Shown piece by piece: positions 1 to 40,129 of a DNA stretch of 40,129 bases (its first letter is position 1; every line of letters starts with the position of its first letter). The translations under genes and the position numbers were made by a program. Source of the DNA: Candidatus Daviesbacteria bacterium (GTDB lineage: Bacteria; Patescibacteriota; Microgenomatia; Daviesbacterales; UBA10151); the NCBI GenBank assembly GCA_027451625.1, contig DAIDIY010000046.1, positions 1 to 40,129 of the forward strand. Direction: 5' to 3'. A model generated the notes under the pieces. That model worked only from the letters and a program-made list of their open reading frames with translations. It was not told where the DNA came from and ran no database searches.

Positions 1-277
1 TATTTATTTTAGGGAACGTGTTTTTTATCTCTGCTTGGAATTTTTCAGACAAAGCTGTAGAGTACTTGCCGAAACCGCTATTTTGAGATTGAGCACAAAG
101 AATATTTTCGTATCGCCTTATAATATCTTGCACTTCAACCCCAATTTGATTAAATTCATCTTGGTTGTCTTTAGGATTTTGAAGATATCTGTCATGAATA
201 ATTTTAAATTTATCAAAAAGTAAACGGTTTTCGTTAATCATTTTCAAGAAGACCTGTTTAAATTTAGCCTCTGACAT
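1..277 (-). CDS. conserved-looking hypothetical protein, truncated at left window edge (MSEAKFKQVFLKMINENRLLFDKFKIIHDRYLQNPKDNQDEFNQIGVEVQDIIRRYENILCAQSQNSGFGKYSTALSEKF...)
   Basis: Open minus-strand frame from ATG at 277 to the window edge with no stop; missing from the ORF track because it is truncated. Divergent from the L3 operon. Confidence 0.7.
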   Translation of the reverse strand, partial: MSEAKFKQVFLKMINENRLLFDKFKIIHDRYLQNPKDNQDEFNQIGVEVQDIIRRYENILCAQSQNSGFGKYSTALSEKFQAEIKNTFPKIN

Positions 278-340
278 AGGTATATATTTTATGTAGTTTT
301 AAATGAAAGTAAAGATAGAAGAGTAAAAATGAAGGTGAAC

Positions 341-370
341 TTGCAATTTATGCCTAATTCATGCTAAAAT
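341..370 (+). promoter_or_regulatory. putative sigma70-type promoter of the L3 (S10-type) operon
   Basis: TTGCAA (341-346), 18-nt spacer, TGcTAAAAT extended -10 (TAAAAT 365-370); predicted leader of about 150 nt. Confidence 0.55.
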
Positions 371-379
371 TCTTTTTGC

Positions 380-528
380 ACCATGTTAAATGGTTCAGAA
401 ACGTAATATAAATTAAAAATTTCAGTGAATTGTGCGTCACTCTCAGTTAATTGATAGTGATACGACAATTTCAAATACAGCACAATTACTGAGTGAGATC
501 CTAAGGTTTCCAAGGGACTCACTTTTTT
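380..528 (+). promoter_or_regulatory. structured 5' leader of the ribosomal operon, with hairpins, possible pseudoknot and terminator-like hairpin
   Basis: ACCAT-GTTAA-ATGGT (380-394); AATTGT.CG.TCACT/AGTGA.CG.ACAATT (428-470); loop CTCAGTTAATT complementary to AATTACTGAG (484-493); AGTGAG.TCC/GGA.CTCACT plus T-run (492-528). Confidence 0.6.
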
Positions 529-541
529 AATGGTTTTAAAT

Positions 542-1267
542 ATGATTAGTTCATTATTAGGAACAAAAAAAGGAATGGCAGTTTCATACGATGCTCGCGG
601 TAGACGGGTAGGAGTGACCATGATTGAAGTGACTCCTAATCTGGTTACTATGGTGAAGAAGAGCGGAGAGAAAGATGGGTATAATTCAGTACAATTAGGA
701 ACGGGATCTAGGCGAACAATAAATAAGCCTCTAGAAGGACTATTAAAAAAGAGAGGATTTACAGAAAGAGTGCAATATTTACGAGATGTTAGAGTAGATG
801 AAGCAGATGTAAAGGAAGGTTCTGCAATATCTTTAAATCAAGTGTTTTCTAAGGGAGACTCTGTTAAAGTTACCGGAGTGAGTAAAGGTAAAGGATTTCA
901 AGGAGGAGTGAGAAGATACGGTTTTGCAGGAGGACCTAAGACTCATGGTCAATCTGATCGTCATCGTGCTCCGGGATCTATCGGTCAAACAACTACTCCT
1001 GGACGGGTTTATAAAGGGAAAAGAATGGCAGGACATATGGGGATGGAAACTGTTTCAGTTCGTAATCTGGAAGTGATTGGAGTAGATCGAAAGAATAATA
1101 TTTTAACTGTTAAGGGAGGAATACCTGGATACAGAGGATCTTTGTTGATGGTTACCCTGTTGGGAAAGATTAAGGGATACACTCCTCCACCTGAAGAGAA
1201 AGAGGAAGAAGAAGAACCTGAGAAAATAAATACTGAGAATACCAATGGAGAGCAGAAAGGTGAGTAG
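542..1267 (+). CDS. rplC: 50S ribosomal protein L3 (uL3) with acidic C-terminal tail
   Basis: LLGTKKGMAVSYD N-terminus and GSIGQTTTPGRVYKGKRMAGHMG motif; start at 530 or 542. Confidence 0.95.
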   Translation: MISSLLGTKKGMAVSYDARGRRVGVTMIEVTPNLVTMVKKSGEKDGYNSVQLGTGSRRTINKPLEGLLKKRGFTERVQYLRDVRVDEADVKEGSAISLNQVFSKGDSVKVTGVSKGKGFQGGVRRYGFAGGPKTHGQSDRHRAPGSIGQTTTPGRVYKGKRMAGHMGMETVSVRNLEVIGVDRKNNILTVKGGIPGYRGSLLMVTLLGKIKGYTPPPEEKEEEEEPEKINTENTNGEQKGE

Positions 1268-1275
1268 TTGTTAAT

Positions 1276-2013
1276 ATGCCAAGAGTTATAAAGAAGGCTG
1301 ATAAGAATATTGAGGATACAAAAAAGACTAAGAAGAAGTCCGTATCTGCTGTGAAAACAAAGGTGGTTGAGAAGGAGTCAGATAAATTATCTGTACCGGT
1401 CTTTTCACTTATAGACAAGGGGCCAGAATCTATAACTCTGCCGAAACAAATTTTTGCTAGTAAAATCAACAAACCTCTTTTATCTCAGGCTATTAGGGTA
1501 TATCTAAATAATCAGCTAGCACATCATACACACACTAAAACTCGTTCTGAAGTCACAGGATCGACTAGAAAGATTCAAACTCAAAAAGGTACTGGACATG
1601 CAAGACACGGATCGATCAGAGCTCCTATTTTTGTTCATGGAGGTATTGCAATTGGTCCCAAATCACGTAAAACAATTTTGGATTTATCTAAAAAAATGAG
1701 AAGATTAGCTTTTATATCAGCACTCTCGGATAAAGCTGCACAGAGTCAAGTTTTCGGAGTATCCGGATTAGAAAGTATTAAAGGAAAAACATCAGAGATG
1801 AAGAAGCTAACTGAAGAATTAGGCTCAAAAATGATACTTATTGTTATAGATTCTGAGAATAATCAATTACTTCAAGCATCTAGAAATTTAAAAAACATGA
1901 CAGTTGTAAATGCTAAGCAGATTAATATTTTAGATATTATGAGGCATAATTCTTTACTTTTTACAGAAAATGCAATTACAAAATTAGAAGAAAGGTTGAC
2001 AGAAAAAAAATAA
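1276..2013 (+). CDS. rplD: 50S ribosomal protein L4 (uL4) with Lys-rich N-terminal extension
   Basis: TRSEVTGSTRKIQTQKGTGHARHGSIRAPIFVHGG motif. Confidence 0.95.
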   Translation: MPRVIKKADKNIEDTKKTKKKSVSAVKTKVVEKESDKLSVPVFSLIDKGPESITLPKQIFASKINKPLLSQAIRVYLNNQLAHHTHTKTRSEVTGSTRKIQTQKGTGHARHGSIRAPIFVHGGIAIGPKSRKTILDLSKKMRRLAFISALSDKAAQSQVFGVSGLESIKGKTSEMKKLTEELGSKMILIVIDSENNQLLQASRNLKNMTVVNAKQINILDIMRHNSLLFTENAITKLEERLTEKK

Positions 2014-2531
2014 TGGAGACTGTTCTACATAACCCAGTGATAAGCGAGAAATCAATGAAGGCTGTTAAAGATGGATACTATACCTTTTTAGTTTCTCAAA
2101 GTGCAAAGAAAGGAGAGATTGCTAAATCTATAGAGGATAAGTTCTTAGTAAATGTGGTTTCAATATCTACTATCAGATATAAAGGGGGGATAAAGATGCA
2201 GCGAAACAGAAGAAGTTATTATAAAATTTCAGGTTTCAAAAAGGCTTTAGTAAAGCTAAAAGCAGGACAAAAGATTGCGATCTTTGAAGTCGAAGGAGCT
2301 AAAGAACCTACTGAAGAGCCTAAAGTCAAGGTCAAAGAGACAAAGAATATTCTAAGAGGGACAAAGGTCAAAATAGAAAAAGAACCCACACTGTCAACTC
2401 TAAATGAGAATAAAGTTAAAAAGATTGAGAACAAAACAAAAGCTTCTTTTGCTTCAGCTGAAAAGCAAGAGAGAACTGACCAGCAATTAGGAAAAGGAGA
2501 GAAACGAACAAAGAAAGGAAGTAAATCTTAA
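2013..2531 (+). CDS. rplW: 50S ribosomal protein L23 (uL23) with long charged C-terminal extension
   Basis: PVISEKSMKAVKDGYYTFLVSQSAKKGEIAKSIEDKFLVNVVSI; position; TAATG overlap with rplD. Confidence 0.93.
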   Translation: METVLHNPVISEKSMKAVKDGYYTFLVSQSAKKGEIAKSIEDKFLVNVVSISTIRYKGGIKMQRNRRSYYKISGFKKALVKLKAGQKIAIFEVEGAKEPTEEPKVKVKETKNILRGTKVKIEKEPTLSTLNENKVKKIENKTKASFASAEKQERTDQQLGKGEKRTKKGSKS

Positions 2532-2533
2532 AT

Positions 2534-3358
2534 ATGCCATTAATTAAATATCAAGAAAAAACTAATACTCGTAGATTTGCCTCCAAGCTTGAGAGACCAA
2601 AGAAAAATAAAATGTCTCCCAAAGGGTTAAGACATATTCTGCCTAAAAAAAGCGGCAGATCATTTGGACAAGTAACGGTGAGGCATCAAGGAGGTAGGCA
2701 TAAAAGATATTATCGGGAGATTGATTTCAAGCGTAAAAAGTTTAATGTTGAAGGGAAAATAGTAGCCTTGGAGTATGATCCTAATCGCAATGTCAATATT
2801 GCATTAGTCGAATATAGTAATGGGGATGTAAGCTACATTTTAGCTGCGAAAGACCTTTCTATTGGAGATCAAGTTGTAGCAGGAGAAAAAGTTGAGGTGA
2901 AGGTTGGTAATGCAATGAAGCTTAAAAATATACCAATCGGAACAGTTGTCCATAATGTGGAGTTGATCCCCGGAAAAGGTGGTCAAATAGGAAGAAGCGC
3001 AGGAACTGGATTAATTGTACAGGCAAAACAAGACCCCTTCGCTCACTTGAAACTCCCTTCAGGAGAGATTAGAATGGTACCTCTGGCATCTATGGCAACG
3101 ATTGGAGTACTAGGGAACGAAGAATGGAAGAATATAAATTGGGGGAAAGCGGGAAGATTACGTCATTTAGGTATTAGACCTACAGTTAGAGGTACAGCTC
3201 AAGATCCTGAATCTCATCCTCATGGAGGGGGAGAAGGAAGAACAGGAATTGGCCGTAAAAAACCAATGACTGTCTATGGTCGGCCAGCTGTTGGAAGGAC
3301 TAGAATTAAAGGAAAATATTCAGATAAATTTATTATAAGAAGGAGATATTCTAAATAA
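2534..3358 (+). CDS. rplB: 50S ribosomal protein L2 (uL2)
   Basis: [44 protein letters not shown]. Confidence 0.98.
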
Positions 3359-3362
3359 AAAT

Positions 3363-3641
3363 ATGGCTAGAAGTTTGAAAAAAGGTCCATACGTTGATGA
3401 GAAATTAGTAAAGAAAGTGTTGGCTCAAGGAGTTAAAAAAACTCCGATTAAAACATGGGCTAGATCTTCACAGATATCTCCTGAATTTGTTGGGAATACA
3501 TTCTTAGTGCATAACGGTAAAAACTTTATTTCAGTTTATGTCACTGAATCAATGGTTGGACACAGATTAGGAGAATTTGCACCGACAAGAACATTTAAAT
3601 CACATGGTAAGATGACTGATAAATCGACATCGAAAACATAA
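3363..3641 (+). CDS. rpsS: 30S ribosomal protein S19 (uS19)
   Basis: [32 protein letters not shown]. Confidence 0.97.
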
Positions 3642-3643
3642 CT

Positions 3644-4114
3644 ATGGAAGTGATAAATATACAGAAATATATTAATAGTTCACCAAGAAAATTAAAGCTG
3701 GTTGCAGATATGGTGAGGAAGATGAAGCCTGCTAGAGCTCTGGAGACGCTGCAGTTCACTAATAAAGCAGCAGCGCAGCCATTGTCTAAAGCAATTAAGA
3801 CTGCGATATCAAATGCAACTGTAAAAGGAATGAAGACTGAAGATTTATCATTTAAGTATCTAGAGGTTAATAAGGGGATTGATTTGAAAAGGATGAGATC
3901 TGCTGGCCGCGGTAGACGTCGATTATATTCCAAATCGAATAGTCATATCAGAGTTGTATTAACTGATGTGAATAAAACGGAGAAACCTTTGGTATCTGCA
4001 GACAAAAAACGAGTATTGAGCAAAAGACAAATAACTAAATCTTCAACTGAAAAAGAAACTGAAAAAGATCCTAAGCCTAACGTTAAATTAAAAAAAGAGA
4101 AGGAGACTGAGTAA
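3644..4114 (+). CDS. rplV: 50S ribosomal protein L22 (uL22) with charged C-terminal extension
   Basis: SPRKLKLVADMVRKMKPARALETLQF; RGRRRLYSKSNSHIRVVL. Confidence 0.95.
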   Translation: MEVINIQKYINSSPRKLKLVADMVRKMKPARALETLQFTNKAAAQPLSKAIKTAISNATVKGMKTEDLSFKYLEVNKGIDLKRMRSAGRGRRRLYSKSNSHIRVVLTDVNKTEKPLVSADKKRVLSKRQITKSSTEKETEKDPKPNVKLKKEKETE

Positions 4115-4117
4115 AAT

Positions 4118-4765
4118 ATGGGACAAAAAATTAATCCAGTAGGATTTAGAATGGGGGATGTCGCAACATGGCAGTCAAGATGGTTTGCAGACTCTAAAAA
4201 ATATCATGAATATGTAGCTCAAGATATAAAAATTAGAGAGATGCTATTTAAAAAATTGAAGCCAGCAGCTCTTAGTCGAGTTGAGATTGAGAGAGCGAGT
4301 AATAAACTTAGAATCCTATTATATGTTGGACGGCCTGGAGTCTTAATAGGTCGAGGCGGGGCGGGGCTTATGGAACTGAAAAAGTTTTTGATCAAAAACT
4401 TGAGCTTAAAAGATGAGAACAGCTTGGAGATTGTACCTATGGATCTTCGTTCTCCGGATCTATCTGCATTTTTGGTGGCTCAAAATATTGCCGAACAACT
4501 TGCTAAGAGGATGCCTGCACAAAGGGTAATGAATCAATCTATAGATAGAGTTATGAGGTCTGGAGCAAAAGGAGTAAGAATTGTACTATCAGGTAGAATT
4601 GGTGGAGCAGAGATAGCAAGAAGAGAATGGAAACATTCAGGTTCAATGCCACTGCATACATTGCGTTTGGATATAGATTTTGCAATTGTTCCAGCATTAA
4701 CTAAATCTGGATATGTTGGAGTTAAGGTCTGGATAAATAAAGGTGAAAAGGAGAAAGGCGAATAA
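4118..4765 (+). CDS. rpsC: 30S ribosomal protein S3 (uS3)
   Basis: MGQKINPVGFRMG; KH-like GRPGVLIGRGGAGLMELKK. Confidence 0.97.
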   Translation: MGQKINPVGFRMGDVATWQSRWFADSKKYHEYVAQDIKIREMLFKKLKPAALSRVEIERASNKLRILLYVGRPGVLIGRGGAGLMELKKFLIKNLSLKDENSLEIVPMDLRSPDLSAFLVAQNIAEQLAKRMPAQRVMNQSIDRVMRSGAKGVRIVLSGRIGGAEIARREWKHSGSMPLHTLRLDIDFAIVPALTKSGYVGVKVWINKGEKEKGE

Positions 4766-4777
4766 AGGAGTTTATAT

Positions 4778-5194
4778 ATGCCATTACTTGTACCTAAAAG
4801 AGTTAAACATAGAAAGATGTTCAAAGGTAAAAGAGGCGGAATAGCTAGCCGGGGGAATAATCTTGTCTTTGGTAATTTCGGACTTAAAGCTGAAGAGGCT
4901 GGGTTTATTTCTTCCAGGCAGATTGAGTCTGCACGGAGAGCGATGGCCCATTATACCTCTCGAGGAGGAAGAATTTGGATTCGAATTTTTCCTGATAAAC
5001 CAGTTACAAAACACCCTGCTGAGTCGAGAATGGGCTCAGGAAAAGGTGATGTAGCCGGATATGTAGCAGTAGTAAAGCCTGGAAGTATAATCTTTGAGAT
5101 GGGTTCTGTTGCAACTGCAACAGCTCAAGAAGCGATGAGATTGGCATCTCATAAGTTACCAATCATAACTAAGTTTATTACAAAAGAAATTTAA
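4778..5194 (+). CDS. rplP: 50S ribosomal protein L16 (uL16)
   Basis: [47 protein letters not shown]. Confidence 0.97.
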
Positions 5195-5228
5195 TTTAAA
5201 CAATAGAAAGGATAATTTAATTAAGAAT

Positions 5229-5459
5229 ATGAAAAAAAATGATTTTGCAGAAGTAAAAAAATTAGATATAAAAACTTTACAACAAAGAGTTAAAAAATTA
5301 AGAGAAGAGATTATGGATTTGAGTTTTGATAAAAAAACAGGTAAACTTAAAAACTCTAAATCAATTAAAATTAAAAGAAGAGATTTAGCTCAAATTTTAA
5401 CAGTAACTAGTCAAAAGGAATTAATATCTGAGTTGGAGGAGAACAATGCCAAGAAGTAA
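5229..5459 (+). CDS. rpmC: 50S ribosomal protein L29 (uL29)
   Basis: Short, position between L16 and S17; LREEIMDLSFDKKTGKLKNSKSIKIKRRDLAQILT. Confidence 0.88.
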   Translation: MKKNDFAEVKKLDIKTLQQRVKKLREEIMDLSFDKKTGKLKNSKSIKIKRRDLAQILTVTSQKELISELEENNAKK

Positions 5460-5913
5460 ACAAATTATTAAAACTGATAAAAAAGTGGAGAAGGTAACTG
5501 ATTCAAATGGCTCTAAGCAAAAAATGAAAGGAAGGGTCGTATCTACTAAAACTGGTAAGTCAGTAACAGTATTACTAGAGAGAAAAAAGATCCATCCTTT
5601 ATATAAAAAAGGATTTACTAGAAGTAAAAAACTTTTAGTACATGATGAATTAGGTGTCAATCTTGGAGATATAGTTGAGATCGTACAGACCAAACCGATA
5701 TCAAAAAATAAACACTTTAAAGTGGTTAGGATAATTGGAAGTGATATAGTAACGGTAGTTACCGAACAACTTAAAAAAGAGGCCTCTGAAACTATTGCTA
5801 AGGTTCTTCCTCAGGAGGAGAAAAATCCTGAAGATCTAGAAGATAAAGCTAAAGAAGGCGCTGAAGAAGTAAAAAAGGTGAAAAAAGATACGAAAGAAAA
5901 ATCAAAGAAATAA
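5446..5913 (+). CDS. rpsQ: 30S ribosomal protein S17 (uS17) with N- and C-terminal charged extensions
   Basis: [29 protein letters not shown]; overlaps rpmC end. Confidence 0.92.
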
Positions 5914-5915
5914 AT

Positions 5916-6095
5916 ATGGCTAAGAAAAGTAATGTTGTCAAAATAAAAGAAAAGTATAAGGTAAGAGAACACAGCCGATGCTTACGTTGCGGCAGATCAC
6001 GCTTTATTTTAAGAAAGTTTGGGCTGTGTAGATTGTGTTTTAGAGAACTAGCCCATTCAGGTCAACTTCCTGGAGTAAAAAAGGCGAGTTGGTAA
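5916..6095 (+). CDS. rpsN: 30S ribosomal protein S14 type Z (zinc-binding, uS14)
   Basis: 59 aa, translated by eye: [59 protein letters not shown]; below the ORF track size cutoff. Confidence 0.97.
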
Positions 6096-6123
6096 AGAAT
6101 AGAAAGAGAGGAAAGATATAAAA

Positions 6124-6498
6124 ATGGATAAAATAGCAGATTTATTAATTAGAATAAAAAATGGTTATCTGGCTTCAAAGAAAGAAGTCGCGGCTCCTAA
6201 GTCAAAAATCATAGTAGCAATATGTGAGCTGTTAAAGAAGGAAGGATATGTAAGTTCATATAAAATTAACGAACGAGATGTTTTGGTATCTCTAAAATAT
6301 GAAAATCATCAACCTGTTTTACAAAATGTAAGCAGGATCTCTAAACCGGGGAGACGAGTTTACAAGGGTAGTAAAGGTCTTCCTCGAGTTCTTGATGGGT
6401 TAGGTATAGCCATAATTTCAACACCTAAAGGTTTAATGACTGATCGCCAGGCCCGTAAAGAAGGAATTGGCGGAGAGATTATGGCTTATGTTTGGTAA
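6124..6498 (+). CDS. rpsH: 30S ribosomal protein S8 (uS8)
   Basis: [62 protein letters not shown]. Confidence 0.96.
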
Positions 6499-6524
6499 AA
6501 AGATACAGTAAACAAAGGAACAAG

Positions 6525-6893
6525 ATGGTACAACATAGAACATATTTAAAAGTTGCAGATAATAGTGGGGCAAAATTTGTTCAGGTGATACAACCCTTAG
6601 GTGGATCTGGAAAGCGTATCGCAAGGTTAGGAGATATAATGGTTGGAGTAGTTAAAGGTGCTTTGCCTAATGGGCAAGTTAAAGATGCTGAGATAGTACG
6701 AGTAGTTTTAGTAAGAGCTAAAAAAGAAACCCGTAGACTAGACGGATCATATGTTAAATTTGATGATAATGCAGGAGTTATTATTGATAAAGATAATAAC
6801 TTGCGAAGTACTAGAATTTTTGGTCCAATTGCACGAGAAGTACGGGATAAAGGATTTTCTAAAATAGCTTCGCTTGCCCCGGAGGTGTGGTAA
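6525..6893 (+). CDS. rplN: 50S ribosomal protein L14 (uL14)
   Basis: [23 protein letters not shown]; start at 6525 fits the family better than 6492. Confidence 0.96.
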
Positions 6894-6896
6894 TCT

Positions 6897-7217
6897 ATGA
6901 ATTCAGGAAACAAAATTAAAAAAGGTGATTTAGTAAAAGTAGTAGCCGGAAAAGATAATGGTAAAGAAGGTAAGGTTCTAAGAGTAATGTCTAAGGAAAA
7001 CAAGGTTTTAGTTGAGGACGTGAATGTCGCTAAAAGGCATATTAGGAAAATGGAAGGTCTTGAAGGGGGAATTTTGAATATATCTAAACCTATCAATTTA
7101 AGTAACGTGATGTTAATTTGTCCAAATTGTAAGAAGCCTTCCAGAGTTGGTTTTGAAGGCCACGATAAGACTAAAGTTAGAGTTTGTAAAAAGTGTAAGG
7201 AGGTTATTAAAGGATGA
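6897..7217 (+). CDS. rplX: 50S ribosomal protein L24 (uL24)
   Basis: KOW motif IKKGDLVKVVAGKDNGKEGKVLRV; CPNC...CKKC tail. Confidence 0.95.
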   Translation: MNSGNKIKKGDLVKVVAGKDNGKEGKVLRVMSKENKVLVEDVNVAKRHIRKMEGLEGGILNISKPINLSNVMLICPNCKKPSRVGFEGHDKTKVRVCKKCKEVIKG

Positions 7218-7762
7218 ACAGACTTAAAGAAAAATATCATAAAGAGATAAAAGATCAACTAAAAAAAGAGTTTAAAATTCAAAATGAGTTATCTTTGCCT
7301 AAAATTTCTAAAGTAGTAATTAATGTAGGTGTTGGAGATGCAAAAGACAATCAATCTCTTTTGGAGCGAGTAGTTGAGGACCTAACAGTTATATCTGGAC
7401 AGAAACCAGTAGTAACTAAAGCTAAAGGAGCTATTTCAGGATTTAAAATCAGTAAAGGACAGCCCATTGGAGTTATGGTAACTCTTAGAGGAGAGAAGAT
7501 GTATGATTTTTTAGATAAAGTTATTAGTGTGGCTTTACCTAAAGTCCGTGACTTTCGAGGTCTTTCACGGACTGCATTTGATAAACAAGGTAATTATAAC
7601 TTGGGTATAAGAGAATTAAATATTTTCCCCGAGGTTGGGTTTCAGGCATCAACAAGTGGAAGAACTCGAGGGATGGAGATATCGATAGTTACTAATGCTA
7701 AAAATTCTGAGGTAGGAAGGAAACTTTTGGAATTATTAGGGTTTCCATTTATGGAAGCATAA
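7214..7762 (+). CDS. rplE: 50S ribosomal protein L5 (uL5)
   Basis: KVVINVGVGDAKDN; GQKPVVTKAKGAISGFKI; ATGA overlap with rplX. Confidence 0.96.
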   Translation: MNRLKEKYHKEIKDQLKKEFKIQNELSLPKISKVVINVGVGDAKDNQSLLERVVEDLTVISGQKPVVTKAKGAISGFKISKGQPIGVMVTLRGEKMYDFLDKVISVALPKVRDFRGLSRTAFDKQGNYNLGIRELNIFPEVGFQASTSGRTRGMEISIVTNAKNSEVGRKLLELLGFPFMEA

Positions 7763-7814
7763 GAATAGCAAATATGAAAAAATATATAATTTTTGAAGAA
7801 AATAAGGAGAAAAT

Positions 7815-8375
7815 ATGTCAAGAATAGGTAGTATGCCAATAACAGTTCCAAATGGAGTGATATCGGAAATCTTAGGACAGAACATTAAAGTTAATGGTCC
7901 TTTGGGAGAACTTACTTTACAGATTCCAAATCGAATAAAGGTTGAACTGTCTGATCAAACTATATCCGTCAAAAGAGACAGTGATGAAGGATCTGTTAAG
8001 GCTTTGCATGGACTTATTAGATCTCTAATTTCTAATATGGTCTTAGGAGTCTCTAAGGGGTGGGAGAGGAAACTTGAACTAATTGGTGTAGGATATAGAG
8101 CTCAAACCATAGGAGATAAATTGACACTAAGTGTCGGATTTTCTCATCCAGTTGAGATTATTGCCCCAAGTGGGGTAAAATTTAGTGTTTCAGATAATAC
8201 TAAGATTACAGTATCTGGATTTGATAAAGCTTTGGTTGGTCAAACGGCTGCAAGAATCCGTTCGGTTAAAGTACCAGAACCTTATCAAGGTAAAGGTATT
8301 CGTTTTTCTGGAGAGTATGTCAGACGTAAAGCTGGAAAAGCTGGAAAGGTAGGAGCTGGAGCTACAGCTAAATAA
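7815..8375 (+). CDS. rplF: 50S ribosomal protein L6 (uL6)
   Basis: MSRIGSMPITVPNGV; PEPYQGKGIRFSGEYVRRKAGKAGK. Confidence 0.97.
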   Translation: MSRIGSMPITVPNGVISEILGQNIKVNGPLGELTLQIPNRIKVELSDQTISVKRDSDEGSVKALHGLIRSLISNMVLGVSKGWERKLELIGVGYRAQTIGDKLTLSVGFSHPVEIIAPSGVKFSVSDNTKITVSGFDKALVGQTAARIRSVKVPEPYQGKGIRFSGEYVRRKAGKAGKVGAGATAK

Positions 8376-8381
8376 TATAAT

Positions 8382-8723
8382 ATGAACAGAAAAGTACGTA
8401 GAATTAAACGTCACAAATCAATACGGAACTATATTAGAGGGACAGGGGAAAAACCAAGGTTGAGTGTTTTCCGATCTGGACAGCATATATACGCTCAACT
8501 CATTGATGATAATAAAGGTTTAACTTTAGTTTCAAGCTCTGATTTAGATATTAAAAAAGCGGGAAACAAAAATGAGAGAGCTTATGCAGTAGGTCAAAGT
8601 ATTGCTGAGAAAGCATCAAAGAAAAATATTAAAAAAGTCATCTTTGATAGAGGAGGATTCTTATATCATGGAAGAATAGCAAACTTGGCAAAAGGAGCCA
8701 GAGAGAAGGGATTGGAATTTTAA
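8382..8723 (+). CDS. rplR: 50S ribosomal protein L18 (uL18)
   Basis: [48 protein letters not shown]. Confidence 0.96.
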
Positions 8724-8724
8724 A

Positions 8725-9231
8725 ATGGAAAATCAGCAATCAGGGAATGAATATTTTGAAAAAGTAGTACAGGTTAATCGAGTTTCAAAAAAGACTCAAG
8801 GGGGAGATAAAAGGTCTCTATCCGTTTTGGTAGTAGTTGGAGATAGAAAAGGTAAGGTTGGTGTAGGATTGGGAAAAGGAGCAGATGTACAGACTGCTGT
8901 CAGGAAAGCGACTACGATAGCTAAGAAACATCTAATTTCGATTTCTTTAAAGGATAATAGGACAATAAATCATACTATTTTTATTAAAAGAGGAGCAGCT
9001 AAAATTATCTTACGTCCTGCAGCTCCGGGAAGAGGAATTATAGCAGGAGGAGCAGTAAGAGTAGTCGTTGAAGCAGCTGGTATATCGGATATCGTTTCAA
9101 AAGTTATAGGAACATCAAATAAAGCATCAAATGTTTATGCAACTTTAGAAGGATTGAAAAAGTTGAAGCCGTTACAAATGAATAGAGTTGGGACTAAAAA
9201 GCAAGAAGAAATAAAAATCTCTAAAGTATAA
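8725..9231 (+). CDS. rpsE: 30S ribosomal protein S5 (uS5)
   Basis: EKVVQVNRVSKKTQGGDKRSLSVLVVVGDRKGKVGVGLGKGADV. Confidence 0.97.
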   Translation: MENQQSGNEYFEKVVQVNRVSKKTQGGDKRSLSVLVVVGDRKGKVGVGLGKGADVQTAVRKATTIAKKHLISISLKDNRTINHTIFIKRGAAKIILRPAAPGRGIIAGGAVRVVVEAAGISDIVSKVIGTSNKASNVYATLEGLKKLKPLQMNRVGTKKQEEIKISKV

Positions 9232-9247
9232 ATTAGGAGATAAAAAG

Positions 9248-9688
9248 ATGGACTTATCACATTTAATCAAAATAACAAAAACTGAAAAGAAAAGAGTTGG
9301 ACGCGGAATTGGTTCTGGGAAAGGAAAAACTTCTGGTCGAGGTACTAAAGGGCAAAAAGCTAGAGAGAATGTTTCGTTAGGATTTATTGGAGGGACCTTG
9401 CCTTTTTATAAAAAGATCCCCTATCGACGCGGTTTAGGTAATCCTAAAAGGAGTCCTAAAATGGTTCCTTTAGCAGTGAACAAGTTAAGTGTATTTCCCC
9501 CCAAGTCTGAGGTTACACTTGAAAGCCTTATTGATCATAAATTAGTGAATGCAAGTAAGGCAGGGAAGTATGGAGTTAAAATTGTTGGAGGTGGAAGTAT
9601 AGACGTTCCATTGACTATTCATCTTCCAATTACCTCAGCTGCTTTGAAAGAAGTTGAAAAATCAGGTGGAAGGGTGGTGAATGTATAG
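9248..9688 (+). CDS. rplO: 50S ribosomal protein L15 (uL15)
   Basis: KKRVGRGIGSGKGKTSGRGTKGQKAR. Confidence 0.96.
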   Translation: MDLSHLIKITKTEKKRVGRGIGSGKGKTSGRGTKGQKARENVSLGFIGGTLPFYKKIPYRRGLGNPKRSPKMVPLAVNKLSVFPPKSEVTLESLIDHKLVNASKAGKYGVKIVGGGSIDVPLTIHLPITSAALKEVEKSGGRVVNV

Positions 9689-10967
9689 CCTTTTAGAACC
9701 GATTATTAATTCATTAAGAATTCCTTCTCTTCGTAAGAAACTCATTATCACAGCAATTGTCCTGATTATTTATAGAATCGTTGCGCATATTCCTGCTTCT
9801 GGGATAGATCTCGCCGCTTTACAGAATTTATTCCAATCAAATCAATTCTTAAATCTTTTAGATGTTTTCTCGGGGGGAACTTTAGGTAATTTCTCGATTA
9901 TCTCATTAGGCCTTAATCCATATATTAATGCATCCATTATTTTACAACTTTTGACGATGGTCTTCCCATCTCTTGAAGCTTTATCAAAAGAAGGTGAGTA
10001 TGGTATGAAAAAAATAAATCAATATACTCGATATTTGACTGTGCCTTTATGTGTTGTTCAATCGATTGGGGTATTTACTTTGCTTAAAAACCAGGGAATT
10101 ATATTAAATATTAATCCCCTCTCAGTTCTAGCGTTGATTTTAGTCATGACCGCAGGAACTATATTCTTGATGTGGCTTGGAGAGATTATTACTGAATACG
10201 GTATAGGTAACGGAATATCTATACTAATTTTTGCGGGTATCGTTGCTCGAGCTCCAGTAGCCTTATTCCAAACATTTTCTTTAGTTGATCAGCAGCAAGT
10301 TATAAATATTATACTATTTGCTCTTTTGGCTCTTTTTATTGTGTTCGGAATTGTTTTCATCAATGAGGGAAGACGTCAGGTTTTAGTTCAGTATGCCAGG
10401 AGATTCGTTGCTGGACGAGAGGTTGGAGGATCATCTACTTATTTACCTTTAAGAGTAAATCAAGCTGGAGTCATTCCCATCATTTTTGCTGTTTCTCTCG
10501 TTCTTTTACCTTCATTTGGAGCTCAATATTTAAGTCGGGTTCCAATATCTTGGTTGCAAAATATCGGTAATTTTTTACAACTTAACTTTCAGATTAACTC
10601 AGCAGCATATGATGTAGTATACTTTTTTCTAATTATTGGCTTTACATATTTCTATACAGCGGTTATTTTTAATCCAACAAAGATTGCTGATGAACTTCGG
10701 AAATCTGGAGCCTTTATTCCAGGAGTAAGACCGGGGAGTGCCACAGCAGCTTACTTAAACTATATTCTTTTAAGGATTACTTTAATAGGAGCAATATTTT
10801 TAGGAATTGTGGCTATTCTGCCATCAATTATCTCTAATATTACCGGAATTACAACTCTAGCTTTGGGAGGTACAGGATTATTAATCGTTGTTTCAGTGAT
10901 CCTAGATACTGCAAAACAATTTGAAAGTGGGTTAATAGAGAGGAATTATGAGGGATTCTTGAAATAA
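9681..10967 (+). CDS. secY: protein translocase subunit SecY
   Basis: Multi-TM; GGTLGNFSIISLGLNPYINASIILQLL; EYGIGNGISILIFAGI; LPLRVNQAGVIPIIFA. Confidence 0.97.
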   Translation: MYSLLEPIINSLRIPSLRKKLIITAIVLIIYRIVAHIPASGIDLAALQNLFQSNQFLNLLDVFSGGTLGNFSIISLGLNPYINASIILQLLTMVFPSLEALSKEGEYGMKKINQYTRYLTVPLCVVQSIGVFTLLKNQGIILNINPLSVLALILVMTAGTIFLMWLGEIITEYGIGNGISILIFAGIVARAPVALFQTFSLVDQQQVINIILFALLALFIVFGIVFINEGRRQVLVQYARRFVAGREVGGSSTYLPLRVNQAGVIPIIFAVSLVLLPSFGAQYLSRVPISWLQNIGNFLQLNFQINSAAYDVVYFFLIIGFTYFYTAVIFNPTKIADELRKSGAFIPGVRPGSATAAYLNYILLRITLIGAIFLGIVAILPSIISNITGITTLALGGTGLLIVVSVILDTAKQFESGLIERNYEGFLK

Positions 10968-11509
10968 TGAAGATTTTAGTGTCTGGTCCCCAAGGATCAG
11001 GTAAGACTACCCAGGCGATGATAATCGCCGGTAGATATAAACTGTGTTATGTTAGTGTTGGTGATATACTAAGATCTGAGTATAATCATCAGAGCCGAGT
11101 AGGTAAAGCTGCTAAGGAAGCATTACTAAGTGGTGAATTAGCGGATGATTCTTTGGTAGCTAAACTGGTTAAAAAGAAGTTGGCAGAAGAAAACTGTGAG
11201 AATAGTTTTGTCTCAGATAGTTATCCCAGGAGTGTTCATCAGTTGGAAGTTTTTAATCCTGCCTTTACTAAAGTCTTTTATCTTAAGGTGTCAGATCAAG
11301 AAGCTATAAATAGACTTTTAAAAAGGCATCGGGAAGATGATACTCCAGAGCTTATTCAAAAAAGACTTAGTATCTATCATCAGGTGACAGAGCCTTTATT
11401 AGCGTATTATAAAGCTCTTGATAAATTAATTGAAATTAATGGAGAGCAGACAATTGAAAAAGTTTCAGAGGAAATTGAGTTATATCTAAAGGAGATAGAA
11501 AATTTATGA
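10967..11509 (+). CDS. adk: adenylate kinase-like NMP kinase (short form, reduced LID)
   Basis: P-loop GPQGSGKTTQ; VGDILR; DSYPRSVHQ; canonical position between secY and map. Confidence 0.88.
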   Translation: MKILVSGPQGSGKTTQAMIIAGRYKLCYVSVGDILRSEYNHQSRVGKAAKEALLSGELADDSLVAKLVKKKLAEENCENSFVSDSYPRSVHQLEVFNPAFTKVFYLKVSDQEAINRLLKRHREDDTPELIQKRLSIYHQVTEPLLAYYKALDKLIEINGEQTIEKVSEEIELYLKEIENL

Positions 11510-12288
11510 GAGCTATCACTAATCTGGTACGAAATGATGAAGAGCTTTCTCTGATTAGAAAAAGTGGAGAAATCGCAGCTAAAGCTCTAAAAAAAATATT
11601 GGGAAACACTCACTCGGGAGTACTCTTATCTGATCTTGATTCAATTGGAGAAAAAGAGATTCTGAAAGAGGGAGGATATCCCTCCTTTAAAACAGTTCCA
11701 GGATATGATTTTACTACTTGTCTTGCAGTTAATGAACAGGTAGTACATGCAATCCCTAGAAAGATACCCCTTAAAACAGGAGATATCTTAAGTGTAGATA
11801 TTGGAGCTATTTATAAAGGGTGGTATAGCGATCTAGCGTGGTCTGTTATTGTCGATGAGCAGGATTATTCAGGTGAAGATAAGAAAGCTAAGCAAAAGTT
11901 TTTAAGAGCAGGTAAAGATGCCATGTGGAATGGGGTTAAACAAGCTTTTGTAGGGAATCATATTGGAGACATAGGCAATGCAATGCAGAAAGTGGTAGAA
12001 GGATCGGGATATAACGTGGTTAAGAGCCTTGTAGGTCATGGTGTAGGAAGATCTTATCACGAAGAACCAGAAGTTCCTGGGTTTGGGAAACCGGGTACAG
12101 GAATGATGCTCCTGAAGAATATGACTATAGCAGTAGAATCAATATATACATCTGGTTCCGGTGATATTTATCAAGAAGAGGATGGATGGACAATAGTAAC
12201 AGCAGATGGAAGTTGGGGAGGAATGTTTGAAATGACGGTAATAGTTAAAGAAAAACCAGAAATAATTACAGATTGGAGGAAAGTTTAA
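11506..12288 (+). CDS. map: type I methionine aminopeptidase
   Basis: TTCLAVNEQVVHAIPRKIPLKTGDILSVDIG; GHGVGRSYHEEPEVPGFG. Confidence 0.95.
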   Translation: MRAITNLVRNDEELSLIRKSGEIAAKALKKILGNTHSGVLLSDLDSIGEKEILKEGGYPSFKTVPGYDFTTCLAVNEQVVHAIPRKIPLKTGDILSVDIGAIYKGWYSDLAWSVIVDEQDYSGEDKKAKQKFLRAGKDAMWNGVKQAFVGNHIGDIGNAMQKVVEGSGYNVVKSLVGHGVGRSYHEEPEVPGFGKPGTGMMLLKNMTIAVESIYTSGSGDIYQEEDGWTIVTADGSWGGMFEMTVIVKEKPEIITDWRKV

Positions 12289-12344
12289 CAAAGGCATCCT
12301 GTAGTGTTGTATTTTACGCTGGCTTTTGTTAAAATTATATAACT

Positions 12345-12590
12345 TTGGATAAAGATACAATCAAAGTACAAGGTAGAGTAATTGAAGTCTTACCCAATAC
12401 GATGTTTCGGGTAGAGATTGAGAGGTCTGAAGGTCTACCTGAACTAGTAGGACGAGTTATATTAGCTCATATCTCTGGTAAAATGAGAATGCATTATATT
12501 AGATTATTGGCAGGAGATAGAGTAGATCTTGAGATGAGTCCTAAATATGATTTAGATAAAGGTAGAATTACTTTTAGGATCGGTCGATAA
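12345..12590 (+). CDS. infA: translation initiation factor IF-1 (TTG start)
   Basis: [48 protein letters not shown]-like; RITFR. Confidence 0.95.
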
Positions 12591-12650
12591 TTTTTATTTT
12601 ACCTTTGATTGTTTGCAAAATTAGTTAAGATAAAGTTAATAGTAAAATAT

Positions 12651-12767
12651 ATGAAAGTTCAAGCGAGTATAAAAAAAAGGTGCAGCTCATGTAAAGTAGT
12701 GAAAAGAGGAGGTAGATTATATATAATTTGCTCTCGTAATCCTCGGCATAAGCAGAGGCAAGGTTAA
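12651..12767 (+). CDS. rpmJ: 50S ribosomal protein L36 (bL36)
   Basis: 38 aa, translated by eye: [38 protein letters not shown]; CxxC...C...H zinc motif. Confidence 0.97.
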
Positions 12768-12773
12768 ATTAAT

Positions 12774-13172
12774 ATGGCTAGAATTGCAGGTGTAGAATTA
12801 CCATCAACAAAAAGAATAGATATCGGCCTAACATATATATATGGGATAGGAAGATCTAATGTAGAGAAATTAATCAAAGAATCAAATATTGATGGAACAA
12901 AAAGGATTAGCGATTTAACAGAAGAAGAGATTGGTCGTATCGGTAAGGCTTTAGAGAATTATGTAGTAGAAGGAGATCTAAAGCGGGAAGTCAGCCAGAA
13001 TGTGAGAAGATTGGAAGAAATTGGTGCATATAGGGGTATAAGGCATAGAAAAGGACTTCCTGCCAGGGGGCAAAGGACAAGGCATAATGCTAGGACTAAG
13101 CGTGGTAAAAGAAAGACTGTAGGTACAGTCAGAAAGGAAGTAGAGGCTGCAAAATCTTCAAGCAGTAAATAG
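12774..13172 (+). CDS. rpsM: 30S ribosomal protein S13 (uS13)
   Basis: MARIAGVELPSTKRIDIGLTYIYGIG; YRGIRHRKGLPARGQRTRHNARTKRG. Confidence 0.97.
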   Translation: MARIAGVELPSTKRIDIGLTYIYGIGRSNVEKLIKESNIDGTKRISDLTEEEIGRIGKALENYVVEGDLKREVSQNVRRLEEIGAYRGIRHRKGLPARGQRTRHNARTKRGKRKTVGTVRKEVEAAKSSSSK

Positions 13173-13190
13173 AGTTTAATATAGAAAAAT

Positions 13191-13613
13191 ATGGTTAAAA
13201 AAGAGATAAAAACTGAGATGAAGAAAAAAGTTAGTGCCAAATCTTCTAAATCAGGGACGGTAAAACAGATCCCCGCTGGTAGAGTATATGTTACTGCTAC
13301 ATTCAACAATACGCTGGTAACTTTAACTGATCATCAAGGAAACACCGTTGGATGGAGCTCCTCGGGAGCATCAGGTTTTAAAGGGGCAAGAAAAGCAACT
13401 CCATTTGCTGCAATCACAGCAATAGAGTCTTTAGCCAATAAGGCACGGAGTGTAGGTATGAATATGGTTGAAGTCTATATCAAAGGTCCAGGACCAGGAA
13501 GAGATGCTGCGATTAGAGCTTTACGGAGCAGCGGTTTAAATATTTCAATGATTGCTGATGTAACTCCGGTCCCATATAATGGTCCGAGAGCTAAAAAGAA
13601 AAGAAGGGTATAG
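13191..13613 (+). CDS. rpsK: 30S ribosomal protein S11 (uS11)
   Basis: [45 protein letters not shown]. Confidence 0.97.
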
Positions 13614-13632
13614 AAATCTATAAATATAAGAT

Positions 13633-14235
13633 ATGGCAAGATATACAGGACCAAAAAGAAGATTAAGTAGACGAGAAGGAGTTCCTCTATTTGGAAAAGA
13701 TGCCTCGTTTTTAGAACGAACTGGGGCTGTACCCCCAGGACAGCACGGTAGAAGACGACAACGACGTTTATCAGAATATGGAATACAGCTTAGAGAAAAA
13801 CAAAAAACCAAGAGGATGTATGGACTTCTGGAAAGGCAATTTGTTAAATATTATCAACAAGCGAGTAAAGAGAGAGGTAATACAGGCAAGACTCTATTAC
13901 GATTACTTGAGATGAGGTTGGACAATGTAGTATATCGTTTAGGATTCTCTCCATCGCGACAAGGTGCTAGGCAGCTTGTGACTCATGGACACGTTCAAGT
14001 AAACGGAAAAAAGGTAAATATTCCTTCATTTCAGGTGCAAGAAGGAAGCACTATTGCAATTTTAGATAAAATGTTAGATAATCCATTAGTCAAAAAGAGC
14101 TTAGAGAAAACAGCTACCTTGCCGGAATGGCTTGATCGTAAAGCTACAGTAGGCAAGGTTTTACGTTATCCTAATCGTGAGGAGGTAGAACAAGGTATTT
14201 CGGAACAATTAATAGTAGAATATTATTCTAGATAA
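13633..14235 (+). CDS. rpsD: 30S ribosomal protein S4 (uS4), zinc-free form
   Basis: MARYTGPKRRLSRREG; S4 domain LLRLLEMRLDNVVYRLGFSPSRQGARQLVTHGHVQVNGKKVNIPSF. Confidence 0.97.
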   Translation: MARYTGPKRRLSRREGVPLFGKDASFLERTGAVPPGQHGRRRQRRLSEYGIQLREKQKTKRMYGLLERQFVKYYQQASKERGNTGKTLLRLLEMRLDNVVYRLGFSPSRQGARQLVTHGHVQVNGKKVNIPSFQVQEGSTIAILDKMLDNPLVKKSLEKTATLPEWLDRKATVGKVLRYPNREEVEQGISEQLIVEYYSR

Positions 14236-14263
14236 TTAAAGATTAAATAAAAATAAAAGTATG

Positions 14264-15169
14264 ATGAATTTTAAGATTACAACTGAAAAACAAACAGATA
14301 ACAAAGGGACTTTCATTCTTGAACCTCTAGATAAAGGTTTTGGGCATACAATAGGTAATACATTCCGTCGAGTTCTGCTATCTTCTTTGGAAGGATCAGC
14401 TATTACTTCTGTAAAGATTGAGGGGGTGTCTCATCAATTTTCTACTATAACAGGCATATCTGAAGATGTCATACAGATGATCCTTAATCTTAAAAAAGTT
14501 CGTTTAAAAATATTTGGAGATCAGCCAATTAGAATGACTTTACGTGCTTCTGGAAAGAAAGAAGTTAAAGCTGAAGATATAGATACATTAGGAGCGGCTG
14601 AAATAGTTAATCCAGAACAACATATAGCTACATTAACTACTCCTTCAGCGAAGCTGAATATTGAAATGTACGCTGAAAAAGGTGTTGGGTATGTATCTGC
14701 GGATGAGAAAAAGTCATCCGAAATAGGCCTTATGCCAATAGATTCAATCTATACTCCGGTAACTTTTGTCAACTATATTGTTGAACCTACAAGAGTTGGG
14801 AGAAGTACTAATTTTGAGAAAATTACTTTGGAGATTACCACAGATGGAACTGTTAAACCGGAAGATGCATTATTACAGTCTGCAAAGATGTTAAGTACTT
14901 ATTTTAGACAGGCATATGAACCAGTATTCGATGAAGAAGAAGCTCCTAAGCCAGCTGTTAATGATGCTTTAATGAAACTAAGCGTTGAGGAGCTAGATCT
15001 TCCAGTCAGGATTACTAATGCACTTAAAGCTATTGATATTGATAGTGTAGAGAAATTAGTGACGACGTCTAAAAACCAATTGCTAAAGGCAAAAAATTTA
15101 GGTGTACAATCTATTAATTTAATCTCTCAAAAGCTTGAGGAAAGGGGTTTGACTTTAAGTGAGGCATAA
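14264..15169 (+). CDS. rpoA: DNA-directed RNA polymerase subunit alpha
   Basis: GFGHTIGNTFRRVLLSSLEGSAITSVKIEGVSHQFSTI; C-terminal helix-hairpin-helix repeats. Confidence 0.97.
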   Translation: MNFKITTEKQTDNKGTFILEPLDKGFGHTIGNTFRRVLLSSLEGSAITSVKIEGVSHQFSTITGISEDVIQMILNLKKVRLKIFGDQPIRMTLRASGKKEVKAEDIDTLGAAEIVNPEQHIATLTTPSAKLNIEMYAEKGVGYVSADEKKSSEIGLMPIDSIYTPVTFVNYIVEPTRVGRSTNFEKITLEITTDGTVKPEDALLQSAKMLSTYFRQAYEPVFDEEEAPKPAVNDALMKLSVEELDLPVRITNALKAIDIDSVEKLVTTSKNQLLKAKNLGVQSINLISQKLEERGLTLSEA

Positions 15170-15569
15170 TGTTTATGGTAAACACCTTGGAAGATCTAAC
15201 AACGAAAGACTAGCCTTATTTAGAGGACTAGTTCGAAGTTTATTCCTCAACGGATCTATATCTACCACAGAGCCAAAAGCAAAAGCGATAAAAGGATTGG
15301 TTGATAAATTAATAACCGCGGGTAAAAAAAATAATCAGGCAACTAAAAGAATCATTACTTCGTTTTTAAGCGAATCTCAAGTAGAAGATAGGCTTATGAA
15401 AGAGATTGTTCCAGTCTATTCAGAGAGAACATCAGGATTTACCACAACTACAAAATTGGGTAGAAGAGTTGGAGATGGAGCGATGATGGTGAAAGTAAGT
15501 CTAATAGAAAGTGGATCTAAGGAGAAGAAAGAAATAAAAAAAGAAGGAAAAGATAAAAAAGAAGAATAA
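15159..15569 (+). CDS. rplQ: 50S ribosomal protein L17 (bL17), GTG start
   Basis: MRHNVYGKHLGRSNNERLALFRGLVRSLFLNGSISTTEPKAKA. Confidence 0.96.
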   Translation: MRHNVYGKHLGRSNNERLALFRGLVRSLFLNGSISTTEPKAKAIKGLVDKLITAGKKNNQATKRIITSFLSESQVEDRLMKEIVPVYSERTSGFTTTTKLGRRVGDGAMMVKVSLIESGSKEKKEIKKEGKDKKEE

Positions 15570-15571
15570 AT

Positions 15572-15991
15572 ATGAGTACAAATATCCTGTCAGCTAAAGA
15601 TATTAAAAGAGATTGGAAATTGGTTGATGCTAAAGATCAGATTTTAGGTAGAATGGCAACTCAAATTGCTTCAATGCTAATTGGAAAATCTAAACCATCG
15701 CGAGTCCCATATTTAGATAGCGGTGATTATGTTGTAGTTGTTAATGCAGCTTTAGTTAAAACTACTGGTAAGAAAGAAGAACAAAAAGAGTATTTTCGTC
15801 ATTCAGGATATCCCGGGGGAGATAGAAAGGAAACACTTGCTAAAATGAGACAGAAGATGCCAGAGTATATCATCAAACATGCAGTCTGGGGGATGATGCC
15901 TAAAACTAAACTTGGTCGTCAGATGATAAAAAAATTATATGTAGTAGCTGGAGCTGAAAATCCTTATCAAGAAAAGTTTGCGAAGAAATAA
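15572..15991 (+). CDS. rplM: 50S ribosomal protein L13 (uL13)
   Basis: DWKLVDAKDQILGRMATQIASMLIGKSKPSRVPYLDSGDYVVVVNA. Confidence 0.96.
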   Translation: MSTNILSAKDIKRDWKLVDAKDQILGRMATQIASMLIGKSKPSRVPYLDSGDYVVVVNAALVKTTGKKEEQKEYFRHSGYPGGDRKETLAKMRQKMPEYIIKHAVWGMMPKTKLGRQMIKKLYVVAGAENPYQEKFAKK

Positions 15992-15995
15992 ATCT

Positions 15996-16391
15996 ATGAC
16001 AAATAAAGTAGTGAAAACAGTCGGAAGACGTAAAAGAGCTGTAGCTAGGGTAAGATTGGTTGAAGGGAATGGCCAGATAATGATTAATGGTAAACCTGCT
16101 TCAGAAGTATATCGTGGATTAGTTTATCAAAAATTATATCAACGTCCCTTTGAAGTTACAAAAACTTTAGGTAAATATACAGCTACAGTTAAAGTTTTTG
16201 GTGGAGGATTATCTTCTCAAGTTGAGGCAATAATGCATGGTCTAGCAAGATCTTTGGTTTCAGTAAATGAAGAGTATAAATTACCATTAAGATCGGTAGG
16301 ATTACTGACTCGTGATCCAAGAGAACGTGAAAGAAGAAAATATGGTTTAGCAAGAGGTGCAAGAGCAGAAAAGCAATCTCCTAAACGATAA
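15996..16391 (+). CDS. rpsI: 30S ribosomal protein S9 (uS9)
   Basis: VGRRKRAVARVRLVEGNGQIMINGKPASEVYRG; ends in RAEKQSPKR. Confidence 0.96.
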   Translation: MTNKVVKTVGRRKRAVARVRLVEGNGQIMINGKPASEVYRGLVYQKLYQRPFEVTKTLGKYTATVKVFGGGLSSQVEAIMHGLARSLVSVNEEYKLPLRSVGLLTRDPRERERRKYGLARGARAEKQSPKR

Positions 16392-16473
16392 ATCCTTTGT
16401 CTATTGTGGCTCAATCATATTGAAAGAAATTGAGATCTTCTATTAGTTCTTGAAATTTTTTAAATTGTACCTG

Positions 16474-16508
16474 GCCTTTCTAAAACAAGGTTAGGCTGGA
16501 AGGCTTTT
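16474..16508 (+). terminator. candidate terminator of the ribosomal operon
   Basis: GCCTTTC ... GGAAGGC (one G-U) followed by TTTT; modest strength; overlaps 3' end of the convergent ORF. Confidence 0.4.
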
Positions 16509-16733
16509 AAGAAGTACAGAAGCTCGACGAGCAAGTTCGTCTATTTCTTCCTCAGGATATTGATTTGCTGCAATTCGTGCTCTTTTGAATATATCGTCAA
16601 GTACTTGAGGGGTTGTTTCCACACGGCGTTGTCCCTGTGTTCTGTAAATAGCATAAACAGTATGAAATGCACATAAAGCTGGGTCAGCTCCTTCTTGTTT
16701 TACTTGAATTTTTGTTCCTAATCTTTCCGCCAT
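16491..16733 (-). CDS. hypothetical protein (MAERLGTKIQVKQEGADPALCAFHTVYAIYRTQGQRRVETTPQVLDDIFKRARIAANQYPEEEIDELARRASVLLKSLPA)
   Basis: Coherent ORF, non-overlapping, plausible start at 16733. Confidence 0.6.
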   Translation of the reverse strand: MAERLGTKIQVKQEGADPALCAFHTVYAIYRTQGQRRVETTPQVLDDIFKRARIAANQYPEEEIDELARRASVLLKSLPA

Positions 16734-16814
16734 ATGGTTTAAGGATTTTAACACAGCAGATATTCATTGTCTAGGATAATTTTTGGACTTAAAAATGATT
16801 TGTTTTAGAAAAAC

Positions 16815-16842
16815 TTGCATAAAGATACAGTTTTTGTATTAT
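16815..16842 (+). promoter_or_regulatory. putative sigma70-type promoter upstream of the MAKKKKKK micro-ORF
   Basis: TTGCAT (16815-16820), 16-nt spacer, TATTAT (16837-16842). Confidence 0.5.
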
Positions 16843-16886
16843 TAATTAAGGACTTAAAGAGTCCAGAAAGAGGGGTGAGGCTTGCT

Positions 16887-16913
16887 ATGGCCAAGAAGAA
16901 AAAGAAGAAGTAG
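16887..16913 (+). CDS. micro-ORF, 8 aa MAKKKKKK, with purine-rich Shine-Dalgarno region (possible leader peptide)
   Basis: GAGGGGTGAGGCTTGCT-ATG GCC AAG AAG AAA AAG AAG AAG TAG. Confidence 0.5.
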   Translation: MAKKKKKK

Positions 16914-16963
16914 ATTTTCCCGAGAGAATCGGGATAACCTCAAAAATGAGGTACGTACCTTTA

Positions 16964-17009
16964 AAAGGTCTTTTCCTGCCTAGAAGGCTATCGAAGAGAC
17001 CTTTTTTTT
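16964..17009 (+). terminator. strong intrinsic terminator
   Basis: AAAGGTCTTTTC / GAAGAGACCTTT (12 bp with one G-U), inner GCC-TAGAA-GGC, followed by 8 T. Confidence 0.85.
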
Positions 17010-17026
17010 GTTACAATATTAATAAT

Positions 17027-17491
17027 ATGAAGTCTTCTTCTAAAGGTGAGAGTAATCCTCCTTCTGGACTCATTTTAAGACGTTCTAAGACTAATCGAGT
17101 TCTTGCTGGAGTTTGTGGTGGAATCGGAGAGTACTTAGGGATCGATCCGACTATTATAAGGATTATATTTATCATAATTACTGTTTTTGGAGGATCAGGA
17201 ATAATTATTTATTTAATTTTATGGTTAGTTATACCCTCATCAGATTCTAAAAATAGCTTTTCCGTTGATGCTTTAAAAACTGAAATTAAAGGACGAATAC
17301 AAGATTTAAAGGAAAGCTCAGAGTTTAGAGATAGGCAGCACTCTAGATTTTGGTGGGGTCTTTTATTGTTAGTAGTTGGAGTATTAATATTATTTAATAA
17401 CCTAGGTCTTTTAGATCAAGTAGATCTTATTAAGTATTGGCCTCTCCTTTTGATAGTTATGAGCTTTTTAATTATATTTGGAGGTAGATGA
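17027..17491 (+). CDS. PspC-domain membrane protein with C-terminal TM pair
   Basis: LRRSKTNRVLAGVCGGIGEYLGIDPTIIRIIFIIITVFGGSGIIIYLILWLVIP is the PspC signature. Confidence 0.92.
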   Translation: MKSSSKGESNPPSGLILRRSKTNRVLAGVCGGIGEYLGIDPTIIRIIFIIITVFGGSGIIIYLILWLVIPSSDSKNSFSVDALKTEIKGRIQDLKESSEFRDRQHSRFWWGLLLLVVGVLILFNNLGLLDQVDLIKYWPLLLIVMSFLIIFGGR

Positions 17492-17814
17492 TTACTCTTT
17501 CTGATTTTAAAAATATTGAACTTCGGGTAGGTACTGTATTGGAAGCACATACCCTAGATAATTCCGAGAAATTGATAAAATTAATTGTTAGTTTTGGTGA
17601 AGAAAATCCGCGTCAAATATTAACCGGAATGAAACAGTGGAAATCTGCTGAATCTTTTATAGGTAATCAATATTTATTCATTGCTAATCTTGAGTATCGA
17701 ACGATGATGGGATTTGAGAGTCAAGGAATGATTTTAGCTGTGGATGGGGAGAATAACGATCCGGTATTATTAGTTCCAGAAGAAGCGGTTCCCCTTGGGG
17801 CTAAAGTTAGATAG
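17488..17814 (+). CDS. stand-alone tRNA-binding (EMAP/MetRS C-terminal/CsaA-like OB) domain protein
   Basis: DFKNIELRVGTVLEAHTLDNSEKLIKLIVSFGEENPRQILTGM; ATGA overlap with pspC. Confidence 0.85.
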   Translation: MITLSDFKNIELRVGTVLEAHTLDNSEKLIKLIVSFGEENPRQILTGMKQWKSAESFIGNQYLFIANLEYRTMMGFESQGMILAVDGENNDPVLLVPEEAVPLGAKVR

Positions 17815-17827
17815 TTAAAATCCTGTA

Positions 17828-19222
17828 TTAGTGTCCGCTCATATCCCAGTCTCTACTTATCGAAGAAAATCTCTCCATTTTTTTACGAAAAATATCTTGG
17901 ATCTTTTTCAACGACACTTCATCTTTGGCTTCAAATCTAAGAACGAGTGTAGGTGTATTTGATGAAGCACGAACGAGCCCCCATCCTTTGTCGATATATA
18001 CTCTGGCACCATTTATATCTACTACTTTATATCCATCTTTTTTAAATTCTTCGGTTAAATCTTGAACGATTTTATATTTTTCTTCATCTGTGGTTTTTAC
18101 TTGGATAGTTGGAGTAGAAATATAGTAAGGAGTACCGGAAATAACTTTGGACAAAGGTTTGTTTTGTTTGCTTAGGTACTCCAATAGTTTCAAACTAGCA
18201 AACATTGCATCATCGAAGCCGTAATACCCTTCTGCAAAAAAGATATGCCCGCTCATCTCTCCTGCCAATGCTGCCTTTTCTGATATTAGTTTTGCCTTAA
18301 TATATGAATGGCCAGTTTTCCACATAATTGGAACCCCTCCATGGATCTTTATATCCTCAGGAAGAGATTCTGAAACTTTCACATCAAAGACTATTTTTGC
18401 TCCAGGGTGTTTTTCCAATATTGACCTAGACAGTAGGATCAGATATCTATCTGGCCAAATGATATTACCTTTTTCATCAACTAGACCAAATCTATCCCCA
18501 TCTCCATCGTAGGCAATACCTAAGTCGCAGTCATTATCTTTGGTTTGTATTGAGGTATCTTCCATCATTTTAGTCCCGTCTGGGTTAGGAGTATAGTTTG
18601 GATAAGTTGGATCAATATTAGTAAAATGTTCAATTACTTTACATCCAACTTTATTTAGAAGTTTTGGCGCTACTAGCCCGGCAGTTCCGTTTCCCGTATT
18701 CACTAAAACTTTAAATTTCTTTGTGATCTCTACTTTAGAGTTCAGATCCTCAAGATATGAGTCTAGAAGGTCTACTTCTTTTAAAGTACCTGTCCCGGCA
18801 ACGAAATCTTCATTCTGAATAATTGTATATAGTTCAATTAACTCATCTGTAAGGAGAGTTTTTGATAAATCATCACCCAATTTAACTCCATTCCATCCGG
18901 CTGGGTTATGACTTGCGGTAATGATCACTAATCCCTTAATTTTTAAAAAGTGTTGGGCCCAATATCCCATTGGAGTGATAACATTTCCTATATCTGTAAC
19001 ATTAATTCCTGATTCTAATAGTGCTTTTTGTATTTGATCATGGAAACTTTTAGAAGTAGCTCGTACATCATGACCTAAGACTGCTTCGTTGATACCTCGC
19101 TTAGCAAGATAAGAACCAAAACCCCTTCCAATGTAATACATAACTTTATCGTTAAGTTCATCTTCAGCTTCTAATCCGCGGAGATCATATTCTCGAAACA
19201 TTGTTCTTTTTAAAGTAGGCAT
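17828..19222 (-). CDS. phosphomannomutase/phosphoglucomutase
   Basis: FREYDLRG; ITASHNPAGWNGVKL; YDGDGDRFGLVDEKG; GEMSGHIFF. Confidence 0.93.
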   Translation of the reverse strand: MPTLKRTMFREYDLRGLEAEDELNDKVMYYIGRGFGSYLAKRGINEAVLGHDVRATSKSFHDQIQKALLESGINVTDIGNVITPMGYWAQHFLKIKGLVIITASHNPAGWNGVKLGDDLSKTLLTDELIELYTIIQNEDFVAGTGTLKEVDLLDSYLEDLNSKVEITKKFKVLVNTGNGTAGLVAPKLLNKVGCKVIEHFTNIDPTYPNYTPNPDGTKMMEDTSIQTKDNDCDLGIAYDGDGDRFGLVDEKGNIIWPDRYLILLSRSILEKHPGAKIVFDVKVSESLPEDIKIHGGVPIMWKTGHSYIKAKLISEKAALAGEMSGHIFFAEGYYGFDDAMFASLKLLEYLSKQNKPLSKVISGTPYYISTPTIQVKTTDEEKYKIVQDLTEEFKKDGYKVVDINGARVYIDKGWGLVRASSNTPTLVLRFEAKDEVSLKKIQDIFRKKMERFSSISRDWDMSGH

Positions 19223-19295
19223 ATTTGTAATTTAGAAAGCAATTAACTTTATAGCATTTTTGTAAGTGGATGTAAACTAATTTATAAAGAAGGAA

Positions 19296-19444
19296 CTCAG
19301 TTGTAGGGTAGGTCCGAGAAGCTTGTGACAATAACTATTGTCTTTACAACGTTTAATCCCCTTCAGTGGTGGGCATTTAAATGCCTCAAGGTAATTGACT
19401 GATCAAATAAAAATATCACAGTCATTCCTACCCCCAAACCTGAG
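19296..19444. ncRNA. candidate structured RNA or hairpin-ended element, 149 nt, multi-branched
   Basis: Closing stem CTCAG..GGGTAGG / CCTACCC..CTGAG enclosing three hairpins; no ORF explains it. Confidence 0.35.
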
Positions 19445-19537
19445 TAGCTTAAATATTAAAGAGAAATAGAAAGATTTATAATAACTTTAGGTAAGTAAAA
19501 AGTAGGATAAGATTTTTATAGAATAAATAGAAGAAAA

Positions 19538-20110
19538 TTACTTAATTTGAGATAAAATTGAAGGAATTTTTTTAAAACTTGTTTCTAATTGTTCCTTCAT
19601 ATGACCATTCCGTAAAGCTGCAGCCGGGTGATATAAAGGTAAGAGATGGATTGTTTTACCGCAATAATTGATTTCTTGCAATCTTCCTTGGATCTGAGAT
19701 ATCTTGATGTCTGGGTAAAATATGCTTAATGGAACTGCGCCTAGAGTAATAATTAATTTTGGACAAATAATATCTATCTGTTGATTGATATAAGGTAAAA
19801 AAGTTTTAACTTCTTGAGGAGTAGGAGTCCTATTTTGTGGTGGACGGAATTTTACAATATTAGAAATATAGGTTTCATCGCGAGGTAAATTAATGCTTTG
19901 TAATAGTTTGTCTAACAATTTACCAGCAGCTCCAGAAAATGGTTTACCGGTTAGATCTTCCATCCGTCCTGGAGCTTCACCTAAGAAAAGAATTTTTGCA
20001 TTTGGATTACCTTCTCCAAATACTAGATTTGTTGCATCTTTTCTGAGAGGTAATGTTTTGTCTAATTCAATGAGCTCTTTGAGCTTTTTTAAAGATGTTG
20101 CCTTATTCAC
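19538..20110 (-). CDS. family 4-type uracil-DNA glycosylase lacking Fe-S cysteines
   Basis: VFGEGNPNAKILFLGEAPGRMEDLTGKPFSGAAGKLLDKLL; YHPAAALRN. Confidence 0.9.
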   Translation of the reverse strand: MNKATSLKKLKELIELDKTLPLRKDATNLVFGEGNPNAKILFLGEAPGRMEDLTGKPFSGAAGKLLDKLLQSINLPRDETYISNIVKFRPPQNRTPTPQEVKTFLPYINQQIDIICPKLIITLGAVPLSIFYPDIKISQIQGRLQEINYCGKTIHLLPLYHPAAALRNGHMKEQLETSFKKIPSILSQIK

Positions 20111-20628
20111 AATTGAAAATCATGATCTATATTTATAAAATCAACTTTATTTTCTTTTGTTTGATATACGGCAAAAGTACCCTGAGAAATACTTCCCTTT
20201 ATAATTCCACAAACAGGGCCAGGGTTACAAAGTATTTTTCCATCCATAAAATCCAGATATTTGAGATGATCATGCCCGTAAAAAACAGCATCATAAACAC
20301 CAGTTTCAAAAAGTAGCTTGGCGTATTTCGGATAGTGCGTAAAGACTATCCTCTTATCATCTAAAATAAGTTCATGATGCTCTTCTCCTAAAGTTTTAAA
20401 ATAAATTTGATTATTGGTAGTTGAGATTAGACCACCTTGGTCTCCATCATTATTTCCAAATACTCCATAAATTGGCAGATTAACCTTAGCTAAAAAACGA
20501 GCTGTAAACGGCGCACAAAAATCACCGCAACATATAACTTGATCAATCTTTTCCTCTTTAAGGTATTTTAATGTCCATTCTAGATTTTTTAGATTGTCGT
20601 GTATATCAGAAAGAACTGCAATTTTCAC
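20107..20628 (-). CDS. YfcE/MJ0936-type metallophosphoesterase
   Basis: MKIAVLSDIHDNLKNL; CGDFC; GNNDGD; THYPK; YGHDH; NPGPV. Confidence 0.92.
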   Translation of the reverse strand: MKIAVLSDIHDNLKNLEWTLKYLKEEKIDQVICCGDFCAPFTARFLAKVNLPIYGVFGNNDGDQGGLISTTNNQIYFKTLGEEHHELILDDKRIVFTHYPKYAKLLFETGVYDAVFYGHDHLKYLDFMDGKILCNPGPVCGIIKGSISQGTFAVYQTKENKVDFINIDHDFQL

Positions 20629-20712
20629 ATTTTTATTTTATCATATTGGCACCTGAGGGGATTTTGATTACTTTAATAGCTTTAGATAGCAAATTTTACA
20701 TTTAAGTTATAT

Positions 20713-21606
20713 CTAAACGAGAGTAAAAGATTTTTTTAGATTGGCAGGTGCTACAGCATCTGTTATAAGTATATCAGCTGCTAGTTTTAAAAGTGGTAAC
20801 TCTTCGATTTTATTTTTTATAATCTCTACTAATGGTTTCAGTGAGGCCATACCTTCACATTTAATCTGAGTACTTCCAAATTTAGAGATTTCAAGTCCAG
20901 CTCTGTAATTTCGTGATTTATTACTAAAACCCGTTGCTATTAGGTCACCTATTCCCGCAACGGAATAAGATGTTTTTGGATCTGCTCCTAAGTAAAATGT
21001 AATCTTTGACATTTCAGATAAAATTTGAGTGGTAATATATCCTTTAAAGTTACTACCTAGCTCTAATCCATCAATTGTTCCCAGAATGAATGCATAGATA
21101 TTTTTTAAAACTCCATTTAGAGATACCCCAAGGACGTCTTCTGAATATTCAATCTTTAATAAGGTATCTTTAAAAAGATCATTTATCATTTTATATGTAT
21201 GTTTGTTCGATGTGGCTACTATAGCTTTAGTAGGTAAGTTGTTCATAAGTTCATCTGAGAGCATAGGACCGCTTAATATAGCGGTATTTTTGTTTTGAGG
21301 TATCATCTCCTCTAATAGTTGGTTTGCAAAAAAAAATGTCTGGGAGTCGATACCTTTAGTTAGACTTATAATTACTGTTTTATAATGTATTTTAGGGGCT
21401 ACAAATTCTAATCCAGACCTAATTCCCCATGATGGTAAACCTATAAATAAGAAATCAATTTTTGAAAAAGTTTGAGAATCGGGAAGACCTAAAGGATTAT
21501 TATTATTTTTATCAATTATTATAAAATTTAAGTTTCTATCTTCTAAAATAAATTTAATAGCTTTACCTATTTTCCCAAAACCTACTATTAGACAAGTTTT
21601 AGACAT
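20713..21606 (-). CDS. gpsA: NAD(P)H-dependent glycerol-3-phosphate dehydrogenase-like protein
   Basis: Rossmann VGFGKIGKAI; SLTKGID; ILSGPMLSDEL; LKNIYAFILGTIDGLELGSN; AGIGDLIATGFSNKSRNYRAG. Confidence 0.85.
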   Translation of the reverse strand: MSKTCLIVGFGKIGKAIKFILEDRNLNFIIIDKNNNNPLGLPDSQTFSKIDFLFIGLPSWGIRSGLEFVAPKIHYKTVIISLTKGIDSQTFFFANQLLEEMIPQNKNTAILSGPMLSDELMNNLPTKAIVATSNKHTYKMINDLFKDTLLKIEYSEDVLGVSLNGVLKNIYAFILGTIDGLELGSNFKGYITTQILSEMSKITFYLGADPKTSYSVAGIGDLIATGFSNKSRNYRAGLEISKFGSTQIKCEGMASLKPLVEIIKNKIEELPLLKLAADILITDAVAPANLKKSFTLV

Positions 21607-21696
21607 GGAGTTTATTATTTCATACTTTCTAAGTTGTTTAAATTATTATCTTTTATTGGTTGATTTTTAACACTAATATTTGTAATCTTATGTGTA

Positions 21697-22032
21697 ATGA
21701 AACTAATCTTTAGTCTGCTTTTAAGTGGACTCGCAGTATTACTATCAGCATATCTTTTACCAGGAGTTCGGGTTAAAGATTTTTGGACAGCCCTCATCGT
21801 AGCCATAGTTTTAGGAATTGCTAATGCCATTATTCGTCCTATCCTTTTATTTTTGACTCTCCCAATTAATATTTTAACTTTGGGTCTTTTTACTTTTGTA
21901 ATAAATGCTCTAATGATTTTATTGGTGTCATCGGTTGTTCCTGGATTTATTGTTAGAGGTTTTTTCTGGGCTTTGTTATTCAGTTTAATTTTGTCTCTAA
22001 TTAACCCTATTCTTCATTCAATTTTAGATTAG
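21697..22032 (+). CDS. phage holin family IV (4-TM) membrane protein
   Basis: SAYLLPGVRVKDFWTALIVAIVLGIANAIIRPILLFLTLPINILTLGLFTFVINALMILL. Confidence 0.88.
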   Translation: MKLIFSLLLSGLAVLLSAYLLPGVRVKDFWTALIVAIVLGIANAIIRPILLFLTLPINILTLGLFTFVINALMILLVSSVVPGFIVRGFFWALLFSLILSLINPILHSILD

Positions 22033-23096
22033 ACTAATATAGGCTGATGGAGTCTCATCCAAGAGATGATTTGATCTAAACACTGATTTGGATCTAAATT
22101 TTCACCCTGAGAGGGGATAAAGGAACCTCCAGCTGATCTATCATGTCCACCGCCTTTTAATCCAAGATTCTCAACAAATAATCTAACATTTACTCCTTCC
22201 AGTTGAGAGCGAAGAGACAAACTTACACTTCCATCTGAGCGCGGAGTAACTGTAAATGCCCAATGTACTTTTATTAAACTTCTTCCAAATAAATAAATAA
22301 AAATTTTACCGCCTTGACTTAGCTCTGAATCTGTTAAGGTGTTCTTTAAGACAAATTCTTTGGAATATAAAGAAACCATAACTTGTGGCCAATCTGGAAT
22401 CTTTAGTATGTGAGAATTTTTAGTTAATTCTTGAATAACTAAAAATATTCTTTCAGAATAAGCAGCATATTTCGACTTTAAAAAACTAATATCAATACCT
22501 CCTTCATTTACAAGTCTTTGGACTATTGGAAAAATTGAAGATTTTGTTGAATCTATAAACTCTAAATCTCCGGTATCTCCTAAAATTCCAAATAAGGCAA
22601 GCTCTGCCGCCCTTTTATCAATTTTTTTTAAGTCGGATAACAATAAATTATATAAGATTTCGCTTGTTGATGTAGCAAGGGGATTAATAAGTTCTAAATC
22701 AAATTTATCTGGTTGACTTCTATGGTGATCGATACAAACGGTATTTATCTTGAAATTATTTATGATAAACTCTTTTTTAGTAAATCGATTGAATGTATTA
22801 CCGTCGACTAATATTAGTAAATCAAATGTATGAAGTTCTATTAATATATTCTCAACAAATTCAACTTTGTCAAAATTTTGGAAGTATCCCCAGCCATATA
22901 CATTCTCTGACTCGTAGATGATACGGATGTGTTTTTGAGGATAAGACTTTTTTAATTGTGTATAAAGAAGGAGGACTGAAGCCATGGAGTCTGGATCAGG
23001 GTTTGTATGAGAGGTAATTAATATTGATTTGGCTGAATCAATATATTTAAAAAATTCATCTTTAAATTTAGAATCAACTCTAGTAAATGTTTTCAT
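22029..23096 (-). CDS. DHH/DHHA1 family phosphoesterase (NrnA-like)
   Basis: ILITSHTNPDPDSMASVLLL; CIDHHRSQ; GILGDTG; GGGHDRSAGGSF. Confidence 0.9.
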   Translation of the reverse strand: MKTFTRVDSKFKDEFFKYIDSAKSILITSHTNPDPDSMASVLLLYTQLKKSYPQKHIRIIYESENVYGWGYFQNFDKVEFVENILIELHTFDLLILVDGNTFNRFTKKEFIINNFKINTVCIDHHRSQPDKFDLELINPLATSTSEILYNLLLSDLKKIDKRAAELALFGILGDTGDLEFIDSTKSSIFPIVQRLVNEGGIDISFLKSKYAAYSERIFLVIQELTKNSHILKIPDWPQVMVSLYSKEFVLKNTLTDSELSQGGKIFIYLFGRSLIKVHWAFTVTPRSDGSVSLSLRSQLEGVNVRLFVENLGLKGGGHDRSAGGSFIPSQGENLDPNQCLDQIISWMRLHQPILV

Positions 23097-24906
23097 GGAT
23101 TTTTTTATCCTTTACTTTCTTAAGTTTAATAGCGAGTTTTTCAGTCTCTTCAAGAAGACTCTCTACTTCAGATAGACCTTTGTCCCAAAATTTTTTATCT
23201 GCAATATCTATTCCTAATTTAAGAAAAATATTTCGAGGTGAATCAGATGTACCTGATGAAAGAAACTCTTTTACTTTATTTATAAATAAAGGATTTTCTT
23301 TGACTAAAGCTTGTAGCGATTTCGATATCAGTAAACCACTAGCATACGAGTATACGTAAAAAAAATTACGAATATGTGACCAATAAATCCACCAATTCTC
23401 GCTTCCTGGAGATTGCTTTACACCTTTTCCCATGTACGCTTTCATGTTAGCTTGAAATATTTTGCCTATCTCTGATTTTGAGAGGTACCCTTTTTTTCGA
23501 TATTCTTGATGAAGCTCAGTTTCAAATTTATAACATGAAACCTGGCGAAAGATAGTTGATATGTCAGTGTTTAGTTTCATCATCATCAAAGAAAGTTTTT
23601 CTTCGTCTGATTGGTCTTTCATGATTTCTTGTAAGACGAAATCTTCCATGAATGTGCTGGCTACTTCTGCTGTTGAGGTGGGAGTACCAAAATTAAGCGA
23701 GTTCTGTTTCTTCTTGATGAGTTCATTATTGATTCCATGTCCTGCCTCATGTGCTAGTGTCAGAACATCATTTAGATCTCCATTGTGATTTAATAAAATA
23801 TACGTCGGAAGGCTGGGAAGCCAGTAGATACAAAAAGCTCCTCCTCGTTTCCCTTTTTTTGGATAAACATCGATAAATCCATTTTTAGTAAAATCTATAA
23901 AAATAGATCCTATCTCCTTATCTAATTTAAGAAATACTTCTTTAACTAAATCTACAGATTGTTGATATGAATATTTTTTTGCCGATATTTTATATTCAAC
24001 ATTTCTTTCAAAGTATTCAAGCTGTTTTTGGTTTAATAAGTTTGCCTTAAGTATATAGAATCTCTCAGAGATCGAGAATCTTTTCGAGACGCTATCAATT
24101 AAACTGTCGACAATCTCACTATCGATATCATCTTGCAAATGTCGAAGAAAATCTGGCCTAGTGGTTTTCCTTAAATAATCGTCAATTTTTTTATGCCCTA
24201 AGACAGAGTTGATTTCATGCTCTGCAATTAAATCGTATTTATGTAAGATATTGTTGATTTTACTACCAGCTTTTACTCGAACTTCTTTTTTAGTACTGTT
24301 AATAAGGCTGAGAAGTTCATTTAATGTCTTGTGGACTTTTTTGCCATTTTCTAAGATGGTCTCTTCTTGCTCCGTTGATAAAAATTCTTCAACCATCTGT
24401 ACCCAATTTTCATAGGATGTTTGAGATTTTAGATTTAAAATACGTTCTTCTAGGTCGGACAAAACATAGTTTGCTTGAGCAAATAGTTTTTCTAAGAAGT
24501 GGTGATAAGGTGACAGATTAGGACTCTTAAGAAAAAGTTGTTGAATTTTATTGTTCACCTTAGAAAGTCGAAGGGTAAAAAATTGCGTCTCGTTTATAAT
24601 TTTTTTTGCTTTCTCGTCAATAGTATTCCATGCAGCTTTCAGAGTGGGATCATCTTGGTCTTGGCTAATACGAAGATAAAAGTAGTATCCTTCAGATCCG
24701 TAAGCTCCCCAAAATCGCTGCAAATTTTCATAGTCATTAAGAGCTTCTTCTAAAACAATTGGATTGGTTAAAAAGTCATCTCTGTTTTTCCATTTATTAA
24801 TAAATTTTTGATTTTCGGATATAACTTCGTCTCGTGATTTAAGTATCTGAGAATCAGTATCAGAGTCAAATAATGGAGATAGGTTCCAGTTAGTTTTCAA
24901 AGCCAT
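23080..24906 (-). CDS. pepF: oligoendopeptidase F (M3 family)
   Basis: WNLSPLF; LAHEAGHGINNEL zinc motif. Confidence 0.92.
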   Translation of the reverse strand: MALKTNWNLSPLFDSDTDSQILKSRDEVISENQKFINKWKNRDDFLTNPIVLEEALNDYENLQRFWGAYGSEGYYFYLRISQDQDDPTLKAAWNTIDEKAKKIINETQFFTLRLSKVNNKIQQLFLKSPNLSPYHHFLEKLFAQANYVLSDLEERILNLKSQTSYENWVQMVEEFLSTEQEETILENGKKVHKTLNELLSLINSTKKEVRVKAGSKINNILHKYDLIAEHEINSVLGHKKIDDYLRKTTRPDFLRHLQDDIDSEIVDSLIDSVSKRFSISERFYILKANLLNQKQLEYFERNVEYKISAKKYSYQQSVDLVKEVFLKLDKEIGSIFIDFTKNGFIDVYPKKGKRGGAFCIYWLPSLPTYILLNHNGDLNDVLTLAHEAGHGINNELIKKKQNSLNFGTPTSTAEVASTFMEDFVLQEIMKDQSDEEKLSLMMMKLNTDISTIFRQVSCYKFETELHQEYRKKGYLSKSEIGKIFQANMKAYMGKGVKQSPGSENWWIYWSHIRNFFYVYSYASGLLISKSLQALVKENPLFINKVKEFLSSGTSDSPRNIFLKLGIDIADKKFWDKGLSEVESLLEETEKLAIKLKKVKDKKIHENIY

Positions 24907-24913
24907 GGAGCGA

Positions 24914-25531
24914 TTATACAACTAGAGAATCTGGAATAACAGCCGCGCCTTGACGGATGATAGACAACTTATTTTTTTCGAGTTTCACTACTGTGGATGG
25001 TGGAGAGGTTTTTTCGCCATCGTCTAAATAAAAATCTACGTTATTACCGAAATATCGTTGAGCTTCTTTAATATTTTTAGATGAAGGTTCATCCTCAAAA
25101 TTAGCACTCGGTGAGACTAAGGGGCCACTTATTCTTAATATTTTTTGAATTAAAGGATATTTAGGTATCCTAAATGCTAAGGTATTTGTCCCCCTATCGA
25201 GATAACTTAGATCAGGATCAGAGATAGGTAAGATAAGGCTAATTTTATCTGGCCAAACACTATTTAGGATTTTTCTAGTCTCAGAGTTTAACGAGATTTT
25301 AAAAAGAGTCAAATCAGAGATATTATTGATGAGTATAATCATAGGTTTTGCAGGATTTCTTTTACGGAGATGGTAAATTTTTTCTATAGATTTAGGCTGA
25401 AATACAGATGTTGAAATCCCATATATAGTATCGGTAGGCATTATCCCGATACCTCCTTTTTTTAGAATATCTGCTATCTCTCGGATGCTATTTGGGCTTA
25501 AGTCACGCGAAAAATATATTTTTCTCATCAT
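24914..25531 (-). CDS. tsaC: L-threonylcarbamoyladenylate synthase (YrdC/Sua5 family)
   Basis: KKGGIGIMPTDTIYGI; KIYHLRKRNPAKPMIIL; SGPLVSPSANF. Confidence 0.92.
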   Translation of the reverse strand: MMRKIYFSRDLSPNSIREIADILKKGGIGIMPTDTIYGISTSVFQPKSIEKIYHLRKRNPAKPMIILINNISDLTLFKISLNSETRKILNSVWPDKISLILPISDPDLSYLDRGTNTLAFRIPKYPLIQKILRISGPLVSPSANFEDEPSSKNIKEAQRYFGNNVDFYLDDGEKTSPPSTVVKLEKNKLSIIRQGAAVIPDSLVV

Positions 25532-25586
25532 AGACTTAAGATTTTATCTAAATTTGAGGTGTATGGCAAATTAAAATTAATGAGTG

Positions 25587-26120
25587 TTAATGAATCTCTC
25601 CTAACTTTTCCACTTCTTTTCGGATCTCTTCTGTAGGTAATCCAGAAAAATCAATATTTTTTGTTTGAGCTAAAACTAAACCTTCAAGCAGCCTGCTGGC
25701 ATACAAAGCGTCTTTCTTTTCTATATATGAAATTATATTCGGTGAATCTTTAAATTCTCTTTGATAGATTTTTAAAGTTGAAAAGAGTGCTCCGGTATCT
25801 AAAGTTATATCTGTGATAATTGAGATAGGAATACTATGATATTCAGTTGGACCAAATATAGTATTAGATATAATTCCTATCTTTGTCGGATCAATTGTGA
25901 CCTGGTCTGGTATAAGATCAAGTGGATGTCCTGATTTAAATTTAAATAATATCTTTTCTGAAATATCTGTAAGATCTGTTAGTCGTTGTTCATCAGAATT
26001 CTGTTTTTGATTATTTGGTTGAGTTGTCGAGGTGTGTTTAGGTTTTTTTGATAAGATATCAGCTTTTTTTTGTGGGGAAGAGTTTTGAAAACTGATTTTA
26101 CCCGAAGATTCCATGATCAA
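25587..26120 (-). CDS. hypothetical protein with disordered N-terminus and possible PH-like domain
   Basis: ILFKFKSGHPLDLIPDQVTIDPTKIGIISNTIFGPTEYHSIPISIITDITLDTGALFSTLKIYQ. Confidence 0.65.
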   Translation of the reverse strand: MIMESSGKISFQNSSPQKKADILSKKPKHTSTTQPNNQKQNSDEQRLTDLTDISEKILFKFKSGHPLDLIPDQVTIDPTKIGIISNTIFGPTEYHSIPISIITDITLDTGALFSTLKIYQREFKDSPNIISYIEKKDALYASRLLEGLVLAQTKNIDFSGLPTEEIRKEVEKLGEIH

Positions 26121-26193
26121 ATTATAGTCTTTAATAAATTAGTCGAAATAAAGATTTAGATAAGATCTATGTAATATGTCTTTGTAGGTAACT

Positions 26194-26580
26194 CTAAAAT
26201 TCCTCAGATAACTCTGAAAATTTAAAATGATAATAAATTTTAGGTACTAAATCCACTCTGCCTGTTTTCTCTAAATTCCAGAAATCGATTTCTTTTAAAG
26301 TTTCTTTTACAGATTTTTCAACAAAATCAAACCATTCTTCATCAGTTTTTCTCTTCAACTTTGAAGAATATACTTTTATTTCTCCATTTTTTAAAGGAAT
26401 TAATGTTTGAATTCTGTCTTTTTCTACGATCCATGCTTCACACTCAAGGATAGCTATGTTTGATTTCATTAACTCTTCAAATAACTTCTCCAGGTTTCTT
26501 TTTCGCCAAGCATATGTAAAATAAGAGGGATGAAAAGAATATCGTTTATAATAATCTGGAATCTTATCTTCAATAATCAT
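26194..26580 (-). CDS. hypothetical protein, 128 aa
   Basis: ORF beginning 3 nt after the tRNA-Pro 3' end on the same strand. Confidence 0.65.
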   Translation of the reverse strand: MIIEDKIPDYYKRYSFHPSYFTYAWRKRNLEKLFEELMKSNIAILECEAWIVEKDRIQTLIPLKNGEIKVYSSKLKRKTDEEWFDFVEKSVKETLKEIDFWNLEKTGRVDLVPKIYYHFKFSELSEEF

Positions 26581-26583
26581 CGG

Positions 26584-26655
26584 TCGGGGCGAGAGGAATT
26601 GAACCTCCTACTCCTGGACCCCCAGCCCAGTGTTCTGCCGGTGAACTACGCCCCG
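26584..26655 (-). tRNA. tRNA-Pro (anticodon GGG), CCA not encoded
   Basis: CGGGGCG-TA-GTTC-ACCGGCA-GAAC-A-CTGGG-CTGGGGG-TCCAG-GAGTA-GGAGG-TTCAATT-CCTCT-CGCCCCG-A; full cloverleaf; followed by CCG rather than CCA. Confidence 0.95.
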
Positions 26656-26705
26656 TTACTATTGAATCGTATTTTATCATTTCTAGATATATAATTTCTA
26701 TTAAT

Positions 26706-27212
26706 ATGAATATATCTTTAGAGAAAGCAAAAAGTGAAAAATTATTTTATTTTGTGGCGACAGGCGTTATTTATCATCCTAAAAAGAAAAGATGTTTATT
26801 ACTAAAAAGGTCGGCTGAAGAAAAAGTTCATCCGGGACTCTGGGGGGTTATTGGTGGAAAATTGGAGTGGAGAGATTTACAGGAAAATAAACCTACACGA
26901 GTCAATTTTGATGTACTTGATTGGGAAGGCTTGGTTGAGAAGTTAATTCAAAGAGAAGCAAAGGAAGAGAGTGGTTTAAAGGTGGAAGATCCGTATTATT
27001 TAGATAGCGTTGTTTTTTTACGCCCAGATAACATCCCTGTTGTATGTTTCAAATTTGCAGTTAAATATATTGCGGGGAGAGTTAAGATGGCAGCGGAATT
27101 TAGTGATTTTATGTGGGTAGATATGTCAGAATCTTCTAAGTTAAAGTGTATTGAGGGAATACCAGAGGAGGTCGGCAAAACAATAGCCCATTATTTACAT
27201 AAACCAGTATGA
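26706..27212 (+). CDS. Nudix hydrolase with insertion inside the Nudix box region
   Basis: GLWGVIGGKLEW...LIQREAKEESGLKV. Confidence 0.88.
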   Translation: MNISLEKAKSEKLFYFVATGVIYHPKKKRCLLLKRSAEEKVHPGLWGVIGGKLEWRDLQENKPTRVNFDVLDWEGLVEKLIQREAKEESGLKVEDPYYLDSVVFLRPDNIPVVCFKFAVKYIAGRVKMAAEFSDFMWVDMSESSKLKCIEGIPEEVGKTIAHYLHKPV

Positions 27213-28532
27213 GTTTATAAAAAGGATTGCTAAAGAGGCTTGAAGGAATAGGCTAATAAAAAGATAACATTTTTCTATGTAAGGATTTTTAATTAATGCC
27301 ATAGCAAAAAATAAAGGGAAAATAGTTAAAGCATATCTTGGTAGATCAAGTAGCGTTCCTGACATCAGTGGAATCAAAAAAGCAAGGGCATAATAGATTG
27401 TATATGACCAATAGAGTTTATAAAGAGAGATTATTAGGCCTACAATAAGGAGTAAGCAAACTGTAAATTGAAATAGGATACGGTTAGTGTCTCCTATTTG
27501 GAATAATGGATGAGTTAGGAAATAATGAGCAGCTCCAAGTATTGGACTCCAGGGGGGAGAGATATGTTTGTTCCAATTAGATTATTCAGAGATAAAGTTG
27601 AGATATGATCCAAAGCGAACTTTTTGGAAGTAAAGCCATAAAAGAGAAGGAAGAAGAGAAAAAGATACAACTCCGAATGTAGGATTTAAAAGTTTATTAG
27701 GTTGGAATCGAGGCGCTGTCCACTCTATTACTGCTGCAAGTGTAGAGATCATAAGTAACAATATTGAGGTGGGTACAAGCACTAAAGAAGCCTCAATAAG
27801 CGGAAAAATTTTATAGCTTAAGCTGAAGTGTTGTAATAAAAGAATACCGATATTAAATAAAATTAAGATTATTACAGTCCGTCGTGAAAAAGTCTTCGAG
27901 AGATCACTGAGTGAGAATTTTCCTGCTGGTAACAAAAGATATTCCATAAAAAGTAGCGGAATTAAAGTTAATCCGATAATTCTTGTAATTGAGGATAATC
28001 CTATTAAAACAGTGGCAGTTTTCCAGGACCGTTTTCTTATATAATAAAAGGCTGATAGAGTAAAGGCGAGAAAAAGAGATTCTGTATATAAAGATCCAAG
28101 ATAAAAACTGGTAGGAAAAATGATAAATGCGAATATTATTCTTTGAGCTGTTTTTTGATTAAAGTCTAGTAATGCAAGTTTATATAAGTAAAAGAGAGTG
28201 GTAAGTGTCGCTATTTGCGAAATTAAGAATCCTGACCAAAAGTAATTTAATCCGGTATATGAAACTATTTTGATAAGTAGTGGGAAAGTTGGGAAAAAAA
28301 CAGTCTGAAATGGAAGGTAACCGTGTGATGCTATAGATAGATAATGACCTCCATCCCAGTTAGCCCATCTAGTCCAATAGTCGAGAGTTTCTTTAGGAGG
28401 AAAGTAGAGACCTTTGAGGGAATTAGTATTAGCAAAAGTACTGAGTCCTAAGAGGGTGGTAAATATCAGAGCAGATCGCCATATAATAAAGAGTAAAGTA
28501 ACGTATTTTAATATTTTTAAATTATTTTGCAC
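27195..28532 (-). pseudogene. PIG-V-like mannosyltransferase/GT membrane protein interrupted by one in-frame TAA (27582-27584)
   Basis: ORFs 27582-28532 and 27195-27377 are in the same frame, with coding-like sequence continuing directly past the TAA: ...YLNFISE*SNWNKHISPPWSPILGAAHYF...LLDLPRYALTIFPLFFAMAL. Confidence 0.7.
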
Positions 28533-28591
28533 TTCATTTTTAATAATACTAAAATGATTTCTTTTTATAAAGGTACTCTACTCTGTCGTTT

Positions 28592-28626
28592 GTATGTATC
28601 CATACGGAGGTACAATGAGTAAATAG
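28592..28626 (+). promoter_or_regulatory. hairpin + Shine-Dalgarno + 3-codon mini-ORF (MSK) upstream of recA
   Basis: GTATG-TATC-CATAC, then GGAGG, then ATG AGT AAA TAG (28615-28626). Confidence 0.35.
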
Positions 28627-28665
28627 TTGTTGTATTTGATGATTTTAGTGATATACTGCCTCTGT

Positions 28666-29727
28666 ATGGCAACAACTTCTTTAGACGCTAAAAAATCTGC
28701 AATTCTTACAGCTATGCAGCAAATCCAGAAACAATACGGAACTGGATCAATCATGAGACTTGGGGAAAGAGTAGAAAAATTTACTACAAATGTTATTTCT
28801 ACAGGATCTTTAGCTCTTGATTTAGCTATTGGAGTAGGCGGATTACCATGCGGTAGAGTTATTGAGATATATGGTCCCGAAGCATCTGGAAAAACCACTG
28901 TAGCTTTACATGTTGTTGCTGAAGCTCAAAGAAAAGGAGGAGTCGCTGCATTTATTGATGCTGAGCATGCATTAGATCCACAAAGAGCTCAAAAGATAGG
29001 AGTAAATTTAGACGAATTATTAATTTCTCAACCTGATACAGGAGAACAAGCTTTAGAAATAGCTGAAACTTTAATTAGATCCGGGGGAATTGATGTTATA
29101 GTTATTGATTCAGTAGCAGCTTTAGTTCCGAAAGCTGAAATTGAGGGTGAAATGGGAGATGCAATGGTAGGAGTTCAGGCAAGGCTGATGTCTCAAGCAC
29201 TGCGTAAACTAACAGGAGCAATCGCCAATACTAATACTATTACTATTTTTACCAACCAATTAAGGCAAAAGATCGGTGTGATGTTTGGAAATCCAGAAAC
29301 AACTCCGGGAGGACTTGCTTTAAAGTTTTATTCATCTGTGCGTTTAGATATTCGTAAGATCGAGAATATTAAATCAGGTGACCAGGTTGTTGGGTCAAGA
29401 CATCGAGTGAAGGTTGTAAAAAATAAAGTGGCTCCCCCATTTCGAATAGCTGAATTTGACATGGATGAAGATGGTATCTCTCACGAAGGAGAGCTACTGG
29501 ATATCGGACTAGAATTGGGATTACTTTCTAAGTCGGGAGCCTTTATAAAACAAGATGACAAAATTTTGGGACAAGGACGGACAGCAGCAGTTTCTTATCT
29601 AAAAGAAAATAGGAAGGAATCTGAAAAATTAGAGAAGGAGATCAGAGATAGTTGGAACAAGCAAAGCAAAGGTCAAGAGCTCGTGGTCGGGAAAGAAGAT
29701 GACATAGTAGAGGAATCTTCTCTTTAA
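28666..29727 (+). CDS. recA: recombinase A
   Basis: [55 protein letters not shown]; start at MATTSLD. Confidence 0.98.
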
Positions 29728-29752
29728 TACTTATATTTAGGTTAGAGTTTAG

Positions 29753-30403
29753 ATGTCAAGAATTACTTTGATTGAACCCCAAAAGAAAAACAAAGATAGA
29801 TTTAATGTGTATATAAACGGTGAATTTATTTTTGGCGCGTCCTCAAATTTAATAGTAGAAGAAAGATTAAGTATAGGCAGAGATATTACGGAAAATGATT
29901 TGAAAGAAATTTTAGGAAGATCTGCAATTAATGATCTTCTAGAAAAAGTTTATGTTTTTTTAAGATTTAGAAATCGAAGTACTAAGGAAGTTAGAGATTA
30001 TTTAAAAAAGGTATCATATAGACGGAAGGTTTTAGGAAAAGAGGAGCTTTCTCCTTTAATTATAGATCTTGTAGTAGAGAAAATTAAAGAAAAAAAATTA
30101 ATCGATGATTCCAAATTCGCGCGGGAGTGGGTTTTAGCAAGAAGGAATAAATTCAAAGGGGATATTGCTATTTATGAAGAATTAACCCAGAAAGGTATTA
30201 ACAGAGAAATAATCGAAGAAGTATTAGATAGTAAAATAGATGCTTCTTTCTTGGCTTCAAAAGCATTAGAACAAAAAGTTAGGTCTTGGAGAGATCTTTC
30301 AGATCGTGAATTGTTTACAAAAGGAGTTGCATTTTTAATGCGAAGAGGATTTTCATACCAAGTATCCAAAGCTACGGTTGAAAAATTACTCAAAAAATCG
30401 TAA
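29753..30403 (+). CDS. recX: RecX family regulatory protein
   Basis: Position after recA; LRFRNRSTKEVRDYLKK; KLIDDSKFAREWVLARRN; RRGFSYQVSKATVEKLL. Confidence 0.88.
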   Translation: MSRITLIEPQKKNKDRFNVYINGEFIFGASSNLIVEERLSIGRDITENDLKEILGRSAINDLLEKVYVFLRFRNRSTKEVRDYLKKVSYRRKVLGKEELSPLIIDLVVEKIKEKKLIDDSKFAREWVLARRNKFKGDIAIYEELTQKGINREIIEEVLDSKIDASFLASKALEQKVRSWRDLSDRELFTKGVAFLMRRGFSYQVSKATVEKLLKKS

Positions 30404-30516
30404 AATAGAATCGGGAGTTAAAAGTCTTTGAAAGGATTATGACAAAAGGACATTTTACAGCTTTATCCTCGACCACACTAAGATAATCCTTAGTTGATTT
30501 AACTTTCCTAAATATT

Positions 30517-31869
30517 ATGAAAAAAACATTTGGTACGGTTTCAAAATCAGATTATAGCACTGATGAAGATTTGGATCTCTCCCCTGCTTCTATTGTTCAT
30601 CAAGAAGCGGAACTTGCAAAAAGGGAAGGAATCTTGGAAGAAAGAGAGCGAATACTTGCAGAGAAACAGAAAATAGTCGATCAAAAATTTGAGATGGCAG
30701 AGAAAGCCAGAAAAGATCTAATTTCTAAATTGGAAAAAGTATCTGAGTTGTCAACCGATGAAGCTAAAAAATTACTTCTAGATAGTATTGAAAAAGACTT
30801 AGCGGCAGAGATTTCCAGAAGAATTAAAGAAGCAGAAGAAGACATTAAACTTCATGCTGACCAAAAGGCTCGGGAGATATTGGCTGAAGCGATGATGCAT
30901 GGGATTACGGATTATGTTTCCGAATTTACGACCTCTCAGGTAGAGCTACCGGATGAAGAAATGAAAGGACGAATTATTGGAAAAGAAGGGCGCAATGTAA
31001 GAACTTTCGAACAAGCTACAGGAGTAGATGTTTTAATGGATGAAACTCCTGGTGTTCTAATCCTTTCTTCATTTGATCCAGTAAGACGAGAGATTGCGAA
31101 AATATCTCTTCAAAGGCTAATGCAAGACGGACGAATACAGCCGCAACGGATAGAAGAGATCGTTGAACATACTCGTGAAGATGTTGAAAAGTTAATGTGC
31201 GAAGCAGGAGAAAAGTTATGCCATGAAATAGGCGTTTATAATTTACCCGCAGAGCTTGTTTGTTTAATTGGTCGATTTAAATATCGTTATTCATATGGAC
31301 AAAATATGATTCAACATACATTAGAAGAAACCCAAATTGGAATTGCTTTGGCTAAAATGCTTGGTGCAAATGTTAATGTAGTTCGTTTAGCCTGTTTATT
31401 GCATGATATTGGAAAGGTAGTGATTGAAGGTGATGAAGGAACACATATTGAAAAGGGTGTACAAATATGTAAAAAATATGGTCTACCTCAAGAAGTAACC
31501 GATGCAGTAGCCGAACACCATGAAGATAAGCCTTTTTCAAGGGTTGAATCAATAATTGTTTATATTGCAGATGCAATATCAGGAGGTAGACCAGGAGCAA
31601 GGAGAGAGGATGTTGAAGAGTATATAAAAAGGATTGAAGATATAGAAAGAATTGCAACATCGTTTGAAGGAGTAGATAAAGCCTTTGCCGTAGCCGCTGG
31701 AAGAGAGGTTAGAGTGATCGTGATGCCTGAACAGATATCTGATGATGAATTGCCTAAATTGACTCATGATATTGCATCTGAGATCGCCCAACAGGTCATT
31801 GTCCCGGGACAAATTAAGGTAACTGCTATTCGAGAAGTTAGAGCCAGCGATTTTGCGATTTCATCGTAA
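30517..31869 (+). CDS. rny: ribonuclease Y (no N-terminal TM segment)
   Basis: Coiled coil, KH GRIIGKEGRNVRTFEQATGVDVLMDETP, HD CLLHDIGKV, AEHHEDKP. Confidence 0.95.
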   Translation: MKKTFGTVSKSDYSTDEDLDLSPASIVHQEAELAKREGILEERERILAEKQKIVDQKFEMAEKARKDLISKLEKVSELSTDEAKKLLLDSIEKDLAAEISRRIKEAEEDIKLHADQKAREILAEAMMHGITDYVSEFTTSQVELPDEEMKGRIIGKEGRNVRTFEQATGVDVLMDETPGVLILSSFDPVRREIAKISLQRLMQDGRIQPQRIEEIVEHTREDVEKLMCEAGEKLCHEIGVYNLPAELVCLIGRFKYRYSYGQNMIQHTLEETQIGIALAKMLGANVNVVRLACLLHDIGKVVIEGDEGTHIEKGVQICKKYGLPQEVTDAVAEHHEDKPFSRVESIIVYIADAISGGRPGARREDVEEYIKRIEDIERIATSFEGVDKAFAVAAGREVRVIVMPEQISDDELPKLTHDIASEIAQQVIVPGQIKVTAIREVRASDFAISS

Positions 31870-31916
31870 ATAGGGTCTTTACAAGAAGTTTAGTATTTGG
31901 TAAATTACTCACACTT

Positions 31917-32189
31917 ATGACAAAAAATGAATTAATAGAGAAAGTAGCAAAAAAATCTTCATTAACAAAAAGAGCCGCTGCTGATTCTGTTAATGCTACC
32001 TTCAATATTATAAGGGATGCGTTGGTAAGAGGAGAGAAAGTTGTCATAACTGGGTTTGGAACTTTTTTAGTCCGTTCTAGAGCAGCAAGAAGAGGAAGAA
32101 ATCCACAAACTGGACAGACTATACAGATTCCACAAAAGAAAACACCAGGATTTACTGCAGGAAAAACCATTAAGAGGATGGTAAAATAA
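31917..32189 (+). CDS. hup: HU family DNA-binding protein
   Basis: MTKNELIEKVAKKSSLTKRAA; GFGTFLVRSRAARRGRNPQTGQTIQIP. Confidence 0.96.
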   Translation: MTKNELIEKVAKKSSLTKRAAADSVNATFNIIRDALVRGEKVVITGFGTFLVRSRAARRGRNPQTGQTIQIPQKKTPGFTAGKTIKRMVK

Positions 32190-32280
32190 CTGCTAATCTC
32201 CTAAATTTTTCTTAATTAGTAAAAAATTCCAATTCATGAGTTGAATTTTATTGATATCACCAAAATGGTATATTTAACTT

Positions 32281-33075
32281 ATGAAAAAGAGTTGGGTATT
32301 TTTGAAAGCAAACTGGCAAATTTTAGTAGAATATCGAGCAGATCTGATAATTTGGGGTTTAAGTAGTATAATTATCCCTTTTTTAGGACTGGCGATTTGG
32401 CTAACAATCTCTTCTCAAAATTTTACTTTATCTCTGTCGAAATCGGATCTTATTATATATTTTTTGGTTGTTGCTTTACTTAATGTTTTTACCTCAGCTT
32501 GGAGTTCGTGGTTTATTAATGAGCAAATAATAAATGGAGGATTTTCTAAATACTTGACTAAACCTTTCTCTGCTCTATTAGATAATCTAATGGAAAATTT
32601 AGCGGAAAAGATATTAAAAATGATTGCAATCTTACCAGTGATTTTAATTATTTTTAGGCTTTTATTATCATCCGCGCATCTATTTAATTTAAGTCCATTA
32701 ATGATTATTTTATTTATTGTCAGCAGTTTGAATGCTTTTATTATTACTTTCCTCTTAGATGTGACTGTGGGGTTAACTGGATTTTGGTTTCATGATGTAG
32801 ATTTTTTAAATAATTTACTTAATCTGTTGGAGCATTTATTCACAGGTGTGTTAATTCCGATTGTTTTTTTACCTAGATTTTTATACAACTTAGCATTGTA
32901 TCTTCCTTTTAGATATATGGTTTCGTTCCCAGCGGAGATATTTCTACGAAAAGTTGAAGGTCCTTCACTTTGGATGGGAATGCTTATACAATCATTTTGG
33001 CTTGTAATGATAATTATAATTTATAAGCTTATATTTAAGTTTGGAACTAAATATTATCAAGGATATGGAGGATGA
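32281..33075 (+). CDS. ABC-2 type permease (DUF990-like)
   Basis: 6-TM-type protein, FLKANWQILVEYRADLIIW; C-terminal KYYQGYGG; overlaps next gene. Confidence 0.85.
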   Translation: MKKSWVFLKANWQILVEYRADLIIWGLSSIIIPFLGLAIWLTISSQNFTLSLSKSDLIIYFLVVALLNVFTSAWSSWFINEQIINGGFSKYLTKPFSALLDNLMENLAEKILKMIAILPVILIIFRLLLSSAHLFNLSPLMIILFIVSSLNAFIITFLLDVTVGLTGFWFHDVDFLNNLLNLLEHLFTGVLIPIVFLPRFLYNLALYLPFRYMVSFPAEIFLRKVEGPSLWMGMLIQSFWLVMIIIIYKLIFKFGTKYYQGYGG

Positions 33076-33863
33076 AAAGATATCTCAAATTAATAACAGC
33101 CTTGGTTATAATCTCGACTAAAAGGTATTTAGAAAATAGAGTCAATGCTGTTGCAGGAATTTTATCCTCGCTTGGATATTTTTTAATTACAATCCTTTTT
33201 ATATCAGTGATTTTTTCCAAGACTACATCCTCAATTGAAGGATGGTCAAGGCCGCAAACATTTCTTCTATTGGGAATATATCAGACATGTACTTCATTAT
33301 TTTCCTTGCTTTGTCTTCGTGGAATCAATTTTATTCCCCGTTATGTCAGAGATGGTGAGCTTGATATTTTACTTACAAAGCCTTTAAATTCCCAATTCTA
33401 TCTAACTTTCAGATTTACTAGAGTTTGGGAAGTTTTCAGTTTAACTGCGGGATTAAGTCTAATTTATTATTCTCTTAATCAAATTAATTCGAGAATTTTA
33501 GTATCCAATTTATTAGCTTTAATATTAGGCCTCTTGATCGGGATGGTTATTTTATATGGAATATTTTTCTCTGTAGCAACTCTTTCTATTTGGTTCCACA
33601 ACTTTTCATCACTTGCTAGTGTGGTAGAGATACTTAGTACTCCCTTAGCATATCCATTTGATATATTAGGGAAAAAGTTATCTTTTATCCTAACATTTGT
33701 TGTTCCTTTAGGGTTTGTAATAACTATCCCCGTAAAATTATTTTTAAATAAATTACCTATATTCTTTATAGGATATGGGTTTGCTTTTGCAGTGGTTATC
33801 TTTATATTTTGTGTATGGTTTTGGCATTTTTCTTTAAAACACTATACCTCAGCGAGTTCATAA
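33072..33863 (+). CDS. ABC-2 type permease (DUF990-like)
   Basis: RDGELDILLTKPLNSQFYL; C-terminal SLKHYTSASS. Confidence 0.85.
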   Translation: MKRYLKLITALVIISTKRYLENRVNAVAGILSSLGYFLITILFISVIFSKTTSSIEGWSRPQTFLLLGIYQTCTSLFSLLCLRGINFIPRYVRDGELDILLTKPLNSQFYLTFRFTRVWEVFSLTAGLSLIYYSLNQINSRILVSNLLALILGLLIGMVILYGIFFSVATLSIWFHNFSSLASVVEILSTPLAYPFDILGKKLSFILTFVVPLGFVITIPVKLFLNKLPIFFIGYGFAFAVVIFIFCVWFWHFSLKHYTSASS

Positions 33864-33877
33864 GATAAAATAAAGGG

Positions 33878-34873
33878 ATGGATTCTGTTATTAAAGTTTC
33901 GAATCTGAAAAAATATTATAAAGTTCATCAAAAAGATCCTGGACTTTTAGGGTCTTTAAGATCTCTTTTTAGACGAGAATATTTTGAAGTCAAAGCTGTT
34001 GATAATATCTCTTTTGAGATAGATCAAGGAGAATTGATTGGATTTATAGGCCCTAATGGAGCAGGGAAAACGACTACTCTTAAAGTCTTATCCGGTCTAC
34101 TCTACCCCTCGTCAGGGTCAGTTAGAGTTCTAGGGTACGAACCTTTTAAGAGACAGAGTGAATTTCAACGCCAGTTCTCATTAGTCATGGGACAAAAGAA
34201 TCAGCTTTGGTGGGATTTACCAGCCTTTGAGAGTTTTATTTTAAATAAAGAGATTTATGGTGTGCCAGATGATATTTTTAAAAAAACTGTTACCGAGTTA
34301 TCGCAGATGTTAGATATAGAAGATGTGCTAAAAGTCCAAGTTAGAAAACTCTCTTTAGGACAACGTATGAAAGCTGAGCTTGTAGCTGCTTTATTACATC
34401 GGCCTAAAGTATTATTTTTAGATGAGCCGACTATCGGTCTTGATGTTTTGGCTCAGAAAAAGATGCGTGATTTTATTAAAGAATATAATCAAAAATATAA
34501 ATCAACTATTATTCTGACTTCTCATTATATGGGTGACGTCAAAGAGCTATGTAAAAGAGTAATTATTATTGATAGAGGTATGATTCTATATGATGGAAGT
34601 TTGTCAGCTATAGTAGAAAAATTTGCTCCATTTAAAGTTATAAATGTTGATTTTGAGGTAGCTCCTGATTTGGATAGGCTGAAAAAAATTGGTAAACTTG
34701 TTAAATATGAGGATCTACACGCAGAGATCGAAGTACATAGAGAAAAAGCAGCTAAACTTGCAGGTAGTCTTTTAAGTGATTTCCCGGTAGCAGATCTTAC
34801 TATTGAAGAACCAGCTATGGAAGATATTATTCGTGACGTTTTTAATAAATCTAATCTATTGACTGAAGTCTAA
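33878..34873 (+). CDS. ABC transporter ATP-binding protein
   Basis: Walker A GPNGAGKTT; LSLGQRMKAELVAALLHRPKVLFLDEPTIGLD. Confidence 0.95.
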   Translation: MDSVIKVSNLKKYYKVHQKDPGLLGSLRSLFRREYFEVKAVDNISFEIDQGELIGFIGPNGAGKTTTLKVLSGLLYPSSGSVRVLGYEPFKRQSEFQRQFSLVMGQKNQLWWDLPAFESFILNKEIYGVPDDIFKKTVTELSQMLDIEDVLKVQVRKLSLGQRMKAELVAALLHRPKVLFLDEPTIGLDVLAQKKMRDFIKEYNQKYKSTIILTSHYMGDVKELCKRVIIIDRGMILYDGSLSAIVEKFAPFKVINVDFEVAPDLDRLKKIGKLVKYEDLHAEIEVHREKAAKLAGSLLSDFPVADLTIEEPAMEDIIRDVFNKSNLLTEV

Positions 34874-34874
34874 A

Positions 34875-35147
34875 ATGAGCAAACCAGTTTTGGGTAAAGA
34901 CAAATTAGAGATTCCAGATGAGGTAATAAAGAGTCTTTTAACTCCATCTGAGACTAGAATGATTAAAAATCGATGGAAGATTATGCAACTTTTGAAGCAG
35001 GGAATGACTATAAGAGCCGTATCTTCTCAAGTAGGTGTGGGCACTGACACGGTAGTTAGGATAGGAAAGATGATAGGAAAAAATAATTTTCAGAAAGAAA
35101 AAATGTCTAAAATTGCAACCTCGTGGATTTTTGGTAAAGGAAAATGA
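34875..35147 (+). CDS. TrpR/YerC-like helix-turn-helix protein
   Basis: LLTPSETRMIKNRWKIMQLLKQGMTIRAVSSQVGVGTDTVVRIGKM. Confidence 0.8.
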   Translation: MSKPVLGKDKLEIPDEVIKSLLTPSETRMIKNRWKIMQLLKQGMTIRAVSSQVGVGTDTVVRIGKMIGKNNFQKEKMSKIATSWIFGKGK

Positions 35148-35947
35148 GTAAAATCTATCTAACTGTTTTCTCCCTAGCTTGGCAAAATGAATTTGTCTAT
35201 AGATTAAATTTTATTCTTTGGAGAATACGTAATTTAATGAGATTCTTTTTAACATTTTTTTTATGGGAAGGGGTGTTTACAACCTCGAAACAAATGTTTG
35301 GATATTCTAAATCAGAGATGTTAACTTATGTTTTTACTGTAATCCTCGTTTCTGCTTTAGTTCAATCGGCGCCTTCCGCAGATAATATAGGAGGAGAGAT
35401 TGGGAATGGAGATTTGAGCAATTATTTGGTGAAGCCTTTAAGCTATCTGAAGTATTGGTTCAGCCGAGATTTGGCTAGTAAATCATTAAATCTTGTTTTT
35501 GCCATGGTTGAATTTTCTCTATTGGCCATAATACTCCATCCTGTTTTTGCTATTCCAACTAAAATATTAACTATTGCGGCATTTTTGATAACCATAAGCC
35601 TTGCTGTTGTTTTATATTTTTTTATTAGTACATGTTCTCGGTTTATTTCATTTTGGGCTCCAGAGAATACCTGGGGAGTTTCATTTATAATAGTTATCTT
35701 TATAGAAACATTAGCAGGAAGTATTTTCCCTTTGGATGTTTTACCTGAAAATTTAAAAAATCTCATAATGTTGACTCCTTTCCCTTATTTGTTGTATTTC
35801 CCTACAGCTATATTTCTTGGAAAAATATCATCAACTCAACTGCCAAAGATATTATTTATTGCCTTAACGTGGGTAATTATAATGTTCTTTTTTATGAGGT
35901 ATTTATGGGGAAAAGGATTGAAAAATTACTCATCTGAAGGAAGATGA
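35144..35947 (+). CDS. ABC-2 type permease (DUF990-like)
   Basis: GGEIGNGDLSNYLVKPLSYLKYW; ATGA overlap with upstream HTH gene. Confidence 0.85.
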   Translation: MSKIYLTVFSLAWQNEFVYRLNFILWRIRNLMRFFLTFFLWEGVFTTSKQMFGYSKSEMLTYVFTVILVSALVQSAPSADNIGGEIGNGDLSNYLVKPLSYLKYWFSRDLASKSLNLVFAMVEFSLLAIILHPVFAIPTKILTIAAFLITISLAVVLYFFISTCSRFISFWAPENTWGVSFIIVIFIETLAGSIFPLDVLPENLKNLIMLTPFPYLLYFPTAIFLGKISSTQLPKILFIALTWVIIMFFFMRYLWGKGLKNYSSEGR

Positions 35948-36723
35948 AGGAGTTAAGAGTTTATCTTTTTTATACATATAATGCTTTTCAACAGGTTTTG
36001 ATTAACCGTTTAATTATGGTTTTGTTTTTGCTGGGGAAAAGTATTCGAATAATTCTATTTTTGATATTTTTAACTTATCTTTTTTCAAAGACACAGTCGG
36101 TTGGGGGGTATACTCGTTCTCAGATAGTATTTTTTTATCTGTCGTTTAACTTAATTGACACATTATCACAGTTTTTATTTAGAGAAGTCTATAGATTTAG
36201 GTCTTTAATTATCTCTGGTAGTTTTGATTTCGTTCTTCTAAAACCGATTAATCCGCTGATTCGTGTTTTATTAGGAGGTGGAGATTTGATGGATTTGGTA
36301 ATGTTATTTTTACTAGGAGGGACTACTGTTTATTATGGAGTTACTAATCTTCATCCAAATCTTGGGTCTTGGATTATCTTTTTTCTTATGATTTTTGCCG
36401 GTCTTTTAATTGCTGCTGCTTTTCATATCTTTGTTTTGGGGCTGGGAGTAATAACAACAAGTGTCGATCATCTGATAATGGTTTATCGGGACCTGACATC
36501 ATTGCTTCGGATTCCGATTGATTTATATGCAGAACCTATTCGTTCTTTGCTAACTTTCGTGATTCCGCTTGGAATAATGATTACATTTCCAGCTAAAACT
36601 TTAATGGGAATTTTATCTTTACCTCTGATTATTTATTCATTCTCATTTGCTTTTATATTTTTTTACTTGTCTTTAGTTTTTTGGAGATGGTCACTTAAAG
36701 AATATCAAAGTGCAGGAGGATAG
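35944..36723 (+). CDS. ABC-2 type permease (DUF990-like)
   Basis: LIISGSFDFVLLKPINPLIRVLL; C-terminal SLKEYQSAGG. Confidence 0.85.
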   Translation: MKELRVYLFYTYNAFQQVLINRLIMVLFLLGKSIRIILFLIFLTYLFSKTQSVGGYTRSQIVFFYLSFNLIDTLSQFLFREVYRFRSLIISGSFDFVLLKPINPLIRVLLGGGDLMDLVMLFLLGGTTVYYGVTNLHPNLGSWIIFFLMIFAGLLIAAAFHIFVLGLGVITTSVDHLIMVYRDLTSLLRIPIDLYAEPIRSLLTFVIPLGIMITFPAKTLMGILSLPLIIYSFSFAFIFFYLSLVFWRWSLKEYQSAGG

Positions 36724-37708
36724 ATTGATCAAAGATACTAACCGAGGAAAACAGGATAAGATACTGGTGATTTTAGGTCCAACTGCAACAGGAAAGACGG
36801 ATCTTGCTTTAATTTTGGCTCATAAGTTCTCAGGAGAGATTGTTTCAGCTGACTCAAGACAAGTTTATAAAGGATTAGATATTGGAACAGGTAAAAGAGC
36901 TGGAGGTGGTTTATCACATATAATTTTTGATTCCTACTGGAAGATAGATGGAATCCCTGTCTTTTTATACGATGTGGTAAGTCCTAAACAACAATTTAGT
37001 GTTAAAGATTATTTCCAAGAAGCAATGAGTAAAGTTAAAAATATTTTGCATAGGGAAAATCTTCCTATTATTGTCGGAGGTACCGGTCTTTATATAAGAG
37101 CTTTAATTTATGGTTTGCCGAATTTACAAATTCCTCTTAACGTAAAGTTAAGAGAAGAGTTAGTTAAACTAACTCTTCTCGAGCTGCAAGAGAAGTTGTA
37201 TAGTCTATCAGTAAGCCGTTGGGAATTATTAAATAAAGCTGATCGTCAAAATAAGAGAAGGCTTCTCCGCTCTATCGAGATCGAACTTATGAATCCATAT
37301 ATAGATACAAAATTTCCTATAAAGGGTTTATCTTCAAATTTTAATATTTTAAAAATCGGCCTTACGGCCTCAAGGCCTTTTTTAAGAGAAAAAATTAATC
37401 AACGGCTTTTAGACAGAATCTCTCAAGGCTTGATCGCAGAGGGAGAGAGGTTACATAAAGAAGGTATATCGTATCAAAAACTTCGAGAACTGGGATTGGA
37501 ATATAGATATTTAGCTGATCATTTAGAAGGATTGATTAGCCGAGAAGAATTTGCGGATATACTTAAAATTAAAATTTGGCAATATGCTAAAAGACAACTT
37601 ACTTGGTTTAAAAAAGAGGAAGGAGTTTTCTGGTTTGACGTATCAAGCCACGACTGGGAAAAGGAAGTAGAAAAACTAGTGAAATCATGGTACGATAACC
37701 TCGCTTAA
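36710..37708 (+). CDS. miaA: tRNA dimethylallyltransferase
   Basis: ILVILGPTATGKTDLALILA; IVSADSRQVYKGLDIGTGK; IVGGTGLYIRALIYGL. Confidence 0.95.
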   Translation: MQEDRLIKDTNRGKQDKILVILGPTATGKTDLALILAHKFSGEIVSADSRQVYKGLDIGTGKRAGGGLSHIIFDSYWKIDGIPVFLYDVVSPKQQFSVKDYFQEAMSKVKNILHRENLPIIVGGTGLYIRALIYGLPNLQIPLNVKLREELVKLTLLELQEKLYSLSVSRWELLNKADRQNKRRLLRSIEIELMNPYIDTKFPIKGLSSNFNILKIGLTASRPFLREKINQRLLDRISQGLIAEGERLHKEGISYQKLRELGLEYRYLADHLEGLISREEFADILKIKIWQYAKRQLTWFKKEEGVFWFDVSSHDWEKEVEKLVKSWYDNLA

Positions 37709-38689
37709 ATGAGGTATAAAATAGATATTTCTCATCGAACTATCCTGTTTATTATTGCGGTTGTAACCCTTTTATGGATTACTTATCTTATTCTTGACGT
37801 TATTTTATTATTATTTGTGGCTTTCATTTTAGTCTCAGCCCTTTATCCGGCAGTACATCAATTAGAACAATGGAAGTTCCCCCGTTTTTTGGCTGTCTTT
37901 TTGGTGTTTCTTGCTACTTTATTTATTATTATTAGTCTTTTGGCTTTGGGTTTTACTCCCCTAATTCGGCAAACTACAAATTTATCTGCAAAATTGGGTG
38001 AAACAGTAACTCAGCTTTTAAGAGCGAATTTAGTTGATAAAAGTATAATTAACGACGAAATGACGAATCTTTCTCATCAAATCTTAGGCTATACTTTAGA
38101 TATAGCTCAAAATCTAATTAGCTTAGTAAGTGTTATTGTGCTGACATTTTATTTATTATTAGATAAAGAGAAGATAGAAGGTTTAATTGCATCTTTTTTT
38201 CTACATAACCAACCAAAAGCTAGAAATTTTCTGCAAAGGCTTGAAGAAAAGCTAGGAGCCTGGCTTCGAGGTCAGTTGGCATTATCGTTATTGGTAGGAT
38301 TGTTAGTTTATATTGGACTCGTTATTTTAGGAATTCAGTATGCTTTACCGCTGGCAATTATCGCCGGACTTATGGAAGTGGTACCAGTTATAGGACCTTT
38401 GATCTCAGCAATACCTGGAGTATTGATTGGACTAACGGTATCACCTTTTTTAGCTGTTTTGGTAGCAGCTTTGTACTTTGCAGTTCAACAGGTCGAAAGC
38501 CATGTAATAGTGCCTCAAGTTATGCAAAGAGCAGTAGGCTTAAATCCGATTCTAGTTATATTGGCAGTTACTGTAGGTGGAAGGCTTCTAGGAATAAGTG
38601 GGGCTCTACTTGCAGTGCCTATAGCGGTTGTTATTCAAGTAGTTTTAGAAGAAGTTTTACAAAATCCACAGAAGTTATTCGAAGTTTGA
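37709..38689 (+). CDS. AI-2E family (UPF0118) transporter-like membrane protein
   Basis: LLVGLLVYIGLVILGIQYALPLAIIAGLMEVVPVIGPLISAIPGVLIGL; QQVESHVIVPQVMQRAVGLNPILVILAVTVGGRLLGISGALLAVPIA. Confidence 0.93.
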   Translation: MRYKIDISHRTILFIIAVVTLLWITYLILDVILLLFVAFILVSALYPAVHQLEQWKFPRFLAVFLVFLATLFIIISLLALGFTPLIRQTTNLSAKLGETVTQLLRANLVDKSIINDEMTNLSHQILGYTLDIAQNLISLVSVIVLTFYLLLDKEKIEGLIASFFLHNQPKARNFLQRLEEKLGAWLRGQLALSLLVGLLVYIGLVILGIQYALPLAIIAGLMEVVPVIGPLISAIPGVLIGLTVSPFLAVLVAALYFAVQQVESHVIVPQVMQRAVGLNPILVILAVTVGGRLLGISGALLAVPIAVVIQVVLEEVLQNPQKLFEV

Positions 38690-38721
38690 TCTGGACCCCT
38701 CAAATTTGTTATAATTTGAGG

Positions 38722-39098
38722 GCTGGGAAGCTGTGATGATACTCTAAAGTATTGGAGAGGAAAGTCCAGACAGCAAAGAGCAGGGTGCCCATTGTAAGGT
38801 GGGAGTCGTGAGGCCTAGTTAGAGCAACAGTGACGAATCGGGTGGCGCCGAGTGAAACGATCAAGCAACTGGATAACAATAAGTGAAAAGATCTCAAAAC
38901 GATCTGAGCTTAATGGTTGGCAATCCTCCCCGCTGCAATTCTAGAGACTACTGAGCGGCTCGCTCTATAGTAGAAGTAAGAAGCATCTCGCAAAAGCGGG
39001 ATTGATATGACTAATATCATATTAAAGATAAATTTCATCTAAACTTTCTGAGTCAAATTCAGTAAGTGAAACAGAATCTGGCTTATAAGCTTCCCAGA
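38722..39098 (+). ncRNA. rnpB: RNase P RNA (bacterial)
   Basis: P1 CTGGGAAGCT (38723-38732)/AGCTTCCCAG (39088-39097); GAGGAAAGTCC; AGAGCAGGGTGCC; GTGAAACAGAATCTGGCTTAT. Confidence 0.95.
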
Positions 39099-39211
39099 TA
39101 TTATCTTCGGCACTTCCTTACCGATTTAGTTTATTGTCTCATTATAATTTTGTATTTATCAGATGAATATCTTTAAGTGTTAAGTAGAAACATTTTAAGA
39201 GGGTAGATTAA

Positions 39212-39250
39212 ACAAAAAGTCCCACTAAGATATCTTGCGGGACTTTTTGT
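39212..39250. terminator. bidirectional intrinsic terminator between rnpB and a convergent gene
   Basis: ACAAAAAGTCCC ... GGGACTTTTTGT, 12-bp perfect stem with A/T tails on both sides. Confidence 0.9.
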
Positions 39251-39271
39251 AAATGGTGTAATCACCAAAGC

Positions 39272-39421
39272 TTACATGGTAGGTTTGGCACCAATTTTAT
39301 ACATTCCAGTACCACAAACACTACATTTGCCTTTCATGGCCTTTTTACCATTTTTCATAGTGACTTCTTCAACTTCATTTGCGTCTCTTTTGGCACGACA
39401 TTTTACACAATACATCTGCAT
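39272..39421 (-). CDS. small zinc-ribbon protein (DUF5679-like)
   Basis: 49 aa, translated by eye: MQMYCVKCRAKRDANEVEEVTMKNGKKAMKGKCSVCGTGMYKIGAKPTM; two CxxC pairs; below the ORF track cutoff. Confidence 0.85.
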   Translation of the reverse strand: MQMYCVKCRAKRDANEVEEVTMKNGKKAMKGKCSVCGTGMYKIGAKPTM

Positions 39422-39521
39422 AGTTTTAACTCACCCCCCTTCGTTATTTAAAATATTTTCACATCTGAGATGCTTAATCTAAATTAGTAAAATACACAAT
39501 TAGGCTTTCTATATTAAAGAT

Positions 39522-39818
39522 CTAGATCGGTAATTTAATAATTCCGCTATTAACGGCAAAAAATAATATCAACTGAGTTCCGATAGCGAACGTAGCTAAG
39601 ATAAGTATGCGCAAAAGATCATTTTTTAAATAGCTACTATCAATACTTTGTTTAGAGGCTGTTTTATCTACAAAGAAATTAGGATTTTCTTCTTTCTCCG
39701 CTTTTTTTATTGATACATTCCGTAAAATGTTAGAAAATGTATCTTTTCCGTAAAGCTGTGTTTTTAAATTCGCCAACTTTTTTTGTTTATCTGATGACTC
39801 AACTTTTGAATACCCCAT
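39522..39818 (-). CDS. hypothetical protein with one C-terminal TM segment
   Basis: MGYSKVESSDKQKKLANLKTQLYGKDTF...LLRILILATFAIGTQLILFFAVNSGI; start at 39818 just after a hairpin. Confidence 0.65.
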   Translation of the reverse strand: MGYSKVESSDKQKKLANLKTQLYGKDTFSNILRNVSIKKAEKEENPNFFVDKTASKQSIDSSYLKNDLLRILILATFAIGTQLILFFAVNSGIIKLPI

Positions 39819-39825
39819 TTTTCCC

Positions 39826-39851
39826 TTAGGCTCAAACTCTTTTGAGCCTAA
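39826..39851 (-). promoter_or_regulatory. perfect 11-bp hairpin 7 nt upstream of the 39818 start
   Basis: TTAGGCTCAAA-CTCT-TTTGAGCCTAA. Confidence 0.6.
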
Positions 39852-39943
39852 CACGATTAATTGAGCCTGTCAATAGTGTTGACTCCTTTATTGGTATTTC
39901 TTAAGATGAAAAGTGACCAGTGATAAAACTGGTATTTTTGAAT

Positions 39944-40129
39944 GTGAAAAGTAGAAAGGAAATAAAATTAAATAGAGTAGAAATAGTGCCAAAGAGAGTA
40001 AATAAACTTTTGGATAAGTATCTGTATAGACTCCGGAAGAAAGAAGAGCTTACTATCTCGCTTTCATTGGCAGTAGTAGTACTATTTTTTGCTATAGCAC
40101 TGATAGCTCCGTTTAAGTCACAACTTTTA
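39944..40129 (+). CDS. membrane protein, truncated at right window edge
   Basis: Open frame from GTG 39944 (or GTG 39986): ...PKRVNKLLDKYLYRLRKKEELTISLSLAVVVLFFAIALIAPFKSQLL; not in the ORF track because it is truncated. Confidence 0.6.
   Translation, partial: MKSRKEIKLNRVEIVPKRVNKLLDKYLYRLRKKEELTISLSLAVVVLFFAIALIAPFKSQLL

Follow-up and report, generated by a model that had tools for sequence, protein, structure and literature searches.

The question raised by this locus is whether the sequence in front of rplC (L3), the head of a ribosomal protein gene cluster, is a regulatory leader RNA and, if so, which protein reads it. The original prediction, made on the window (the whole stretch of DNA analyzed, 40,129 nt), was of a lineage-specific, switch-like leader with a terminator right before L3, bound by an operon product such as L4. 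We analyzed the window together with genomes of related bacteria, mostly metagenome assemblies. Among named relatives, the closest L3 genes are those of Candidatus Daviesbacteria, Microgenomates.

The leader and its distribution

The leader is about 150 nt long, from a conserved promoter to rplC, and the whole element spans 341–528 (Table 1). The promoter-like site, the small ACCAT/ATGGT hairpin, the long hairpin and the terminator-like hairpin with its T-run are all present much as they had been described. Transcription is expected to start near 377. In relatives, TTGCAT/A...TG.TAAAAT is found upstream of the core, as a strict pattern in 21 of 28 and by eye in most of the others. The small hairpin is kept in position but varied in sequence, and we infer that it protects the 5′ end. 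As for the start of L3, two ATG codons had been considered. The one at 542 is almost certainly correct, as judged by alignment, since MISSLLG aligns there with MINTLLG of relatives, which start with the residues encoded from 542; the reading-frame start at 530 is not conserved in them and was dropped.

Table 1 Features of the leader and of the cluster that it precedes, in window coordinates.
Feature	Position	Strand	Remarks
Source contig (window)	1–40129		contig 46 of a 1.15-Mb genome
Promoter	341–370	+	TTGCAA, 18 nt, extended -10 TGC-TAAAAT
Small 5′-end hairpin	380–394	+	ACCAT/ATGGT; position kept in relatives, sequence varied
Leader core	420–528	+	covariance model R1; one match in own genome, E 2.3e-12
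5′ arm common to both alternative helices	423–435	+	423–427 P1; 428–433 P2; 430–435 P2′
Hairpin P2	428–470	+	outer helix AAUUGU/ACAAUU and S8-like core
S8-like core, 5′ strand	434–438	+	GCGUC; corresponds to 16S 595–599
S8-like core, 3′ strand	459–464	+	GAUACG; corresponds to 16S 639–644, bulged U641 and A642
3′ arm	480–491	+	GCACAAUUACUG; pairs with 5′ arm in P1/P2′; proposed antiterminator
Intrinsic terminator (predicted)	491–528	+	stem 491/492 to 523, U-run 523–528; 491–493 common with P1
rplC (L3), first gene of regulated cluster	542–1267	+	PF00297; start by alignment to MINTLLG of relatives
rpsH (S8), proposed regulator	6124–6498	+	PF00410, E 7.4e-45

From rplC on, the cluster encodes L3, L4, L23, L2, S19, L22, S3, L16, L29, S17, S14, S8, L14, L24, L5 and L6, with rplD as its second gene. 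The S8 of the window matches E. coli S8 (the sequence group that includes 1s03) with an E-value of 1.6e-33. In the window and in all 20 relatives examined, rpsH belongs to the same cluster as the leader (gene order by tblastn) and, in all 20, lies about 6–8 kb downstream of it. In S8, the Y of R(V/I)Y is retained, as is the S-T of the ST(S/P)KG loop; the third loop position is P in the whole family, with P instead of S at residue 107 (E. coli numbering). The place of the S14–S8 pair differs: in the window (5916–6498) it lies between S17 and L14, shifted ahead of L14 and still inside the cluster, and in the 20 relatives between L5 and L6.

Conservation and covariation in relatives, which the prediction of a lineage-specific switch called for, were both found. 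The R1 covariance search detected the leader in 43 of the 45 genomes of the family, in each as one copy directly before rplC, and in several relatives it lies 3′ of rpsJ. Of the first 30 loci retrieved, the window among them, 28 have a region upstream of rplC that follows the order TTTCAGTAGATCGCGCGTC–variable–GATACGGCGATT–linker–AGCGAAATACTGAGTGAG–loop–CTCACTCTTTTT. Two family genomes gave no match: in G002, the leader is cut by the contig end, and in G015 (L009/L171) it is disrupted. G015 is a naturally occurring deviation from the rest of the family: its leader is interrupted after GCGCGTC, unrelated sequence comes after the 5′ part, the terminator is missing and a coding-like stretch lies between the broken leader and L3.

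Outside the family, an R1 search of 385 genomes of the class gave only two weak matches (G167 and G124), to the terminator part alone and not adjoining rplC, and a sample of 389 genomes of the phylum returned family members only. An Rfam search of the window yielded only a tRNA above the gathering threshold and nothing meaningful for the leader at a relaxed threshold; no Rfam family matches the leader.

Competing helices and the terminator

Two helices compete for one 5′ arm and are mutually exclusive. P2 pairs 428–433 with 465–470 (consensus GAUCGC/GCGAUU), and P1/P2′ pairs 422–435 with 480–492 (consensus CAGUA..UCGC / GCGA..UACUG). Both covary, with scores that exceed all 500 shuffles; this support is found on an alignment built from sequence only and on a larger one, which was fitted to P2 and not to P2′. 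The leader of the window folds better than all 200 of its dinucleotide shuffles (z -3.2), and its minimum-energy fold contains P1/P2′.

In alignment A2, the covariation extends over three strands. Column 12 with columns 132 and 171 reads C/G/G in 30 rows and U/A/A in 12, and column 14 with columns 130 and 169 reads C/G/G in 25, U/A/A in 9 and U/G/A in 5. Both forms occur inside single genera (in g26, G058, G064 and G066 have U/A/A and the other members C/G/G; in g32, G033 differs from G031), so the three-strand change arose more than once. The terminator stem also covaries, with 100% of its cells paired and with compensation such as GAGUGAG/CUCACUC versus GGGUCGA/UCGACCC, and all aligned leaders retain the U-run that directly follows the hairpin.

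The S8-like core of P2 is flanked by helices on both sides. The outer helix has four to six pairs in 39 of 40 leaders, and the inner side is short in several, those with 4-nt loops. The loop region ranges from 4 to 46 nt in relatives and its sequences are unrelated (e.g. CGUC-GAGA-GAUACG, with a 4-nt loop). A pseudoknot between the hairpin loop CTCAGTTAATTGAT and 484–493, as originally proposed, is accordingly not conserved. The longer alternative pairing of 437–452 with 484–496 is not kept in relatives either, and the alternative that does covary is the pairing of the 5′ and 3′ arms (423–435 with 480–491).

Some leaders depart from the regular form. In G007, G019 and G021 (L006, L018 and L020), the outer arms and GCGUC...GAU(A/G)C are kept and the P2 region is rearranged, and two of these three carry an extra hairpin of CTCAGGA...TCCTGAG type. 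The leaders of G010, G023 and G032 (L005, L021 and L026) carry an identical 35-nt hairpin, CCCCCTTCGCTAAAGCTACGGAGGGACAAGTCGGA, in the P2 loop, which is probably a mobile repeat tolerated by the S8-like core.

Likeness of the P2 core to the S8 site of 16S rRNA

The core of P2 reads (G/A)CGUC...GAUACG in all 41 regular leaders, invariant save for G or A at the position of 595. At the S8 site in helix 21 (h21) of 16S rRNA, positions 595, 596 and 644 form a base triple, 595-(596-644), with A-(A-U) found in E. coli and G-(C-G) in T. thermophilus (PMC4176348). The site further comprises a 597-643 pair with U641 and the invariant A642; the same element is found in spc mRNA (Davlieva et al. 2014, PMC4176348). 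The leader core fits this site position by position, as G595-(C596-G644), 597-643, U598-A640, U641, A642 and C599-G639, with the triple in its T. thermophilus form. Over the 41 regular leaders, the triple is G-(C-G), or A-(C-G) in three of them, and in every one 597-643 is G-C, 641 is U and 642 is A. The rearranged G007 leader has GAUGC at the likely equivalent of the last of these. The bulged U and A, together with the purine of the core, are the only invariant unpaired bases of the leader. In its sequence features, the leader thus carries what defines an S8 site, and we refer to it as a putative one.

The core of h21 in the 16S rRNA of the window's own genome is GCAUC...GAUAUG, from which the leader core differs only by one compensatory pair (597-643, A-U to G-C). 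In G001, the 16S core is of E. coli type (AAGUC...GAAACU) and the leader core is GCGUC...GAUACG. When 16S and 23S genes were scanned for the S8 motif, one fixed recurrent place was found, namely h21, in 15 of 21 16S loci (the other six had no h21 match under the strict descriptor), with no fixed place in 23S; on the genome's own 16S locus, the descriptor finds h21 only. With at least four outer pairs required, the descriptor gives 2.4 chance matches per 40-kb strand and hence about 0.01 per 150-nt leader, a figure that applies before conservation in 41 genomes is counted. The leader match has seven outer pairs, the most of the ten matches in the window.

The rRNA loci also offered an observation of their own. 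In the genome's 23S locus (L083), near 4524 on the reverse strand, an insertion with a LAGLIDADG-like reading, AGFLDGDGSIYVRV, lies before the 23S 3′ end, and 16S and 23S matches are over-long in many relatives, which suggests introns.

Proposed regulation by S8 and alternatives to it

Across the family, the sequences contain a conserved leader with two exclusive covarying helices, one of which holds a mimic of the S8 site, and a terminator ahead of the first gene. As in autogenous leaders, the 5′ UTR is structured and covarying and lies consistently upstream of the operon that encodes the proposed ligand; the layout upstream of the first gene, a promoter followed by a leader and an intrinsic terminator, is that of an attenuator. 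The reading that we favor, with a probability of about three in four, is that S8 autoregulates the ribosomal cluster headed by rplC through this leader RNA, by attenuation of transcription.

According to this proposal, without free S8 the 5′ arm would pair with the 3′ arm as P1/P2′, taking one to three pairs from the base of the terminator, which would be weakened, and the cluster would be transcribed. Excess S8 would bind and hold P2, making the 5′ arm unavailable; with P1 lost, the full terminator could form and transcription would end before rplC. That S8 would lower expression of the cluster, we infer from its negative feedback in E. coli. In folding predictions, P1 is present in 34 of 40 free leaders and in 39 of 40 leaders that end before the 3′ arm of the terminator. 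Imposing P2 removes P1 from 37 of 40 predicted folds and raises the predicted pairing of the two nucleotides at the terminator base from 0.33 to 0.93. In the other three, P1 persists, and the leader of the window itself is among these. Further points weigh against the proposal. The thermodynamically predicted cost of holding P2 (median 5.4 kcal/mol) must be paid by S8 binding, and as P1 overlaps the terminator by only 1–3 nt in predicted folds, the antitermination effect is possibly modest. The P at residue 107 of S8, the six 16S loci that lack an h21 match, the E. coli-type 16S core of G001 and the three leaders with a rearranged P2 region also speak against it.

S8 could also bind the leader and yet act on rplC translation or on mRNA stability, with the hairpin blocking ribosomes or protecting the RNA. 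E. coli offers a precedent, as S8 there represses translation at rplE and retroregulates the upstream genes (PMC10931766). Moreover, the hairpin often ends near the start codon, and in most relatives we saw no clear Shine-Dalgarno sequence. We nonetheless hold such a mode of action to be unlikely, given the constant U-run behind the hairpin and a distance from U-run to ATG that varies from 0 to >40 nt, a spread easier to reconcile with termination than with ribosome blocking. An unrelated intrinsic-terminator hairpin with a U-run also stands at this place, just before rplC, in 18 of the 20 further families of the class that were compared (L062–L081), versus 9.5% of control windows.

That the ligand is another operon protein, such as L4, and the resemblance to the S8 site incidental, we consider improbable. 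L4 controls the E. coli S10 operon by attenuation and translation (PMC10931766), and rplD is close at hand here as the second gene, yet beyond this analogy we found no positive support for L4, the ligand first suggested. The invariant leader nucleotides coincide instead with the S8-binding core of h21, S8 is itself encoded in the operon, and the descriptor would rarely match a leader by chance. Domain I of the genome's own 23S rRNA does match the leader locally in a few short words (GATACG and AGCGAAAT), but GATACG is not kept at that place in other 23S genes of the family, and there are GCACAAUU-type leaders without AGCGAAAU. For mimicry of 23S H18–H20 as an L4 site, the local words match in the window's own genome only, and we do not favor it. 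A riboswitch, or a sensor of a small molecule or RNA polymerase factors in place of a ribosomal protein, is very improbable: two alternative helices and a terminator are a riboswitch layout too, but the leader is found in single copy and before the ribosomal operon only, and its sole invariant unpaired bases are those of the S8 core.

Regulation by S8 through attenuation, as favored here, can be compared with known systems. The S8 operator of the E. coli spc operon lies in the initiation region of rplE, the third gene, inside the operon, and blocks translation (PMC10931766). The Daviesbacteria leader resembles it in the h21-like core, with the 595-(596-644) triple, the 597-643 pair, U641 and A642 (PMC4176348), and in the proposed regulator. 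It differs in its location at the 5′ end of an rplC-headed cluster and in being joined to a terminator and an alternative helix. It shares with the E. coli S10 leader, read by L4, a place in front of an operon that contains rplC, a terminator hairpin immediately ahead of the first gene and, as proposed here, control at the level of attenuation; the recognition element and, on present evidence, the ligand are different, and in several relatives the Daviesbacteria leader comes after rpsJ. The Archaeoglobi L4 and Alphaproteobacteria L2 leaders are likewise predicted ribosomal protein leaders from the same operon region (Eckert and Weinberg 2020, PMC7247131), although from other lineages and with other assigned ligands.

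An S8 leader is absent from the table of 20 new leaders in that study (PMC7247131); our literature check on S8 leaders is incomplete, and an earlier description is possible. S8 feedback is textbook knowledge for E. coli and V. cholerae, and a 2024 review describes S8 regulation in other bacteria as unknown (PMC10931766). As far as the same incomplete check goes, all S8 feedback described to date is from E. coli-like bacteria and works by a different mechanism. If our reading is true, the candidate phyla radiation has an S8 leader whose rRNA mimicry is visible in the sequence, and S8 acts at the head of the whole cluster, apparently via transcription. The leader would be a simple switch among bacteria whose gene regulation has hardly been studied.

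Attenuation before rplC may be general in the class, with the sensors exchanged. The hairpins of the other families are often followed by TTTTTT-NNTGG/C, and the leaders upstream of them are unrelated to the one described here. A search for the S8 core in the rplC leaders of 20 other families gave no leader match, with one match inside the rplC coding region. A wider scheme, which we put forward tentatively and hold to be possible rather than probable, is that the rplC terminator is the common output in Microgenomates and is combined with family-specific ribosomal protein sensors; that of Daviesbacteria would be an h21 mimic read by S8, giving S8 control over transcription of the joined S10–spc cluster.

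Two minor observations were also made. In several loci of the other families (L064, L070, L072 and L080), GGAGGTGA-like words follow a promoter-like site. A nearly identical 37-nt stretch, CTGAGGGAAGATTCTAATTTAGGGTCTCCCTCTTTT, is present in the genomes of three families (L084 989–1064, L085 341–404 and L093 252–322); it is terminator-like, with a conserved loop and similar sequence downstream.
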